Assembly (NCBI GenBank): GCA_903904685.1
Contig: CAIVDS010000026.1
Coordinates: 62,001-126,000 of the forward strand
Direction of reading: 5' to 3'
DNA: 64,000 nucleotides
Source: an uncultured Verrucomicrobiota bacterium
Lineage (GTDB): Bacteria; Verrucomicrobiota; Verrucomicrobiia; Opitutales; Opitutaceae
Part shown: one piece after another, positions 1-64,000 of the stretch
Layout: each line of letters starts with the position of its first letter
Numbering within the stretch: the stretch's first letter is position 1
The notes under the pieces: model-generated
Seen by the model: only the letters and a program-made list of their open reading frames with translations
Told to the model about the DNA's origin: nothing
The model's database searches: none
Position numbers and translations under genes: made by a program

Positions 1-218
1 TAATCGAGCGCGACCTTGTTCTTCGTGCACAGCAGCAACCCGCTCGTATCGGCATCGATACGATGCACGTTGGCCACGTCGTGCCCCATTTTGTCATGCA
101 CGAGGCCCATGAGATTTTCGCGCGATTTGTCCCACCGGTCGGGCGCAACGAGCATGCCGCTGGGTTTGTCGAACGCGATGAGCGTATCGTCTTCGTAAAT
201 GACAGGCGGGATGGGCAT
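1..218 (-). CDS. RluA-family pseudouridine synthase, 5' part only
   Basis: This is the first 72 codons of a gene that runs off the left edge. It begins with ATG at 218 and reads [20 protein letters not shown], then a segment containing [12 protein letters not shown]. The early pattern [15 protein letters not shown] and the catalytic-loop pattern HR-D--TSG are those of RluA-type 23S rRNA or tRNA pseudouridine synthases, where the Asp of HRxD is the nucleophile. No S4 domain lies before the catalytic domain, so it is the short RluA/RluC-like type without that module. It is divergent from glpK, 61 bases apart. The exact target uridine cannot be told from this fragment. Confidence 0.85.
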
Positions 219-279
219 GGACGGAACAGCATCGCAATGCTACTCCTGCCCACGCGCAAGCTCTCACCGTCTCATCCCT

Positions 280-1782
280 ATGAGCCAACCCAGTCACATC
301 CTCGCGCTCGATCAAGGCACCACGTCCTCCCGCGCCATCGTATTCGACCACGCCGGTGCCATCATCGCCAGCGTCCAGAAGGAATTCCGCCAGCTCTACC
401 CCCAGCCCGGCTGGGTCGAACACGACCCGCTCGAAATCTGGGCAAGCCAGCGAGCCACCGCCGCCGAAGTCCTCGCCAAAGCCGGCCTTGCCCCCGGCGA
501 CATCGCCGCCGTCGGTGTGACCAATCAGCGCGAAACCACCGTCGTATGGGACCGCACAACCGGCCGACCTGTTTGCAACGCGATCGTCTGGCAAGATCGC
601 CGCACCGCCGATTACTGCGGCCAACTGAAGATGAACGGCGCCGAATCCCTCGTCGCTCAAAAAACCGGCCTGCGCCTCGACCCCTATTTCTCCGGCACGA
701 AGCTCCGCTGGATGTTGGAAAATATTCCCGGTGTCCGCGCACGCGCCGAGCAAGGTCAGCTCTGCTTTGGCACCATCGACTCATGGCTCGTGTGGCAACT
801 CACCGGCGGCAAAATCCACGTCACCGACGCCTCCAACGCCTCCCGAACGCTCCTCTATAATCTGCACACCGGCGATTGGGACGACGGGCTGCTCAAGCTC
901 TTCGACATCCCGCGCGCGATGCTCCCCGAAATCAAATCCTCCTCCGAAATCTACGGACGCGTTGCCGCCACCCTGCCCGCCGCAGGTGCACCCATCGCGG
1001 GCATCGCCGGCGACCAGCAGGCCGCGCTTTTCGGTCAGGCATGTTTCGCTCCCGGAATGGCCAAGAACACTTATGGCACCGGTTGTTTTCTCCTGATGAA
1101 CACGGGCGAAAAACCCGTGGTCTCGCAGAACAACCTTCTCACCACCGTCGCCTGGCGTATCGGCGGAAAGACGACCTACGCCCTCGAAGGCTCGGTATTC
1201 ATCGGCGGCGCGGTCATCCAGTGGCTGCGCGACGAACTCCAACTCGTGCGCGACGTCGCCGAACTCGATGCGTTTGCCGCTTCCGTGCCCGACGCCGGCG
1301 GCCTTCTCCTCGTCCCGGCCTTCACCGGTCTCGGTGCGCCTCATTGGGACCCGTATGCACGCGGCACGCTCGTCGGCATCACCCGAGGCACCAACCGCGC
1401 CCACCTTTGCCGCGCCGCGCTCGAAGCCATCGCCTTCCAAAGCGCCGACCTCATCGCAGCCATGGAAAAGGACAGCCGCCTTCCGCTCAAGGAGCTCCGC
1501 GTCGATGGCGGCGCCTCGCGCAGCCGACCGCTGCTTCAATTTCAGGCCGATCTTCTTGGCACCACCGTCGTCCGCCCGAAATGTATCGAGACCACGGCCC
1601 TTGGCGCCGCCTATCTCGCCGGCCTTGCGGTCAGCTTCTGGCAAGATCGCGACGACATCGCCCGGCATTGGGCGGCCGACACGACTTTCGCGCCCGCCAG
1701 CGACCGCACAGGCATCGCCGCATTGCGCCACAACTGGAATCGCGCCCTTGAACGCGCCAAGAACTGGGAAACGCGCGCCTGA
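280..1782 (+). CDS. glpK: Glycerol kinase
   Basis: ATP-dependent phosphorylation of glycerol to sn-glycerol 3-phosphate in the cytoplasm. The 500-residue product matches the usual length of about 500. The FGGY-kinase N-terminus [15 protein letters not shown] (phosphate-binding loop) opens the protein, [15 protein letters not shown] follows near residue 162, and the second-lobe motif [10 protein letters not shown] lies near 243. The glycerol-contacting stretch with [10 protein letters not shown] is present near residue 105. An in-frame start at 199 is possible, but the family begins at [13 protein letters not shown], so ATG 280 was chosen. The glpD gene follows 8 bases after the stop, so the two form an operon that takes glycerol to dihydroxyacetone phosphate. 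No glycerol facilitator gene is seen here. Confidence 0.97.
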
Positions 1783-1790
1783 CCCCCATC

Positions 1791-3371
1791 ATGCAACGCG
1801 CCACTTCCCTCGCCCGCCTTCGTGATGCCACCGGGCCATTCGATATCATCGTCATCGGCGGCGGAGCCACCGGTCTCGGCGCGGCGGTGGATGCCGCCGC
1901 GCGTGGTCACTCTGTCGCATTGCTTGAGCGCGACGACTTCGCCAAGGGCACATCGAGCCGCTCCACCAAGCTCGTCCACGGTGGCGTGCGTTATCTGCGC
2001 CAGGGCAACATCTCCCTCGTTCTCGAGGCGCTCCGCGAACGCGGCCATCTTACCCGCAACGCCCCGCACCTCGTGCACGACCTCGCCTTTGTCATTCCCA
2101 GCTACCACTGGTGGGAAGGGCCTTTCTACGGCGTCGGCATGAAGGTCTATGATCAGCTCGCCGGAAAACTCGGCCTCGCGCCATCGCGCATCCTTACCCG
2201 CGAAGAAACCATCGCGCTGATTGCCACCATCGAGACCGAGCACCTCGCCGGTGGCGTGATTTATCACGACGGCCAGTTCGACGATTCACGCCTCGCCATC
2301 AACCTCGCGCAGACCGCCACCGATCTCGGCGCCGCCCTCGTCAATCACTGCTCCGTCACCGGTTTTCTCAAAAACAACGATATCATCACCGGCGTCAAAG
2401 CCCGCGACCAAGAAACAGGCGAAGAATTTGAAGTCCGTGGCCGCGCCGTCATCAATGCCACCGGTGTCTTCGTTGACGGAATCCGCCGACATGACGACTC
2501 CGCCGCCACCGACCTCGTCGCCGTAAGCCAAGGTATTCACCTCGTACTGCCCAAGCGTTTTCTCCCCGGCGAAACCGCCATCATGATTCCCAAGACGGCC
2601 GACGGACGAGTGCTGTTCGCCGTGCCGTGGCACGACTGCGTCATTGTCGGCACCACCGATACGCCGATGTCCGCGCACTCCATCGAGCCGCGTGCGCTTG
2701 ATGAGGAGCGCTCTTTTATAATGGAGCACGCCCGCAAATACCTCGCCGCCCATCCGACCGACGCCGACGTTCTCAGTATCTTCGCCGGCCTGCGTCCACT
2801 CGTGAAATCCGGCGACAGCGGCAGCACCGCCACGCTCTCGCGCGATCACACCATCGTCATCAGCGAAAGCGGCCTCATCACCATCACCGGCGGCAAGTGG
2901 ACCACCTACCGCAAAATGGCCGAAGATGTGATCGATCAGGCCGAGACCGTCGCCGGCGTGGATAATCGCCGCTGCCGAACGGAGGAGCTTAAGATACACG
3001 GCTGGACAGACTCCCCCGCCTCCGAGAAAAATCTCTGCCCCTACGGCTCCGATGCCGCTCCCATCGCCACGCTCATCCGAGAAAATACCTCGCTCGCTGC
3101 GAAGCTCCATGACCGTCTGCCCTACCAACTGGGCGAAGTCGTCTGGCACGCGCGTCACGAGATGGCGCGCACTGTGGAAGACGTGCTCGCCCGCCGCACC
3201 CGTGCGCTCCTCCTTGATGCGCGAGCCTCCATCGAAGCCGCCCCGCTAGTCGCGCGTCTTCTTGCCGTCGAACTCGGTCGCGACACTACTTGGGAACGCC
3301 ACCAGATCGAAGACTACACCACGCTTGCCCGAGGCTACGTTTACACCGATCCGACCAGCCATGGCGGATAA
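1791..3371 (+). CDS. glpD: Aerobic glycerol-3-phosphate dehydrogenase
   Basis: FAD-dependent, membrane-associated oxidation of sn-glycerol 3-phosphate to dihydroxyacetone phosphate, passing electrons to quinone. The 526-residue product has the dinucleotide fold IIVIGGGATGLGAA at about residues 19-32, the FAD signature with GTSSRSTKLVHGGVRYL near 55-71, and the late FAD-binding stretch ITITGGKWTTYRKMAED near 363. The C-terminal DAO_C-type domain has LPYQLGEVVWHARHEMARTVEDVLARRTR, which is typical of GlpD. It follows glpK with an 8-base gap and must be co-transcribed. This is the catabolic enzyme, distinct from the biosynthetic gpsA further on. Confidence 0.97.
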   Translation: MQRATSLARLRDATGPFDIIVIGGGATGLGAAVDAAARGHSVALLERDDFAKGTSSRSTKLVHGGVRYLRQGNISLVLEALRERGHLTRNAPHLVHDLAFVIPSYHWWEGPFYGVGMKVYDQLAGKLGLAPSRILTREETIALIATIETEHLAGGVIYHDGQFDDSRLAINLAQTATDLGAALVNHCSVTGFLKNNDIITGVKARDQETGEEFEVRGRAVINATGVFVDGIRRHDDSAATDLVAVSQGIHLVLPKRFLPGETAIMIPKTADGRVLFAVPWHDCVIVGTTDTPMSAHSIEPRALDEERSFIMEHARKYLAAHPTDADVLSIFAGLRPLVKSGDSGSTATLSRDHTIVISESGLITITGGKWTTYRKMAEDVIDQAETVAGVDNRRCRTEELKIHGWTDSPASEKNLCPYGSDAAPIATLIRENTSLAAKLHDRLPYQLGEVVWHARHEMARTVEDVLARRTRALLLDARASIEAAPLVARLLAVELGRDTTWERHQIEDYTTLARGYVYTDPTSHGG

Positions 3372-3457
3372 AATATTGACGTTCCAGCCATTGCCTCGTT
3401 CCGCCGCCCATCCCCTGTTTCACCTCGGGTAAAAATGGGTAAGCTTCTCCGCGCCGC

Positions 3458-5128
3458 GTGAATTCGCTTGCGACTCCGCCTCGGGCCAAGCTGCCTAAAA
3501 GCCAGTCTTTCCGTATGCTGGCACCACCTAAAAGCCTGATCAACCTGGGCGCGAGCTACCTCACCTCCCGGACTCTGCGCAAACTCCGTGATGGCGGCGA
3601 TGCCGTGCCTTCACAGGAAAAAGCCTTCGTTCACCTTTGCTCTCAACTGGCCGGCACCGCCTACGGAAAGGAAATCGGCCTGACCGCCAAAATCACCTAC
3701 GAACAGTTCCAAGGCAAGGTGCCGCTACGCACCTACGAGGATTTCATGCCCTATATCGAGCGCATGAAACGCGGCGAGGAAAGCGTGCTTTGGCCAGGCC
3801 GGTGCAGTTTTTACGCGGTCTCTTCCGGCACGACGGCGGGACGCACCAAGTTCCTCCCCGTCACCGAGGACATGATCGCCCATTTCCGCAAGGCTGGCCT
3901 CGATTCGCTCCTCTATTACACCGCCCGCGTCGGCCACACAGGCGTATTTAATGGCAAACAGCTCTTCCTTGGCGGCTCCACCACTCTCAGCCGTCTCGAA
4001 GAATCAAAATATCCCGCCTATGCAGGCGATCTCAGCGGCATCACCGCCCTGAATCTACCCAGATGGGTGGAAAAACATCTCTACGAGCCGAGTGCCGAGA
4101 TCGCCCGAATCGCCGACTGGCCGACCAAGATCAAGGCCATCGCCGACCGCACTTGGAACCGCGACATCACGATGATGGCTGGTATCCCCAGTTGGCTGCT
4201 CATCCTCGCCGAAGCCGTCATCGCCCGCGCCAGCAGCGGCAAAATCCGTCCATCCTATCTTCAAGCTGTCTGGCCAAACCTTGAATGCCTCGTGCATGGC
4301 GGCGTGCCTGTCGGCCCCTTCGCCAGCGAACTGCGCACCGCCCTCGGACCGACTGTCAACTTTCACGAGGTCTATCCCGCCTCTGAGGGCTTCATCGCCA
4401 CGCAAGATGCCGAGTCCGCACTCGGACTGCGCCTCATGACTGACGTCGGCCTGTTCTTCGAGTTTCTACCCCTGCGCGATTACAACGAAATCGACCTCTT
4501 CAAAGTCGGCCGTAAAACCGTCCCTCTGGCGGATGTGCGCACCGGTGTCGACTACGTGCTCGTTCTCACCACCCCCGCTGGCCTCACGCGCTACGTCATT
4601 GGCGACATCGTGCGCTTTATTTCAACTGACATTCCCCGCCTCATCTATGTCGGGCGAACAAGACTCCAACTCAGCGCCTTCGGGGAGCACGTGATCGAAA
4701 AAGAAGTGACTGACGCGCTGCTCGCCGTTTGCCAACGCCACGGCTGGATCATCTCCAACTTCCACGTCGCCCCGATGTTCGTTAACACGGGCATCGGCCA
4801 GAAACGCGGCCGGCACGAATGGTGGGTCGAACTTCGACCCGGCACTCACGAAAACCCTACCGGCCCCGTGATCGCGGGCGAGCTTGATGAAGAGCTTCAG
4901 CGCCTCAACGACGACTACGAAGCCAAGCGCAAAGGCGGTGGCCTCGAACCACCGCTCGTGCGGCTCGTGATGCCCGGAATCTTTGAACATTGGCTACGCA
5001 ACAAAGGCAAATGGGGCGGCCAGAACAAAATGCCCCGCTGCCGAAACGACCGGGAAATCGCCGACGAACTGGCCCAGCTTGCCCGCTTCTCATCCGGTAA
5101 TTCATGCTCGCCCATCATTCTCGGGTAA
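3458..5128 (+). CDS. GH3-family (auxin-responsive type) acyl-amido synthetase homologue
   Basis: A member of the GH3 superfamily, the adenylate-forming enzymes best known from plants, where they conjugate auxin or jasmonate to amino acids. Bacterial members are common but their substrates are mostly unknown. Visible family features include the ATP/phosphate-binding stretch SSGTTAGRTKFLPVT near residue 126, the acyl-pocket region MMAGIPSWLLILAE, and the hinge region with TRYVIGDIVRF near 377. The first codon used here is GTG at 3458. ATG at 3515 (MLAPPKSLINLG) gives a start closer to the conserved fold and may be the real one. The gene stands alone after glpD, 86 bases away, and is convergent with the GH31 gene. 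Confidence 0.85.
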   Translation: MNSLATPPRAKLPKSQSFRMLAPPKSLINLGASYLTSRTLRKLRDGGDAVPSQEKAFVHLCSQLAGTAYGKEIGLTAKITYEQFQGKVPLRTYEDFMPYIERMKRGEESVLWPGRCSFYAVSSGTTAGRTKFLPVTEDMIAHFRKAGLDSLLYYTARVGHTGVFNGKQLFLGGSTTLSRLEESKYPAYAGDLSGITALNLPRWVEKHLYEPSAEIARIADWPTKIKAIADRTWNRDITMMAGIPSWLLILAEAVIARASSGKIRPSYLQAVWPNLECLVHGGVPVGPFASELRTALGPTVNFHEVYPASEGFIATQDAESALGLRLMTDVGLFFEFLPLRDYNEIDLFKVGRKTVPLADVRTGVDYVLVLTTPAGLTRYVIGDIVRFISTDIPRLIYVGRTRLQLSAFGEHVIEKEVTDALLAVCQRHGWIISNFHVAPMFVNTGIGQKRGRHEWWVELRPGTHENPTGPVIAGELDEELQRLNDDYEAKRKGGGLEPPLVRLVMPGIFEHWLRNKGKWGGQNKMPRCRNDREIADELAQLARFSSGNSCSPIILG

Positions 5129-5282
5129 TTTTAGCACCCTTTGTCCGGGTAAAAGGCGGAAACCTGCGATGCTCAATTCCCCATCCTGACATACGGCCCC
5201 TGCGTAAAAACCAGCGACTACTTTACCTCCGCATTTGCCACCCACCACGACCCCACTGCACCGTCTTCGCCTGAGTCTTTCC

Positions 5283-7121
5283 CTAACCCGTCACACTGAG
5301 ATCGCGGTCAAGGCCGCAGGCATAGGTGGCACTGATGATTCCCGTCGCAATGGACCCTCGGGGCATGGTCGCTAAAACGCGGTTCACGGTTTCAAAAAGT
5401 TCCGTGCATTCGGCCCGCACAAACAAGGGAATGCCGGGGCAAGGGGCCGGATGTTGGAAGATATTTTCCTGTTCATAGGTATTGCCGGTCCACGCATCGC
5501 GCCATTGTCCTGGTGGCAGGATAATGTCCCGGGCCACCCGGTTTTCTTGCATCACAGGGGCGGCAAGAATATCGGAGCCAAGCAGGAATTCGTCGGCGAT
5601 GGAGTAGAAATCCGTCCGGTGCGGATAGTCATACCATAACGGACGCAGCAGGGGCGTCTGGCGATGGTGAGCCTGCGTATGCAGGTAATTCTCAAGGGCT
5701 TTGTGCAGTGCAGCGTAGCCCTTCGCGATGGCCGATGTGGCTGGCGCGTAGTTCCACGGAAAGTAGGAGAACTGCATGATGGGCATGAACGCCGATGCCT
5801 CCGTCCATCGAATGAACAACTCGTCGCTCGGAAGCGGCAGTATCGATACCATCGTTTGCATTCGCCCGGGGATCATGTCCGGGATCAATACGTCGTAACC
5901 AAGCAGCGCGAGGTGCAGACCGAGCTGGACCATGGCTTGCAGCCCGTTGTCCACTCCCCAGTGAGAATCCTTACCGCCTTCGCGCCAGAGAATGTTGCGG
6001 TGGGGGGAAAGCCAGGCGGTGCGGCTTTCGCAACAGCCGGGGGCGATCCCTTCAAACAACGACAGGAGCAGATCGACGTAGCCCGAAGGTCCCACGTTTT
6101 CATACCAGGCGGTCTGCGCGATATCCGGCTGATACTTGGCGTCGCCGCCGTCGATTTTGAAGCCGTCCACGCCGATTTCGTTTTTCAGCCGCAGGAGCTG
6201 CGCACGATACCAGTCGCGAGCCTGCGGGTTGGTCATGTCGACGATGCCGGCGGTTCCGCCCCACCACTTAAAGAGGGAGGGACCGGTTCCGTCTTTGCGG
6301 GGTGCCAGCAGAGATTTCCCGGCCAACACGGGGAAGGTGGCCGCTTCGCGGTTTACGAAGGGCGTCGTCCAAAGCAAAACACGAAAACCCATGCGGTGGA
6401 GTTCATCCACCATCGCGCGAGGGGTCGGAAAATCCTTGGAGAAGCACAGCTCGCCAAAAACGGATTCCCAGCGGTCATCGATGGTGATGACCGAACAGGG
6501 AAAGCCCCGCTTGCGAATCTCCCGCGCCATGTCGAGGACGCGCTCCTGCGTGATGGTGCGCGGATACTGCGTCCAAGTGCAAAAGATCGAGTCGCCCAGC
6601 AGCGTCTTCTCCGGCGCTGGAGGCGGCCAGTGGAGGAATCGCATCAGTTTTTGATGTGCTTCCGGCAGACTGTCGCCACGGAACACTTGCACGGTGATGT
6701 CGGCCTCCCTGCAGCGCAGCTCCAGCCAGCCGCTTCCATGCTCATTGCAGCGGACCTCCAGTTCCTGCGTTGTGCTGGCGAGCAGCGCATATCCAGCCGA
6801 GCACATCCAGACGGGGCTCTGGATGTTGTTGACGGCAAACCGGGCATTTACGATCGGCTCGGCGTTCAACGGATATGGCTGCCGGTGGGCAAATCCATGC
6901 CCATACCAACATCCGCCCGAGGCCAGTTCAAAACGCATCCAGCTGCCGCGTGGGATCGGGAGGATGCAGTCACCCGCCAATTCGCACGTCGCTCGATCGG
7001 CCGTGCTGTAGCACAAACACCATGTTTTTGGGCATGCCGCCTCTGTTTTCGTTCCTTCCGCAGAGATATTTTCCATCATGATTCCATCTGGCTTGGATGA
7101 AAGATTTGAGATTTTCGACAT
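5283..7121 (-). CDS. Glycoside hydrolase family 31, MYORG-like subgroup
   Basis: Retaining alpha-glycosidase of clan GH-D. An N-terminal beta-sandwich (about residues 20-180) precedes the TIM barrel. TWTQYPRTITQERVL and EIRKRGFPCSVITIDDRWE mark the barrel start. The catalytic nucleophile is Asp about 324 in GVDGFKIDGGD, and the acid/base region is in GGKDSHWGVDNG. The spacing and the short C-terminus resemble the MYORG/alpha-galactosidase-like GH31 group more than classic alpha-glucosidases (inference). No signal peptide is seen, so it is likely cytoplasmic. An in-frame ATG at 7262 adds 47 Arg/Cys-rich residues that do not look like protein. ATG 7121 or 7079 fits better. It is divergent from araB and may share control with it. 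The substrate is uncertain (alpha-xyloside, alpha-galactoside or alpha-arabinoside). Confidence 0.85.
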   Translation of the reverse strand: MSKISNLSSKPDGIMMENISAEGTKTEAACPKTWCLCYSTADRATCELAGDCILPIPRGSWMRFELASGGCWYGHGFAHRQPYPLNAEPIVNARFAVNNIQSPVWMCSAGYALLASTTQELEVRCNEHGSGWLELRCREADITVQVFRGDSLPEAHQKLMRFLHWPPPAPEKTLLGDSIFCTWTQYPRTITQERVLDMAREIRKRGFPCSVITIDDRWESVFGELCFSKDFPTPRAMVDELHRMGFRVLLWTTPFVNREAATFPVLAGKSLLAPRKDGTGPSLFKWWGGTAGIVDMTNPQARDWYRAQLLRLKNEIGVDGFKIDGGDAKYQPDIAQTAWYENVGPSGYVDLLLSLFEGIAPGCCESRTAWLSPHRNILWREGGKDSHWGVDNGLQAMVQLGLHLALLGYDVLIPDMIPGRMQTMVSILPLPSDELFIRWTEASAFMPIMQFSYFPWNYAPATSAIAKGYAALHKALENYLHTQAHHRQTPLLRPLWYDYPHRTDFYSIADEFLLGSDILAAPVMQENRVARDIILPPGQWRDAWTGNTYEQENIFQHPAPCPGIPLFVRAECTELFETVNRVLATMPRGSIATGIISATYACGLDRDLSVTG

Positions 7122-7280
7122 TTTAAGGATTTGGTGGGGAGAGGCGCTGGTAGCCGAGATCGTGGCCTCACGGTATCTGCGGGTCGTGACGCAGCGCGAG
7201 CGAAGCGGCGTTTTTGATAAACAAACCCACTCGGCAATCACCGCCATGGTGACGCACGCCATTTGGCATTATCGTCAAGT

Positions 7281-7298
7281 AAGGTTATCGTTTACCAG
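7281..7298. promoter_or_regulatory. LacI-type operator candidate upstream of araBAD
   Basis: The sequence aaggttatcgtttaccag is an imperfect dyad centred on a CpG: GGTTATC pairs with GTTTACC over 14 positions with mismatches only at inner bases. CG-centred dyads of this kind are typical of LacI/GalR-family operators. It lies 55 bases before the araB start and about 160 bases before the divergent GH31 start, where it could control both. No regulator gene is adjacent. The only LacI-family gene in the window is at 54601. It has not been checked against other sites. Confidence 0.4.
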
Positions 7299-7352
7299 TC
7301 GCAAAAATTTGCCTAGTGGTTCTCCTCTCCCTTTTAACCCCTCTGTCATCCT

Positions 7353-9014
7353 ATGTTCACTATCGGCATTGATTACGGCACCAACTCCGTCCGCGCCCTC
7401 GTCGTCCGCACCAAGGATGGTGCCGAACTCGGCACTGGCGTGGTCAATTATCCCAGCGGCCATCAAGGCGTGCTTCTCGATCCCAATGACCACAACCTCG
7501 CCCGCCAAAACCCCGCCGACTATCTCCTCGGCCTCGAAAAATCCATCAAGTTGGCCCTCACCCAGGCGAAGAAGACCAAGGATTTCGACGCCCGCCATGT
7601 GATCGGCCTCGGAGTGGACACTACCGGATCCAGCCCGATTCCGGTTGATGCCTCCAACACCCCGCTTGCGCTCCAGAAAAAGTGGTCTGGCAACCTCGCC
7701 GCCCACTGCTGGCTTTGGAAAGATCACACCGGCGTGAAGGAGGCCGCCGAGATCACCGCGCTCGCCGCGAAGATCCGCCCGCAGTTCATCGCCAAGTGCG
7801 GCAACACCTATTCCTCCGAGTGGTTCTGGTCGAAGATTCTCCACTGCCGACACACCGCCCCAAAGGTTTTCGCCGCCGCCTACTCGTGGGTCGAGCTCGC
7901 CGATTGGATCCCCTCCGTCCTTGCCGGCATCAAAGACCCGAAGGCCGTCAAGCGAGGCGTCTGCTGCGCAGGCCACAAGGCACTCTACGCCGACGATTGG
8001 GGTGGTTTGCCCGACAAGGAATTCCTGGCGCAGCTCGACCCCTCACTCGCCGATCTGCGTGATCGCCTTTATGAAAAGGCCTACGATGCCACCGCGTCCG
8101 CCGGCACGCTCTGCGGTGAATGGGCCGAAAAACTCGGCCTCCCCGCCGGCATCCCGATCGCCATCGGCGAGATGGATGTCCACTACGGAGCCATTGGCTC
8201 TGGCGTCACCGAGGGCACCCTCGTCAAGGTCATCGGCACGTCCACCTGCGATTGCGGCGTAGTCTCGGCTAACAAGACCGTGGCCGATATCCCCGGCATC
8301 TGCGGTATCGTCAAAGGCGCCATCCTCCCCGGCTATTATGGACTCGAGGCCGGCCAGTCCGCCGTTGGCGACATCTTCAAGTGGTTCGTCGAAGGTGTGC
8401 TCGGCGATGTGAAACTCCACGCCAAGCTCACCGCCGAAGCCGCGAAACTGAAGCCCGGTCAGTCCGGCATCCTCTCGCTCGACTGGAACAACGGCAACCG
8501 TACCGTCCTCGTCGATCCGCTCCTCACCGGACTCACCCTCGGTACCACGCTCTACACCACGAAGGCCGAACTCTACCGCGCCTTGATCGAGGCCACGGGC
8601 TTCGGCGCCCGCGCCATCATCGAGCGCTTCAAGGAATATGGCGTGCCCATCGACCGCGTCGTCTGTGCCGGCGGTATCGCTGAGAAAAACCCGATGCTGA
8701 TGCAAATCTACGCCGACGTGACTGGCTGCACGATGCTGCTCGCCGGCTCCTCGCAGGCCTGCGCCCTCGGCTCCGCCGTCTCCGCCGCCGTTCTTGCAGG
8801 TGCGTATCCGGACTTCGCTACGGCGCAGAAGAAGATGACCCGCCTCAAACCCGGTGTCGCCTACAAGCCCAAGGCTGCGAACCAGAAAATCTACAACCAG
8901 CTCTACGTGCTCTATCGCCAACTCCACGACAGCTTCGGTGGCGTCAACAAATCCGCCGACCTCTCGCGCGTCATGAAAGATCTCCTCGCGATCAAGTCCG
9001 CCGCCCACGCCTAA
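7353..9014 (+). CDS. araB: L-ribulokinase
   Basis: FGGY-family kinase that phosphorylates L-ribulose to L-ribulose 5-phosphate, the second step of arabinose catabolism. The 553-residue product has the N-terminal loop [16 protein letters not shown], the family stretch [17 protein letters not shown] near residue 85, and the ribulokinase-type GTSTCD segment near 295. [24 protein letters not shown] near 433 is the usual second-lobe motif. Length and motifs match AraB rather than xylulokinase, and araA follows 46 bases downstream, which settles the assignment. It starts an operon araB-araA-araD, in the same order as many Gram-positive and Verrucomicrobia clusters minus the transporter. Confidence 0.96.
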
Positions 9015-9060
9015 TCCTTCGATCTCTCAACTCTCATCCTCAACTCCAACTTCTTTCTTC

Positions 9061-10575
9061 ATGTCCCTCGTAAACCTCTCTACTCCCGAAATCTGGTTCG
9101 TCTGCGGTTCGCAGCATCTCTATGGCCCAGGCCCGCTCAAGCAGGTCGCCGCCAACGCCCAGGCCGTCGTTGACGGTCTCGTCAAATCCAAGCGCCTCGC
9201 GCTCCCGCTCAAGTTCAAGGCCCTCCTCACCACCCCCGAGGAAATCTCCAAGGTCTGCATCGAGGCCAACACCGACACCAACTGCGCCGGCCTCGTCCTC
9301 TGGATGCACACCTTCTCGCCGTCCAAGATGTGGATACGCGGACTCACCACGCTCAAGAAGCCGTTCCTCCACCTGCACACCCAGTTCAATCGCGACCTCC
9401 CTTGGTCCACGATCGACATGGACTTCATGAACCTCAACCAGGCCGCCCACGGCGACCGCGAGGCCGGATTCATTCACACGCGCCTTCGCCTCGGCCGCAA
9501 GGTCGTCGTCGGCCACTGGTCCGACACCGAGGTCCAGGACCGCATCTCCGCCTGGATGCGCGCCACCCACGCCTGGCACGACTGGCAGGGCGCCAAGTTC
9601 GCCCGCTTCGGCGACAACATGCGCTACGTCGCCGTCACCGAGGGCGACAAGGTCGCCTCCGAAATCAAGTTTGGCTTCGAGGTCAACGGCTACGGCGTCG
9701 GCGATCTCGTTGAGCAGGTAAACGCCATCTCCGAAAAAACGATTAACCCCCTCTGCGCCGATTACGAAAAACTCTACACCGTCGTCCCCGTCCTCAAGAA
9801 AGGTGGCAATCGCCACGAGGAGCTCCGCTACAGCGCCCGCCTCGAACTCGGCCTCTCGGCTTTTCTGGAGACCATTGGCGCGAAGGGCTTCACCGACACG
9901 TTTGAAGATCTCCACGGCCTACGCCAACTCCCCGGCATGGCCACGCAGCGCCTCATGGCCGCCGGCTACGGCTTCGGCGGCGAAGGAGACTGGAAGACCG
10001 CCGCGCTTGTCCGCGCGATGAAAGTCATGGGCGACGGTCTCCCCGGCGGCACCTCCTTCATGGAGGACTACACCTACCATCTCTCGCCCAAGGGCCACCA
10101 GGTCCTCGGCGCGCACATGCTCGAAATCTGCCCGACCATCGCATCCGGCAAGCCCAAGGTCGAAATCCATCCGCTCGGTATCGGCGGCAAGGAAGATCCG
10201 GTGCGCTTCGTGTTCGACGCCCCCGCCGGCGAGGCTCTCAACGCCTCGCTCGTCCACTTGGGTAACCGCTTCCGTCTCCTCATCAACGAGGTCAAAGCTA
10301 TCAAGGTTCCCGCAATGCCGAACCTCCCCGTCGCCCGAGCCGTCTGGGAGTGCAAACCCGACTTCAAGACCGCCTGCGCCTCGTGGATCTACGCTGGTGG
10401 AGCCCACCACACCGGCTACAGCTACTCGGTCACCTCCGAAATGCTCGAAGACTTCGCCACCATCGCCGGCATCGAGACCGGCCTCATCAACGCCGACACG
10501 CGCCTGCCCCAGCTCAAGCAGGACCTCCGCAACAACGAGGTGTTCTACTACCTTGAAAACGGCTTCCGCGCCTGA
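9061..10575 (+). CDS. araA: L-arabinose isomerase
   Basis: Mn-dependent conversion of L-arabinose to L-ribulose. The 504-residue product begins with the family pattern [16 protein letters not shown]. It contains [16 protein letters not shown] near residue 81, [23 protein letters not shown] near 110, and the metal-binding glutamate region [15 protein letters not shown] near 330, followed by [10 protein letters not shown]. The histidine-rich C-terminal [11 protein letters not shown] near 445 is also diagnostic. Full length. It lies between araB and araD with short gaps. The coding sequence is strongly C-ended in third codon positions, as expected for a highly expressed sugar gene. Confidence 0.97.
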
Positions 10576-10596
10576 GCCTTCGCCTAAATTCATCTC

Positions 10597-11301
10597 ATGC
10601 TCGAAGAACTCAAACGCGAAGCTTACGAGGCCAATCTTGCCCTGCCCAAGCAGGGCCTGATCAACCTTACCTTCGGCAACGCCTCCGCCATCGACCGGGC
10701 CAAAGGCATCTTCGCGATCAAACCCTCGGGCGTCGCCTACGCCGACCTCAAGCCTGCCGATATGGTCCTCATCGACCTCGACGGAAAACAGGTCGAAGGC
10801 TCTCTCCGCCCGTCGTCTGACACGCCCACGCACCACCGCCTCTTCCTCGCGTTCTTTGAGATCGGCGGCGTGGTCCACACGCACTCGTCGCACGCCACCG
10901 CGTTCGCCCAGGCCGGTCGCGAGATCCCCATCTTCGGCACCACGCACGCCGACTATTTTTTCGGCAACGTCCCCGTCACCCGAAAAATGACGCCCGCTGA
11001 AATCGGCGGCAGCGCCTACGAGTGGGAGACGGGCAATGTGATCGTCGAGCTGTTCACTCAGCGCAAACTCGACCCGGCCGATTACCCGGCCGTGTTGGTC
11101 AACCGCCATGCGCCCTTCACCTGGGGCAAGACCGTCGCCAAGGCTGTCGAAGTCGCCGTCGCCATCGAGTGCATCGCGCACATGGCGCTGATGTCCATCC
11201 AGCTCGAACCGAAGCTTCCGATCATCGAAGGCGAGCTCCTCAATAAACATTTCAAGCGCAAGCACGGGTCCGGCGCCTACTACGGCCAGGGAAACTGCTA
11301 G
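10597..11301 (+). CDS. araD: L-ribulose-5-phosphate 4-epimerase
   Basis: Zinc-dependent class II aldolase-fold enzyme that turns L-ribulose 5-phosphate into D-xylulose 5-phosphate, linking arabinose to the pentose phosphate pathway. The 234-residue product has the N-terminal pattern LTFGNASAIDR and SGVAYADLKPADMVLIDLDG. The zinc ligands lie in VVHTHSSHATAFAQAGREIP near residue 91, with a later His in NRHAPFTWGKTVAKAVE near 168. It follows araA by 21 bases and completes the arabinose operon. Confidence 0.96.
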   Translation: MLEELKREAYEANLALPKQGLINLTFGNASAIDRAKGIFAIKPSGVAYADLKPADMVLIDLDGKQVEGSLRPSSDTPTHHRLFLAFFEIGGVVHTHSSHATAFAQAGREIPIFGTTHADYFFGNVPVTRKMTPAEIGGSAYEWETGNVIVELFTQRKLDPADYPAVLVNRHAPFTWGKTVAKAVEVAVAIECIAHMALMSIQLEPKLPIIEGELLNKHFKRKHGSGAYYGQGNC

Positions 11302-11381
11302 TCCATATTGGACGTGATAAATATTGGCGACGCCTTCGCTTGGTGATTGTCGGACTGAACCGAAGGGTTTTGTTTCGTGCA

Positions 11382-12164
11382 ATGATCTACTCCGGATTGG
11401 TTTCGGTCACGTTTCGCAAGCTTTCCCCTGCGGAGATCGTCGCGCTGGTGAAGCAGGCTGAGCTGAAGGGTATCGAGTGGAGTGGCGACGTTCATGTGCC
11501 GTCCGGCGATCTCGGACGGGCGCGCGAGGTGCGCGAAATCACCCAGGAGAGCGGCCTGAGCGTGGCCGCCTACGGGAGCTACTATCGAGTCGGCCAGGGC
11601 GAGAGCCCGGGATTCTCCTTTGAACAAGTTCTCGAAACCGCGGTGGAACTGGGGGCGCCGACAATCCGGGTGTGGCCCGGCGGAGCGGGTTCCGATAGCG
11701 TCAATGAGGAAGGCCGATGGAAGATCATTCAAGATTTACGGCGCATCGCCGATCTCGCGTCGCGCGCGTTGGTGAGCGTCTCGCTGGAATTTCACGGCGG
11801 CACGCTCACCGACACGAACGAGTCCGCCAGCAAACTCATGGTGGAAGTTGATCACGCCAACATCCTGATCAACTGGCAGCCGCACAACGGCGAGACGACC
11901 GGCGAGTGTATGCACGGGCTGGACGAGGTGTTGCCTCGCGTGGGCAATGTGCATGTTTTCCATTGGTGGCCGACGGCGGCGGAGCGGCATCCGCTGGCGG
12001 ATGGGGCCGAGCGTTGGGCCGCATTCTTGACGTTGCTGCAGCAGGTGCCGGGCGACCGGTTTGCGCTGCTGGAATTCGTGAGGGGCGATGAGCCAGAGGC
12101 TTTCCTGCGCGACGCCTCCACGCTCAAACAGTGGCTTGCCCAAGTACAACCGGGCCGCCAATGA
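11382..12164 (+). CDS. TIM-barrel sugar phosphate isomerase/epimerase-like protein
   Basis: A 260-residue xylose-isomerase-like TIM-barrel protein. It opens with SGLVSVTFRKLSPAEIVALV and KGIEWSGDVHVP, the usual first strand and helix of this superfamily. The stretch VSLEFHGGTLTDTNESASKLM near residue 133 carries the metal-binding Glu position, and VHVFHWWP near 188 a His position. ATG 11382 is preferred over an upstream TTG at 11340 because the fold starts there. It lies 80 bases after araD and overlaps the next gene by 4 bases (ATGA). It may act in the same sugar pathway, but codon use shifts from C-ended to G-ended compared with araBAD, so it may be a separate unit. The substrate is unknown. 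Confidence 0.8.
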   Translation: MIYSGLVSVTFRKLSPAEIVALVKQAELKGIEWSGDVHVPSGDLGRAREVREITQESGLSVAAYGSYYRVGQGESPGFSFEQVLETAVELGAPTIRVWPGGAGSDSVNEEGRWKIIQDLRRIADLASRALVSVSLEFHGGTLTDTNESASKLMVEVDHANILINWQPHNGETTGECMHGLDEVLPRVGNVHVFHWWPTAAERHPLADGAERWAAFLTLLQQVPGDRFALLEFVRGDEPEAFLRDASTLKQWLAQVQPGRQ

Positions 12165-12718
12165 ACCGTGAAAATTACCGGGATATTTTCCGGGGGACCA
12201 TCGCAGGGGTGGTGGCGCGGTTCCTTGCGCAAAACCAGTTTGCGCCTGTGGACGAGATGACGCTCGGTGCACTGGCCGACGCCCTTGTATCAATGGGTGA
12301 GGAAATCCGTCGGGTCGTTGGCGCACCGATGGCCGGCGAGTTGCCGGATGATATTGTTAAGGAAGGAGTTGCCAGCGTTCTGGCAGTGTTTTCGCCGCCG
12401 CGATCCGAACTGGCGGGTCTGGTGAAGCAGCTCATCAAAGGATGTTATCAGCCGGATCATCCGCAGTGCCGCGAGTCGTATCATGAGACGGATGCGCATG
12501 GCCGCTGCCGCCGGCAGGAGCTGGCCTATGATCTTACACGGGTGAGTGGGGCGCATTGCGTGGATTGTCCGCATTGGCGAGGATGGACGCCCGATGACCA
12601 TGCGGCACGGCTGGCGGCCGAGTGGAAGGCCGGCTCCGCTGTGTTTTTGGCGCAGCGTGAGGTGTTTTTGCCCGAGGATTTTCGGGCATTGCGCCTGTTT
12701 ACTCGGTCTCACGCATGA
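12161..12718 (+). CDS. Cysteine-rich conserved-looking protein of unknown function
   Basis: A 185-residue soluble protein that overlaps the TIM-barrel gene by ATGA, so the two are translationally coupled. Residues 1-95 are helical in pattern (NRENYRDIFRGTIAGVVARFL, later a segment with DEMTLGALADALVSMGEEIRR). The second half has a cysteine/histidine cluster: CYQPDHPQC near residue 99, then ETDAHGRCRRQEL, then GAHCVDCPHW near 140. That spacing could bind zinc (inference). I do not recognise the family. No signal peptide or membrane segment is seen. Confidence 0.7.
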   Translation: MNRENYRDIFRGTIAGVVARFLAQNQFAPVDEMTLGALADALVSMGEEIRRVVGAPMAGELPDDIVKEGVASVLAVFSPPRSELAGLVKQLIKGCYQPDHPQCRESYHETDAHGRCRRQELAYDLTRVSGAHCVDCPHWRGWTPDDHAARLAAEWKAGSAVFLAQREVFLPEDFRALRLFTRSHA

Positions 12719-12879
12719 TCAAAACGAGCTCGGGGTTAGCCGGTGGGCCGGCATGTTGTCCAGTCGGTGGGACAAGCGCTGTCATGAGACGTCGATCATG
12801 ACCGGCCTCAAGTATGCGGCTTTGCGCCTCGACAAAGAGGCAGGCCGGGGATTGTTTAAACGCCTTTTGTGAAAGTCGC

Positions 12880-15800
12880 ATGAAACGTATCATCCCCGTG
12901 CGTTCGATGAGCTTCGGAACGGTGCTTTTTGCGCTGACGGTGGTTTCCGCCCGCGCCATGGAGGCTATCCCTCTTGCGGTGGTCGGGCCTGATATGGTGT
13001 GGTTTCACTGGATCGGCGGGGTTTTTGCGGTGATAGCGCTGGGCAGTCTATTGGTGTTTGGGATCAATCTGCGCCTCCAGAGCCAAGTGGGAAAACAGAC
13101 GAAGGCGCTGCGGGTATCCGAAGCGCGGATGCGCAATCTTTTTGAAAATACGCCGGTGGCCATCGTAGAGGAGGATTTTTCCATCGTGGTTGCTTGGTTG
13201 GCCGACGTGCGTTGCCAAGGCGTTGTCGATTTGCATGCGTATCTTGCAGCCCATCCGGGTATACTGGAGGAGAAATTCCAGCTGGTTCGCGTGGTCGCGG
13301 CCAATCACACAGTTCTGCGGGTGAGCGGTGTGCAGGATCTGGCTGACTACGCTCGTCTGATAGTCGAAACCCGAACACCCGAGATGGTGGGTGCGTTCGA
13401 GGCTCAGTTGGTCTCATTATGGGACGGGGCCACCGAAATGACTCGTGAGTTGCGATATCGTGGGGTCGATGGTCGCCCAGGGCATAGTCTCATGCATTGG
13501 AGCGTTCCCCATGAGGACGGACGTCCCGATCATACCCGGGTGCAGATAGCCTTCACCGATTTGGGGGTTCTCCGTGAAACTGAGGAGAAACTGCGCGATG
13601 TCGAAGATCGCTGGCGTCTGGCGGTCATTAGCATCAACGCAGGTATCTGGGAGCATAATCTCTCTACTGGGGAGATTTTCCTATCCGACCGGTGGAAGGA
13701 GATCATCGGGTTTTCCCCCTCCGAGTTGCCTGATGTTCACACAGCGTTCTCGGAACGCATCCATCCCGAGGATGTAGGGCGAGTGAAGCAGGCGATGGAT
13801 GATTATCTCTCGGGTCGGAGCAACAATTATTCCGCAGAGTTCCGCATGCGTTGCAAGGATGGCAGCTACAAGTGGATTCTCTCCCGTGCCCGTGCGATTT
13901 TCGACTCGGCGGGTAAGCCCAAGCGGATGGTGGGCGCGCATTCCGACATTGATGTCCGCAAACGGGCCGAGGAAGCGTTGCGTTCGTCCGAGGAGCGGTA
14001 TCGCGTGCTTTTTGAAAATTCCCCGGCGGCCGTTCTGGAATTTGATTTACGCGGGTTGCGCGCTTGGGTGGAGGAGATACGAGCGGCGGGGGCGGTCGAT
14101 TTTGACTCTTATGTGCAGAGCCGTCCCGGACTTTTTGAAGGGATTCTCGCCGGAGCTGTTCTGGTGGATGTAAATCGTGAAGCGCTTCATTTAATCAACG
14201 CGAAGAGCAAAGAGGAGGCCATCGAGGCGCTGCCGCGCATCTTGACGGCGGACATGCTCAAGGTCAGTCATGCGCTTTGCCGAGCCATCTGGGAGGGGCG
14301 TCGTGCGATCGAGGGCGAAGTCGTGATCAACGCCATCGATGGTTCGCCGCGCCGGGCTTTTTATCGTTGGTGGGTGCCATCCTTGGAGGGTGAACCGAAT
14401 TTTGCCTGGACGCAAATTGTGCTCGTCGATCTCACGGGTCTCAAGCTCACAGAGGAGGCACTTGCCGCCGAGCGTGAACGGTTGAGCGTGACCTTGCGGG
14501 CCATGGTCGAGGGGGTGATTACCACTGACATGCAGGGCAAAGTGCTTTTCATTAACGAGGCGGCGAGCCAGCTAACCGGCTGGAGTGAAGAACTCGCGAT
14601 TGGCCGACGGATCGATGAGGTTTGCGTGCTTCGCCATGAAAAAACGCACGAGTCCCTGCCTACGCCTGCGACAGCGGCGATCGCAGATCATGTGGTTGTC
14701 GAGCTTCCCGTTAGCACGGTGCTGATGGACCGCACAGGTGTTCCTCATCTGGTCGAGGGCCGCTGCGCGCCGATTCATAACACGCAAAGCTATGCGATCG
14801 GCGCGGTGATGGTGCTTCGTGACGTGACGGAAAGCGCGCGGCTTGAAAATGAAATCCTGCGTGCCTCCAAGCTTGAGTCCGTCGGTATCCTGGCCGGTGG
14901 CATCGCCCACGACTTTAATAACCTGCTCGCCGTCGTGATGGGTAATCTCACCTTGGCCATGTTGGATTCGCAGGTAATGGCGGCAGCCGGCCGCTGGCTG
15001 CAAGACGCCGAGCGCGGCGTGATGCGGGCGCGTGATCTCACGCAGCAGTTGCTTACCTTCGCACGAGGTGGCGAGCCGGTGCGCTCGGCGGTCCGCTTGT
15101 CCGAGGTGGTGCGGGAGGCGGCCAATTTCGCCCTGCACGGCTCGAAAGTGCGTTGCGACTTCGCGATTGACGACAATCTGTGGACGGCGGAAGTGGACAA
15201 GGGACAGATCGGGCAGGTGGTGCAAAATCTCGTGATTAACGCGATCCAGGCGACCCCCGAGGGCGGTGTCATGCATATCGCGATGCGTAACGAACGTCTG
15301 CATGCATCTGCCTCCCGCCCACTGGTGGACGGCAATTACCTTTGCGTCGAAATCCGCGACACCGGCTCGGGGATAAAGCCGGAGCATCTGGCCCATATTT
15401 TTGATCCGTATTTTACGACCAAGCAGTCGGGCAGCGGTCTCGGTCTCGCGACGGTTTACTCGATCATTCGCAAGCACCAGGGGCATATCGAGGTCGAGTC
15501 GGAGCTGGGGCATGGGGCGCTGTTTCGTTTCTGGCTGCCGGCTAAGCCGAGTGTGCGCCCTGAATTGCACGAGACGGCTGCGCCGGTCGACCATCTGACG
15601 GGTCGTATCCTGTTCATGGACGATGAAGAGCCGATCCGCACCATCGCTGAGGCGTTATTGAAACGTCTGGGGTTCGAAGTGACCACCGTGTGCGACGGCG
15701 ACGAGACAGTGCGGGTTTATGCGGAGGGTCGGCGCAGTGAACGGCCGTTCGATCTCGTCATTATGGATCTCACGGTGCCAGGCGGCATGGGAGGGAAGGC

Positions 15801-15987
15801 CGCGATGGCCGAGCTTATCAAGATAGATCCGCAAGTGAAGGGGATCGTCTCAAGCGGTTATTCCAGCGATCAAGTGATGTCCAATTATCAGGCCTACGGT
15901 TTCAAGGGCATGGTGCCCAAGCCCTACAAACTTATCGACCTCGCCAAGGCGATTCGCAGTGTGCTTGAAAATGTGAGCATGGACTGA
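12880..15987 (+). CDS. Hybrid sensor histidine kinase with four PAS-like regions and a receiver domain
   Basis: A 1035-residue membrane-anchored hybrid kinase. After a short signal-like segment, a membrane helix covers about residues 40-66 ([19 protein letters not shown]). Four PAS-like modules follow. The first and third begin [13 protein letters not shown] and [13 protein letters not shown] and share the same unusual layout. The second is PAS/PAC type, ending at [13 protein letters not shown], and the fourth begins [14 protein letters not shown]. The NtrB-like H-box [11 protein letters not shown] has His 677, followed by an ATPase domain ([18 protein letters not shown]). The C-terminal receiver starts [10 protein letters not shown] with acceptor Asp 963 in [10 protein letters not shown]. 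No cognate output regulator is adjacent. ATG 12880 is used rather than an upstream 12814 start. The ligand is unknown. Confidence 0.93.
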
Positions 15988-16305
15988 GTTTGCCGCGCCC
16001 ACCTACTCCGTCTGATACCATCCTCGCTTTCATCCATATAATCATTGGCGCGTTTTAAATAAACCCGCCCCGAGGCAAACCGCGAAGTATCGCTTTGCCC
16101 CGATGTCAGCGGGCGGTCTTCATCCAACCGCAGCAAGCTGTCGGGTATTGGTGCCGCACTTCATAAATCCATAAGACCTCCAAAGAGGAAACTATAGTTT
16201 GTTCCTTTTTGAGCTGTCTTGCCTCTTGCTGGCGGCATGAACAATACCCTGGAGACAGGTTGCTTACTCCGCTCAAAATTCTGTTTTAGCCTAGCTTAAC
16301 CGTTT
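15988..16305. other. Non-coding stretch between kinase and broken lipoprotein copy
   Basis: No reading frame here resembles a protein. The stretch is more AT-rich than its surroundings. The only structure I can support is the palindrome at 16186-16206, listed separately. A promoter for the material downstream would have to lie in the last 100 bases, but no clear -35/-10 pair stands out. Confidence 0.5.
16186..16206. promoter_or_regulatory. Palindrome aaactatagttt inside a longer dyad
   Basis: The sequence aggaaactatagtttgttcct contains a perfect 12-base palindrome, AAACTATAGTTT, at 16189-16200, with outer arms AGGAA and TTCCT. A run of T follows. It could be an operator for a dimeric repressor controlling the region that leads to the copper ATPase, or a weak hairpin terminator of the kinase gene about 200 bases upstream. 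Nothing in the sequence decides between these. Confidence 0.3.
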
Positions 16306-16482
16306 ATGAATTTCAGGCTCATTCTTGTGCTTTTGATTACTCTGTCCGGCCTGTTCTTTCTCGACAGCTGCAACACTTTTCAGAGCCGGGCGAAATAGAA
16401 AGCCGCCGTCTTCAATACGCTCGAAGCCGCCACACCGCCCGCCACCGGTAAAAGCACCGGCGGCGCATGCTGCGACTCATGA
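16306..16482 (+). pseudogene. Truncated, nonsense-interrupted copy of the lipoprotein gene at 18663
   Basis: ATG at 16306 begins MNFRLILVLLITLSGLFFLD, then SCNTFQSRAK and a TAG stop at 16396. Reading on gives KAAVFNTLEAAT, then unrelated residues to TGA at 16480. The intact gene at 18663 has the same layout: membrane segment, lipobox Cys, TFQSRAKQKAAVFNTLDAAT. Bases 16384-16433 match 18741-18790 at 48 of 50 positions, and the stop is a CAG-to-TAG change. After 16433 the similarity ends, so most of the gene is missing. An alternative is a 30-residue lipoprotein-like leader peptide, but the near-identical DNA past the stop favours a decayed duplicate. Confidence 0.75.
16384..16433 (+). repeat. 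Direct repeat, left copy (pair with 18741-18790)
   Basis: Fifty bases starting agccgggcgaaa are 48/50 identical to 18741-18790 in the same orientation, 2357 bases away. The two copies bracket the copper ATPase gene. The differences are T for C at 16396, which creates the stop, and A for T at 16425. Recombination between the copies would delete or duplicate the ATPase. Confidence 0.85.
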
Positions 16483-16508
16483 TGTTCGATGGACATGAAA
16501 TGAGTCGC
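16472..16508 (+). other. Hairpin-forming inverted repeat upstream of copper ATPase
   Basis: GCGACTCAT at 16472-16480 pairs exactly with ATGAGTCGC at 16500-16508, and an inner pair ATGT/ACAT lies in the 19-base loop. It lies between the broken lipoprotein copy and the terminator-like hairpin. It has no T-run, so it is not itself a standard terminator. It may be an RNA leader structure. Confidence 0.4.
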
Positions 16509-16555
16509 CTTCCCTCGGTCGCCTGCGCAATCATTCTGAACGGTTGACCCGTCCC

Positions 16556-16585
16556 AAGCCGTCCCCGCGCAGGGACGGCTTTTTT
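16556..16585 (+). terminator. Intrinsic terminator 13 bases before the copper ATPase start
   Basis: AAGCCGTCCC pairs perfectly with GGGACGGCTT around a CGCGCA loop, followed by six T. This is a textbook rho-independent terminator. It ends only 13 bases before the ATG of the ATPase, leaving no space for a promoter between them. It may end transcription of the broken lipoprotein region, or act as an attenuator for the ATPase. Confidence 0.85.
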
Positions 16586-16598
16586 ATCCTGCCGCGAC

Positions 16599-18608
16599 AT
16601 GCACTCCGCCCAAGACACCACACGCATCGACGACGACACACCCGTTTACATGGGCTTGCCCCATGAACGCGTGCTGCGGCCCCGCTTCTTGGTTGCGCTC
16701 GCCCTCACCCTGCCGGTGCTTGTCCTCGCGATGGGCGGCATGGCGTTTCCGCACGTCTTCCATTCCCTGCCGCCCAGACTCAATGGCTGGTTGCAACTCG
16801 CGCTCACCACGCCGGTGTTTTTTTGGAGCGGACGTTTCTTCATCGGCCGCTGGTGGAAATCCCTGCGCGAACAGGACGCCAACATGTTCACACTCACCGT
16901 CACCGGCACGGGTGCGGCGTATTTTTACAGCATGTTTGCCGTGCTTTTCGGCGACCATTTCCCGGCCTCTCTGCATCTCCAAGGCCACGGCGTTCCTCTC
17001 TACTTCGAAGCCACCGCCTTCATCACGACCATCGTGCTCCTCGGCCAAATCTTGGAGCAACGCGCCCACGCCCGCACCGACGCCGCCATCCGTGCGTTGA
17101 TGGATCTCGCGCCTACCGCCGCCCACCGCGTCCGCGACGGTCGCGAAGAAGATATTCCTCTCGCCGACATCGCCGTCAATGACACGCTCCGCGTCCGCCC
17201 CGGCGAAAAAATCCCCGTGGACGGCGCGCTCACCGACGGCGCCAGCGACGTGGACGAAGCCATGCTCACGGGCGAACCCGACCCCGTCGTCAAACGGATC
17301 AGCGCCAAGGTCAGCGCCGGCACGCTCAACACCACCGGCTCATTCCTTTTCCGCGCCGAACGCATCGGTCGCGACACGCTCCTCGCGCAAATCATCCGTC
17401 TCGTCGAAGAGGCGCAGGAAAGCGAAGCGCCCATCCAACGTCTCGCCGACCGCGCCTCCATCTGGTTCGTGCCCGCCGTCGCCGGAATCTCAGCGCTCAC
17501 CTTTGTGCTCTGGCTTTGGCTTGGTCCCGCGCCCGCGCTCATCCCGGCGCTCGTGAACGCCGTCGCCGTCCTCATCATCGCCTGCCCCTGCGCGCTCGGT
17601 CTCGCCACGCCCGTATCGCTCGTAACCGGAATCGGCCGCGGTGCGCAAACCGGCGTGCTCGTAAAAGATGCCGCCGCCCTCGAACGCCTTGTCGCCGCCA
17701 CCACCGTCCTTATCGACAAGACAGGCACGCTCACCGAAGGCAAACCCCGCGTGGCCTCGATCCACCCCGAGCCAAACATTAACGAAAACGAGCTTCTCGC
17801 ACTCGCCGCCGCCGCCGAATCTCCCAGCGAACACCCGCTGGCCCGCGCCCTCGTCGCCGCCGCCAAGGAACGCAACCTTGTCCTCGCGCCCACCCAGGAT
17901 TTCAAGGCCGAGCCAGGTCAAGGCGTGAGCGCCCGCATCAATGGACGCACTGTGCAAATCGGCCGCGCCCCCGGCACGTCCACCGCGCCTTCAACAGCGA
18001 CGCTTGTGGGCGTAACTCTTGACGGAACGTTTTCCGGCACCATCGCTCTGACCGACCCGATCAAGGCCACCACGCCCGACGCCATCCGAGAACTTCACCG
18101 GCTCGGCCTCAAAATCTTCATGGTCACCGGCGACCGCGAAGCCACCGCCAAATTCGTGGCCGGCGAACTCCACCTCGACGGCTTCCACGCCGGCGTCACC
18201 CCGGCACGCAAGCAGGAGATCGTGCGAGAACATCAGGCGCGCGGCGAAGTGGTCGCGTTTGCCGGGGACGGTCTTAACGATGCGCCTGCACTTGCCGCAG
18301 CCGACATCGGTATCGCGATGGGCACCGGCACCGACATCGCCATGCACAGCGCCGGTCTCGTTCTCGTGAAAGGCGACCTGCGCACGCTCGTAAAAGCCAT
18401 CCACCTGAGCCGCGCCACGCTCGGCAACATCAGGCAGAACCTGTTTTTCGCTTTCTTCTACAACGGCCTCGGCATTCCGGTGGCTGCCGGTCTCCTGTAT
18501 CCGTATACTGGATGGCTGCTCAGCCCGATGATCGCCGGCGCGGCCATGAGCCTCAGCTCCATCAGCGTCGTCGCCAACGCCCTGCGCCTCCGCCACGTCC
18601 GCCTCTGA
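16599..18608 (+). CDS. Copper-type (P1B) heavy-metal translocating ATPase
   Basis: ATP-driven metal exporter of the inner membrane, 669 residues. The N-terminus has no CxxC metal-binding domain and goes almost directly into the first membrane helices near residue 30. The actuator motif is TGEP near 226, in place of the usual TGES. The ion-channel motif is CPC in [11 protein letters not shown] near 328. The phosphorylation site is [11 protein letters not shown] near 373, the HP motif is SEHPLA, and the hinge motif is [20 protein letters not shown]. The last helices carry YNGLGIP and [16 protein letters not shown], the TM7/TM8 signature of Cu(I) ATPases. The likely substrate is Cu(I) or Ag(I), known for the family but not proven here. 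An alternative start is ATG 16650. A terminator-like hairpin directly precedes the start. Confidence 0.93.
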
Positions 18609-18662
18609 TGAAGCGGGTGACTTGCCTCGGGGAACAACCGGGGTAGCGTGCCTCCGACACCC

Positions 18663-19118
18663 ATGAACGCCCGAAGCTTTCCTCTCTTTTTATTCGCCGC
18701 AGTCCTCCTGTTTGCGTTCGCCGGCTGCAGCACCTTCCAAAGCCGGGCGAAACAGAAAGCCGCCGTCTTCAATACGCTCGATGCCGCCACGCAGGCCAGG
18801 CTCGAATCTGGTGAAATTCGCGTGGGCGACACCATGGACGCTGTTTACATCGCCCTCGGGTTTCCCGACGAAAAACGCGTCCAGACCACCGCCAAAGAGC
18901 AGAATGCGGTTTGGATCTACAACCGCTACTGGCAGGAATACCGCGGTGATGCCTTCCAAAGATCACGACCTGTCGCCATCAAGGATCCTTCAACGGGAGC
19001 CACCAAGATTTATTACGAGCCAGTCTACCGTCCGATTTACGAAAACCGCACTCAAGAACGCTTGCGCGTGACTTTCAAGGACGGCCAAGTGTCCGTCATT
19101 GATCAGGCCAAGAATTAA
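18663..19118 (+). CDS. Small outer-membrane-type lipoprotein, SmpA/BamE-like
   Basis: A 151-residue lipoprotein. The signal peptide ends at the lipobox FAFAGC near residue 20, so it should be lipidated and anchored on the periplasmic side. IRVGDTMDAVYIALGFPDEKR near residue 56 resembles the SmpA/OmlA (BamE) pattern in which a G...V...LG-P turn begins the small domain. This resemblance is weak. ATG 18663 is used, since the GTG at 18648 only adds residues before the signal. It follows the copper ATPase by 54 bases. A broken partial copy lies on the other side of the ATPase at 16306. Its role in copper handling is unproven. Confidence 0.8.
   Translation: MNARSFPLFLFAAVLLFAFAGCSTFQSRAKQKAAVFNTLDAATQARLESGEIRVGDTMDAVYIALGFPDEKRVQTTAKEQNAVWIYNRYWQEYRGDAFQRSRPVAIKDPSTGATKIYYEPVYRPIYENRTQERLRVTFKDGQVSVIDQAKN
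18741..18790 (+). repeat. Direct repeat, right copy (pair with 16384-16433)
   Basis: This is the copy inside the intact lipoprotein gene, covering codons just after the lipobox (SRAKQKAAVFNTLDAAT region). It is 48/50 identical to the left copy. It is presumably the source, because here the frame is open. Confidence 0.85.
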
Positions 19119-19282
19119 AAGCCTCGAAAAGGCCGGTGGTGGTACTCGGTGGGGTCTGGCGCACACAACCCGCTCGCTGAAATGGCCGTTCCTTCCGATC
19201 GTTATCGTTCCCCTGCCAATTCTCGATCACACAACCGTAAAGAATGAGTCAGGAAAAGACACCGACACTTCGGAGACCGCCA

Positions 19283-20314
19283 TCAATCGATTTGCAGCCA
19301 CCCCTTCACCACCTCGCGCTCGTTGGCAAATGCCTCGGCAAAGCTGGCAAGCGGCCAGTGGTGGGTCATTAGTTTCGATGTCGGAATCAGTCCTCGTTTA
19401 ATCAACCCGCATACCCAGCGATGAGTGCGATGCTCCTCGGCGGGAAGATGAGCGACCCCCGCCCAGCCCGGCCCGTCGCCCAAGGCAAGCGGCGCGTATT
19501 CCAGTTTCTCGGGAACCCCATAGATCGCAACCAAGCCGCCCGGTGCCAGCAGCGAAAGGCCCACCTGCACCTGATCTCTCTGGCCGACCGCCTCCAGAAA
19601 AAAGTCAACGCCGCGCCCCCCGTTGAGCGCCACGAGACGCGGACGCAGCGGACCATCGTTGATATTCAGCCCGTGATCCGCACCAAGCTCGACGGCGAGC
19701 CGCAACCGCTCCGCGCGGCGGCCGATCACGAAGATTTTTTCAGCTCCGGCGAACACGCTCCACAGAATCATGCTCAACCCGGCGATACCCGTGCCCGCAA
19801 TGCACACCGTCTTTCCGGCGACCGGAGGCAAATGGCGAAACCAGCTCGACGTCTCCGACAGCGAAATCGATAGCACCGCATCCGCGACGGACAAGCCCGA
19901 CGGAACGATCTGCTGGCGTAGCGCAGTATAGTCGTTGAGCAGGCTCGCGTCTCCGGCGGCTGCCATGGCCAGCCGGTCGCGCACGATACCCCACTCCGCG
20001 AAACCACCCCAGGCGCTCGCCAGACCATCGCGCTTCGTGCCCGGCCAGATCGCCGTCGGCCGCGTGACAAGGTCTCCAACCTTAAAGGAGGATACCTTCG
20101 TCCCGAGCTCGACAACCTCGCCCACTCCCTCGTGCCCGAGAACAGCGGGATAATCTTTATGGTAGGGCTGGCGACCTTTGATAAGTTCGCGATCAGTAGT
20201 CGCACATAGGCCGCAGCCGCGAATGCGCACCAATGCCTCGAAAGGACCGGGCTTGGGCGAGGAGAGTTCACCCAGCGTGAGCCGGCCGGGTTCTGTGACA
20301 ATAAGAGCTTTCAT
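19283..20314 (-). CDS. Zinc-type medium-chain dehydrogenase
   Basis: A 343-residue alcohol/polyol dehydrogenase of the medium-chain (MDR) superfamily, cytoplasmic and NAD(P)-dependent. The catalytic-zinc region GCGLCATTDRELIKG and GHEGVGEVVELG (His-Glu) is present near residues 34-70. The cysteine-rich structural zinc loop is absent. The nucleotide-binding fold is CIAGTGIAGLSMILW near 170. GVDFFLEAVG and GGLVAIYGVPEKL follow the usual order. It is 44 bases downstream of a second MDR gene on the same strand, so both are likely co-transcribed and controlled by the divergent AraC regulator at 21452. The substrate is probably a sugar, polyol or sugar acid, inferred from context. Confidence 0.85.
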   Translation of the reverse strand: MKALIVTEPGRLTLGELSSPKPGPFEALVRIRGCGLCATTDRELIKGRQPYHKDYPAVLGHEGVGEVVELGTKVSSFKVGDLVTRPTAIWPGTKRDGLASAWGGFAEWGIVRDRLAMAAAGDASLLNDYTALRQQIVPSGLSVADAVLSISLSETSSWFRHLPPVAGKTVCIAGTGIAGLSMILWSVFAGAEKIFVIGRRAERLRLAVELGADHGLNINDGPLRPRLVALNGGRGVDFFLEAVGQRDQVQVGLSLLAPGGLVAIYGVPEKLEYAPLALGDGPGWAGVAHLPAEEHRTHRWVCGLIKRGLIPTSKLMTHHWPLASFAEAFANEREVVKGWLQID

Positions 20315-20358
20315 AGGGAAAACCGACGAGGCTGAATTGCGACCTCGCCGAGCTGATT

Positions 20359-21405
20359 TTATTTCTTCCAGTCGAAAAGGATTCCGAGAAACACCTCAGA
20401 TCCCTCACCGATCATACGGTAGATCTCCGGAGCGTCTTCCGGCTTCGCACGATGTGTGACAAGATTCGGCACCTTGAGCTTGCCATCGGCGATCCACTGC
20501 AACACCGCCTGCACCGCCACCCCATTGTGCGCACACGGGAAAAAGCACGTCGGCAACCGGCCGTGCATCGTGTCCAGATTGAGTGCGGAAGGAGGCGGAT
20601 ACCATCCCTGGAAAACAAACTTGCCCCTCAGCCGCAACAACGGGAACAGGCTGTTCACCACCTGCACGGAACTGGATGTATCGATGATGATGTCGAAACC
20701 CTTCGGCGCGATCAGCCGAGCGCGTTCCTCCAGGTTTTCACGGCCAGAGTCGATAGCGATGTTAGCCCCATTGTCGGAGGCGATCTTGAGCCGCGATGCC
20801 ACCTGATCAACTACCGTGACCTCCGCGCCTTTCAACCGGCATATTTGCGCGGCGAACTGGCCGACCACGCCAAGACCGACCACCAAGACCTTGGTCCCAG
20901 CCGGCACGACCGCCATCTCGATGCCTCGCATCGCCACGCCGCCGAGCCCGGCGAGCGCCGCGGCGGCCGGATCAAGACCCGCAGGAAGTTTTTCGCAGCG
21001 ATGCACGTCCAGCCTATCGGGGTTCCAGTCTACGCCGGTGCATACGTCCACGACGGCATGGGAGAGATGACTCGCCATCCAGCTTGCGCCTTCCATCTCG
21101 CCCGCCAGCTTGCTTGCAAAATAATAGACCCAGTCACCCTGAGCGTAACCGCGCCCCCGGGCGTCGGCGCCAGCTTCGAGCACGCGGCCCACGGCCATGT
21201 AGCCAGGCACGTTGGGGAAGCGGAGTTCGGCGCGTTTTCCCAGCCAAGCCCAGCGCTCGGTGCCGACCGAAACGCCACTCACATGGGTTTCCACCAGAAT
21301 ATCCTGAGGGGTGAGGTTGGGCAGCGGCACATCGTTCAATTCGACCACTCCAGGTCGAACAAAAATCACAGCTTTTGAATTCACAGCCCCAACGCTGCCC
21401 GACAC
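20359..21405 (-). CDS. Medium-chain (zinc-binding-type) dehydrogenase
   Basis: A 348-residue MDR-family oxidoreductase. The N-terminal GroES-like domain reads VELNDVPLPNLTPQDILVE and PGYMAVGRVLEAGADARG. The nucleotide-binding motif is VLVVGLGVVGQFAAQICRLKG near residue 170. The usual catalytic zinc cysteine and GHE are not evident: SGVSVGTERWAW and PGYMAVG occupy those places, as in the BchC/bacteriochlorophyllide-type and other zinc-free branches. The gene starts 47 bases from the divergent AraC gene and leads into the second dehydrogenase. A two-step sugar or polyol oxidation is plausible but unproven. Confidence 0.82.
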   Translation of the reverse strand: MSGSVGAVNSKAVIFVRPGVVELNDVPLPNLTPQDILVETHVSGVSVGTERWAWLGKRAELRFPNVPGYMAVGRVLEAGADARGRGYAQGDWVYYFASKLAGEMEGASWMASHLSHAVVDVCTGVDWNPDRLDVHRCEKLPAGLDPAAAALAGLGGVAMRGIEMAVVPAGTKVLVVGLGVVGQFAAQICRLKGAEVTVVDQVASRLKIASDNGANIAIDSGRENLEERARLIAPKGFDIIIDTSSSVQVVNSLFPLLRLRGKFVFQGWYPPPSALNLDTMHGRLPTCFFPCAHNGVAVQAVLQWIADGKLKVPNLVTHRAKPEDAPEIYRMIGEGSEVFLGILFDWKK

Positions 21406-21451
21406 ATGCTCCTTTCAACGACATGAAAATCCTGCTTACCATGGGATAAAA

Positions 21452-22297
21452 ATGATCTCGTGGCTGAGTAGTATTGCACCGCAGATACATATGATCTGGC
21501 GCGGAAAGTGGAAGGCCGGCACGATCGAGCCGGCGCGTTTTCTCTACGACCATGAACTTGTGGTTGTCATAGCCGGATCCTGCGCCGTGCAGGTAGGCCA
21601 GCGCATGCACGAACTGCGCTCAGGCGACTATCTCATCGTGCCGCCCAACACATTTCATGTCACGACGACCGGCGCACACGGGGTGCATCGTTATTGCATC
21701 CACTTCGACTGGGAACCGACGACACGACATCCCCGCCCCAGCTATTGTTTTTATCCAGAGCGCCCGGATAAAAGAAACGTCATCAAGACCCCTGCCTCCG
21801 TTCCTGCTAGTATCTTCCACGGCACCTGCCCTCCCGACGGAATTGCCGTTCCCATCATGGAGACGCTCTTTCATCGCTGGCAAACCGGAGAACAACTCGC
21901 ACAAGCGACATGCCGGGCTGTTTTTTTGGAATTGCTCACCCGCTTGCTTTGGCGGGATGATCGACGACGACAACCCGCCAACCATTCCACGCAACTCGCC
22001 CATGCGGTCAAAGATCTGCTCGATCGCTGTGGTGATCGGCCGACCGCCGGCATCCAGAATCTATTAAGATCGCTGGGGTTCAGCTATCCCCACTTGTGCC
22101 GACTTTTCCGGAGCACGTTCGGCGTGACCCCGGTGGAATATCGCACGGCGGTTCGCCTTGAGCGGGCAAAAGCGCTGCTGCGTGACCCGCGACTGACGGT
22201 GAGCGAAGTCGCCTACGCAGCAGGATTTGACGATCCGGGATATTTCGCGCGGCGCTTCCGCCAACAGAACGGCGTGACGCCATCGGCGTTTCGCTGA
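21452..22297 (+). CDS. AraC-family transcriptional regulator
   Basis: A 281-residue regulator. The N-terminal cupin-like sensing half has FLYDHELVVVIAGSCAVQVG and LRSGDYLIVPPNTFHVT near residues 28-70. The C-terminal double helix-turn-helix covers about 190-281, with IQNLLRSLGFSYPHLCRLFRSTFGVTPVEYR and the family signature in the second half, LTVSEVAYAAGFDDPGYFARRFRQQNGVTPSAFR. ATG 21452 was chosen because the frame upstream overlaps the divergent gene's coding start. It probably controls the divergent dehydrogenase pair at 19283-21405 in response to a sugar. Confidence 0.9.
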   Translation: MISWLSSIAPQIHMIWRGKWKAGTIEPARFLYDHELVVVIAGSCAVQVGQRMHELRSGDYLIVPPNTFHVTTTGAHGVHRYCIHFDWEPTTRHPRPSYCFYPERPDKRNVIKTPASVPASIFHGTCPPDGIAVPIMETLFHRWQTGEQLAQATCRAVFLELLTRLLWRDDRRRQPANHSTQLAHAVKDLLDRCGDRPTAGIQNLLRSLGFSYPHLCRLFRSTFGVTPVEYRTAVRLERAKALLRDPRLTVSEVAYAAGFDDPGYFARRFRQQNGVTPSAFR

Positions 22298-22322
22298 AGA
22301 CAGCGACCGGCGAAGGAACAGC

Positions 22323-23321
22323 CTACTCCCGCTTCAGTTCACGCGACATGAGTGCCGCGAGTGCCTCCGCTGGAGCTCGGCCTTCGTAAAGGATACGATA
22401 TGTCTCGGCAAGGATCGGTGCATCAATGCCGCGCTCCTTGCACAGTCCGGCAAACGAATCGGTCGTGCGGTAGCCTTCGACTACCGACTTGCTCGCAGCG
22501 ATGAGATCGGCGGCCTTCGCACCCTCGCCGAGGTGCTGGCCGAAGGTGCGATTGCGGCTCCAAGTGCCGCTGCACGTCACCACCAGATCACCAAAGCCGC
22601 TGAGCCCGTAAAACGTGTCGGCCTTCGCCCCGAGCGCCACACCAACGCGCACCATCTCGGCCAGCGCACGGGTGAGAAGGGCCGCCTTGGCGTTGTCGCC
22701 CAGCTTCAGGCCGTCGCAGCAACCTGCGGCGATCGCGTAGACATTTTTCAGACAGCCGCCGAACTCGATGCCCGCGACATCGTGGCTCGTGTAAACCCGC
22801 AGTGTCGGACCGCTCAACGCGGCCTGCACCTCGGTGAGCGCCTCGATCGTCTTGGCCGATGCCAACACCATCGCCGATGGACGTCCGCGCGCCGCCTCGG
22901 CGGCATTCGTCGGGCCCGTGAGCGAACCGGCCGCGTGATTCGGCAGCACCGCCGTGATGACTTCGCTCGGCCGCAAGTGCGTGCCGAGTTCGAGCCCCTT
23001 GGCGAGCGAGATGATGAGCTTGAGTTGGGTGGCGAGACCAAGATTGTCGCGGATTCGTTCGCACGTTTCGCGCAAGGCCTGCGACGGACACGCCAGCAAC
23101 ACCACCTCGGCCTCCATGAGGACCGGCGTGAGTTCGTGGCCGACCTGCACACTGGACGGCAGCTTGAGGCCCGGCAGGTAGTCCGCGTTTTCTCGCGTCG
23201 AGGCAAGCGCCAGCGCCTGCTCAAACCGACGCGGCACGAGCGTTACGGTGTGCCCAAGCCGCGAAAGATGGATCGCAAACGCGGTTCCCCAAGCCCCGGC
23301 TCCGATAACGGCGAAATTCAT
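22323..23321 (-). CDS. gpsA: NAD(P)H-dependent glycerol-3-phosphate dehydrogenase
   Basis: A 332-residue cytoplasmic enzyme that reduces dihydroxyacetone phosphate to sn-glycerol 3-phosphate for phospholipid synthesis. The N-terminus FAVIGAGAWGTAFAIHLSRLGH is the classic dinucleotide fold of GpsA. SLAKGLELG and GPTNAAEAARGRP (the GPS/N-A-E stretch) are in place near residues 108-148, and IEFGGCLKNVYAIAAGCCDGLKLGDNAKAALLTRALAEM carries the catalytic Lys near 195. LSGFGDLVVTCSG follows. Full length. It is preceded by a recognisable -10 box and forms its own unit, downstream of lysA on the same strand. Confidence 0.97.
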   Translation of the reverse strand: MNFAVIGAGAWGTAFAIHLSRLGHTVTLVPRRFEQALALASTRENADYLPGLKLPSSVQVGHELTPVLMEAEVVLLACPSQALRETCERIRDNLGLATQLKLIISLAKGLELGTHLRPSEVITAVLPNHAAGSLTGPTNAAEAARGRPSAMVLASAKTIEALTEVQAALSGPTLRVYTSHDVAGIEFGGCLKNVYAIAAGCCDGLKLGDNAKAALLTRALAEMVRVGVALGAKADTFYGLSGFGDLVVTCSGTWSRNRTFGQHLGEGAKAADLIAASKSVVEGYRTTDSFAGLCKERGIDAPILAETYRILYEGRAPAEALAALMSRELKRE

Positions 23322-23365
23322 GCCAAGAAACAGACCACAGAAAGCGCGAATGGGAAACTCAAGAA

Positions 23366-23371
23366 ATTATA
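23366..23371 (-). promoter_or_regulatory. Likely -10 box of gpsA
   Basis: On the minus strand a perfect TATAAT lies 45 bases before the gpsA ATG at 23321, in an AT-rich pocket of otherwise GC-rich DNA. No good -35 hexamer is seen at 17 bases, so the call rests on the -10 alone. Confidence 0.45.
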
Positions 23372-23428
23372 ATAAGACGAATACCCGTTGAGATTCCTGA
23401 TTTCCTGAGCTCCCTATAAATTAGTTCC

Positions 23429-24733
23429 TCATTTCAGAAACGCCGGAATCTTTTCTCCGGCGATCTGCTGCTCGAAGGTTTCGCGGGCATTGATGAGCTC
23501 GAAGGTGCCGCCCTTGACCAACACCTCGGCGGCCATGGCGCGGGTGTTGTAGCGGCTGGCCATTGTGTAGCCATAGGCACCAGCGCTCATGAAGGCGATA
23601 TACTCGCCTTCACCGACCTCTTGGAGCTGACGATCCTTGGCAAAACAGTCGCCGCTTTCGCAGATGGGGCCGACCACGTCGGCCACGAGCGCGCGGCGCC
23701 CGGAGTCGCGGTGGAGCGGCACGATCTCGTGGTAACTCTCATACATCGCAGGGCGCACGAGATCGTTCATGGCGGCGTCCACGATGAGGAAGTTTTTACC
23801 TGCGCCACGCTTGAGGTGTTCGACCTTGGCCAGCAGCACACCGGAGTTGCCGACCATGAAGCGGCCGTGCTCAAGCACGATCTTGAGGCCGAGCGGCTGG
23901 AGCAGCGGCACGAGCGCGGCGGCGTAGGTCTCGGGCGTGAGCGGACGCTGGTCGGCCGGCTGCGCGTCCCACCAAACTTTGGCGCCGCTGGCGAGTGCGT
24001 CTTTGTAAACGATACCCATGCCGCCACCGATGGAAAAATAAGTGATGCCGTAAAGCGCCTTCAATTCGCCGACGAAGGGCGTGATCTTTCGCACGGCCTC
24101 GATGAACGGGGCGACCGAGGTGAGCTGCGAGCCGATGTGCATCTGCACGCCCTTGATCGTGAGGTTGGGATACTTGGAGGCGGCTTCATAGGCGGCGGCG
24201 GCGTGCTTGAGCGGAATGCCGAACTTGTTGTCGCTCTTGCCGGTCGTGATCTTGGCGTGGGTGTGCGCGTCGACGTCGGGATTCACGCGGATGGCGATGG
24301 GAGCCTTCACGCCAAGCTTGCCGGCGACGTGATTGATGCGGGCGAGCTCGGGTTCGCTTTCCACGTGGAAGGAGAAGATGCCGTTTTCGAGGGCGAGCTG
24401 GATCTCGGCCTCGGTCTTGCCGATGCCAGCGAAGACGCTGCTCTTCACGTTGGCGCCAGCCGCAAGCACGCGCTTGATCTCGCCGCCGCCCACCAGATCG
24501 AAGCCCGCGCCGAGATTCGAGAAATGCCGCAGCAGGGCGATGTTGGAATTGGCCTTCATCGCATAGCAAATTTGAAGATCCAGTCCGGAAAGGCCTTCGG
24601 CAAGACGCCGGTAGTTATCCGCCATGGTTTCGGCGCTGTAAACGTAGGTTGGCGTGCCGTAAAGTCGTGCGATTTCAGCAAGATCGACGGATTCGCAGTG
24701 GAGGTTGGGACCAACGTAGTGGAAGTGGTGCAT
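23429..24733 (-). CDS. lysA: Diaminopimelate decarboxylase
   Basis: PLP enzyme of fold type III that decarboxylates meso-diaminopimelate to L-lysine, the last step of lysine synthesis. The 434-residue product has the PLP lysine in ICYAMKANSNIALL near residue 55, GAGFDLVGGGEIKR, the HIGSQLTSVAPF stretch near 190, and the PLP-phosphate loop FSIGGGMGI near 226. The late motif GPICESGDCFAKDR has the Cys-Glu pair that is diagnostic of DapDC, and MSAGAYGYTMASRYN completes the active site. ATG 24733 is used, as the TTG at 24751 adds only six residues. It is the only lysine-pathway gene visible in the window. Confidence 0.96.
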   Translation of the reverse strand: MHHFHYVGPNLHCESVDLAEIARLYGTPTYVYSAETMADNYRRLAEGLSGLDLQICYAMKANSNIALLRHFSNLGAGFDLVGGGEIKRVLAAGANVKSSVFAGIGKTEAEIQLALENGIFSFHVESEPELARINHVAGKLGVKAPIAIRVNPDVDAHTHAKITTGKSDNKFGIPLKHAAAAYEAASKYPNLTIKGVQMHIGSQLTSVAPFIEAVRKITPFVGELKALYGITYFSIGGGMGIVYKDALASGAKVWWDAQPADQRPLTPETYAAALVPLLQPLGLKIVLEHGRFMVGNSGVLLAKVEHLKRGAGKNFLIVDAAMNDLVRPAMYESYHEIVPLHRDSGRRALVADVVGPICESGDCFAKDRQLQEVGEGEYIAFMSAGAYGYTMASRYNTRAMAAEVLVKGGTFELINARETFEQQIAGEKIPAFLK

Positions 24734-24825
24734 GACGGACGAAAGGATCAAAAAACTAGTAAACGTTTGAAAATTGCGAGTTCCCTCTTGAAAAAACCAC
24801 TACAATTTTAAGTTATTGAGTCCAG

Positions 24826-25092
24826 ATGTTGCGCGCGTTGTTCAATTTTTTCCATCGTCCGCCGATCCGCATGGGTCGGGTGGACAACCGCACCATCAGC
24901 AGGACGGTCATTCGCAACGCTCAATTCGTGAGTTTTCTCTCCACTAGCGGTTCGGCTTCACGCCGGCATCCCGACCGGCAGGACATCCGCCTGCGCCGCC
25001 AAAAACTCACCCGCACGGCGGTAGGCGTCGCGCTGGCGGCGGGAGCCGCTTGGATCGTCATCGAAAGCGCGCAGGCTTTTTCGATTTTTTGA
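24826..25092 (+). CDS. Small membrane protein of unknown function
   Basis: An 88-residue basic protein with a possible single membrane helix near the C-terminus (TAVGVALAAGAAWIVIESAQAF). The N-terminal 60 residues are rich in Arg and have no recognisable fold. It starts 92 bases from divergent lysA and ends 49 bases before the lipoprotein gene, so it could be the first gene of that small unit. The coding call rests on reading-frame length and the plausible helix only. Confidence 0.45.
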   Translation: MLRALFNFFHRPPIRMGRVDNRTISRTVIRNAQFVSFLSTSGSASRRHPDRQDIRLRRQKLTRTAVGVALAAGAAWIVIESAQAFSIF

Positions 25093-25141
25093 GCGCGTCT
25101 GCGGGTTTGCGCTATTCCAGAAGATTCTTTTGCTGGGGCGC

Positions 25142-25594
25142 ATGTTCTCGCGCACCCTCGCCTTTGTTGCCGTCACGCTCGGCCTGCTTTCGCTGACCGG
25201 TTGTTCCTCTCCCCGGCTCGATCACATCGCCGTGCGTATCGCGGACATCAAAACACAGAATGCCAACCTCGTGCTCACGCTGCGGTTCATCAACACGAAC
25301 AACATCCCGCTGGTCATCTCCAGTGCCGGTCACACGCTCACGCTGAACGGTCAGCGCGTCGGCAATATCAACGACAAGGAAGCGATGGGCGTGCCTCCGA
25401 TGGGGACCGCGACCCAAGATGTTCTGTTGCCCGCCGCGCTCGCAAAAACCGTCTGCAATCTCACCGCACGCGATCCCAGTCAGACCACTTATCAACTGGA
25501 AAGCTCGCTCCAGATCGTCTGGGAGGAAGATACCGTGACCTACAAAACCGGCAGCCGGGGCAATCTCGCGCTGAAGCCGTTGGCCAACCCCTAA
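25142..25594 (+). CDS. LEA14-like (LEA-2 domain) lipoprotein
   Basis: A 150-residue lipoprotein with signal peptide MFSRTLAFVAVTLGLLSLTGC, so the mature protein starts at Cys near residue 21. The rest has the Late Embryogenesis Abundant LEA-2 immunoglobulin-like pattern: LVLTLRFINTNNIPLVISSAGHTLTLNGQRVG, with the typical N-xN-P-x element, and a late beta-strand region ending in NLALKPL. Such proteins are periplasmic or outer-membrane anchored in bacteria, with unclear roles. The start at ATG 25142 puts the signal peptide at the N-terminus. It is convergent with slyX, 7 bases apart. Confidence 0.8.
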   Translation: MFSRTLAFVAVTLGLLSLTGCSSPRLDHIAVRIADIKTQNANLVLTLRFINTNNIPLVISSAGHTLTLNGQRVGNINDKEAMGVPPMGTATQDVLLPAALAKTVCNLTARDPSQTTYQLESSLQIVWEEDTVTYKTGSRGNLALKPLANP

Positions 25595-25601
25595 ACGGCG
25601 G

Positions 25602-25802
25602 TCAATAATGCGGGGGCCGTTCATCGGCCTGCATGGCGTCCCCCAACTCGCCGCCTGATTGCCGGCTGCGCAGGGCCATCAGTTCAACGCGAAGGCGGGC
25701 CAGTTCGTCGCCCAGTTCGAGCATCACCTTATCCTGCTCGGTCACATGGCGCTGAAGCCAGGCAAGACGCTCTTCCAGACGATCAATTCGTTCGCTCGAC
25801 AT
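25602..25802 (-). CDS. slyX: SlyX-family coiled-coil protein
   Basis: A 66-residue SlyX homologue. It is almost entirely one coiled coil (ERIDRLEERLAWLQRHVTEQDK, then LELGDELARLRVELMAL) ending in the characteristic PPHY tail. The family is widespread in proteobacteria and relatives, and its function is unknown. Its start overlaps the end of the response-regulator gene by 20 bases, so the two are translationally coupled. Confidence 0.85.
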   Translation of the reverse strand: MSSERIDRLEERLAWLQRHVTEQDKVMLELGDELARLRVELMALRSRQSGGELGDAMQADERPPHY

Positions 25803-26394
25803 GAGGTTTGGTCGGAGGCTTATCTGCCGCCGCGCGCAGTTTTTCCAACTCTGGCATCACCACGCGCTGGTAACAGTCGGGGCACACGGAGTGGCTGAAA
25901 TCAGTCCCCGTGCGCTCGTTGATATAACTCTCGATCTGCTGCCAGTAGTTTTGGTCATCGCGCACTTTTTTGCAGTAGCCGCAGATCGGCAAGAAAGCCT
26001 CCAACTGGCGCACCTCGGTCGCAAAACGCAAAATACGCTCGGCCACGCGAAGTCGCATCCAGATTTCCTGCAGATCGAGCGGCTTCGTCAGGAAATCGTC
26101 CACGCCCGCCTCGATGGCCTCGCGCTGATTGTTCACGTCGGCTTGCAGGCCGGTGAGCAGAATAAAATAAACGTAATCCGCCTGGACCCGCCCGCGCACC
26201 GCCCGGCACAAGTCCAGCCCATCCATCTCCGGCATCATCCAGTCGCTCACGATCACGCGCACCGGTTCCTTTTCGAGCATCTTCATGGCCTCCACACCAT
26301 CGCGTGCATCCACGACCTCGTGGCCCAAGCGGATGAGCGCTTGGCGAAGAATCGCACGGGCTACGGGATCGTCTTCAACGGCGAGGATTTTCAC
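25783..26394 (-). CDS. Response regulator with C-terminal cysteine motif
   Basis: A receiver domain (about residues 1-125) with acidic pocket VEDDP, phospho-acceptor Asp in VIVSDWMMPEMDG near residue 52, and signalling Thr and Lys in LLTGLQ and FLTKPLD. A short helix is followed by LPICGYCKKVRDDQNYWQQIE and FSHSVCPDCYQRVVMPEL. These CxxC pairs match the small domain often found after PAS or receiver modules in environmental bacteria, possibly zinc-binding. There is no DNA-binding or enzymatic output. The start GTG 26394 gives the usual VKILAVEDD opening. An upstream GTG at 26460 adds 22 atypical residues. It lies between the YyaL-type gene and slyX on the same strand. Confidence 0.88.
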   Translation of the reverse strand: MKILAVEDDPVARAILRQALIRLGHEVVDARDGVEAMKMLEKEPVRVIVSDWMMPEMDGLDLCRAVRGRVQADYVYFILLTGLQADVNNQREAIEAGVDDFLTKPLDLQEIWMRLRVAERILRFATEVRQLEAFLPICGYCKKVRDDQNYWQQIESYINERTGTDFSHSVCPDCYQRVVMPELEKLRAAADKPPTKPHVERTN

Positions 26395-26452
26395 AGGAGA
26401 TACGCTTTTGGGTTTAAAGGCCCGAATACCAAGCGTCGAGCATGGACTCGTT

Positions 26453-28615
26453 TCAGCCACCTAAGATCGCACGCAGCTCCTTCGGCTCGACCACCTGCGC
26501 CTGACAACTCTGACCAAGGCACACGTAAGCCGCCGCCTGCGGCCCGTGTGTTCGCATCTCGGCCAGCCACGGCGCGCGCTCCGCGAGCCAGCGCTGGCCC
26601 TCGCCTCCGTCCACCGCAAGCAAAGCCCGCCGTGGGCCCAGCCGCTCGCGAACCACCGCCACCAGAGACTGAAAATCTGCCTTCTGCAGATCGCCCGCCA
26701 CCACCACTTGGCAAGGCGCGTCCAACGCCCGCTCGATGGCGCACAACAGCTCCGGCAACGCCTGCGGTGCCGACGCCCATCGCGGACGCAATGCCTCGAT
26801 CGTCCGCCGGGCGCGACTTCGCAACGCGTCATCATGAAAGATCGCCGCCAGACGCAGCAGGTTCGCCGCCGCCACCGAGTTCGGCGAAGGCTCCGCGCCA
26901 TCGTAGTCCTCCTTCAACCGCAGCACGATGCTCGCGTCATCGGCGCGCGAGTTGAAGTAGCCGCCGCCCGCTTCATCCCAAAACAGCGCATCCATCGTCT
27001 GTTGCAACCGTTCCGCCCACCGGAGCCAGCGCACATCAAACGTCACCTCATAAAGATCCAGCAGGCCCGCGACGAGATACGCGTAATCCTCGGCGAAGCC
27101 TTCGTTCACGCCGCACCCCTGGCGATAACAACGGTAGAGCACGCCGCGACCGTCATCGTAGAGTTCACGTTGCATAAACTCAGCGGCCCCCACCGCAGCC
27201 TCACGGTAAAACTCGCGCTTGTCGGCCAGACATTCCGCCGGCGAAACCGCACCGCGCGAGAGAGCCGAGATCATCAGACCGTTCCACGCCGTGATTATCT
27301 TGTCGTCGAGGTGCGGACGCGGACGCCGCAAGCGCACCGCACGGAGTTTTTCCAACGAAGAAACTAATAACTCGACCGCAAATGCCGGCGTGAGCCCGTG
27401 AAGCTGCGCTGTTTTGCCGAGCGGATGCCGCTGCTTGAGGATATTTTCCCCCGTGAACTCGTTTTGCGGATCGAGCGATATCGGCACATTGCCCTCGGCG
27501 GCGACACCGAAGTGGTCACAGAAGAACGCCGTGTCGCTTTTTAGCACCGTCTCGATCTCGGCCCGCGTCCACACATAAAACGCGCCCTCGGCGTGCTCCG
27601 GCTTCCCGTGTTCCAGCAAAGAATCCGCATCCTCCGCCGAGAAAAACGCCCCGCACGGCGCGGCCAGATCGCGCAGCGCATAATCAAAAATGTCCCGCGC
27701 CATCCAGGCGAAGCGCTCGTCGCCGGCGGCGAGGTGCGCATCAAGGGCGTTCACCGCGATCTGCGCCTGGTCGTAGAGCATTTTCTCGAAGTGCGGCACG
27801 AACCAGGCCGCATCCACCGAGTAACGGTGAAACCCGCCGCCCACATGGTCATGGATGCCGCCCTCGGCCATGCGCTGCAACGTCGTCGCGGCTATTTCTA
27901 CGGCAGCCCGCCCCGCCTCCGACGAAACGCCTTGGATCGCCGCCGCACGGAAGAGAAAGTTGAGATTCGAGGCGCGCGGGAATTTCGGCGCCTCGCCGAA
28001 GCCTCCATTTTGCACGTCGAAGGTTTTATTGAAATACTCGAAGCATTGCTCAAACGCCGCCCCGCCGGTGTCGTGCAGATCGGGCAAGCCCGCGGCATCG
28101 GCCGGGCGCTGTTCGTGATGCTCGACCAGCGTCGCGATCACGCGGTCGGCTTCGGCCACGAGTTTCTCCCGATCGGTTTCCCAGCCCTTCGCGATGGCAC
28201 GCAGAACCGACGGAAAGCCCATGCCCCCGTGCCGGTCCTCGGGCGGAAAATAGGTGCCGCCGAAAAACGGTTTCAGCTCCGGCGTGAGCCACGCGCTCAA
28301 CGGCCAGCCGCCGCGCCCGGTGACGGCCTGCACGTAGGCCATGTAAACCTTGTCCACGTCGGGCCTCTCCTCGCGATCCACCTTGATGGAAACGAAGTGG
28401 ATGTTGAGCAGCGCGGCGATGTCGGTGTTCTCAAACGACTCGTGCGCCATCACATGGCACCAGTGACAGGTCGAGTAGCCGATGCTCAGGAAAATCGGCT
28501 TCTGCTCCGCGCGCGCCTTGGCGAAGGCAGCCTCGCCCCATGGCATCCAGTCAACGGGATTGTCGGCGTGTTGCAGCAGATAGGGCGACTGGGTGGCGGC
28601 GAGGGCGTTGGACAT
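26453..28615 (-). CDS. Thioredoxin-domain YyaL/SPATA20-family protein
   Basis: A 720-residue protein. The N-terminal thioredoxin-like domain (DUF255) opens [19 protein letters not shown] and carries the redox or metal motif [16 protein letters not shown] near residue 43. The remainder is a long (alpha/alpha)6-type barrel like those of N-acylglucosamine 2-epimerases and GH76 enzymes, with [29 protein letters not shown] near 245. The family is broad (bacterial YyaL, animal SPATA20), but no reaction is firmly established. ATG 28615 begins exactly at the conserved [13 protein letters not shown]. The response regulator lies immediately downstream. It is divergent from hutI. Confidence 0.9.
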
Positions 28616-28764
28616 GGGAGTTAGGTCACCATGAAACCAATTAACGGCACAAAAACAAAGCGCGGAGCGATATTGTTGAGCGATTGCCACCGCAATCACG
28701 CTCCGACGGCGGGATGGTTTCGCGCTTTCCTGCGACCTCATCTTCGCACAGGATAGAAACCTCA

Positions 28765-30000
28765 ATGAGTTTGCTCATCCGCCACGCACGCATCCTGACC
28801 CTGGCTCAACCGGGCGCCGATTCAAATTTGACGGGGGGGGTGCGTCCGCGACGCGGCGCGGCTTTGCGCGAGCTCGGAGTGATCGCACGGGGAGATGTGC
28901 TGGTGCGGGACGGCAAGATCGCGGCGGTGGGCACGGAACTGCCGGTGCCGACCGACGTCGAGGTGATCGAGGCCGACGGCCAAGTGCTCATGCCCGGATT
29001 TGTCGATTGCCACACGCACGCCTGTTGGACCGGCGACCGGCTCGACGAATGGGAGCGGCAGTTGGGCGGCACCACCCAGGCCGAACTCAAGAAAAAAGGC
29101 GGTGGACTCCATTCCACCGTGCGGGCGGTGCGCGAGGCGACGCGCAAGCAACTCGCCGCCGGCCTGCGCACGCGGCTCGATTCGATGCTCGCCGGAGGCA
29201 CGACCACCGCGGAGGTGAAAAGCGGCTACGGGCTCTCCATCGAAGCGGAATTAAAGATGTTGCACGCCATTCAGCGTGCGGCGCAGGAGTGGCCAGGCAC
29301 GGTGGTGCCAACCGCGTTGCTGGGCGGCGCGATCGACGGTGATCCGGCTCTCTACACCCGGATGGTCGTGCGCGAGATGTTGCCCGCGGTGTGGCACGAG
29401 TTTCCCGGCATCACGATTGACGCACGTTGCGGCGAAGGCGCCTGGCCGGTCGAGGCGTGCGTGCGGCTGTTTGAGCGGGCCGGCAAACACGGCTTGGCGT
29501 TGCGAGTGCATACCGACCAGTTTGGCTCCACCGGAATGGTGCCCGAGGCCCTGCGACTGCATGCTCGCAGCATCGATCATCTCGAGGCCGCGACCAAGGC
29601 CGATCTCCTCGCACTTGCGACAAGCGACACCTTTGGCGTCATGCTGCCCGCGACGGCCCTGCACACGGGCGGACGTTATGCAAAAGCCGGGGCGTTCGTG
29701 GACAGCGGCGGGTTGATCGCATTGGCGAGCAACTACAACCCCGGCACGGCCCCGACGCATTCCATGCCGCTGGTGATCGCGTTGGCGGTGCGTTACGGCG
29801 GCCTGACGCTCGCTGAGGCGATCACCGCCTGCACGGTCAACGCGGCGGCGGTGCTTGGCTTGAACGACCGCGGCACGATCGAGCCGGGACGGCGCGCGGA
29901 TTTGATTCTCCTGCAGCATCGCGATGAACGCCTGCTGGCCTACGATCTGGGCGGCAATCCGGTCGATTGGGTCGTCTGCGGAGGGAAACGCGTGCCGTAG
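28765..30000 (+). CDS. hutI: Imidazolonepropionase
   Basis: Metal-dependent hydrolase of the amidohydrolase superfamily that opens 4-imidazolone-5-propionate to N-formimino-L-glutamate in histidine degradation. The 411-residue product has the metal HxH in [15 protein letters not shown] near residue 87. The HutI-specific stretches are [32 protein letters not shown], and [12 protein letters not shown] near 250. [23 protein letters not shown] is also typical. ATG 28765 was chosen over 28684. No hutH or hutU is in the window, so the pathway is split or completed elsewhere. An eight-G run lies in the N-terminal coding region, at 28833-28840. Confidence 0.95.
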
Positions 30001-30201
30001 TCGGGGAGGCCGAAAAATCGCCCAAAGGTCGAAGTTATAACGACAGGGTATGCTATCAACGGTCGTCAGCTCGGCACCGCCAACACCCAATGGCGTGATC
30101 TGCCGGACCTCTTCCAATCGACGGCCACGATCAAACTCTCCCGCAACGATCTGTCCACCGCCGCCGTAAACACGGTGATCAAAACCGCGACGACAAAGTA
30201 A
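30001..30201 (+). other. Open reading stretch in frame after the hutI stop, possible gene remnant
   Basis: After the hutI TAG (29998-30000) the same frame stays open for 66 codons to TAA at 30199-30201. It contains GYAINGRQLGTANTQWRDLP and, further on, LSTAAVNTVIKTATTK. The residue mix looks protein-like, but I do not recognise it, and there is no good start codon. It could be the tail of a broken gene or chance. It is unlikely to be part of HutI, whose family ends before this point. Confidence 0.25.
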
Positions 30202-30240
30202 GCCCCGAGCCCGCTCACTTGTGCGTCCCGCTGGCTTGGC

Positions 30241-30999
30241 TCAGCCTGCGGGACACCTTGTCAGCCGCGTGCGAAGTTCACGCGGCGATAGGCGGAAGTG
30301 CCGGCGGAAAAGTTTGGAAAGCTGATACTCGTCATTGAGGCCCACGGCGGCGGCGATCGCCTTCACCGGCTGATTCGAGACCAGCATCATCGCTCGGGCC
30401 TGATTCAGGCGGATACGCTGCAACTCCTGCATCGGCGTGCGTCCGTTGAGGCGTTTGAATTTACGCACAAACGCGAATTTGCTCATGCCCATGCGACGGG
30501 CAAGATCGTCCAAGTAAAGCGGACAGGCGTGGTGTCGCTGCATATGCTGGCGGATTTCAGCGAGCCAGGGATCGGGCGGCGACGAGCATAGCCGCTTCAC
30601 CTCAATCAGCACCGCATCCAGCAACGGCGCTAGTTGCTCCGCCGTGCAGCCAGCCTCGTGATCGCGCACCAGCCAGCCCGCCATCTGGCGAACGCGCCCG
30701 TCGGCATCGTGGGTGCGCAAAGCCAGCGCCGCCGTCCGGTCCTCATCCGCCTTGAACGAGAGGAAGAGCGTGTTCACCGGATCCTTGCGGTCCGATGTTT
30801 CCTGATGTGCGCAACCCGCCCGGTAAAACAGCAGGTCTCCCGCCTCGGCGCGGACAGTTTTCTCCGCGGTTTCGAGGAATATCCGCCCGCCGAGCACGAT
30901 GATCAACTCATGCACGCCGTGGCTGTGCCAAGGCATATGCCAGCGGGCATCGGGACGGATTTCGCCCCCCATCAAGAATTCATGCGTAGAACCGATCAT
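30241..30999 (-). CDS. AraC-family transcriptional regulator
   Basis: A 252-residue regulator. The N-terminal cupin has the metal/sugar pocket pattern WHMPWHSHGVHELIIVLGGRIFLE and AEAGDLLFYRAGCAHQE near residues 20-67. The C-terminal DNA-binding region covers about 155-250 (LYLDDLARRMGMSKFAFVRKFKRLNGRTPMQELQ and VKAIAAAVGLNDEYQLSKLFRRHFRLSPREL). ATG 30999 is preferred. An in-frame ATG at 31035 would leave only 34 bases to the divergent gene. It is divergent from a Gfo/Idh, VCBS and GH4 cluster and probably controls it. Confidence 0.9.
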   Translation of the reverse strand: MIGSTHEFLMGGEIRPDARWHMPWHSHGVHELIIVLGGRIFLETAEKTVRAEAGDLLFYRAGCAHQETSDRKDPVNTLFLSFKADEDRTAALALRTHDADGRVRQMAGWLVRDHEAGCTAEQLAPLLDAVLIEVKRLCSSPPDPWLAEIRQHMQRHHACPLYLDDLARRMGMSKFAFVRKFKRLNGRTPMQELQRIRLNQARAMMLVSNQPVKAIAAAVGLNDEYQLSKLFRRHFRLSPRELRTRLTRCPAG

Positions 31000-31069
31000 G
31001 AGCAATATCCGACAAGTTTTGGCAACCACCGCCATTCACGCCAGCCCCGATTGCTGGTAGCGTTACCAT

Positions 31070-32134
31070 ATGTCCCCTTCCCCAAAGATCCGTGTCGCCT
31101 TCGTTGGCGTAGGCATGATGGGCCAGGCCGCCCACCTGAGAAACTACGCCTCTCTCCGTAACGACTGCGAAGTCGTCGCCCTCTCGGAGCTGCGTCCGCA
31201 ACTCGGCGAGGCAGTCGCCCGCAAGTTCGGCGTGCCTCGCGTCTATGGCGACTTCGCCGAAATGCTCGGTCGCGAAAAAATCGACGCCATCGTGGCGTCT
31301 CAGCAATTTTCGCGTCACGGACTCATCGTGTCGGAACTGGCCAAGGCGGGCGTGCCGCTTTTCACCGAAAAACCGATCGCGGCCTCCGTCGAGGTCGGCG
31401 AGCGCATCGTCGAAACGGTCGCGGCGAACAAAACGTGGCTCATGGTGGGTTACCACAAGCGCAGCGACCCGGCCACGGTCTACGCAAAGAAGGCCATCGA
31501 CGAGCTCAAGCAATCCGGCGAGCTCGGCAAGTTGCGTTATGTGCGCCTCTCGATGCCGCCAGGCGACTGGATCGCCGGAGGCTTCAACGACTACATCGGC
31601 ACCACTGAAACTTCACCCGTCCTCGCCGAAGACCCAAAGCCTCGCGACATGGACAAAGCGACCGCACAGAGCTACGAGGCGTTCGTTAATTACTACATTC
31701 ACCAGATAAACCTCATGCGGCACCTCGTCGGCGAAGCGTGCAAAGTCACCTATGCCGATCCGGCGAAAGTGTTGTTGATCGCGCACAGCGCGAGCGGCGT
31801 CCCCTGCACGTTGGAGATGGCGGCCTACACCACGTCGATCGACTGGCAGGAAACGGCGCTGATCGGCTTTGATCACGGGTATGTGAAACTGTCGCTGCCC
31901 GCTCCGCTCGCCCACAACCGCGCAGGCACGGTCGAGGTGTTCAAAGACCCAGGCAACGACGCCACGCCCGTCCTGCTGCAACCGCAGATGCCGTGGGTTC
32001 ACGCGATGCGCGCCCAGGCGATCGCTTTCATCAAAGCGGTGCGTGGCGAGGCGCCCGCACCCTGCCTCGCGGCGGACGCCCTTGAAGACATTCGCATGGC
32101 CCGCGACTATATCCGCATGCTGGGAGCATCCTGA
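31070..32134 (+). CDS. Gfo/Idh/MocA-family oxidoreductase
   Basis: A 354-residue NAD(P)-dependent sugar oxidoreductase. The Rossmann domain opens RVAFVGVGMMGQAAHLRNYAS, and the family EKP motif is in PLFTEKPIAASVEVGERI near residue 103. The pattern MVGYHKRSDPAT stands where related enzymes have the conserved catalytic-pocket Lys. The C-terminal beta-sheet domain follows. It is the first gene of the unit controlled by the divergent AraC gene, two bases before the VCBS gene. Sugar C3, C1 or inositol oxidation is possible. The family does not fix the substrate. Confidence 0.88.
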   Translation: MSPSPKIRVAFVGVGMMGQAAHLRNYASLRNDCEVVALSELRPQLGEAVARKFGVPRVYGDFAEMLGREKIDAIVASQQFSRHGLIVSELAKAGVPLFTEKPIAASVEVGERIVETVAANKTWLMVGYHKRSDPATVYAKKAIDELKQSGELGKLRYVRLSMPPGDWIAGGFNDYIGTTETSPVLAEDPKPRDMDKATAQSYEAFVNYYIHQINLMRHLVGEACKVTYADPAKVLLIAHSASGVPCTLEMAAYTTSIDWQETALIGFDHGYVKLSLPAPLAHNRAGTVEVFKDPGNDATPVLLQPQMPWVHAMRAQAIAFIKAVRGEAPAPCLAADALEDIRMARDYIRMLGAS

Positions 32135-32136
32135 TC

Positions 32137-33264
32137 ATGGCACTCCAATTCAGAAAACAAATCCTCTCGGCGGAACGCTTCGAAAGCACGGGGGTTTTCG
32201 ACGTGAATGGCGACGGCATTCCCGACATCGTCAGCGGGGCGTTCTGGTATGAGGGGCCTGATTTCAAGAAACAATACCGTCTGGCGAACCTCGAACCGCA
32301 GGGAGATTATTTTGACGATTTCTCAACCATCTCGATGGACATCAACGGGGACGGGCGCATCGATTTCGTCACGGGCGGTTGGTGGGGCGGCACCCTGCGC
32401 TGGCGGGAAAATCCCGGCGTTTCCGGCAAGCTGTGGCCGGAACACATCATTGCCGAAACCGGCAACATCGAGACCACCCGCGCTTGGGACATCGATGGAG
32501 ACGGCGAGTTGGAACTTGTTCCCAACACGCCGAATCATCCGCTCGTGGTTTACAAATTGATCCGTGACGCCAACGGACGCGGCACTGGAAAATTTGACGC
32601 ACACAAACTGAAATTCGCCGGACGCGAAAACGATAAACAAGGCCATGGACTCGGTTTCGGCGATGTGACCGGCAACGGACGCGGTGATTTCATCTTTGCC
32701 AACGGGTGGCTGGAAGCACCGCCCAATCCCTACGAAGACGAGTGGATCTGGCATCCTGAATTCGAGTTTCCCTGGGGCGCCGGGGTTCCGATTCTGGTCG
32801 TCGACTTGAACGGCGACGGCGTGAGCGAGTTGATCGTCGGCCAGGGCCACGGCTACGGGCTTGCATATTGGACGCAGGCCCAGAAAGGCAACGGTTCCCG
32901 CATCTGGACGCAGCATCCGATCGATCCCTTCAGCAGTCAGTTTCACGACTTGCAGTGGGTGGACATCGACAACGACGGGAAATGCGAACTCGTCACCGGC
33001 AAGCGCTTCCGCGCCCATCCGCACAACGAGCCCGGGCTTTTTGATCCGGTTGGTTGGTATATCTACAAATGGACGGGCGAAGGCTTCGCCAAAATCATCG
33101 GCGACTTTGGCCCGTTCGGCTCCGGCCACGGGCTCGGCATTTCCTTCGCCGTTGCCGATCTCACGGGCAACGGCCGGCTCGATGTGATCGCGCCCGGCAA
33201 GGAGGGCCTCGCCATCTACTACAACGAAGGTGACGGCATGAAAGAAATGCCGTTGATCTCGTAA
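32137..33264 (+). CDS. VCBS/FG-GAP repeat protein without signal peptide
   Basis: A 375-residue protein of repeated beta-propeller blades. Calcium-binding-like loops recur: DVNGDGIPDI, DINGDGRIDF, DIDGDGELEL, DVTGNGRGDF, DLNGDGVSEL, DIDNDGKCEL and DLTGNGRLDV. That makes seven loops, consistent with a seven-bladed propeller. VCBS proteins are usually exported, but this one starts directly MALQFRKQILSAERF with no signal peptide or membrane helix. It lies two bases after a Gfo/Idh gene and 28 bases before GH4, so it must be part of that sugar operon. Its role is unknown. It could be a sugar lyase or isomerase fold or a binding protein. Confidence 0.85.
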   Translation: MALQFRKQILSAERFESTGVFDVNGDGIPDIVSGAFWYEGPDFKKQYRLANLEPQGDYFDDFSTISMDINGDGRIDFVTGGWWGGTLRWRENPGVSGKLWPEHIIAETGNIETTRAWDIDGDGELELVPNTPNHPLVVYKLIRDANGRGTGKFDAHKLKFAGRENDKQGHGLGFGDVTGNGRGDFIFANGWLEAPPNPYEDEWIWHPEFEFPWGAGVPILVVDLNGDGVSELIVGQGHGYGLAYWTQAQKGNGSRIWTQHPIDPFSSQFHDLQWVDIDNDGKCELVTGKRFRAHPHNEPGLFDPVGWYIYKWTGEGFAKIIGDFGPFGSGHGLGISFAVADLTGNGRLDVIAPGKEGLAIYYNEGDGMKEMPLIS

Positions 33265-33292
33265 GTTCGAAATCCTTAATATCCCAAAAAAC

Positions 33293-34711
33293 ATGCCCAA
33301 GATCGCGATGATCGGCGCAGGAAGCCTCGTTTTCTGCAAAACTCTGATGTCGGACTTCCTCGCCACGCCCGCCCTCGCGGGCGCGGAGTTCAGCCTGATG
33401 GCACGCACGCACACGCGTCTGGATAAGATGCATCAGTTCGTCAGTCGGATGATCCGCGACAACGGGCTTGCCGCGACCGTGAATGCCACCACTGATCGCC
33501 GCGAAGCGCTCAAGGGCGCCGACTATGTCGTCGTCATGATTCAGGCGGGCGGGGTCGATGAGTTCCGACAGGATTATGAAATCCCGCTCAAATACGGGAT
33601 CGATCAATGCATCGGTGATACGATGGGACCCGGCGGAATCTTTCGGGCGCTCCGTCACATCCCGGCGCTGCTTGAGATCGCCCGAGACATGCGCGAGCTG
33701 TGCCCGAACGCCATTCTGTTCAACTATGCCAATCCCATGGCGATGTGTTGCTGGGCGCTGGGGCAGGTGCCCGGCCTGCAATTCGTCGGGCTCTGCCATG
33801 GCGTACAGACCACGATGGACCTCATCGCCAGTTACACTGGTGTGCCCAAGGACGAGATAGATTTTGTGGCGGGCGGCATCAACCATATGGCGTGGTTCCT
33901 CAAACTGGAGCATCAGGGCCGCGACCTCTACCCGACGCTAAAAGAGAACTTCGAAAAGCCCGGTTACTATGTGAACGAGAAGGTGCGGGCGGAGGTCATG
34001 CGGCACTTCGGCTATTTCATGACCGAGAGCACCGGCCATCTCTCCGAATATCTCCCCTATTTCCGAAAGAACCAAAAAGCGCTCAAGACGTATTGCGACG
34101 AGCCGTCCTTCGGCGGCGAGTCCGGCGCCTATTACAAATACTGCGCCATGCTGGCGGAGAAGTTCGCCAAGACCGATCCGCTTTCGCTGGAGACCACCGA
34201 ACTCGGCCCACGCAGTGCTGAATATTGCTCGCACATCATCGAGGCCAAGGAGACCGGCCGGATTTTCCGGCTCAATGGCAACGTCCGCAACGACGGCTAC
34301 ATCAACAACCTGCCCAACGGCTGTTGCGTGGAGGTTCCCATCTACGTGGATCGCCTCGGCCTGCATCCGACTGTATTGGGCGACCTGCCCGTTCAATGCG
34401 CAGCGTTGAACATGACCAATGTTTTGGTGCAGGGGCTCACGGTGGAAGCCAGCCGAACCGGCGATCCTGAGTTGGTGATGAACGCCGTGGCGATCGATCC
34501 GCTCACGGCCTCTGTCCTCACCTTGCGTGAAATCCGCGAGATGGTCGCTGAAATGCTCGATGCGGAGAGCCGCTATCTTCCGCAATTTGCAGGCAAAAAA
34601 CTGCGCTCAGCTCCAGCCATCGGCATCCCGACGGACGTCATGCGGGCTAATGTCCCGCTTGATCCCGCGCTGGCGATCGCCAACCGCTTCATGAAACTAG
34701 CCGGAGCGTAA
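33293..34711 (+). CDS. GH4-family alpha-galactosidase/alpha-glucosidase
   Basis: A 472-residue NAD- and Mn-dependent glycosidase of family GH4 (MelA/AglA-type). The Rossmann opening is KIAMIGAGSLVFCKTLMSDFL. The metal/active-site motifs are FNYANPMAM near residue 143, GLCHGVQTTMDL near 166 (metal Cys), and GGINHMAWFLKL near 197 (metal His). TESTGHLSEYLPYF near 244 provides the catalytic Tyr region. Family members oxidise the substrate at C3, eliminate the aglycone, then reduce back, so they need NAD+ and Mn2+. Members with this CHGVQ motif act mainly on unphosphorylated alpha-glucosides or alpha-galactosides. It ends the operon and is followed by a strong terminator. Confidence 0.92.
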   Translation: MPKIAMIGAGSLVFCKTLMSDFLATPALAGAEFSLMARTHTRLDKMHQFVSRMIRDNGLAATVNATTDRREALKGADYVVVMIQAGGVDEFRQDYEIPLKYGIDQCIGDTMGPGGIFRALRHIPALLEIARDMRELCPNAILFNYANPMAMCCWALGQVPGLQFVGLCHGVQTTMDLIASYTGVPKDEIDFVAGGINHMAWFLKLEHQGRDLYPTLKENFEKPGYYVNEKVRAEVMRHFGYFMTESTGHLSEYLPYFRKNQKALKTYCDEPSFGGESGAYYKYCAMLAEKFAKTDPLSLETTELGPRSAEYCSHIIEAKETGRIFRLNGNVRNDGYINNLPNGCCVEVPIYVDRLGLHPTVLGDLPVQCAALNMTNVLVQGLTVEASRTGDPELVMNAVAIDPLTASVLTLREIREMVAEMLDAESRYLPQFAGKKLRSAPAIGIPTDVMRANVPLDPALAIANRFMKLAGA

Positions 34712-34753
34712 GAACGACAAAGCGGGTTGGGTTTGATCAAGCGGATCGCTTTA

Positions 34754-34781
34754 AAAGCCGCACACATAACGGTGCGGCTTT
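34754..34781. terminator. Bidirectional intrinsic terminator after GH4
   Basis: AAAGCCGCAC pairs with GTGCGGCTTT around an eight-base loop. T-rich sequence follows on both strands. It lies between the GH4 gene (plus) and the deoxyhypusine-synthase-like gene (minus), so it can serve both. Confidence 0.85.
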
Positions 34782-34833
34782 GATTTGAAACCTTGGTTGG
34801 ATCCGTCGCGCCTTTGCTTTTCAACCCGATCTC

Positions 34834-35880
34834 TTACTTGCCGAGCACCCAGCTGAAGATCAGCGGGGCCACGATCGTCGCGTCGCTCTCGATGATGAAC
34901 TTCGGGGTCTTCTGGCCGAGCTTGCCCCAGGTGATCTTCTCATTCGGCACCGCGCCGGAGTAGCTGCCATAGCTTGTGGTCGAGTCGCTGATCTGCGAGA
35001 AATAGCCCCAAAGCGGCACTTCGCGGCGACCAAGATCCTGATGCAGCATCGGGACAACGCAGATTGGAAAATCACCGGCAATACCGCCGCCGATCTGAAA
35101 GAAGCCGATCGAGCCTTCGCCGTTTTTGAGGCGCTTGGCGGTCTTCGTATACCACTCGGCAAGCACAGTCATGTATTCGATGCCGGTGCGCACGGTGTGG
35201 ACGTTCTTGATCTCGCCGGTGATGACGCGACCGGCAAACATGTTGCCCAGCGTGGCGTCTTCCCAGCCGGGAACGATGATCGGGAGGTTCTTCTCGCTGG
35301 CGGCAAGTATCCAGGAGTTCTTCGGGTCGATCTGATACATTTTTTTCAGCTTACCGGAGCGAAGAATCTTATACATGAACTCGTGCGGGAAAAAGCGCTG
35401 GCCGGACTGATCGGCAGCCAGCCACTCCTCGGCGACGGCGGCCTCGATGCGACGCATGGCCTCGCCCTCGGGGATGCACGTGTCGGTCACACGGTTCATG
35501 TGGCGGTCGAGCAGCGCCTGCTCGTCGGCGGCGGTGAGATCGCGATAGCCAGGGACGCGCTCGTAGTAGTCGTGGGCGACGAGGTTGAAGATGTCTTCCT
35601 CGAGGTTGGCGCCGGTGCAGACGATGGCGTGGACCTTGTCGGCGCGGATCATCTCGGCGAGCGTGAGGCCGAGCTCGGCTGTCGACATGGCTCCGGCAAG
35701 AGTGACGAGCATTGTTCCGCCCGCCTTGAGGTGAGCCTCGTAGCCCTTGGCAGAGTCAAGCAGTGCAGCGGCATTAAAGTGACGATAGTTATGCGCGATG
35801 AACTGCGAGATCGGGCCTTTTTTGAAGGCAAGCTTAGCGTTGATATCCTCAGGGCGCTTGTGGAGCTTGGCTTTCTTCAT
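34834..35880 (-). CDS. Deoxyhypusine-synthase-like protein
   Basis: A 348-residue member of the deoxyhypusine synthase superfamily. NAD-binding and spermidine-site features are visible: AGAMSTAELGLTLAEMIRA, ICTGANLEEDIFN and HEFMYKILRS in the first half. The key catalytic lysine motif is KITWGKLGQ near residue 315 (WGK, equivalent to the human enzyme's active-site Lys). Bacteria lack hypusinated eIF5A, and bacterial members often make homospermidine or act on other amines (family knowledge). Ornithine decarboxylase and a homospermidine synthase lie 26 kb away, so polyamine chemistry is a reasonable guess. ATG 35880 starts the conserved part. The upstream in-frame ATG at 35946 is unlikely. Confidence 0.85.
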   Translation of the reverse strand: MKKAKLHKRPEDINAKLAFKKGPISQFIAHNYRHFNAAALLDSAKGYEAHLKAGGTMLVTLAGAMSTAELGLTLAEMIRADKVHAIVCTGANLEEDIFNLVAHDYYERVPGYRDLTAADEQALLDRHMNRVTDTCIPEGEAMRRIEAAVAEEWLAADQSGQRFFPHEFMYKILRSGKLKKMYQIDPKNSWILAASEKNLPIIVPGWEDATLGNMFAGRVITGEIKNVHTVRTGIEYMTVLAEWYTKTAKRLKNGEGSIGFFQIGGGIAGDFPICVVPMLHQDLGRREVPLWGYFSQISDSTTSYGSYSGAVPNEKITWGKLGQKTPKFIIESDATIVAPLIFSWVLGK

Positions 35881-36047
35881 AAAAGTGGGCGACAAACTTA
35901 CAGCGGGCCGGAAACCCGACGCCACAAAAATCCTGCTTTCACCCATTCGTCACCAACCGCCCCTCAGAGGGGAGATATAGTTGGAATAGGTTTGATTTGG
36001 TGCGATCTGGTGCAACTCGCGATGATACGCACCTTACGGAAATAATA

Positions 36048-36083
36048 AGGCCGGCATTCCAAGTATTTCTCGGAAGCCGGCCT
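36048..36083 (-). terminator. Hairpin with T-rich tail downstream of the phage portal gene
   Basis: AGGCCGGC at 36048-36055 pairs with GCCGGCCT at 36076-36083. On the minus strand the stem is followed by TTATTATTT. It would end transcription from the portal gene. The 20-base loop is longer than usual. Confidence 0.55.
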
Positions 36084-36103
36084 CGTAAGACCCTATAAAT
36101 AGA

Positions 36104-36115
36104 TGGAATGGGTCA
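36104..36115. repeat. Terminal inverted repeat candidate, left (pair with 38191-38202)
   Basis: TGGAATGGGTCA here is the exact reverse complement of 38191-38202. The pair brackets the phage-derived genes, and the left copy overlaps the portal stop codon. Twelve exact bases at both edges could be chance, but the position is suggestive. Confidence 0.3.
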
Positions 36116-37687
36116 GCTCGTCGCCGCCGCCGACCCATTTGCGGCAAACGCCGCCAGGCTTTGCTCGATGATCTCGGCCGCCGTGACCACGTCGAGGCTC
36201 GCGCAGTAGGTCTCGATGCGGTCGAGCGCCTCCGCCGGCGATGCCGCGGTCGCGATCAACGCCTCGAGCGGTGCATAGGTCGTGCCCAGGGCACGCGCCA
36301 GGCGTGCACCGCCGCTGCGCAGGATCGCCTGGTTGGCGGCGTCGGCCTTTCCGATCCGTCCGTCGGCGCTGTGGATCTGCACGGACATCGGGAATGTCCC
36401 ACCCCCTCCGCCAAAACCGCCCGCCGCGGGGGCCGCCGGCGCCGGATCGCGCTCGATCGGCATGCCGAAACGCTCCGAAAGGGTGTCCATGCCCGCGTCG
36501 CCCACCCGGAGCCCGCCCGATTTGAGCGACGCCAGCCAGGTGGCCGTCGCCGTGATCTCCGCGAGCGAGACCGCGCCCCAGATCGCCATGGGCGCCCGGC
36601 CCTTGAGGCCGTTGTAACGGATGATGTCGCCGAAAAGCTGGAACTTCAGCGTCGCGCCCAGCCTCCGGGCGTCGGACTGGCGCTTATCCTGGCGGACCTC
36701 CGCCTGGTCGGTCGCCCCGCCGTCGCTCAACCCGCCTCCCTTGGCGTCCGAGCTGAGCGTCTGCCCGAGGATGAGCTTGCTGATCTCCTCGTTGGCCGCC
36801 CGGCGGAACTTGTCGAACGCGTCCCCGCTGTCCTTCGCGGTGGCCTGCATGATCTCGACCGAGGTTTCCTTCGACACGGCGAGGCCGCCAAGCACCGTCG
36901 CCAGGCTGAACGCCCGTTCGAGGATCGTCCGCGAGGCGTCGTCGGCCTGATCGTATTTCCCCAGGAGAAACGGCGTGCCGTATTTGTCGAGAAACCGGCT
37001 CCACCACTCCCGCGACATCGTCCCTAGGAGCCACCAGAACACCAGCGAGCGCATCGGGCCGCCCCAGTTGTCGGCGAAGCCCAGCGTATGCCCGCGATGG
37101 ATGATGTAGCGGTCGGAATCCGGCGCGAAAATCTGCCCCGTGGGGAATCCCTGGTCGTTGGTGCATTTGATATTCAGCCTGCCGTAGCGGAAATCGAGCA
37201 GGTCGTGCGGCACCGGCGCCAGCTCGGCCAGCTCGTAGCCGATCATCACGCCATCGACCACCTTGCCGACCGGCTTGAAGACCTTTTCCACGATCGCCAC
37301 CGGGTAGAGCATCGAGTCGAGCAGGTGCATGCACGCGGTTTCCCAGCCCTGCAGCCCCTTGATCTGCGCATCGACCACCTTGGCGGCGGCCACGTCGTCG
37401 GCGTTGGCCTTGTCGAACGGCTGGATGTTGAGCGTGTCGCCCATCACCGCCTCCTTGCGCTCCGCGAAACGCCCCTGCAGGTGCGAATGGGTCAGGATGA
37501 TGTCGCGATACAGCGCGAAAAGCAGCGCGCAATCCCCCGTCTCGGCCGCCCGCAGGATGTCCGCCAGGCGATCGACGTCGAGCGTGCTGGCGATCTCGTT
37601 GAGCATCGCCCGATTGTTGAAAAGCGTGACCTTCTTGGTGGGAATCCAGCTTAGGATCTTCTGTTGGACTTGGGTATAGAGTGACAT
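36113..37687 (-). CDS. Mu-like phage portal protein (DUF935, gp29-like)
   Basis: A 524-residue portal protein like gp29 of phage Mu, which forms the ring through which DNA enters the capsid. LLFALYRDIILTHSHLQGRFAERKEAVMG near residue 54, DRYIIHRGHTLGFADNWGGPMRSLVFWWLLG near 192, and WWSRFLDKYGTPFLLGKYD near 228 match the DUF935 pattern. A glycine-rich linker (GGFGGGGGTF) precedes the C-terminal region. The frame is intact with a GGAG ribosome site 10 bases upstream. No head, tail, integrase or transposase genes accompany it apart from small fragments at 37709-38080, so it is an orphan of a degraded or partial prophage. Confidence 0.88.
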   Translation of the reverse strand: MSLYTQVQQKILSWIPTKKVTLFNNRAMLNEIASTLDVDRLADILRAAETGDCALLFALYRDIILTHSHLQGRFAERKEAVMGDTLNIQPFDKANADDVAAAKVVDAQIKGLQGWETACMHLLDSMLYPVAIVEKVFKPVGKVVDGVMIGYELAELAPVPHDLLDFRYGRLNIKCTNDQGFPTGQIFAPDSDRYIIHRGHTLGFADNWGGPMRSLVFWWLLGTMSREWWSRFLDKYGTPFLLGKYDQADDASRTILERAFSLATVLGGLAVSKETSVEIMQATAKDSGDAFDKFRRAANEEISKLILGQTLSSDAKGGGLSDGGATDQAEVRQDKRQSDARRLGATLKFQLFGDIIRYNGLKGRAPMAIWGAVSLAEITATATWLASLKSGGLRVGDAGMDTLSERFGMPIERDPAPAAPAAGGFGGGGGTFPMSVQIHSADGRIGKADAANQAILRSGGARLARALGTTYAPLEALIATAASPAEALDRIETYCASLDVVTAAEIIEQSLAAFAANGSAAATS

Positions 37688-37708
37688 GGTGTGGTTTCTC
37701 CGGTTGGG

Positions 37709-37837
37709 TTAAACTGCGTTGCGGCGGACGGTCTCCCGCCGGGCGAAAGGGTTCTTGATGCCGGGCCGCAGACCGGTGCCGCCGCGCACCATCGAGCCCA
37801 CGCCGACCGCCGCGGCCACCGCCTCGTGTCCGCGCCG
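37709..37837 (-). pseudogene. C-terminal fragment of a phage gene upstream of portal (likely terminase)
   Basis: On the minus strand the frame reads HRRGHEAVAAAVGVGSMVRGG, then a short tail ending FARRETVRRNAV before TAA at 37711-37709. It ends 21 bases before the portal ATG, exactly where Mu-like phages have the large terminase gene. Only about 40 codons look like protein. Beyond 37838 the minus-strand frame turns into the antisense of an unrelated plus-strand reading frame, so the gene is truncated there. Assignment to terminase rests on position only. Confidence 0.35.
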
Positions 37838-38080
37838 ATGTATCGTTACAGTCCTACCACTGGGGCGACTGCCACGGTCACGGTGACCTTCTACAAGGAC
37901 GCCGCCGCCCGCACCGCGCACAAGCAGCCGACCGCCTACCGATCCTACACGGCCACGCCGACCGAGACCGCCGCGACGTTCACATCCGCCGCCGTCACGG
38001 CCACCTCGAATCTCGCCGTTGGCGTTACCTGGGCGCTGACCAAACCCGACCTCGCCGGCGCAACCTTGGCGACCCAGTGA
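37838..38080 (+). CDS. Phage-like small protein or fragment on the opposite strand
   Basis: The plus strand encodes 80 residues beginning MYRYSPTTGATATVTVTFYK and ending PDLAGATLATQ, rich in Thr and Ala with a beta-strand rhythm as in phage structural proteins. There is no ribosome site, and the frame continues upstream without protein-like sequence, so the 5' part is probably missing. A strong plus-strand terminator follows at 38124. It may be the tail of a larger gene joined to the terminase fragment by a rearrangement. I do not recognise the family. Confidence 0.4.
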   Translation: MYRYSPTTGATATVTVTFYKDAAARTAHKQPTAYRSYTATPTETAATFTSAAVTATSNLAVGVTWALTKPDLAGATLATQ

Positions 38081-38123
38081 CGCCCTGATCCATTCGCCTC
38101 GAGCCCCATGCTCGATCGCTGCA

Positions 38124-38155
38124 AGGCCCGTGCACAACCAATGCATGGGCCTTTT
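38124..38155 (+). terminator. Intrinsic terminator after the phage-like fragment
   Basis: AGGCCCGTGCA pairs with TGCATGGGCCT (one mismatch) around a seven-base loop and is followed by five T. It ends plus-strand transcription from the fragment at 37838 and separates it from the convergent GH4 gene. Confidence 0.8.
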
Positions 38156-38190
38156 TGTTTAATGCACCCATCTCACCCGCCGCGGTGGAT

Positions 38191-38202
38191 TGACCCATTC
38201 CA
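38191..38202. repeat. Terminal inverted repeat candidate, right (pair with 36104-36115)
   Basis: TGACCCATTCCA is the exact reverse complement of the left copy. A partial direct repeat CCCATTCCA follows at 38214. No coding sequence is seen between here and the GH4 stop at 38352. Confidence 0.3.
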
Positions 38203-38351
38203 GGGTTTCTCCCCACCCATTCCAACAATTCCGGCGGTTACCGGCCCCTCCGGGAGGACGTCTAAAAAGGGTCAACCGAGCGCGGCGCAAGTTGGCAGAG
38301 CTCATTCCGGCGTGAGAGAGCAGCCGGAGGGGAGTCGTGATCGTCGTGCGA

Positions 38352-39752
38352 TCACAGCTCGTCGACAACTCGGAGCGCGCCGGGCGAGAAGCGGCCCCCT
38401 CTCAGGCCGAGCAATTCCCGATAGAGCGAGCGGAGTTCACGTGAATAAGGTTTTACCGGATACGAAACGAGAGCATGGGCGAGTTGGCGTGGGTCATCAG
38501 TGGCCAAGGCGTCGCCGAGAAGGGTCTGGTGGGCTGCGAGGCCGGCGGCGAGCCCGTGGACGACATCGGGTATCTCAAGGGGGACCGAGGATGACGGACG
38601 GATGTCGTTTTTGAAAAGAATCTGGCTGTATTCGACCGTATGCCGGTCTTTGATACCCGCGATGGCACCGTGGTTGGGGCGGCTGGTTACGATCCGAGCC
38701 TCACGCACACCCGCGAAGGCGGCGAAGATGCGCACAAAGATATCTTCATCATGCCGACGGAAACGATGGTCGGTATCGCCGAAGTCGCGCCAGAAGGCAT
38801 CGTTGAGATCACGTCCGAGAAAATCATTGAAGGTGCGATCACCGTCCGCACGGGCTGCAGCGCGCCGGGCGAGACTGGCGGCGAGATCCGCGGCACCGAG
38901 CTCGCGATATGCTTCCCGCGCGTCGGCTACGGCTTCGTCATACATGAGGTGGTCCATGCCGTCACCTTCGGTCGAGAAGACGAGGACCCCGAGTTCGCGC
39001 CAAATGCGGGCGAGGCGGGAGACGCTGCGGGTGATGTTGCTGCGGGCGCCGGCATCCCAGCGGGAATGGAGGGCTGGGGGCTGCCAGTCGGGGCTGAGGT
39101 GGCGGTCGAGTGCGGCGAAAAGATCTCCGTCTTTCCAAGAAGCTTTCACGATATAACTGAGATGATTGATGCCGGCGACCAGCACGTCGATCCCGGGGGC
39201 TTCTTCATCACGACCGAAAAGGCGGGGAATGTCCGAAAGGTGGTTGGTAAAACCGGCGCAGACACCAAGGGCGCGGATGCGGGTGTGATTGTTGATCATA
39301 CCGGAGATCACCGCGACGGGGTTAACGAAGTTGATCAGCCAGGCATCGGGGCAGTGGCGCTCCATGCGTCGAGCAAGGTCGAGCAAGACGGGCGCTATGC
39401 TGACGGCACACAACGAACCGGTGGGCGAGACGTTGTCGGAACTGATGAAACCGTGCCGAAGTGAAACCCATTGGGCGCGGTCGAAAAACTCGGCACTGGT
39501 TGCCGGCATGATGACGGCGACGACGGATGCGCCGGGAAGAGCCTCGTCGAGAGACGCAGTCCAAGTGACGCGGCATCCGGAACGACGTTGCTCCGGGGTC
39601 TTGAGAAGCATGCGGCCCATGGCCTCGGCACGGGCGAGATTGAGATCACAGAGGCAGATTTCTCCGGCGTCGAGGACTCCGGGGAGGGCGAGTGTGCTGC
39701 GGGATATGGAGAGCACGCGATGGGCGCCGCCGCCAATAAACACAAGTTTCAT
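38352..39752 (-). CDS. Divergent GH4-family glycosidase
   Basis: A 466-residue NAD-dependent GH4-type protein. KLVFIGGGAHRVLSISRSTLA forms the Rossmann turn. The active-site landmarks are INFVNPVAVISGM near residue 140, LGVCAGFTNHL near 163 (metal Cys retained), and VAGINHLSYIVKA near 193 (metal His retained). FSTEGDGMDHLMYDEA near 262 replaces the usual STGHxSEYLPY region, so the catalytic-Tyr environment differs from classical MelA/AglA members. The protein is Arg/Ala-rich at the C-terminus. It is downstream of an MFS transporter on the same strand, 127 bases apart, suggesting uptake of its substrate. The substrate is unknown and could be an atypical glycoside. Confidence 0.85.
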   Translation of the reverse strand: MKLVFIGGGAHRVLSISRSTLALPGVLDAGEICLCDLNLARAEAMGRMLLKTPEQRRSGCRVTWTASLDEALPGASVVAVIMPATSAEFFDRAQWVSLRHGFISSDNVSPTGSLCAVSIAPVLLDLARRMERHCPDAWLINFVNPVAVISGMINNHTRIRALGVCAGFTNHLSDIPRLFGRDEEAPGIDVLVAGINHLSYIVKASWKDGDLFAALDRHLSPDWQPPALHSRWDAGARSNITRSVSRLARIWRELGVLVFSTEGDGMDHLMYDEAVADAREAYRELGAADLAASLARRAAARADGDRTFNDFLGRDLNDAFWRDFGDTDHRFRRHDEDIFVRIFAAFAGVREARIVTSRPNHGAIAGIKDRHTVEYSQILFKNDIRPSSSVPLEIPDVVHGLAAGLAAHQTLLGDALATDDPRQLAHALVSYPVKPYSRELRSLYRELLGLRGGRFSPGALRVVDEL

Positions 39753-39879
39753 AGCTCTTCATTACCGTGAAGATAAGGGACGGGGTTTGTCAATTTTAGC
39801 GCTGGCCGCCGCTTTTCAAGAAATCGAAGTGAGCGGAGTAACCACACGGCACTCCCATCCGCAGCGACAGATCCAGGCA

Positions 39880-41322
39880 TCACTCTCGCCGGCGACGATA
39901 AAACAAGTAGTCTACCAGAAAGGTCAGGCCCAGCACCGACACCACGTTACGGTAGGATCGCATCGCCCCCACCAACTGCGAAATCGGCTGCGACTTCGGC
40001 TCGGTCACCCGCAACAAAAGCATCACCGTGGACATGATCAGCGTATGGTAAATTGCCGCGCCCCACTGGTAAACCGTTAGCTTGTCCCACCCCTGCGCCA
40101 GCGCCATATCCAGCAACCAGCCCCCCATGATCGGCGCCACCGTCGCCGGCAGTGCCGTCACCGCCATGTTCACGCTGATCGCGGTCGTTTTCGCCTCAGG
40201 CGGCACGATCTTCAGCAACAACCCAAACAACCCCTGCATGAACCCCGCCGCAAATACACCGGCCACGGCCCACATCAGGTAGAGTACCCAAAGCCGCTCC
40301 GGCGTCGTCACCGTCCACAGATAGCCGTTCATCATCCATGTGATCAGGCAAAAAACCATCACCGGCCGGTTGCCGTAACGGTCGATAAACGGCCCCCAGC
40401 CCACCATCGCTGCCGCACCCGTGATGCTCGACAACACCACCAGCGTCGTCACCTGCGATACCGACATCCTAAGCACATCGAGCATAAACACGTTGAAAAA
40501 CGGCCCCATCAGATTGATCGTAAACCCGAAGGCTGCGCCAAACCACAGGTAACGCAGAAACTGCGGCTGCTCCAGTATCCGTTGCAATTGCCACTGCCAG
40601 GAACGGTTCGTCGCCCGCTGCACTCCGCCGGCCGCGCCATCACCTGCTTTCACCGCCAAATCCACTGGCGAATAGGTTTTCCCCTGCATGCACAACGAAC
40701 TCACCCGCATCAACATCGAGCCTCCTAACAGCATCGCCAACCCAAACAACAACCCCTTCTCCCCGCCCTCACCGTCTTGCGCCAGCCACCATCCCACAAA
40801 AATCAAAAACACCACCGTTGCCACCTGTTGGGCCGCGTTGCGGCGTCCAAAATATTTACCGCGGATACGCTCCGGCGCAAACTCCTGCACCCATGAGGTC
40901 CAACTTACCGCTATCAGGGACATCGCCGCCGCCTGCACCGCAAAAAAGCCGATCAGGATGAAAAATACGCCGTGCGTACCATCCTGCCTCAAAAAGGGCA
41001 ACACCCCGACCAGAGCAAACACCGTCGCGCAATGCACCCAACCACCCACCAAAGCCAGGCGTTTCGCGGTGAAATGCCGGTTGAGCGCCGGCATCACCCC
41101 GACCTGAAGCGCGTTGAACAACGCCTGCAACGACACCAGAATCCCGAACCGCGCAACCGATAAATGGAAGTAACGCGTTAGTAAAACCGTCATCACCACA
41201 TTGCCGGGCGCCGCCAAAAACATGGAAGGCACTCCGAACATGACCTCCCAGAGGCAATATTGCAGGTTGCGACGCAGGCGGGAAGGGCGACGGGTGGGTG
41301 ACATGTCAAAGTGAGACACCAT
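39880..41322 (-). CDS. MFS transporter
   Basis: A 480-residue inner-membrane major-facilitator permease with about 12 hydrophobic segments. The inter-helix loop ERIRGKYFGRRN near residue 150 matches the conserved MFS loop, and FIDRYGNRPVMV near 317 the second-half equivalent. The early LAAPGNVVMTVLLTRYFHLSVARFG resembles sugar-type porters. Start ATG 41322; ATG 41304 is an alternative. It precedes the divergent GH4 gene at 38352, so it is probably the uptake system for that enzyme's substrate (context inference). Confidence 0.88.
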   Translation of the reverse strand: MVSHFDMSPTRRPSRLRRNLQYCLWEVMFGVPSMFLAAPGNVVMTVLLTRYFHLSVARFGILVSLQALFNALQVGVMPALNRHFTAKRLALVGGWVHCATVFALVGVLPFLRQDGTHGVFFILIGFFAVQAAAMSLIAVSWTSWVQEFAPERIRGKYFGRRNAAQQVATVVFLIFVGWWLAQDGEGGEKGLLFGLAMLLGGSMLMRVSSLCMQGKTYSPVDLAVKAGDGAAGGVQRATNRSWQWQLQRILEQPQFLRYLWFGAAFGFTINLMGPFFNVFMLDVLRMSVSQVTTLVVLSSITGAAAMVGWGPFIDRYGNRPVMVFCLITWMMNGYLWTVTTPERLWVLYLMWAVAGVFAAGFMQGLFGLLLKIVPPEAKTTAISVNMAVTALPATVAPIMGGWLLDMALAQGWDKLTVYQWGAAIYHTLIMSTVMLLLRVTEPKSQPISQLVGAMRSYRNVVSVLGLTFLVDYLFYRRRRE

Positions 41323-41426
41323 CCTTTAAAAGTTTCGCGAGGCGCAATGCACGTGATAAATTTCCCAAGAGAACGTCTGATATCGACAGCTATATGGTAT
41401 TGGACTCCAGGCTGGAGTGTCAGGAA

Positions 41427-41660
41427 TCACTTGCTCGGCGAGCCGGGAGTGGATGATGGAGGAAACGGCAACCGGGGTGGACCAAGGCGAGCTGCAGAGG
41501 CGATATGATCTTCGGGTTTAGAAGGATTGGAGGTGGGGGATGCGCGGATCACCTGCGGGCAGGTGGAATCCGGCTTGGGCAATCCGCCTGAGGAATAGGG
41601 CGAGATATCCCGGTCGATGGCGGGAGTGAACAACAGCTCGATTGAGTGCTGGCCGTCCAC
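41427..41660 (-). pseudogene. Possible gene remnant in a 500-base gap
   Basis: On the minus strand an open stretch reads LEVDGQHSIELLFTPAIDRDI, then SPYSSGGLPKPDS, and ends SAARLGPPRLPFPPSS before a stop. The first half looks protein-like, while the Pro/Ser-rich tail does not. There is no ATG or ribosome site, and an in-frame TGA lies a few codons upstream. I do not recognise it. The rest of 41323-41828 shows no gene. An AT-rich patch at about 41675-41700 (ataaataactcaatttgtaa) could hold a promoter. Confidence 0.25.
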
Positions 41661-41828
41661 CTCCAGTGCTTCGTTATAAATAACTCAATTTGTAAGTTAT
41701 GGCAAACTCCTCTCCCTGGCAAGTGGGAAGACCTTTGAAAATTGATCGGTGTATGCACCCGGTTGCGCTGTAGCCGCCCTCGCCCCCCGGTGGTAATCTC
41801 GACGCGGACGCAACGATGCACTATTTAA

Positions 41829-42182
41829 TTACATCGGGCATTTCATGCAACCGGCGGCGCTATCTTTGATTTTTGGCTTCGTTGCGGCCACGGCATCGAT
41901 TTCTTTTAGGTATTTTGCCGGGTCTTTCTTGAATTTTCCGATGCACATCTTGCAACAGAAGCGCACAAGGCGGTCCGGCTGGCCCTCCTGCTTGTAGACA
42001 TAATCGATGGGCAGGCCCATGTCTCCGGCGACGAGGGCTTCACCAGAGACCACACAGGCAGAGAGCGGGTAAGCGGCCTTGGCTTTGGCGAGGTCGAACG
42101 TATCGGCGGCATGGGCGAAGGCGACAATGAAGAAACCAACGATGAGGGCTAGAACGAGACGAACGGATTTGATGAATTTCAT
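41829..42182 (-). CDS. Periplasmic YHS/TRASH-like metal-binding protein
   Basis: A 117-residue exported protein. The signal peptide VRLVLALIVGFFIVAFAHAADT is cleaved after AHA near residue 25. The mature part has ACVVSGEALVAG, then VRFCCKMCIGKFKKDPAKYLKEI, a pattern seen in YHS/TRASH-type domains that bind copper or other soft metals with cysteines. The C-terminal CMKCP adds another CxxC. Function is unproven. It may be a copper chaperone, but it is far from the copper ATPase. Confidence 0.82.
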   Translation of the reverse strand: MKFIKSVRLVLALIVGFFIVAFAHAADTFDLAKAKAAYPLSACVVSGEALVAGDMGLPIDYVYKQEGQPDRLVRFCCKMCIGKFKKDPAKYLKEIDAVAATKPKIKDSAAGCMKCPM

Positions 42183-42299
42183 GTGTGGTGAAGGAATGTG
42201 GTTCAGACGTAATACGCAACCGGACGGTACATCCCTTGGAATTTAAAAAAGAGCGGATATGACAGTCGTTTAAATAACGCTGTGTTAAAAATCGAAGTA

Positions 42300-42389
42300 T
42301 CACTGCAACACGGCGAAGTCGGGATCATGAGGGGCTTCCTTTTTCCATGTCGGTTCGCGAGCGAAGACTAGGGCGAGCCCGCAAGACAT
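42300..42389 (-). other. 29-codon open frame of doubtful coding value
   Basis: ATG at 42389 reads MSCGLALVFAREPTWKK and continues EAPHDPDFAVLQ before TGA. The end looks like a real protein terminus, and the frame stays open for ten codons upstream of the ATG, so it may be a gene tail. It is too short to support a function. Bases 42323-42340 nearly repeat 42574-42591 in the adjacent Gfo/Idh gene (17 of 18). Confidence 0.2.
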
Positions 42390-42480
42390 GACTTGGTCAA
42401 GCTGGCGTGGGCTGCAACGCAGCGCAATCCATCAGCCCCCTTTGCTACCCCCGCTTCCATCCCCGATGTTGGCGGACGTA

Positions 42481-43515
42481 TCAGGCGTATTTGGCGGGCA
42501 AGGTACGGCCTTGCCTAGCGCTTTGGGCAGCAAGGTCGAGGATGTGGATCGGGCGACGAGACCACTCGGCGGTGATCACGAGGGGCTTCCTGCGCACAAG
42601 GTGGTCGCGAACGTTTTGGTAGTAGCGTTCGCCTTCGTCCTTGGGGTTGGGGAGCTGGGTGGTGATGACGCGGCCGTCCCGGTGCTGGTAGAGCTTGGAG
42701 TTGCCTCCATCTAAAAGCAGCGTGCCAGTGGTGCCGGTGACTTCAAGCCAACCCTCCTTTCCCTTGGAATCAATCTGGGTGACGGCCAAGGTGAGCCATT
42801 GGCCGCCTTTGAAGCGCACGACCGCGTAGCCTTCGTCCTCGTTGGTGTCTTTCTTCCAAGCGGTCTTTGGCGCCCAGAAGCCCTCGTGCGCGAAACCGGC
42901 CACCTCGGTGATGGGAGCGTCGATGAGCTGGAGGGAATATTCGAGGAGGTGAACTCCCCAGTCGTAAAGGATGCCTCCGGAAATCGAGCGACTGGTGCGC
43001 CACCAATCGCGAGGCTGGCCATAGCCGCCCATGTGAGCCTCGATGCGCACGATGTCGCCGATGAGTTTCTGTTTCTTGACGAGGTCAACGGCCTGAAGGA
43101 TGCGACCGTCCCAATGGCGGTTATGATAAGTCGAAAGCATCACCCCGGATTTCTTCGCGGCGGTGATCATCGCATCGACCTCCTTCGTGGTGATGGCGAG
43201 GGGTTTTTCGCAGACGACGTGGCGGCCGGCGCGCAGACACTGGAGCGCGAGAGGGGCGTGCGTGTTGTGCGGAGTGATGAGCACGACGAGGTTGACCGCT
43301 GATTTTTTCAGCATGGCCGCGACGGACACGTAGGTCTCGATGCCGGGAAAATCCTGCGTGGCAACAGCCAGACGGGAGGCGTCCACTTCGGCGACGGCGA
43401 CGGGAGTCATGCCGGCGGCCTGCATCTGCTGGAGGTGCTGACGACCCATGTTAAAGGCGCCGCCGTAACCTATGACACCGACTTTGATTTCGGAGGGTTT
43501 CTTGCAGGTCTTCAT
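42481..43515 (-). CDS. Gfo/Idh/MocA oxidoreductase, ThuB-like by context
   Basis: A 344-residue oxidoreductase. It opens IKVGVIGYGGAFNMGRQHLQQM. LITPHNTHAPLALQCLRAGRHVVCEKPLA near residue 95 has the EKP motif, and STYHNRHWDGRI near 128 and GGILYDWGVHLLEYSLQLI near 184 give the substrate His positions. It follows the ThuA-like gene by 15 bases on the same strand. In rhizobia, ThuA and ThuB (a Gfo/Idh dehydrogenase) act together in disaccharide use via 3-keto sugars, so this pair could do the same. The exact sugar is not known. Confidence 0.88.
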   Translation of the reverse strand: MKTCKKPSEIKVGVIGYGGAFNMGRQHLQQMQAAGMTPVAVAEVDASRLAVATQDFPGIETYVSVAAMLKKSAVNLVVLITPHNTHAPLALQCLRAGRHVVCEKPLAITTKEVDAMITAAKKSGVMLSTYHNRHWDGRILQAVDLVKKQKLIGDIVRIEAHMGGYGQPRDWWRTSRSISGGILYDWGVHLLEYSLQLIDAPITEVAGFAHEGFWAPKTAWKKDTNEDEGYAVVRFKGGQWLTLAVTQIDSKGKEGWLEVTGTTGTLLLDGGNSKLYQHRDGRVITTQLPNPKDEGERYYQNVRDHLVRRKPLVITAEWSRRPIHILDLAAQSARQGRTLPAKYA

Positions 43516-43530
43516 GGAAAGACTTGTTGA

Positions 43531-44172
43531 TCAGAGCACGCCAGCGGCCCAGAGAACGCCTTGAACGGTGAGTGTACGTGCGGCGAGGAAGTTGGTGAAT
43601 TCTTCGGGCGCGTGGCCAAGGGCGTTGTAGAAGATGCGGCCCCGCCCCCACATTTTGATCCAAGCGACAGGCATCACGGCGACCCGGCCTTCGTAAACAT
43701 AGAGGGTGTCGGCGAGAATATGCACGCCGGGGTCCATCATCATGTAATACTGTTCGGATTTATAGGCAAAGGTGCTTGGCAACCCGGCGGTGATGGGGCT
43801 GGCGAAATCACGGATGTTGACGGTGTAGTCGCCGACATGCGGGTGGCCGACGAAGTGGCCGCCGGTCATCCATTCGTAGTCGAGATTGCCGCGGAAAGCG
43901 TCGCCCATGCCGCCATGGACGCCGGCGAGGCCGACGCCGGAGCGCACGGCCTCTTGCAGGCCTTTGCTTTGCTCGGGGGTGAGCTGGCCCATCGTCCAGC
44001 AAGGGAAGATGACGGAGAAACCCTTGAGGGCTACGGGATCGGCGAGGCGGTCCAAGGTGGTGTCGATCACGGTTTCAAAGCCGTGGGCTTGGAGCTCATT
44101 GGCGAAGAGCTGGACAACTTTTTCAGGATGATGGCCATCCCAGCCACCTGTGAGAAAGAGGACGCGTTTCAT
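43531..44172 (-). CDS. ThuA-like domain protein
   Basis: A 213-residue ThuA/trehalose-utilisation domain protein with a glutamine-amidotransferase-like fold. It opens KRVLFLTGGWDGHHPEKVVQLFANEL. IFPCWTMGQLTPEQSKGLQEAVRSGVGLAGVHGG near residue 75 holds the family GxHGG turn, followed by WMTGGHFVGHP and NALGHAPEEF. It carries no signal peptide, so it is cytoplasmic. It lies directly upstream of the Gfo/Idh gene, forming a likely two-gene unit, and is divergent from the aldo/keto reductase. Confidence 0.9.
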   Translation of the reverse strand: MKRVLFLTGGWDGHHPEKVVQLFANELQAHGFETVIDTTLDRLADPVALKGFSVIFPCWTMGQLTPEQSKGLQEAVRSGVGLAGVHGGMGDAFRGNLDYEWMTGGHFVGHPHVGDYTVNIRDFASPITAGLPSTFAYKSEQYYMMMDPGVHILADTLYVYEGRVAVMPVAWIKMWGRGRIFYNALGHAPEEFTNFLAARTLTVQGVLWAAGVL

Positions 44173-44332
44173 ATTTTAAATGTATGGGTGATTATCGTAA
44201 TAGACTCGTGTGGCGGTTGGAATGGATACGCTTGTCAAAAACATGGATTTTCTGGTCAAGTATTAGGGCGGTTACACGATTCCACATCTGTGCTATCCGA
44301 CTCCTTTCCCACGCTGCTTTATTGTTTCCATC

Positions 44333-45322
44333 ATGTATTCTCCCTCCCCTACGCGTTACGATACGCCGGCCCTTTACCGCCGTTGCGGCCGTTCCGGTCT
44401 CCAGCTTCCCCTGATCTCCCTGGGGCTCTGGCATAATTTTGGCGGCGTGGATGTTTATGAAACCGGCCGGGTCATCGTGCGCCGCGCCTTTGATCTTGGC
44501 ATCACCCATTTCGACCTCGCCAACAATTACGGTCCCCCTCCCGGCTCCGCTGAGGAAAATTTCGGCAGGATTCTCCGCGCCGACCTCGCCGCCCACCGCG
44601 ACGAACTGATCGTCGCCACTAAGGCCGGCTATCACATGTGGGCCGGACCCTACGGCGAATGGGGTTCGCGCAAATACCTGCTCTCCTCCCTCGACCAGTC
44701 ACTCAAGCGCCTCGGCCTTGATTACGTGGATATTTTTTATCATCATCGGCCGGACCCAAATACTCCGCTTGAGGAATCGATGGGGGCGCTCGCCCACGCC
44801 GTGCGCAGCGGCAAAGCACTCTACGTCGGCCTCTCCAACTACAAGCCCGAGGAAACCGCCCGCGCCGCCCGTATCCTTCGCGACCTCGGCACACCCACGC
44901 TCATTCATCAGCCGGTCTACAACATGTTCAACCGGTGGATCGAACCCGCGCTCCTCGACGTCCTCGCCAATGAGGGCATGGGGTGCATTCCCTTCTCTCC
45001 CCTCGCCCAAGGTCTGCTCACCAACCGCTATCTCGCCGGCATCCCCGTCGATGCCCGTGCCGCCAAATCCCACGGGTTCCTTAAGGCCGACCGCATCACT
45101 CCCGAGGTGCTTACCAAAGTCAAAAAGCTGAACGTCATCGCCCAAACCCGCGGTCAGTCTCTGGCCCAGATGTCGCTTGCTTGGACCGTGCGCGATCCAC
45201 GCGTCACCACCGCCCTCATCGGCGCGAGCAAAGTCTCGCAGCTAGAGGATAACTTCGCCGCCCTCAACACCCTCGATTTCACCTCCGACGAGCTGGCGCA
45301 AATCGACGCGATCCTCGCGTGA
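44333..45322 (+). CDS. Aldo/keto reductase, YghZ-like
   Basis: A 329-residue NADPH-dependent aldo/keto reductase of the YghZ/Kv-beta-type group. The catalytic Tyr lies in FDLANNYGPPPGSAEENFG near residue 62, the Lys in LIVATKAGYHMWAGPYGEWGSRKYL near 96, and the His in DIFYHHRPDPNTPLEES near 137. SPLAQGLLTNRYL and TALIGASKVSQLEDN (coenzyme) follow. YghZ homologues reduce L-glyceraldehyde 3-phosphate and other aldehydes. rsmE starts within its stop codon (GTGA), so they are co-transcribed. It is divergent from the ThuA gene. Confidence 0.92.
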   Translation: MYSPSPTRYDTPALYRRCGRSGLQLPLISLGLWHNFGGVDVYETGRVIVRRAFDLGITHFDLANNYGPPPGSAEENFGRILRADLAAHRDELIVATKAGYHMWAGPYGEWGSRKYLLSSLDQSLKRLGLDYVDIFYHHRPDPNTPLEESMGALAHAVRSGKALYVGLSNYKPEETARAARILRDLGTPTLIHQPVYNMFNRWIEPALLDVLANEGMGCIPFSPLAQGLLTNRYLAGIPVDARAAKSHGFLKADRITPEVLTKVKKLNVIAQTRGQSLAQMSLAWTVRDPRVTTALIGASKVSQLEDNFAALNTLDFTSDELAQIDAILA

Positions 45323-46014
45323 ACCTGGTTCTCTTCGAGACGGCCGAACTCGCCGCGACGCTCCCGCGCACCGATCCGCGCGCGCAGCACATTCTCAATG
45401 TTCTTGGCCGGGCCGAAAGTGATACCTTCGACGTCGGCTTGGTCAACGGCCCGCTCGGCAAAGCCACGCTCGCCGCAATCACGCCCGACGCGCTCATCCT
45501 GACCTTTGTCTGGAGTGCGCCGCTCGCCGCACTACCGGCAACCACTCTAATCATCGGCCTGCCCCGTCCACAGACCGCACGCAACATCCTGCGCGATGCC
45601 ACCACACTCGGCGCGACCTGCATCCATTTTGTCGCCACGGAACGGGCCGATCCCAACTACGCCGCCAGCACGCTCTGGACGACCGGCGAATGGCGGCGTC
45701 ACTGCCTGACGGGTGCCGCCCAAGCCTTTGACACACGCATCCCAAAAGTCACCTGGACGCGCACCCTCGCCTCGGCCATCACCGCCCTGCCCATCTCGGC
45801 CAGTCGCCTAGCTCTCGACAACTACGAGGCCACGGCTGCGCTTCGCGTGGAAACAAAGGAGGCCGTACTGGCCTTTGGCCCCGAACGCGGCTGGGGACCG
45901 ACCGATCGCGAAGCTCTGCGCGCGGCTGGCTTTACGCTTGTTCACCTCGGCCGGCGTGTCCTGCGCGTCGAGACGGCAGTGGTCGCCGCACTCGCCATCG
46001 TCCATCTCGGATAA
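45319..46014 (+). CDS. rsmE: 16S rRNA (uracil1498-N3)-methyltransferase
   Basis: A 231-residue SPOUT-class methyltransferase that methylates N3 of U1498 of 16S rRNA. The family signature is the trefoil-knot end: AVLAFGPERGWGPTDREALRAAGF, then HLGRRVLRVETAVVAALAI, with GPERG in place of GPEGG. It begins with GTG overlapping the aldo/keto reductase stop. The small N-terminal PUA-like domain (about residues 1-70) is present. It is convergent with rsmD, 5 bases apart. Confidence 0.93.
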   Translation: MNLVLFETAELAATLPRTDPRAQHILNVLGRAESDTFDVGLVNGPLGKATLAAITPDALILTFVWSAPLAALPATTLIIGLPRPQTARNILRDATTLGATCIHFVATERADPNYAASTLWTTGEWRRHCLTGAAQAFDTRIPKVTWTRTLASAITALPISASRLALDNYEATAALRVETKEAVLAFGPERGWGPTDREALRAAGFTLVHLGRRVLRVETAVVAALAIVHLG

Positions 46015-46019
46015 AATCC

Positions 46020-46586
46020 TCACACTCGCCGGAAAAAAGCCACCGTCGGCTGGCGCACGCCCTTGCCGAGGCGCTTCACGCACGTCCACCCCGACGGCGG
46101 CTCAAGCGTCAATTCTCCGGGCATTTCAAAAACGATCACTGGATCAACCTTGGTCGCAAGCGCTCCGGTCAATCGCGCCAAAAGTCCCGACCCCACCTCG
46201 GCAATGATCGCATAAGGAGGATCAATAAAAACCAAGTCGGGTTCTTCGCCCGGCACTGGCAACCACGTCAGAGCATCAACGGACAAAAGCGTTAACGTCT
46301 CGGCCGGCCGCCTCATGCTCTTGCATACGCTGACGATGTTTTGCCGGATGCACACGACGGCCTTGGCATTTTTTTCCACGAACACGCCGCCTTCCGCGCC
46401 GCGGCTGAATGCCTCCAGTCCGTAGCCGCCGCTACCAGCGAACAAATCGGCAAAGCGTGCGCCGGGCAGCCTCGAAGCTAGGCTCGAGAACACGGCCTGC
46501 CGCATCCCGTCCGTCGCCGGTCGCACCACATCCCCCTTGGGCACTTGAAGCGGGACGCCCCGCGCTGCTCCGCCGCTTATTCGCAT
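46020..46586 (-). CDS. rsmD: 16S rRNA (guanine966-N2)-methyltransferase
   Basis: A 188-residue S-adenosylmethionine-dependent methyltransferase. MRISGGAARGVPLQVPKG and RPATDGMRQAVFSSLASRL match the RsmD opening. The SAM motif is FADLFAGSGGYGLEAFSRGA near residue 42. The catalytic DPPY is in LVFIDPPYAIIAE near 118. It is the usual RsmD length. It is convergent with rsmE, with only 5 bases between stops and no terminator seen. Confidence 0.93.
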   Translation of the reverse strand: MRISGGAARGVPLQVPKGDVVRPATDGMRQAVFSSLASRLPGARFADLFAGSGGYGLEAFSRGAEGGVFVEKNAKAVVCIRQNIVSVCKSMRRPAETLTLLSVDALTWLPVPGEEPDLVFIDPPYAIIAEVGSGLLARLTGALATKVDPVIVFEMPGELTLEPPSGWTCVKRLGKGVRQPTVAFFRRV

Positions 46587-46680
46587 AGGTGCCTACACAA
46601 AATCTCTCCCGCCGGTTGGCAAACGCGAAACCGTCGCCCTTGAATCCCGGACTGATGTTTGACGAGAGATGACGCACACC

Positions 46681-47445
46681 TCACTGCTTCACAGATGCGT
46701 CGCGGTATTGGATGTAAGCGCTGCGCACGGACAAATAAGGATCAAGGGCGGCCTTTTTCTCCTCATCGTACAGTTTGAGCAACTCTGGCAGCGAGTTGAC
46801 CGTGTCGGTCGCCTGCAACGTGGTGTCCCACCACCAATGATAACCATCCACATGCTGAAGCTGGTTCCAATGCATGGGATTCAGGAAGTAGTCACCCACG
46901 AGACCGACCGTATCGCGCGCCGTGCCGGGGCCCAACACCGGCAAAACCAGATAGGGACCATTATGAATGCCCCAAACGCCGAAGGTCTGGCCGAGATCCT
47001 CGGAAGGCAGATTGGCGATATCGGGCACATCGTCAGAAATCCGAATGAAGCCCCCCAAACCCGCGACAGTGTTGACGTAGAATTTTTTCACCTCGAGCCC
47101 CGCATGCTTGAATTTCCCCTGCAGAAGCGTGCTCACAAACCGAATTGGGAATTTCAAGTTCGTGAAAAAATTCCCCAACCCCATGCGGACCGGAGCCGGC
47201 GTCACCTTGACGTAACCTTTCGATATCGGCTGGAAGACGTAATCATAAAGGCCGTCATTGAATTTGAACATGGTCCGGTTGAACGGCTCCAACGGATCGT
47301 AGATTTTAACTACCGCGTATTCATCCTCATCCGCCGCCGCCTTCGCGGCCGCGTCAGGCAAGGGATTCTGCTGTGCGCGGCCAAGGGGCAATGCCAAGAT
47401 CATCAACCCGAGCCAAAACAAGATTTGAAGTGATCGGGTTTTCAT
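46681..47445 (-). CDS. mlaA: MlaA-type outer-membrane lipid-removal protein
   Basis: A 254-residue VacJ/MlaA-family protein that removes phospholipids from the outer leaflet of the outer membrane. The signal peptide ends near ALPLGRAQQ with no lipobox Cys, unlike E. coli MlaA. YDPLEPFNRTMFKFNDGLYDYVFQPISKGY near residue 49 is the defining motif, and LPSEDLGQTFGVWGI, PYLVLPVLGPGTARDTVG near 165 and VDGYHWWWDTTL follow. It is the last gene of mlaEFDCA; the stop of mlaC overlaps its start by 4 bases (ATGA). Confidence 0.93.
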   Translation of the reverse strand: MKTRSLQILFWLGLMILALPLGRAQQNPLPDAAAKAAADEDEYAVVKIYDPLEPFNRTMFKFNDGLYDYVFQPISKGYVKVTPAPVRMGLGNFFTNLKFPIRFVSTLLQGKFKHAGLEVKKFYVNTVAGLGGFIRISDDVPDIANLPSEDLGQTFGVWGIHNGPYLVLPVLGPGTARDTVGLVGDYFLNPMHWNQLQHVDGYHWWWDTTLQATDTVNSLPELLKLYDEEKKAALDPYLSVRSAYIQYRDASVKQ

Positions 47446-48044
47446 TTGACGGCGGTGATTTGCACGAGCTTTTCCTCAAGACTGCGAATGATCTCCGCTG
47501 CCCCACCATGCTGGAACATCGGGTCAAACTGGGCGCGGTAATTGGAGATCATGCTCACCCCCTCGATGATCACATCACAAATGCGCCACTGATCGGAAAC
47601 CAACTCCATGCGATAGGCAACTGCGTATTTCTTGCCCGCATAATCAATGGTAGTCGGCAATTCGCGCTTGTTTGGAGCGAGCACCACAGGAGCCGCGTAG
47701 GTGATACCGGGCTGCGCACCGGCCTCAAAACGATCGGCATAGGTATGGATCACCAACTCGGTAAACAGCACCGTGGTGCGCTGCTGCTGGGCCAAGCTAA
47801 ACTGACGCCAGCCGGGCCCGACCGCTCGGCGCGTGATGACATCAAAGCTGAAGTTTTTTTCGAGCACCGGACGCACGAGCACAGAGAAGGGCTGCGTGGG
47901 GGTCTTGCCACTGTAAACGATGCCGAGCACTTCATCGATTCCGCTACGCAGCACCTGCTGCGGATCGCCGGATTGAACGACCGTGGCAGCAGAAAGGGCC
48001 GCGAAACTGACGATGGAGGCAAACAGAAGACGGATGGAACGCAT
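47442..48044 (-). CDS. mlaC: MlaC-type periplasmic phospholipid-binding protein
   Basis: A 200-residue exported protein of the Tgt2/MlaC family. The signal peptide LLFASIVSFAALSAATVV opens it. The body has the order seen in MlaC: the central stretch AVGPGWRQFSLAQQQRTTVLFTELVIHTYADRFEA near residue 72, then VSDQWRICDVIIEGVSMISNYRAQFD near 150. It shuttles phospholipid between MlaA and the MlaFED complex. It overlaps mlaA and follows mlaD by 8 bases. Confidence 0.92.
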   Translation of the reverse strand: MRSIRLLFASIVSFAALSAATVVQSGDPQQVLRSGIDEVLGIVYSGKTPTQPFSVLVRPVLEKNFSFDVITRRAVGPGWRQFSLAQQQRTTVLFTELVIHTYADRFEAGAQPGITYAAPVVLAPNKRELPTTIDYAGKKYAVAYRMELVSDQWRICDVIIEGVSMISNYRAQFDPMFQHGGAAEIIRSLEEKLVQITAVK

Positions 48045-48052
48045 AGGGTGAA

Positions 48053-48517
48053 TTACTTGCTGCCTTTTTTCTCCACGTTGCCAAATGCAAAACGACTGAT
48101 GAGCGACTCTATATCAAGAGCCGACTCGGTATCGGTAATGGTACTGTCGGGAGCAAGTAACGTCGTATCCGACCCCGGGGCGAGCCCCACATATTTGTCT
48201 CCAATCAGCCCGGTCGTCTTAATGGAGGCAATGGTGTCGGAAGGAAGTCGGACAGTCTTGTTAAGACGCAATTCGACCAATGCGCTAAAATCGGCGGGGT
48301 TGAGTGTGATAACACCCACCCGGCCCACCGGCACACCGGCGATGAGGACATTACTCCCGGAGGTAAGGCCGCCACTGTTGGTAAAACGGGCGCGAACCGA
48401 ATACGTTTCGGTGCCCATAAAGGAGCCGGCGCCAATCTTAAGCGCGAGGTAGGCCACCGCAGCCAGGCCGATGAGCACGAATGTGCCGACAATCAGTTCA
48501 AGTTTTGACTGCTTCAT
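48053..48517 (-). CDS. mlaD: MlaD-type MCE-domain protein
   Basis: A 154-residue membrane-anchored MCE-domain protein. One N-terminal membrane helix (about residues 9-29, LIVGTFVLIGLAAVAYLAL) is followed by the MCE core: VRARFTNSGGLTSGSNVLIAGVPVGRVGVI near residue 43, then LPSDTIASIKTTGLIGDKYVGLAPGS, the typical late strand. It forms the hexameric channel of the Mla importer or exporter. The start overlaps the mlaF stop by 4 bases. Confidence 0.94.
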   Translation of the reverse strand: MKQSKLELIVGTFVLIGLAAVAYLALKIGAGSFMGTETYSVRARFTNSGGLTSGSNVLIAGVPVGRVGVITLNPADFSALVELRLNKTVRLPSDTIASIKTTGLIGDKYVGLAPGSDTTLLAPDSTITDTESALDIESLISRFAFGNVEKKGSK

Positions 48518-49329
48518 AAATCATTTGATGTGTTTACGTTTTCACCGCGACGGAGTGCCGCAATGGTGTTGCGAAGTTCGCCGGGACTATCGCGGAAGGC
48601 GCGCACGGTCGGGTCATCCGACGCGTTAAAGGCCTCGGGCGTTCCCTGAAAACGCATGCGACCGCCATCAAGCAGCGCCACCTGGTCGCTCGCGACGAGC
48701 GCCTCGGGCAAATCGTGCGTGACGAGCAAGGCCGTGAAACCGAACTGGCGCTGATATTTCACGATCATCTCAAACACGGCGTTGCGGCGCAGGGGATCAA
48801 GTCCGGCGGTCGGTTCGTCAAAAAGCACGAGTTCGGGCCGCGTGACGATGGCCCGGGCAAGAGCGAGGCGTTTCTGCATGCCACCGGAAAGCTGGCTTGG
48901 ATACCGGTCGCGGTGCTTTTCGAGATCGAGCTGCCGCAAGGCCTCCATGCAGCGGTCCCGGATCTCGCGATTGGGAATCTGCGTCGTCTGCTCGAGCGGG
49001 AGGGCGACATTTTCCAGCGCGGTGAGCGAGTCGAGCAGCGCGTTGCTCTGGAAAAGATAGCTGCACCGCCGGCGAAACTCCGCCCGACAAACCGCATCTC
49101 CCGCGTTCAAGGACTGGCCGTCAAACCGGATTTCCCCCGAGTCGGGCCGCACGATGCCGGCCAGACACTTGAGGAAGACGGATTTCCCCGTGCCGCTCTT
49201 GCCGAGCACGGTGATCACGTTGCCGCGCGGCACGGCGAGATTAACACCCGAGAGCACGATATTTTCACCGAAGCGCTTGTGCACGCCGCGGACGTCGAGA
49301 AAGGGATCGGTGGATACGGCGGTGGACAT
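48514..49329 (-). CDS. mlaF: MlaF-type ABC ATPase
   Basis: A 271-residue ATP-binding subunit. The Walker A is GKSGTGKSVFLKCL near residue 40, the signature motif is LSGGMQKRLALARAIVTRP near 145, and Walker B is ELVLFDEPTAGLDPLRRN near 165, followed by the switch His in LLVTHDLPEAL. ATG 49329 gives the family start. The upstream frame to 49521 overlaps the mlaE gene and is not coding. It powers phospholipid transport with MlaE and MlaD. Confidence 0.95.
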   Translation of the reverse strand: MSTAVSTDPFLDVRGVHKRFGENIVLSGVNLAVPRGNVITVLGKSGTGKSVFLKCLAGIVRPDSGEIRFDGQSLNAGDAVCRAEFRRRCSYLFQSNALLDSLTALENVALPLEQTTQIPNREIRDRCMEALRQLDLEKHRDRYPSQLSGGMQKRLALARAIVTRPELVLFDEPTAGLDPLRRNAVFEMIVKYQRQFGFTALLVTHDLPEALVASDQVALLDGGRMRFQGTPEAFNASDDPTVRAFRDSPGELRNTIAALRRGENVNTSNDL

Positions 49330-49331
49330 GG

Positions 49332-50108
49332 TCAGACCAGCAACGAAGTGATGATATAGTCGGCCGCGAGCACCACGATACTGGACTGAACGACCGCCCG
49401 AGTGGTGGATGCGCTCACGGCGCGCGCTCCGGTGGAAGATTTGCGCCGGTGGGCGTTGAAGCCGTTGTAGGCGCAGATCGCGATGGTAAGAAAACCAAAG
49501 ACAACCGCCTTGATCAGGCATTCACGCACATCCATGGGATGCACCGCGTGATAAACCGCTGACCAATAGACCCCAGGCTGGAGCGCCAGCACGACAGATC
49601 CCGACAGATAGCCCCCGAGCAATCCGATGAGCGTGAAAAACGCCGTCTGAATTGGAAAAACCAATACCGAGGCGATCAGTCGCGGTGAAATCAAGTAGGC
49701 GTGGACACTCGCACCCATCGTCTCAAGCGCGTCGATCTGCTCGCTGTTCCGCTGGATGCCCAGCTCGGCGGCCAGCGCCGATCCCGCCTGGCCGACCAGC
49801 ATCAACGCGGCCAGCACAGGAGCCAATTCACGCACCAACGTAAGCGAGACCAGCGTGCCGAGCAGTCCCGATGAGCCGAACTTGTTGAGCACATAGTAGC
49901 CTTGCAACCCCAGCACCAGCCCCGTGAAAAGTCCGACGATCAAGATTACTGGAACACACCGGACGCCCTGCTCGTAAATAGCACGCACCACCCGACGACC
50001 GAGCTTGCGCGAACCCACGGCTGCCGTGAACGATCGACTCGTGAACGCGGCGAAATCACCGAGCTCGCGAACGATAGACAATGTATAATGGCCGAGTGCT
50101 CGGGTCAT
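49332..50108 (-). CDS. mlaE: MlaE-type permease
   Basis: A 258-residue inner-membrane permease of the MlaE family with about five or six hydrophobic segments. GLFTGLVLGLQGYYVLNKFG, the conserved helix-loop LTLVRELAPVLAALMLVGQAGSALAAELG near residue 91, and QIDALETMGASVHAYLISPRLIA near 124 are diagnostic. It is the first gene of mlaEFDCA and starts 2 bases upstream of mlaF. No MlaB (STAS) gene is present in the operon. Confidence 0.95.
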   Translation of the reverse strand: MTRALGHYTLSIVRELGDFAAFTSRSFTAAVGSRKLGRRVVRAIYEQGVRCVPVILIVGLFTGLVLGLQGYYVLNKFGSSGLLGTLVSLTLVRELAPVLAALMLVGQAGSALAAELGIQRNSEQIDALETMGASVHAYLISPRLIASVLVFPIQTAFFTLIGLLGGYLSGSVVLALQPGVYWSAVYHAVHPMDVRECLIKAVVFGFLTIAICAYNGFNAHRRKSSTGARAVSASTTRAVVQSSIVVLAADYIITSLLV

Positions 50109-50274
50109 GCAAAGCCTGAAACCCTAACGACCATGCCTCTTTAAGCAAGAATCAGATGGAGTTGTCCCCCGGACGCGCTTGGGTGTTCCATTACGCGTAT
50201 GACAGGAGATTATTTGATGCCGCATCCATCTCCACAGCAAAAATAAACATACGGTTAATGATTTGTAATATTCA

Positions 50275-51060
50275 TCAAAGACCCACGTCGGCCAATTGCC
50301 GACGAAGAACACCCAGCGAAGGCACGAGCGCAGTCTGGATGTCGAGCTCCCACTTGCACTCAAGCGCAAGACTCTGACAGTGATGCGCCTGGCGCAAAGC
50401 CCTGAGAAACGGACGGAAATCATCACCATGCGCGCCCGGCTGGGTGCGTTCCGCTTTTTCCGCGATGTGAGAATGCGTGATGAGCTCCGCATGGCGCGCG
50501 ATGGCGTCGGGCGTCTCGTCATTGCGCAGCATATGGAAAATATCCACCAACAGACGGACATGCGGCTGGCCGGCACGATGCACCACCTCCGCGCCCTCGT
50601 CCACCGTATTGATCAGGTTGCACTCGCCACGATTCAACGGCTCGACCACGAGGGTCACCCCGTGCTTCTGCGCAAGCGGGCCACAGATGCGCAAGGCCTC
50701 CACGTATTGCTCAAATCCTTTTGTCTGCGACCAGCCGTCAGGAACCTGACGGGCGCCGCCGGAGCCAAACACAATCATCGTCAATCCGATGGACTGCGCA
50801 CGCGTAAAGGTTGTCTCCGCATAACGCGCCAGCCGCAGCGGATCAACGGATGGGCCGGTGACCTTTAAATCGCCTGGCAGAAAACAATTCGCCGCTGTCA
50901 ACGGGCGCAGCGAAGCGCGCGCGGCGGCGGCCTGCGGAGCAAAATCGGCCTCGGATTTTTCTGGCACGAGGAAATTCTGAACATGGCCCTCGATGAAATC
51001 GAAAGGCATCGAGGGAAGAACCGCGAGGTCTCTGGGATGACAGCAAATGCCAAGTTTCAT
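50275..51060 (-). CDS. TIM-barrel sugar epimerase-like protein
   Basis: A 261-residue xylose-isomerase-like TIM-barrel protein. LGICCHPRDLAVLPSMPFDF opens the fold. MIVFGSGGARQVPDGW near residue 95 and VTLVVEPLNRGECNLINTVDEG near 133 carry the EPLNR metal-binding Glu, as in the D-tagatose/D-psicose 3-epimerase group. LLVDIFHMLRND and HSHIAEKAERTQPG supply the later metal ligands. It is the last gene of the uronate operon, 32 bases after uxaC. An epimerase or isomerase acting on a keto-uronic acid is plausible, but this is inferred. Confidence 0.83.
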   Translation of the reverse strand: MKLGICCHPRDLAVLPSMPFDFIEGHVQNFLVPEKSEADFAPQAAAARASLRPLTAANCFLPGDLKVTGPSVDPLRLARYAETTFTRAQSIGLTMIVFGSGGARQVPDGWSQTKGFEQYVEALRICGPLAQKHGVTLVVEPLNRGECNLINTVDEGAEVVHRAGQPHVRLLVDIFHMLRNDETPDAIARHAELITHSHIAEKAERTQPGAHGDDFRPFLRALRQAHHCQSLALECKWELDIQTALVPSLGVLRRQLADVGL

Positions 51061-51092
51061 GGGATGCTGGGCGGAGCCGCAAATGCGCGGTC

Positions 51093-52520
51093 TCAGAACC
51101 TGCCGATTTCCAGCCCGAAATAGGCGGCGGCATTGTCGTGGCAGATGTCGCGCACGAGCTTGCCCAGCGAGGCCTCGTCGGCGGGGATCAGGCCCGCTTC
51201 GACGTCGGCACCTATGAGATTGCACAGGATGCGGCGAAAATATTCGTGACGCGGATAGCTCAGGAAGCTGCGCGAATCGGTGAGCATGCCGACGAACCTC
51301 GACAGCAGGCCGAGCTGAGAAAGCGCGTTGATCTGCCACTCCATGCCCTCCTTCTGGTCGAGGAACCACCAACCGCTGCCAAACTGGATCTTGCCGGGCG
51401 TAATACCGTCTTGAAAATTGCCCGCCATGGTGGCGAAAACATAGTTGTCGGACGGATTGATGTTATAAAGGACAACTTTTGGGAGCTGTTCATCGCGATC
51501 CAGCGCGTCGAGATAGCGTGAGAGGCCGCGGGCCTGAGGGAAATCGCCAATGGAATCCACACCGGCGTCGGCGCCCAGCCTCTTGAGCAGGCGGCTGTTG
51601 TTGTTGCGCAGGGGCCCGAGGTGCAGCTGCTTCGTCCAACCGCGCTGGGCATCGAGTTGGCCGAGATAAATCATCACGAACCAAATCCATTTCGCAATCT
51701 GCTCGGTCGTGGCAACACGACCGGCGCGTACATTTGAGAAGATCGCTTCGGCCTCGATCCGCGTGCAGTCGACGTCGGGCAGGTTTTCAAGGCCGTGGTC
51801 GGAGAGGCGTCCGCCGAGCGAGTGGAAGAACGCATGGCGCTTGTCGATGGCTTCGAGGAGCGCGGCGAGGGAGTTGACGTCCATGTCGGCACGGGCGGCA
51901 AGCGTATCGGCCCAGGCGTTGAAGACCGCGGGAGCACCGACGGTCATGAGCTTGTCGGCACGAAAGGTCGGATAAACGCGCGTCGTGAGACCGGACCGCG
52001 CAATAGCAATATGATGCTCAAGCGTATCGGCCGGGTCGTCGGTGGTGCAGACGACGGCAACCCTGTTGGAGGTCAGGATGCCGTGGGTCGTGAGCGCGGG
52101 CTTGGCCAGCTCGGCGTTGGCGCGTTTCCAAATTTCGGGCGCGTTGGCCTCGTTGATGAGAAGGTCGATGCCGAAATAGCGGCGTAGCTCGAGGTGCGAC
52201 CAATGATGCAACGGATTACGAAGCAGGGAGGGAACGACGCAGCAATAGGCAAGGAACTTGTCGTAGTCGCTGGTCGAGTCTCCGGTGATGAGATCCTCGT
52301 TGACGCCGGCGGAGCGCATCGCACGCCACTTGTAGTGGTCGCCGGCAAGCCAGATTTGCGTGAGGTTTTCGAACTGGCGGTTGGCCGCGATCTGATCGGG
52401 CGGCAAGTGGCAGTGATAGTCGTAGATCGGCTGCGGCTTCGCGTAACTGTTGTAGAGCAAACGCGACCATTCCGTCTTGAGCAGAAAGTCGTCGTTTAAA
52501 AAAGGGGCCGCGTTAGGCAT
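51093..52520 (-). CDS. uxaC: Glucuronate isomerase
   Basis: A 475-residue uronate isomerase that converts D-glucuronate to D-fructuronate and D-galacturonate to D-tagaturonate. FLLKTEWSRLLYNSYAKPQPIYDYHCHLPPDQIA opens the family, with the metal HxH in HCHLPP near residue 35. ITSNRVAVVCTTDDPADTLEHH near 145 is the second family stretch, followed by KDKRH-like residues EAIDKRHAFFHSLGGRLSDHG near 230. The start is ATG 52520, which gives MPNAAPFLND. It lies between two TIM-barrel genes on the minus strand. No UxaB or UxuB mannitol-dehydrogenase-type gene is nearby. Confidence 0.95.
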   Translation of the reverse strand: MPNAAPFLNDDFLLKTEWSRLLYNSYAKPQPIYDYHCHLPPDQIAANRQFENLTQIWLAGDHYKWRAMRSAGVNEDLITGDSTSDYDKFLAYCCVVPSLLRNPLHHWSHLELRRYFGIDLLINEANAPEIWKRANAELAKPALTTHGILTSNRVAVVCTTDDPADTLEHHIAIARSGLTTRVYPTFRADKLMTVGAPAVFNAWADTLAARADMDVNSLAALLEAIDKRHAFFHSLGGRLSDHGLENLPDVDCTRIEAEAIFSNVRAGRVATTEQIAKWIWFVMIYLGQLDAQRGWTKQLHLGPLRNNNSRLLKRLGADAGVDSIGDFPQARGLSRYLDALDRDEQLPKVVLYNINPSDNYVFATMAGNFQDGITPGKIQFGSGWWFLDQKEGMEWQINALSQLGLLSRFVGMLTDSRSFLSYPRHEYFRRILCNLIGADVEAGLIPADEASLGKLVRDICHDNAAAYFGLEIGRF

Positions 52521-52528
52521 GAGCTGGT

Positions 52529-53302
52529 TCAGGAGATAAGGTGGGCCTTGATGTAGTCGAAACTCTGCTTGATCGAGACGAACGGATCGCCTGGGCAGGA
52601 GTCCTGTTCGACGATGAACCATTCGCAACCGCCGGCTTCGGCTGCGGCGATGATGCGTTTGAAAGGCAGCGTGCCCGCGCCGATCTCGCAGAAGCTGATG
52701 TCACCATTGGGGGCGACCTTGAAGTCCTTGAGATGGATGAACGGCTGACGGCCCTTCATGCGCGATACCCAATCGACGACGTCGCCGCCGCCGCGCTGCA
52801 CCCAGAAGGTGTCGAGTTCGGCCGCGATGTTTTTGGGCGAGGTTTCGGCATACACACGCTCTAGGAAGCAAGGACCGCCGGCCGGCCGGTAAAATTCGTT
52901 CGCGTGATTGTGGTAGCCGAGCTTCATGCCGGCCGCACGAAACTTGGCGCCGGCGATGTCGAGCTTGCGAATGAGCGTCGATACGTGCTCGGGATTGTCG
53001 AAGTCAACGCCGGCGGGATACGGATAGGCGGTGAGCTTGGTGCCAAGGGCGCGCAGGCGGGCGATGACCTTGTCGGTCTCGTCCAGGATGGAGGCGCCGC
53101 TTTCGTGCGTGGCGCAAATGGTCAACCCTTCGGCTTTGCACATGGCGGCAAGCTCGGCTTCGGGAATCGGACCAACCCCGCTGATTTGCACGGACGTGTA
53201 ACCGATCTCGCGGACCTTCTTCATGGTCACGGCGAAGTCGGCGGCGGTTTTGCAGAAATCGCGGAGGGTGTAGAGCTGGATGGCGACTTGGGAAAGTTTC
53301 AT
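52529..53302 (-). CDS. TIM-barrel sugar phosphate isomerase/epimerase-like protein
   Basis: A 257-residue TIM-barrel protein. VAIQLYTLRDFCKTAADFAVTMKKVREIGYTSVQISGVGP is the typical opening. LGYHNHANEFYRP near residue 127 and AAELDTFWVQRGGGDVVDWVSRMKGRQPFIHLKDF near 157 carry the His and Asp ligands. It starts 40 bases after the Gfo/Idh stop and ends 8 bases before uxaC. It may work with the Gfo/Idh enzyme in an oxidation-isomerisation step. The substrate is unknown. Confidence 0.83.
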   Translation of the reverse strand: MKLSQVAIQLYTLRDFCKTAADFAVTMKKVREIGYTSVQISGVGPIPEAELAAMCKAEGLTICATHESGASILDETDKVIARLRALGTKLTAYPYPAGVDFDNPEHVSTLIRKLDIAGAKFRAAGMKLGYHNHANEFYRPAGGPCFLERVYAETSPKNIAAELDTFWVQRGGGDVVDWVSRMKGRQPFIHLKDFKVAPNGDISFCEIGAGTLPFKRIIAAAEAGGCEWFIVEQDSCPGDPFVSIKQSFDYIKAHLIS

Positions 53303-53342
53303 GGGATTGTTTTCGTGATTTAATTGCCCGGGGTTTGACCGC

Positions 53343-54494
53343 TCAACGAACGAGCGACTTGGCGAAGTCGTCGCCGGAAACCTTCACGATTTTCTTCTTC
53401 GCAGCGGACTCGGCGATCTTCTGCTTGAGCAACCGCTCGTATTTTTTCCCGTCGATCGGAAGAGCGACCTCCTTATCGGTCCATGCAGAAAGAAGCATCG
53501 AGTTTGCCAACTCGACCGAGCGTATGCCTTCGGCGGCCGGAGCAACCAAGGGCTTACCATCGAGGATGGCGTCGGTGAAATTTTGCAGGATCTCGTTGTG
53601 CTGGCCGCCGTGGTTGATGGCGGGAATGGAGATGGTCCATGTGGCCGGACTGGCGAAAGCCTGATCAGTCGTGCGACTGAACCTGGTCATCTCCTGCTCG
53701 TTGCGGGTGAAGGTGATTTTGTCGTCTTCATAGACGAGCTTGCCGCGCTCGGCGGTGATCTCGAGACGGTTGGTGCCTGGAGCCTCGCCGGTGGAAGTGA
53801 TGAAGACGCCGGTCGCGCCGTTCTTGAACTCCATGTAGGCGGTGACGTCATCCTCAACCTCGATGTCGTGATAACGACCGAAACCGAGATGAGAGCGCAC
53901 CTTCACCGGAAGGCCGAACATCCACTGGAAGAGGTCGAGATTGTGAGGGCACTGGTTGAGTAGCACGCCGCCACCCTCCCCGCTCCACGTTGCGCGCCAG
54001 CCTCCGGAAGCGTAGTAGTGATCGGTGCGGAACCAGTTAGTGATGATCCAATTCACGCGGCGGATTTCGCCCAGCTCGCCGCTGTTGATGAGATTGCGGA
54101 TCTTGATGTAATAGTGATCGGTGCGCTGGTTGAACATCGCGGCGAACACCTGCTTCTTGTTCGTGTGCGCGGCGATGAGGCGTTCGCAGTCGGCGCGGTG
54201 CACCGAGATGGGTTTCTCCACAAGCACATGCAGGCCGGCCTTGAGCGCCTTGATGCCGATGGTCGTGTGGTCGTAATGCGGCGTGGCGATGAGAATCGCG
54301 TCGACGAGGCCGGACGCGATCATCGCATCGGCGGTGGCGAAGCCCTTGACCTGCGGCACGCGCTTGAGCTTGGCCGGATCAATGTCGGCGACCGCCGTAA
54401 GTACCATGCGGCTGATCTTGCCGGCAAGAAGTTGACTGGCATGGCCGGAACCCATGTTGCCGATACCAACGATACCGATACGGACTTTGCTCAT
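53343..54494 (-). CDS. Gfo/Idh/MocA-family oxidoreductase
   Basis: A 383-residue NAD(P)-dependent oxidoreductase. RIGIVGIGNMGSGHASQLL is the Rossmann turn. IATPHYDHTTIGIKALKAGLHVLVEKPISVHRADCERL near residue 92 has the EKP motif. AAMFNQRTDHYYIKIRNLI and GGGVLLNQCPHNLDLFQWMFGLP near 173 supply the active-site His. It is the first gene of the minus-strand operon with two TIM barrels and uxaC, divergent from the LacI gene by 106 bases. It may replace the missing UxaB/UxuB-type reductase or oxidise a uronate-containing glycoside (inference). Confidence 0.88.
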   Translation of the reverse strand: MSKVRIGIVGIGNMGSGHASQLLAGKISRMVLTAVADIDPAKLKRVPQVKGFATADAMIASGLVDAILIATPHYDHTTIGIKALKAGLHVLVEKPISVHRADCERLIAAHTNKKQVFAAMFNQRTDHYYIKIRNLINSGELGEIRRVNWIITNWFRTDHYYASGGWRATWSGEGGGVLLNQCPHNLDLFQWMFGLPVKVRSHLGFGRYHDIEVEDDVTAYMEFKNGATGVFITSTGEAPGTNRLEITAERGKLVYEDDKITFTRNEQEMTRFSRTTDQAFASPATWTISIPAINHGGQHNEILQNFTDAILDGKPLVAPAAEGIRSVELANSMLLSAWTDKEVALPIDGKKYERLLKQKIAESAAKKKIVKVSGDDFAKSLVR

Positions 54495-54600
54495 GATGAA
54501 ATACGGGGAAATTGGATGAATCTACGATGGGGCAAGAAACAGGTTCCTATCGAAAATCTTGCTTTGGCGAGCGCGACGGTGAGTATCTGCAAACTATTTC

Positions 54601-55695
54601 ATGGCAGACCCAGCGATCTCCTCCCGCATCACCCTGAAGCAAGTCGCCGCCGAGGCCGGCGTGCATGTGTCCACCGCTTGGCGCGCGCTTAAAAACGACA
54701 CCTATGTTGATCCGGCAAAACGTGTGCACATCCGGGCGATCTCCGCACGGCTCGGTTACGTGCCCGATCCGATGCTAACGGCGCTCAGCCATTATCGCCG
54801 CAAGCTGCACACGCCGGCCTACCGCTCGACCTTCGCATGGGTGCATGCGTTCGCTAATCGGCACGGATGGCAACAGGCGGTGCATATCAGGGGCTATCAC
54901 GAAGGCGCGACCACCTTCGCCGCATCGATGGGCTACAAGCTGGAGGAGTTCTGGCTCACCGAACCGGGCCTGAGTCCGAAACGTGCGCGCGAGGTGCTGC
55001 TTGCGCGCAACATCCGCGGACTGATCTTTGCTCCGCAGCCCGATGCAAAAATGGAGCTCAAACTGCCGGTGGAGGCCTTTGCCGGCGTGGCCATCGGCTA
55101 TTCGCTGGTGTCACCCTGCCTTCATATCGTGGCAAACCACCAGCATGGTTCCACGCTCACCTGTTTGCGGGAGTTGTGCCACCTCGGCCATAGTCGCATC
55201 GGCATGGTGAGCGCGTCGGAGACGCTGCGACGCGCCGAGCACAATTTCGAGACGCCCTACTGCCTGTTCAAGGACACCCAGCCGGAGAGCCGGAAAATCC
55301 CCCTGTTCACCATCGAGGGGCGTGACGAACCGGCGGTCGTCAACCCCTGGCGCGAGCGCTTCCTCGCATGGATCGAACGCCATCGGCCCACCGCGATTAT
55401 CTCGACCGTGTCCGAGGTGAAGACCTGGCTGAAAGGCGCCGGCTACGACATTCCAAACGACATCGGCATCGTGACATTGTCCCGCGTGTTCGATCCGGAC
55501 TGGTCGGGCATCGACCAACAGGAGAAGGAAATCGGCGCTCGTGCGGTGGAGTTGTTGATCAGTCTTTTCCAATCCGGCGAACGCGGCGTCCCGGCCACGC
55601 CGCTTCGCCTGCTCGTCGAGGGCCGCTGGATCGAAACCGGTACCGTCAAGAAACTGGGCCCACCCGCGACGGAACTGCTGAAGCGCCTTTTCTGA
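54601..55695 (+). CDS. LacI-family transcriptional regulator
   Basis: A 364-residue repressor. The N-terminal LacI HTH is SRITLKQVAAEAGVHVSTAWRALKNDTYVDPAKRVHIRAISARLGYVPDPM at residues 8-58, with the hinge. The next segment LTALSHYRRKLHTPAYRSTFAWVHAFANRHGWQQ is the variant seen in Verrucomicrobia LacI-type proteins, which carry an unusual sequence after the hinge. A periplasmic-binding-like domain follows (NIRGLIFAPQPDA near 138, then CLRELCHLGHSRIGMVSASE). It is divergent from the uronate operon and most likely controls it. A terminator follows. Confidence 0.9.
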   Translation: MADPAISSRITLKQVAAEAGVHVSTAWRALKNDTYVDPAKRVHIRAISARLGYVPDPMLTALSHYRRKLHTPAYRSTFAWVHAFANRHGWQQAVHIRGYHEGATTFAASMGYKLEEFWLTEPGLSPKRAREVLLARNIRGLIFAPQPDAKMELKLPVEAFAGVAIGYSLVSPCLHIVANHQHGSTLTCLRELCHLGHSRIGMVSASETLRRAEHNFETPYCLFKDTQPESRKIPLFTIEGRDEPAVVNPWRERFLAWIERHRPTAIISTVSEVKTWLKGAGYDIPNDIGIVTLSRVFDPDWSGIDQQEKEIGARAVELLISLFQSGERGVPATPLRLLVEGRWIETGTVKKLGPPATELLKRLF

Positions 55696-55705
55696 ACGCA
55701 CAAAA

Positions 55706-55731
55706 AAGGCGCGCCCAGACGAACGCGCCTT
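55706..55731. terminator. Bidirectional terminator between LacI gene and argG
   Basis: AAGGCGCG pairs with CGCGCCTT around a ten-base loop, with A-run before and T/A-run after (aaaaaa ... ttgaaaaa). It serves both converging genes. Confidence 0.75.
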
Positions 55732-55757
55732 GAAAAATCCACGGTGGAGAACGCGAT

Positions 55758-56984
55758 TCAGACCTTGGGTCCGCCCTGCGAAAGGTTGCGCGCGCGGAGG
55801 CGGAGCCCATTGAGGCGGATGAAACCGGTCGCGTCGCTCTGGTTATACCAGCTCTTCACGCCTTCCATCGACGCGATCTTGTCGTCGTAAAGCGAATACT
55901 TCGACTTGCGTCCGGTGGTGATGATGTTGCCCTTGTAGAGCTTGAGGCGGACGGTGCCTGAAACAAACTTCTGCGTCTCGTCCACGAGCGCCTGTAAGGC
56001 CTCGCGCTCGGGGGCGAACCAGAATCCGTTGTAAACAAGCTCGGCGTATTTCGGGATGAGGCTGTCGCGCAGGTGCTCGACCTCGCGGTCGAGGGTAAGA
56101 CTTTCGATCTGCTTGTGCGCCTGCATGAGGATGGTGCCGCCCGGAGTCTCGTAGACGCCGCGGCTCTTCATGCCGACGAAACGGTTCTCGACGAGGTCAA
56201 CGCGGCCGATGCCGTGTTTGCCACCAAGTTTGTTGAGGGTCTTCAGGACATTGCCGGGGGTAAGCTTCTTGCCGTTCACAGCGACGCAATCGCCCTTCAC
56301 GAACTCAAGCTCGACGTATTCAGCCTTGTCGGGCGCGTCCTCGGGAGAGACAGAGAGTTTGAACATCGCCTTGTTCTCCTTGGTGGTCGGATCAAACCAA
56401 GGGTCTTCGAGAATGCCTGCCTCGTAGGAAATATGGAGAAGATTGCGATCCATCGAGTAGGGCTTCTTGAGCGAAGCCTCGACGGGGATATTGTGCTTGG
56501 CGCAGTAGGCGATCATCTCGGCGCGCCCAGGGAACTCGGCGCGGTAGTTCTCCATCTTCCACGGAGCGATGATGGTGAGATCAGGGGCGAGTGCCATGTA
56601 GGTAAGCTCAAAGCGGCACTGGTCGTTGCCCTTGCCAGTGGCTCCGTGCGCGACGGTGTCGGCATTTTCCTTGCGTGCGATGTCAACCTGGGCCTTGGCA
56701 ATGAGCGGGCGGGCGATCGACGTGCCGAGGTAGTATTGCCCCTCGTAAACCGCGTTGGCGCGGATCATCGGGTAGATGTAGTTCTTCGCGAACTCCTCGA
56801 CCAGATCGAGGGTGTAATGCTTGGAGGCACCGGTCTTCTTGGCTTTTTTGTCGAGGCCCTTCAGTTCCTCTTCTTGGCCGACATCGGCCGCAAAAGTGAC
56901 GATTTCGGCGTCATAAGTTTCCTTGAGCCATTTGACGATGACCGAGGTGTCGAGGCCACCAGAGTAGGCGAGAACGATTTTCAT
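55758..56984 (-). CDS. argG: Argininosuccinate synthase
   Basis: A 408-residue enzyme that joins citrulline and aspartate with ATP, the penultimate step of arginine synthesis. [17 protein letters not shown] (PP-loop) opens it. [18 protein letters not shown] near residue 113, AELDTF-type loops, and the tail stretch [33 protein letters not shown] complete the family. Length and motifs match type II ArgG. It follows argF by 24 bases. Confidence 0.97.
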
Positions 56985-57008
56985 ACGATTAAAATAGGAC
57001 TGAAAATT

Positions 57009-57974
57009 TCAGGCGCGAAACTGCTGCGCGAGCGTGGCCATGATGGCTTTTTGCACGTGGAGGCGGTTTTCCGCCTGATCAAAAATAATAGAGCGCGGGT
57101 TATCTAGGACCACCTGTTCTACTTCCTCGCCGGGATGGGCCGGCAGGCAATGCATGAACAATGCATCGGGCTTGGCGGCGGCGAAGAGTTTACCCGTGAC
57201 AGCGTAGGGGGACATTTGCGCGATGCGCTGTTTGGCTTCTTGTTCTTTGCCCATGCTTACCCAGACATCGGTATAAACCACATCGGCGTCTTTCACGGCT
57301 TCAAATGGGTCGGATGTGAAATGGTAATTCTTGGCTAGGCCTTCTCGTTTGAGCAGTGCGTCGATCTCGGCGGACGGCTCAAAGCCTTTCGGCCCAGCCA
57401 ACGATATATCCATGCCGAAAACCGTGGTTCCGAGGATCCATGAGTTGGCCATGTTGCAGGCGGTGTCGCCCAAGAACGCAATTTTACGGCCCTTGAGCGA
57501 AGCAAACAGGTCGCCGCCTTTGGGCGACCAGCGTTCGGCCATGGTGAACGCATCAGCGTAAATCTGACAGGGATGCAAAAAATCCGTGAGGGCGTTGATC
57601 ACGGGAATCGTGCCTGATGCTGCCAGCCGCTCGACCTCGGAGTGATCGTAGGTCCGCACGATCAAGCCATGCACGAAACGCGAGAGCACTCGTGCGGTGT
57701 CTTCGACAGATTCGCCGCGACCGAACTGGATGTCGTTTTTGTTGAGGAAAAGAGGATTGCCGCCGAGTTCATGGACCCCGACCTCAAACGAAACGCGCGT
57801 GCGGGTGCTGGACTTGGAAAAAATGAGCGCCCACGTCTGATGTTGAAGCACCGGAGGCGTATGCCGACCGCGCCGTTGCTTAAGGTTCCGGGCCAGCGCA
57901 AAGACTTCGGCCACTTCGTGCGGCTTGAAGTCCGTCTCTTTGAGAAAGTGCTTCATGGAAAAAGAAGCGGTCAT
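57009..57974 (-). CDS. argF: Ornithine carbamoyltransferase
   Basis: A 321-residue enzyme that makes citrulline from ornithine and carbamoyl phosphate. The carbamoyl-phosphate motif SKSSTRTRVSFEVG is near residue 52, ALTDFLHPCQIYAD near 131 binds carbamoyl phosphate, and FMHCLPAHPGEEV near 272 holds the ornithine-loop Cys. Start ATG 57974 gives MTASFSMKHF; ATG 57956 starts closer to the family opening MKHFLKETDF and may be real. It lies between argD and argG. Confidence 0.96.
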   Translation of the reverse strand: MTASFSMKHFLKETDFKPHEVAEVFALARNLKQRRGRHTPPVLQHQTWALIFSKSSTRTRVSFEVGVHELGGNPLFLNKNDIQFGRGESVEDTARVLSRFVHGLIVRTYDHSEVERLAASGTIPVINALTDFLHPCQIYADAFTMAERWSPKGGDLFASLKGRKIAFLGDTACNMANSWILGTTVFGMDISLAGPKGFEPSAEIDALLKREGLAKNYHFTSDPFEAVKDADVVYTDVWVSMGKEQEAKQRIAQMSPYAVTGKLFAAAKPDALFMHCLPAHPGEEVEQVVLDNPRSIIFDQAENRLHVQKAIMATLAQQFRA

Positions 57975-58024
57975 GAGTAGCCGATCGGCCGCTCTCCTAC
58001 GAGAGCAAAATCCACGCCGTGCCG

Positions 58025-59245
58025 TTATGCTTTTGCGGCCAGCACCGTGCGAATAATCACCACCGCTTGCGCCAACTCCTCGGGCGTGGCGGTGAGCGGG
58101 GGCAACAGGCGGATGACGTTCCCACCCGCCGAAGGCGCGAGCAGACCAGCTTCGCGCAATGCGGCAACGTAGGGCGTCGGGTCGCTGCCAAGTTGCAGTC
58201 CCACCATGTAACCACGACCACGCACACCCAGCACCTGCGCAGGAAAGTCATTCGCGAGCTGCTTAAGCGCCATGATCCATGTCACGCTGTTGAGAGTCAC
58301 TTTTTCAAAAAGACGCTCCTTTTCGAGCACATCGAGCACCGCGAGTGCCGCCGCGCAAGCGAGCGGCGTGCCGCCAAAGGTGGTGCCGTGCATTCCCGGT
58401 TGGAAGAGATCGGCGGCTTTCCCGCCAATCCAGATCGCGCCAATGGGAAACCCGCCGCCGAGTCCCTTGGCCATGCCGATGGCATCGGGGCGCACGCCCG
58501 CATGTTCGTAGGCGAAAAACTTGCCCGTGCGGCCGACACCACACTGCACCTCGTCAAGCATCAGGAGGAGATCATAGCGGTTGCACAGCTCGCGTAAGCC
58601 GAGCAGGAACTCCGTCGTGGCTGGATTCACCCCGCCCTCACCTTGGATGGTCTCGACGAAAATCGCCGCCGTCGTGTCGTCGATCAACGCCTCAAACGAG
58701 GCCAGGTTGTTCAATTCGCCGAACGCAAAGCCCGGCACCAGCGGACGGAAGCCCTGCTGGATTTTTTCCTGCGGTGTCGCACTCATGCCGCCGAACGTGC
58801 GTCCGTGAAACGCGCTCTTTGCGCAGACGACCTTGTAGATTTTACCTTCTTCACCACCGGCTTTCTTCATGCCGTGCAGACGCGCGAGCTTGAGCAGGCC
58901 TTCGTTGGCCTCCGCTCCGCTGTTGCAGAAAAAGACGCGGCCCGGCCCCGCGTAACCGACAAGACGGCGCGCAAGTTCCCCTTGGTTGGGATTGCGAAAA
59001 AGATTGCTCGTGTGAATGAGCTCGCCGGCCTGCCGCTGCACAGCGGCAACCCAGTGCGGGTGGCAGTGCCCCAGCGCGCTCACCGCGATGCCCGAGGTAA
59101 AATCAAGGAACTTGCGCCCCTGATCATCCCATACGGACGAACCGCTGCCACGCACCAACGTCAGTGCGGGCCGGCCATAATTCTTCAATACATGCGCGTC
59201 GTAAAGATCGGCGGTGTTGGTGCGGGTGATTTCAGCCAGACTCAT
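58025..59245 (-). CDS. argD: Acetylornithine aminotransferase
   Basis: A 406-residue PLP-dependent class III aminotransferase. HVLKNYGRPALTLVRGSGSSVWDDQGRKFLDFTSGIAV is the opening. FHGRTFGGMSATPQEK near residue 145 is the family stretch, LLLMLDEVQCGVGRTGKFFAYEHAGVRPDAIGMAKGLGGG near 240 contains the PLP Lys, and GTTFGGTPLACAAALAVLD follows. It acts on N-acetylglutamate semialdehyde. It is 4 bases after argB and 50 before argF. Confidence 0.96.
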   Translation of the reverse strand: MSLAEITRTNTADLYDAHVLKNYGRPALTLVRGSGSSVWDDQGRKFLDFTSGIAVSALGHCHPHWVAAVQRQAGELIHTSNLFRNPNQGELARRLVGYAGPGRVFFCNSGAEANEGLLKLARLHGMKKAGGEEGKIYKVVCAKSAFHGRTFGGMSATPQEKIQQGFRPLVPGFAFGELNNLASFEALIDDTTAAIFVETIQGEGGVNPATTEFLLGLRELCNRYDLLLMLDEVQCGVGRTGKFFAYEHAGVRPDAIGMAKGLGGGFPIGAIWIGGKAADLFQPGMHGTTFGGTPLACAAALAVLDVLEKERLFEKVTLNSVTWIMALKQLANDFPAQVLGVRGRGYMVGLQLGSDPTPYVAALREAGLLAPSAGGNVIRLLPPLTATPEELAQAVVIIRTVLAAKA

Positions 59246-59249
59246 GATA

Positions 59250-60134
59250 TTAACCGTGCGCTATTTCCGTGCCAATACCCTTGTCCGTGAAAATCTCGAG
59301 CAGGAGTGAGTGCGCAAGACGCCCGTCGATGAAATGGACGCGCTGCACGCCTTCCTGCAGGGCGCGCACGGCGCTCAGAACTTTTGGCCGCATGCCCTTA
59401 TCGATGACGCCTTTCTTTTTAAGTTCATCGACCTGGGAGACCTTGAGCGTGGAGATGAGCGAATCGGCATCCGGAGGATTGGAGAGCAACCCGGGCACAT
59501 CACTCATGTAAACGAGACGTCGGGCATGCAGCGCGCTTGCGACGCGGCCGGCGACGAGGTCGGCATTCACGTTGTAAGGCTTGCCATCGAGTCCTTCGGC
59601 GACAGGGGAGATCACCGGCACGAAGCCTTCAGCGATTTCTTTTTTGATCAGCTTTACCTTCACCTCAGTGACCTCGCCTACGTAGCCGAGGTCGACGGGA
59701 TCGCCGTTGTCGTCAACGAGCAGTTTCTCGCAAACAAGCACGCTGTCACCCGCCAGCCCCTTGGGCTTGGCATTGGCCAATGCGATGGCATCGCACACGT
59801 CCTTGTTTACGATTTCATTCAGCGTTTTTTTAACGATGCCAACGGTAGCTTCGTCGGTGATGCGCATGCCGTTCGGGGCAAATTGCGACTTCAGGCCGGA
59901 CGACTCCATGGCCTTGGTGATGGCCTTGCCGCCGCCATGGACGACGACGACGTTGATGCCGACCGCCGCGAGAAACGCGATGTCATAGGCGACTCGGTTG
60001 CGCCCGGCCGGATCGGGGTCGTCCATGAAGCTGCCGCCGTATTTAATGACGAAGATCGAGCCGCGAAAGTCTTGGATATAGGGCAGGGCTTCGAGGAGCA
60101 CCTTTGCTTTGGTGGTGATTTCGGTGACGTTCAC
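59250..60134 (-). CDS. argB: Acetylglutamate kinase
   Basis: A 294-residue amino acid kinase that phosphorylates N-acetylglutamate in arginine synthesis. [16 protein letters not shown] and [23 protein letters not shown] near residue 63 are the kinase-loop motifs. [46 protein letters not shown] near 143 binds substrate. First gene of argB-argD-argF-argG on the minus strand, divergent from argJ. It is a likely feedback-controlled step if the N-terminal helix extends, but here it is short. Confidence 0.97.
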
Positions 60135-60188
60135 GGGCTATATTGGGTAACAAGGGGTAAATCATGCACGCCCCGCATTTCCATCTTA

Positions 60189-60198
60189 TTTCGCGAAA
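60189..60198. promoter_or_regulatory. Palindrome tttcgcgaaa between argB and argJ
   Basis: A perfect ten-base palindrome, TTTCGCGAAA, lies in the 144-base divergent region, with a nearby AATTCGCGCAA partial copy at 60207-60217. It could be a shared control site for both arginine units. Nothing matches a known arginine operator closely. Confidence 0.25.
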
Positions 60199-60278
60199 CA
60201 ATGGAGAATTCGCGCAACCGTCACGCAGTGCGCAAAGAATCGGCTTCACTCCACGCGGCACTCCGACACTTGTGAAGC

Positions 60279-61595
60279 GTGCCCAGCACCGCTCTTACCT
60301 TTTCCTCGCGCGCGGAACACCGCGCATGGCTCGCCTCCCAAGCCGCGCTGCCGCGCGGTTTTCGTGTCGGCACGACACGCTTCGACTTTGTGCCCAAGGA
60401 GGCGCCCAAGCCAGCCAGGATGACGCTCACGCTCATCGCGCCGGACAAGCCCACGGCGGACTTCGCCGTGATGTTTACAAATAATGCGTTTCCAGGCGCA
60501 CCCGTGATCGTCGGCCGACAGCGACTCGCAGAACCCGTGCTCGGCGCCATCATCGTTAACAACAAAATTTCCAATGTATGCGCCCCCGGAGGTGTTGAAA
60601 CCGCCGAGCAGGTGTGCGCCGAGACCGCAAAGTTGCTCGGCCTGCCCGCGACCGCCGTTTTGCCTAGTTCAACCGGCGTGATCGGCTGGACGCTGCCCGC
60701 CGCCGACATGATCCGGCATCTTCCAGAAGCCGCTGCGGCGCTCGCCGGAGGCTCGATTCTCCCGGCCGCCGAGGGCATCGTGACGACCGATCTTTATCCC
60801 AAAATCCGCAGCGCCACCGTCGGCGCTGGGCGCATCGTGGGCATCGCCAAGGGTGCGGGTATGATCGAGCCGAACCTGGCGACGATGCTGGTCTATATCC
60901 TCACCGACCTCGCCGTTCCACGCGATGCATTGCGCGCGATGCTCTCGCGGGTGACCGCCACCAGTTTCAACGCCATCAGCATCGACAGCGACACGAGCAC
61001 CTCCGACACGGTCGCGCTCGTCTCGTCCGGCATGGTGCCCTGCGAGGATCCGGCGGCGTTTGAAGCCGCCCTCGCTCTGGTATGCCGCGATCTCGCCGAG
61101 GACGTCGTGCGCAACGGCGAAGGGGTGCGTCACGTCATCCGCGTGCAGATCCAAAACGCGGCCACGCCCACCCTCGCCCGCGCTCTCGGCAAGGCGATCG
61201 TCAACGCGCCTCTCTTCAAGTGCGCCGTCGCGGGCAACGATCCGAATGTCGGCCGTCTTGTGCAGGCCATCGGCAAACACGTGGGGGCCCACGCGCCCGG
61301 TACGGATTTGTCGCGGCTGCGCGCGACCATTGGCGGCATCGAGATTTTTTCGAACGGAGTCTTCCGCCTGAACCCCGAGAAGGAGACCGCGCTGGTGGCA
61401 CACCTGCGCGGAGCGGAACTCTACGCAAGCGCACCGCCCAAGGACGGCGTGTTTGCGCCTCCTGTGGATTTTCCCCCGCACGAGCGCTGCGTGGAAATCG
61501 GCATCGACGTCGGATCAGGATCGGCCTCCGCCACCGTGCTTGGAGGCGACCTCACGCACGAGTATGTGAGCGAGAACGCCGACTACCGGAGCTGA
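60279..61595 (+). CDS. argJ: Bifunctional glutamate N-acetyltransferase/ornithine acetyltransferase
   Basis: A 438-residue ArgJ that recycles acetyl groups from acetylornithine to glutamate. FAVMFTNNAFPGAPVIVGRQRLAEPVLGAIIVNN near residue 62 and SSTGVIGWTLPAADMIRHLP near 127 match ArgJ. KGAGMIEPNLATMLVYILTD near 194 contains the autocleavage Thr of the ATM motif that splits the protein into two chains, and the tail AGNDPNVGRLVQAIGKHVG near 320 is also typical. The start codon is GTG 60279, with no better ATG. It is divergent from argB. With it present, ArgA is not needed for the cycle. Confidence 0.93.
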   Translation: MPSTALTFSSRAEHRAWLASQAALPRGFRVGTTRFDFVPKEAPKPARMTLTLIAPDKPTADFAVMFTNNAFPGAPVIVGRQRLAEPVLGAIIVNNKISNVCAPGGVETAEQVCAETAKLLGLPATAVLPSSTGVIGWTLPAADMIRHLPEAAAALAGGSILPAAEGIVTTDLYPKIRSATVGAGRIVGIAKGAGMIEPNLATMLVYILTDLAVPRDALRAMLSRVTATSFNAISIDSDTSTSDTVALVSSGMVPCEDPAAFEAALALVCRDLAEDVVRNGEGVRHVIRVQIQNAATPTLARALGKAIVNAPLFKCAVAGNDPNVGRLVQAIGKHVGAHAPGTDLSRLRATIGGIEIFSNGVFRLNPEKETALVAHLRGAELYASAPPKDGVFAPPVDFPPHERCVEIGIDVGSGSASATVLGGDLTHEYVSENADYRS

Positions 61596-61621
61596 AGCCG
61601 CCCGGACGGGATGCCCCTGCG

Positions 61622-62761
61622 CTACTGATTCACGTGAACCACGGTCGCCGGCGGGAAGCCGTTGAAGTAGGTCGCGCTCGCGTGGCTGTAGGCGCCGATA
61701 TTGACGCTGTAAACAAGATCGCCACGCTCTAATTCGGGCAGGTTTTCGGCCATTGAAACCACGTCGAGCGCATCGCAGGTCGGACCAAACACGCAGCTGA
61801 GCGAGGTCGGCCCCTTCTTGAAGGCCTTCACCGGATATTTGCAGTGATCGAAGATGACACCCGAGTAGGTGTGATAGACGCCATCGTTGATGTAGTAGCT
61901 CGTCTTGCCGTCGCGCACGGCCTTGCCGATCACCTTGGCAACGGAGGTGCCGCAGACGGCGGCGAGAAAGCGGCCGGGTTCGGCGAGAATCTGGATGTCC
62001 TTCGGAAAGAGCCGATCGAGTTCGTGGTTGATGACCTTCGCGAGCACGGGGAACGGCTTCACCGAGTCGTCATACGGCGCGGGAAAACCGCCGCCGATGT
62101 CGAGGAGGTTCATCTTGGTGTAGCCTCGGGCGCGGGCCTCCTTGAAGATGTTGGCGGAGAGGCTGAGCGCCTGCACGTAGTTGTCGAAGTTCGTCGTCTG
62201 GCTGCCGACGTGAAAGCTGACGCCCTCGACGGTGAGTCCGAGCTTGTCGGCGGCAAGGATGAGGTCGACAGCCTCACCGGGAGGCGCACCGAACTTGGAC
62301 GAGAGTTCGACCATCGCGCCGGTGTTGGGAACTTTCAAGCGCAACACGAGCCCGGCGTCGGGTGCATGCCGTTTGATTTTTTGTATTTCCTCGAGATTGT
62401 CGAAGGTGACGAGCGGCTTGTATTGGTTGAGCTCCTCCAGCGTCTCGGTGGGCTTCGTGGGATTCGCATAAATGATCTTGTCCCAAATCCAGTCCTGCCG
62501 CGCCTTCGCCGGAAGGTTCTTGATGTTGTCGTGGACGATCATGAACTCCGGCATCGAGGCCACGTCGAAACTCGCGCCCTCCCTGTAAAGCGTGCGGACA
62601 ATCGCGGGGTCGGGGTTGGCCTTGACGGCGTAATATACCTGCACGCGCGGCAGATGCTTCCGAAACAGGCGGTAGGCTTTCCGCAGAGCATCGTGATCCA
62701 CCACGAAAAGCGGTGTACCATGTTTTTTGCCGAGTTCTTGGAGCCGCTTGAGTGAGATCAT
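61622..62761 (-). CDS. Ornithine/lysine-type decarboxylase (fold type III)
   Basis: A 379-residue PLP decarboxylase of the eukaryotic-ODC-like group. RVQVYYAVKANPDPAIVRTL near residue 40 carries the PLP Lys, FHVGSQTTNFDNY near 177 and LLDIGGGFPAPYDD near 208 the phosphate loop, and LAEPGRFLAA near 249 the PLP glutamate. SCVFGPTCDALDVV near 320 has the ODC-type Cys-Asp substrate motif. It makes putrescine from ornithine or cadaverine from lysine. ATG 62761 starts the conserved domain, as the frame upstream to 63187 is not coding. It is 95 bases downstream of homospermidine synthase. Confidence 0.9.
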   Translation of the reverse strand: MISLKRLQELGKKHGTPLFVVDHDALRKAYRLFRKHLPRVQVYYAVKANPDPAIVRTLYREGASFDVASMPEFMIVHDNIKNLPAKARQDWIWDKIIYANPTKPTETLEELNQYKPLVTFDNLEEIQKIKRHAPDAGLVLRLKVPNTGAMVELSSKFGAPPGEAVDLILAADKLGLTVEGVSFHVGSQTTNFDNYVQALSLSANIFKEARARGYTKMNLLDIGGGFPAPYDDSVKPFPVLAKVINHELDRLFPKDIQILAEPGRFLAAVCGTSVAKVIGKAVRDGKTSYYINDGVYHTYSGVIFDHCKYPVKAFKKGPTSLSCVFGPTCDALDVVSMAENLPELERGDLVYSVNIGAYSHASATYFNGFPPATVVHVNQ

Positions 62762-62787
62762 GGTAGTGGAGTGTGTCTGGTTTATTT

Positions 62788-62822
62788 TGCCGGTCCGTCG
62801 GTTGGACGACAACGGACCGGCA
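62788..62822. other. Long hairpin between homospermidine synthase and decarboxylase genes
   Basis: TGCCGGTCCGT pairs perfectly with ACGGACCGGCA (11 base pairs) around a 13-base loop. On the transcribed minus strand it is followed by AAAATAAA, not a T-run, so it is not a normal terminator. It may be an RNA stability or control element in the polyamine operon. Confidence 0.5.
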
Positions 62823-62856
62823 TGGGGATTAAAAACCTTCGGCGTGCGCAGGCTAC

Positions 62857-64000
62857 TCAGGCCTCGTGTTCGCCGATGAGGAAGTTCTTGAACTGCCACG
62901 GATCCTTCCGGTCGAGATCCTGCTTGTTGTAACCCTTGAAGGCGTTTCCGCGCTCCGCGAGCGGCGTCCAGTCCTTCGGTGTCGAAATCCACTTGCCGAG
63001 GTAGGGTTTCGCGATGTCGAGAATGTAATCGTGGGGGAGGTCGTCGGGCACGCGAACGCCCTCGAGCGGGTTCTCGATCATCCACATCGACGCGGCGACA
63101 ACCGAGATCGCAACCTGCATCGTCGTGGCGTTCTGGTGCGGCACGAGGCGGCGGGATTCCTCGATGCTCAGGTCGCTGCCGACCCACCAGGAATTGTAAC
63201 CGTGGCCCATGATGAGCGCACCTAAGATATCGGCACCGGTGGTGATCTCGTCATTCATGATGCGCTGGTTGGCGTTCAACTTGTAGTTGTAGCCGCGCAT
63301 TTCGTTCAACGAGGCGATGGCCATGTCGCACGGGCAGTAGGCGTAGTGGACGGTCGGGCGGTAGACCGCCTTCTTGCCGTCCCACACCGTGAGCTTGTCG
63401 GAAATCGTAAACGCCTCGCCATGACGGACGACCATGCCCTGGATCGAGTAATTCGGCACCCATGAGCGGACCCACATATTGATGCCCATGCGCGCGACGC
63501 AAATCTGGTTCTTGGGTCCTTCCTTGTGCTGGTAGGCGAGCGCGGGGAGCTGCTTCTCGTGCGTGCCCCAGCCCATCTCGGCCGTCGTCGTGCCTTCCTC
63601 GCGGAAGCCCTCGATACTCCACGTGTTCACAAACTCGTCGACCTGCTTCGGCTTGTTCGTGATCTGCGTGTCGCGTTCGCTGCAATGGATGACCTTCACG
63701 CCGAGCGCCTGCGCGAGCTGGTTGAAACTACGGTCCTTGATAAACTGGGCGACACTCTCGGCGGCGCGGCCCTTGATTTTCTTGTCGGCGAGGCTGGCGT
63801 TGCCGATGTCGATGAGACCCTGCTTGGTGAAATGGGAAATGAGACCGGGGTTGGCGCCATGCTCGATGACGGCGGTCGCACCCTTACCCTTCCACTTCGA
63901 GATCATGCGGCGCAGATTCATGTGGCGCCAGTAAAGCGTCTTCTCGGTGGGATGCTGGTTCGGGCCGACCGCGTAGGGATCCCAGAGCTCGGTGGACGTG
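62857..64000 (-). CDS. Homospermidine synthase, 3' part (gene continues past the window)
   Basis: At least 380 residues of the saccharopine-dehydrogenase-like homospermidine synthase. Frame-open sequence upstream of the ATG at 63921 reads STELWDPYAVGPNQHPTEKTLYW, so the gene begins beyond 64000. IEHGANPGLISHFTKQGL near the visible start, NLNEMRGYN-like ASLNEMRGYNYKLN, and HQNATTMQVAISVVAASMWMIENPLEGV are typical of the enzyme that joins two putrescines to sym-homospermidine using NAD. Together with the decarboxylase downstream it forms a homospermidine route. Confidence 0.9.
   Translation of the reverse strand, partial: TSTELWDPYAVGPNQHPTEKTLYWRHMNLRRMISKWKGKGATAVIEHGANPGLISHFTKQGLIDIGNASLADKKIKGRAAESVAQFIKDRSFNQLAQALGVKVIHCSERDTQITNKPKQVDEFVNTWSIEGFREEGTTTAEMGWGTHEKQLPALAYQHKEGPKNQICVARMGINMWVRSWVPNYSIQGMVVRHGEAFTISDKLTVWDGKKAVYRPTVHYAYCPCDMAIASLNEMRGYNYKLNANQRIMNDEITTGADILGALIMGHGYNSWWVGSDLSIEESRRLVPHQNATTMQVAISVVAASMWMIENPLEGVRVPDDLPHDYILDIAKPYLGKWISTPKDWTPLAERGNAFKGYNKQDLDRKDPWQFKNFLIGEHEA

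Follow-up and report, generated by a model that had tools for sequence, protein, structure and literature searches.

The window, a stretch of 64,000 nucleotides from an uncultured Verrucomicrobiota bacterium, carries four adjacent genes. Their order, an AraC-family gene on the minus strand followed by genes for a Gfo/Idh oxidoreductase, an FG-GAP/VCBS protein and a GH4 glycosidase, was verified by open reading frames, translation and Pfam matches:

30241..31035, minus strand: divergent AraC-family regulator with a cupin sensor domain (HTH_18 7.1e-19, Cupin_2 7.4e-9)
31070..32134, plus strand: Gfo/Idh/MocA oxidoreductase with EKP motif E100-K101-P102 and H211 (PF01408, E 3.3e-20)
32137..33264, plus strand: VCBS propeller of seven blades without a signal peptide, proposed to act as a keto-sugar lyase/dehydratase (from Pfam, model, alignments and context)
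33293..34711, plus strand: GH4 glycosidase of the alpha-galactosidase subfamily, with C168-H169 and H198 (551 bits against the PRK15076 cut-off of 486, a score that does not fix substrate specificity)

The open reading frame coordinates bear out the layout given in the original prediction, with 2 bases between the Gfo/Idh and VCBS genes, 28 bases between the VCBS and GH4 genes, and a divergent AraC gene whose start lies 34 bases from that of the Gfo/Idh gene. Promoter and terminator scans of positions 30900-34900 gave results at chance level.

The VCBS protein has 375 amino acids, and only FG-GAP families pass curated Pfam cut-offs in it, namely FG-GAP_3 (PF13517, E 3.8e-26, 91.9 bits against 26.9) and FG-GAP (PF01839, E 4.2e-16, 58.9 bits against 22.1). 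Seven calcium-loop-like motifs had been claimed, and seven loops are indeed read from the sequence (D22-D30, D68-D76, D118-E126, D176-D184, D223-E231, D276-E284 and D341-D349), five of the DxNGDG/DxDxDG type and two, in blades 4 and 7, of the DxTGNG type; FG-GAP repeats with such loops place the protein in the FG-GAP/VCBS beta-propeller superfamily. These repeats are usually taken as binding or adhesion modules, and many relatives are exported. The protein could accordingly be an ordinary exported surface protein with a mis-set start and a chance proximity to sugar genes, as the exclusive FG-GAP matches would allow, but this is strongly contradicted and extremely improbable: the upstream frame is too short for a signal, the pairing with Gfo/Idh is kept in several phyla, and the pocket residues described below are not shared by a further FG-GAP protein that this genome encodes. 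In each of four pieces of that protein, no more than one conserved His occurs.

The absence of a signal peptide, likewise part of the original prediction, holds. Within the first 40 residues the best hydrophobic 10-mer has a mean of 1.11; at the annotated starts of 45 signal-less relatives it is at most 1.66, and in the longest frames of exported relatives at least 2.29 (11 of 12 scored over the first 60 residues, L057 being left out). Upstream of the start there are merely 17 in-frame codons, none of them ATG, GTG or TTG, in an open frame of 392 codons, and a missed export signal is therefore excluded. The division of the relatives into 47 signal-less and 12 exported loci was assigned by hand from their N-termini and later checked on 56 sequences.

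In the AF2 model (pLDDT 93.7, pTM 0.92) the strands of seven blades are present, and this prediction together with fold searches identifies a seven-bladed propeller. Foldseek returns aldos-2-ulose dehydratase (AUDH) from Phanerochaete chrysosporium (PDB 4a7k, 4a7y and 4a7z) as the first solved fold (E 1.5e-9), with a small lead over the next match, KICSTOR (E 2.7e-9), and three AUDH entries head the VIA list with Z scores of 27.6, 27.4 and 27.3 over 330-337 residues at 19% identity, the next entry scoring 24.5. The PL11 enzymes YesW and YesX give local matches only in profile searches, and their Foldseek ranks are 37 and 16, respectively. By sequence profile, the top solved matches are CRTAC1 (E 6.5e-11) and PVL-type lectins, not AUDH. 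AUDH follows at E 0.0019 in one search and at 0.0028, 0.00049 and 0.0032 in three others, which used profiles of distant relatives and of the two halves of the VCBS protein; the match at 0.00049 is in another register, with blades 2-4 aligned to AUDH 281-380. Aligned directly by hhalign, the protein and AUDH share a sole match of 63 columns in blade 6 (E 1.3e-5, probability 80.5%), while a distant-relative profile gives a different match of 35 columns (E 0.0011, probability 20.1%).

Conservation was assessed on 108 sequences, from 110 loci minus L074 and L077, which have short or truncated frames. One search kept 80 of its 97 confirmed relatives, and 30 matches of another came as loci. They comprise 56 close relatives and 52 others, L057 being counted among the latter as a near copy of L055. 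Eleven charged or His residues are conserved in at least 90% of the close and at least 75% of the other relatives, and six are invariant throughout. The alignments A1 (43 sequences) and A2 (23 sequences) were picked by hand, and L086 was omitted from A2 owing to a stop codon in the range. The codons of the main residues, all on the plus strand, are:

32470..32472, plus strand: Glu112, invariant in 108 of 108, aligned with AUDH His155
32644..32646, plus strand: His170, in 96% of the 56 close and 83% of the 52 other relatives, aligned with AUDH His215
32848..32850, plus strand: His238, invariant, aligned with AUDH His295
32944..32946, plus strand: His270, invariant, aligned with AUDH His337
33004..33018, plus strand: Arg290 to His294 in GKRFRAH, with R290 and H294 invariant and unmatched in AUDH
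33199..33201, plus strand: Lys355, invariant in 108 of 108

In the predicted propeller, all six invariant residues are found at one face or directly beside it. Seven of the eleven conserved residues are in D-A or B-C loops and none in A-B or C-D loops (Fisher p 0.028, a modest value), and in the model H270 and K289 are located at adjoining strand ends. An active-site pocket was to be sought by structure prediction, and the modelled face with its conserved residues is consistent with one. In all five MAFFT modes, five conserved His columns meet AUDH histidines and the Glu112 column meets a His, and none of 80 shuffled AUDH sequences reached five His matches; the individual pairs, including Glu112 with His155, are given for one mode. 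The propeller histidines H170, H238 and H270 have equivalents in AUDH, whereas the place of AUDH His155 is held by Glu112 in every sequence.

These residues also bear on the possibility that the propeller assists the Gfo/Idh protein without catalysing a reaction itself, by binding sugar or serving as a scaffold. The profile matches to CRTAC1 and lectins and the correlated divergence within the kept pairing fit such a role, but it appears improbable in view of the Glu, His, Arg and Lys residues invariant over 108 sequences, which persist in relatives with no window-type Gfo/Idh gene nearby (L043, L062 and Bacteroidota).

In the case of the genomic context, 40 of the 47 signal-less loci have an orthologous Gfo/Idh gene in the same orientation no more than 1.6 kb away, and this pairing is kept over several phyla. 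GH4 (16/47) and a ketose-3-epimerase-like gene (9/47) are alternative further partners, and an AraC homologue occurs anywhere in the locus in 24. The three-gene set that was to be surveyed therefore holds for Gfo/Idh and fails for GH4 as a constant member: the constant unit is Gfo/Idh plus VCBS, and the set with GH4 is a minority. Homologues found always without sugar enzymes would have spoken against the enzyme idea, and the same counts show otherwise for close homologues. The denominators take in all 59 loci, including those truncated or at contig ends (e.g. L119, L051, L074, L069, L077, L122 and L124), and L017-L030 each span only some 4 kb. Distances between VCBS proteins correlate with those between Gfo/Idh proteins over 38 loci (r 0.734; permutation maximum 0.392, n=1000), a value that still contains shared species history.

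Among the 12 exported close relatives, none has the window-type Gfo/Idh and four have another type. L043 and L062 lack the window-type gene within 8 kb on both sides, and none of the six Bacteroidota relatives has one within the thresholds, weak Gfo/Idh matches lying about 7 kb off in L050 and L071. The exported L071 has two sugar genes as neighbours, one for a 3-keto-disaccharide hydrolase (PF06439) and one resembling sugar epimerases. Distant exported homologues (from L072 on, minus L074 and L077), whose neighbourhoods were covered by a three-protein search, are mostly unaccompanied by sugar enzymes: GH4 was not found there, and Gfo/Idh matches numbered three, all weak. Nine stretches in viral contigs fit a pattern searched for viral carriage, and none of them encodes a relative.

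The Gfo/Idh protein has a Rossmann domain (PF01408, 73.4 bits against a cut-off of 24), and its EKP motif and H211 are conserved in at least 95% of 38 partner sequences. Among solved structures, most of its closest matches are inositol dehydrogenases, as is its best NCBIfam match, and an inositol branch may thus be envisaged, in which GH4 frees inositol from a galactinol-like compound, Gfo/Idh oxidizes it to an inosose and the propeller dehydrates this in IolE's place. Such a branch seems very unlikely: the protein scores 95.6 bits against the IolG equivalog cut-off of 355 and is therefore not filed as IolG, and best matches of Gfo/Idh proteins tell little of the substrate. The GH4 protein has both family domains (PF02056, E 4.5e-56; PF11975, E 9.9e-52), and C168, H169 and H198, which we take to be the GH4 Cys/His metal site, are conserved in at least 95% of 18 partner sequences. 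Its alpha-galactosidase specificity is tentative, as its motif is CHG where MelA has CHS.

Taken together, the VCBS protein is, with fair probability, a cytoplasmic and probably metal-dependent keto-sugar beta-eliminase or dehydratase acting on the Gfo/Idh product. A cytoplasmic enzyme acting on a keto-sugar or an eliminated intermediate had been proposed; the missing signal, the enzyme-like face and the tie to Gfo/Idh support the enzyme, and keto-sugar chemistry is likely because of the AUDH fold and the common His residues. The protein would then be an enzyme and not an adhesin, its seven calcium loops holding the propeller and the opposite face, with the D-A and B-C loops, forming the active site. 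After import of a sugar or glycoside, perhaps an alpha-galactoside, one of its hydroxyls would be oxidised to a ketone by Gfo/Idh with NAD(P)+, and the keto-sugar would be bound at a metal on His170, His238 and His270 that polarises the ketone. Glu112, in the place of AUDH His155, may take the proton alpha to the ketone, and the beta oxygen substituent would leave, aided by the R290/H294/K355 group, to give an unsaturated keto-sugar. GH4 in the window, or the ketose-3-epimerase-like enzyme in sister operons, would perform a neighbouring step.

Fold, pocket and context would also fit another keto-sugar enzyme, be it an isomerase, an epimerase or a hydratase whose unsaturated keto-sugar substrate comes from a different enzyme, such as the epimerase-like partner. 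AUDH is termed bifunctional, its paper calls it a dehydratase/isomerase in the title, and the alternative partner gene is ketose-3-epimerase-like; the VCBS protein has, however, no cupin domain, to which AUDH isomerisation is assigned, and we regard these activities as a minor though serious share of the possibilities. Under the favoured elimination, many "VCBS repeat" proteins may become sugar-cleaving enzymes, and oxidation-elimination breakdown of glycans would gain another lyase fold. The family is unannotated, its members carrying the repeat-protein label only, and among the matches listed from open-licence PubMed Central titles and abstract starts, a coverage outside most subscription journals, it is not named. 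An enzyme-like face is kept in this FG-GAP/VCBS family, and the signal-less branch adds a near-constant oxidoreductase over several phyla. A broader reading, which we hold more tentatively, is that a widespread, previously unrecognised group of bacterial metal-dependent keto-sugar beta-eliminases goes under the FG-GAP/VCBS label and, together with a Gfo/Idh oxidase dedicated to it, cleaves sugars by oxidation and elimination. One and the same catalytic propeller would then exist both inside the cell and as an exported protein, and its catalytic site would be one known to date from a fungal dehydratase.

Among known systems, AUDH is the best structural match, with a common fold, five aligned His residues and, by its name, a keto-sugar substrate. 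Its reaction is presumably a Zn2+-dependent dehydration of 1,5-anhydrofructose or glucosone, with dehydration, we assume, in the propeller and isomerisation in the cupin domain; a 2012 study reportedly found zinc and gave His155 a catalytic role, presumably as base. It is a fungal chain of 900 residues which, as we take it, carries cupin and lectin domains besides the propeller, whereas the 375-residue bacterial protein has FG-GAP families only, Glu112 at His155, and R290 and H294 with no AUDH counterpart. PF18637, searched as a sign of the full AUDH architecture, matched none of 194 Verrucomicrobiota genomes but was also silent in all 14 controls, and the former count therefore does not show absence. 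AUDH is likewise a seven-bladed VCBS propeller (PMC8023676). The PL11 rhamnogalacturonan lyases YesW and YesX are VCBS-related propeller lyases in which a His aligns with His270, but they have about 590-620 residues and act on polymers. For the next two systems, we take LgdA to be a Gfo/Idh protein and the fold of PuCGE to differ from a propeller. Levoglucosan is degraded by LgdA-LgdB1-LgdB2-LgdC, encoded in one gene cluster, through C3 oxidation and then beta-elimination; LgdC is a Gfo/Idh/MocA protein and the authors liken the set to GH4, but the elimination falls to a protein annotated as a sugar phosphate isomerase/epimerase and not to a propeller (PMC7676230). The 3-keto-C-glycoside lyase PuCGE uses Mn2+ and a catalytic His for beta-elimination of a 3-keto-glycoside, but it is a heterodimer, and the text of its paper does not use the word propeller (PMC13273386). 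PF06439 had no match in the window's genome, with a control search positive in 4 of 14 genomes; this hydrolase family, different from ours and adjoining the exported relative L071, presumably shares the 3-keto substrate class.

The propeller gene (32137-33264, +, 375 aa) lies between genes for a Gfo/Idh oxidoreductase (31070-32134) and a GH4 glycosidase (33293-34711), and the three-gene order, the gaps and the divergent AraC gene (30241-31035, -) were all confirmed, as were the seven calcium-loop motifs of the middle protein, five of DxNGDG/DxDxDG type and two of DxTGNG type. The lack of a signal peptide was borne out: upstream of the ATG at 32137 the frame is open for just 17 codons. No ATG, GTG or TTG occurs among them, which excludes an overlooked signal peptide. 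The AraC and Gfo/Idh genes, which diverge, start 34 bases apart (31036-31069), which is tight for two separate promoters, and a promoter consensus scan of this gap found none. The GH4 passes the alpha-galactosidase subfamily cut-off; the MelA motif is CHS, and the window's GH4 differs in having CHG. A second sugar cassette (38352-45322) lies about 3.6 kb downstream; genes noted ahead of it and within it are:

34834-35946, minus strand, deoxyhypusine-synthase family protein, here in a bacterium (PF01916, E 1.2e-37)
36113-37687, minus strand, Mu-type phage portal gene between the two sugar cassettes (PF06074, E 1.1e-56)
38352-39752, minus strand, divergent GH4 of the second cassette
39880-41322, minus strand, MFS transporter of the second cassette
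42481-43515, minus strand, Gfo/Idh of the second cassette
43531-44172, minus strand, ThuA of the second cassette
44333-45322, plus strand, aldo/keto reductase of the second cassette

Gene context was counted at 59 loci of close relatives, 47 signal-less and 12 exported. The three-gene set recurred in part: at 40 of the 47 signal-less loci the propeller's strand carries, no more than 1.6 kb away, a Gfo/Idh with 38% or more identity to that of the window, but GH4 is found within 4 kb at only 16. Outside the 40 are L040, with an adjacent Gfo/Idh 31% identical, L052 (5.1 kb off), L119 and L051 (123 and 75 bases upstream, respectively), L074, whose gene is truncated where the contig stops, and finally L043 and L062, without a Gfo/Idh of the window type. 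VCBS and Gfo/Idh distances are correlated over 38 loci (r 0.734; at most 0.392 in 1000 permutations), a figure in which shared species history remains. A ketose-3-epimerase-like gene of AP_endonuc_2 type adjoins the propeller gene at 9 of the 47 loci, never together with GH4; among these nine are operons closely related to that of the window, which has GH4, and L032 has neither gene. Between the window and L042, L115 and L121, GH4 shows 83% identity, against just 57-61% for the propeller. As GH4 is more conserved than the propeller at every locus with both genes, a swap of the operon's further gene (GH4 or epimerase-like) is suggested rather than demonstrated. A uroporphyrinogen-decarboxylase-like BLAST cluster, identified by Pfam from its L040 member only, occurs near the Gfo/Idh and propeller genes at L040, L042, L048, L049, L052, L069, L113, L114 and L121.

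None of the 12 exported relatives has a window-type Gfo/Idh. At four of them (L054, L063, L067 and L068) a Gfo/Idh of a different type lies 2.2-2.7 kb upstream; the three of its N-termini that were read (L063, L067, L068) carry RR-type leaders, and GH4 is present at three of the four loci (L054, L067, L068); the top NCBIfam match of the L067 protein is glycoside 3-dehydrogenase, at 150.6 against a cut-off of 750 bits. The Gfo/Idh N-termini of signal-less loci (window, L042, L048, L049) carry no leader. Among the partners read, Gfo/Idh leaders thus track the export state of the propeller, which puts both proteins in the same compartment. The partners sought in the context count were all absent from L125, L050, L053, L055, L056, L057 and L070; weak Gfo/Idh matches lie about 7 kb off in L050 and L071. 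The surroundings of L071 hold a gene for a 3-keto-disaccharide hydrolase besides those for a cytochrome-c protein and AP_endonuc_2-type proteins, and those of L055 a gene for a DUF7133/cytochrome-c protein. Members of one BLAST cluster, with HEAT repeats (Pfam, L070), immediately precede the exported propeller gene in L063, L067, L068 and L070. A three-protein search around distant relatives (L072 onwards, except L074 and L077) found no GH4, and weak Gfo/Idh matches in L072, L086 and L098 only. A quick tree requires three compartment changes, two forced by well-supported branches, and nests the Bacteroidota members within the signal-less ones (fork support 82).

The propeller gene is present once in the window's genome, and 51 of 288 Verrucomicrobiota genomes have a relative at E <= 1e-20; in a species-level genome collection 97 relatives were confirmed and 80 retained. 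Titles of relatives name Verrucomicrobiota, Planctomycetota, Bacteroidota, Bacillota (Paenibacillus), Spirochaetota, Armatimonadota and others, and close relatives from other phyla are 46-62% identical, which is high for a repeat protein. FG-GAP_3 matches in the 3.2-Mb genome comprise the propeller gene and one region of contig C25 (1504-2988, -; L129-L132), which lies in a 941-codon frame with a leader-like start. This second protein, in four pieces, matches at most one conserved His per piece and R290 in one; the pocket residues of the propeller are absent from it.

The alignment of 56 close sequences has 87 positions with conservation of at least 93%. Eleven residues that are charged or His exceed 90% in these and 75% in 52 further sequences; E112, H238, H270, R290, H294 and K355 are identical in 108/108. 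With strands taken from the predicted model (pLDDT 93.7, pTM 0.92, thus confident) and blades and strands lettered by us, seven of the 11 would fall in D-A/B-C loops and none in A-B (calcium) or C-D loops, with a modest p value for D-A/B-C (Fisher p 0.028); H270 and K289 are predicted at adjoining strand ends, and H206 and H260 in D strands. For a keto-sugar enzyme, as originally suggested, fold, residues and context hold up well, and the reaction itself stays a proposal: the propeller would carry out an elimination step through a site like that of the fungal aldos-2-ulose dehydratase (AUDH), in which the residues acting as base, as metal ligands and as leaving-group acid are assigned by inference.

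Searched with the model, Foldseek ranked AUDH first (1.5e-9), by a small margin over KICSTOR (2.7e-9), and the VIA list had all three AUDH entries on top (Z 27.3-27.6, about 3 units over the next). Contrary to these fold searches, CRTAC1 and PVL-type lectins outscore AUDH in sequence profiles, one of which placed blades 2-4 on AUDH 281-380, another register. When AUDH residues 100-388, taken from HMMER output, were aligned to the propeller family, H170, H206, H238, H260 and H270 paired with AUDH H215, H255, H295, H320 and H337; these five columns and E112 meet AUDH His in 5/5 MAFFT modes, and none of 80 shuffled AUDH sequences had five His columns (maximum four). Hhalign supported the match in blade 6 only and, with a distant-relative profile, gave a weak AUDH match in a different register. 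The catalytic zinc of AUDH was reportedly sited in the propeller in a 2012 paper, with His155 as acid/base; E112 stands at the position aligned to His155, and AUDH has cupin and lectin domains that the window's protein lacks. Passages of Pereira and Lupas count the propellers of AUDH among the VCBS superfamily and also refer to peripheral families as unstudied (PMC8023676). Since it lacks His155 as well as the cupin and lectin domains, the window's protein is classed as a variant of the VCBS/AUDH kind rather than as an AUDH member.
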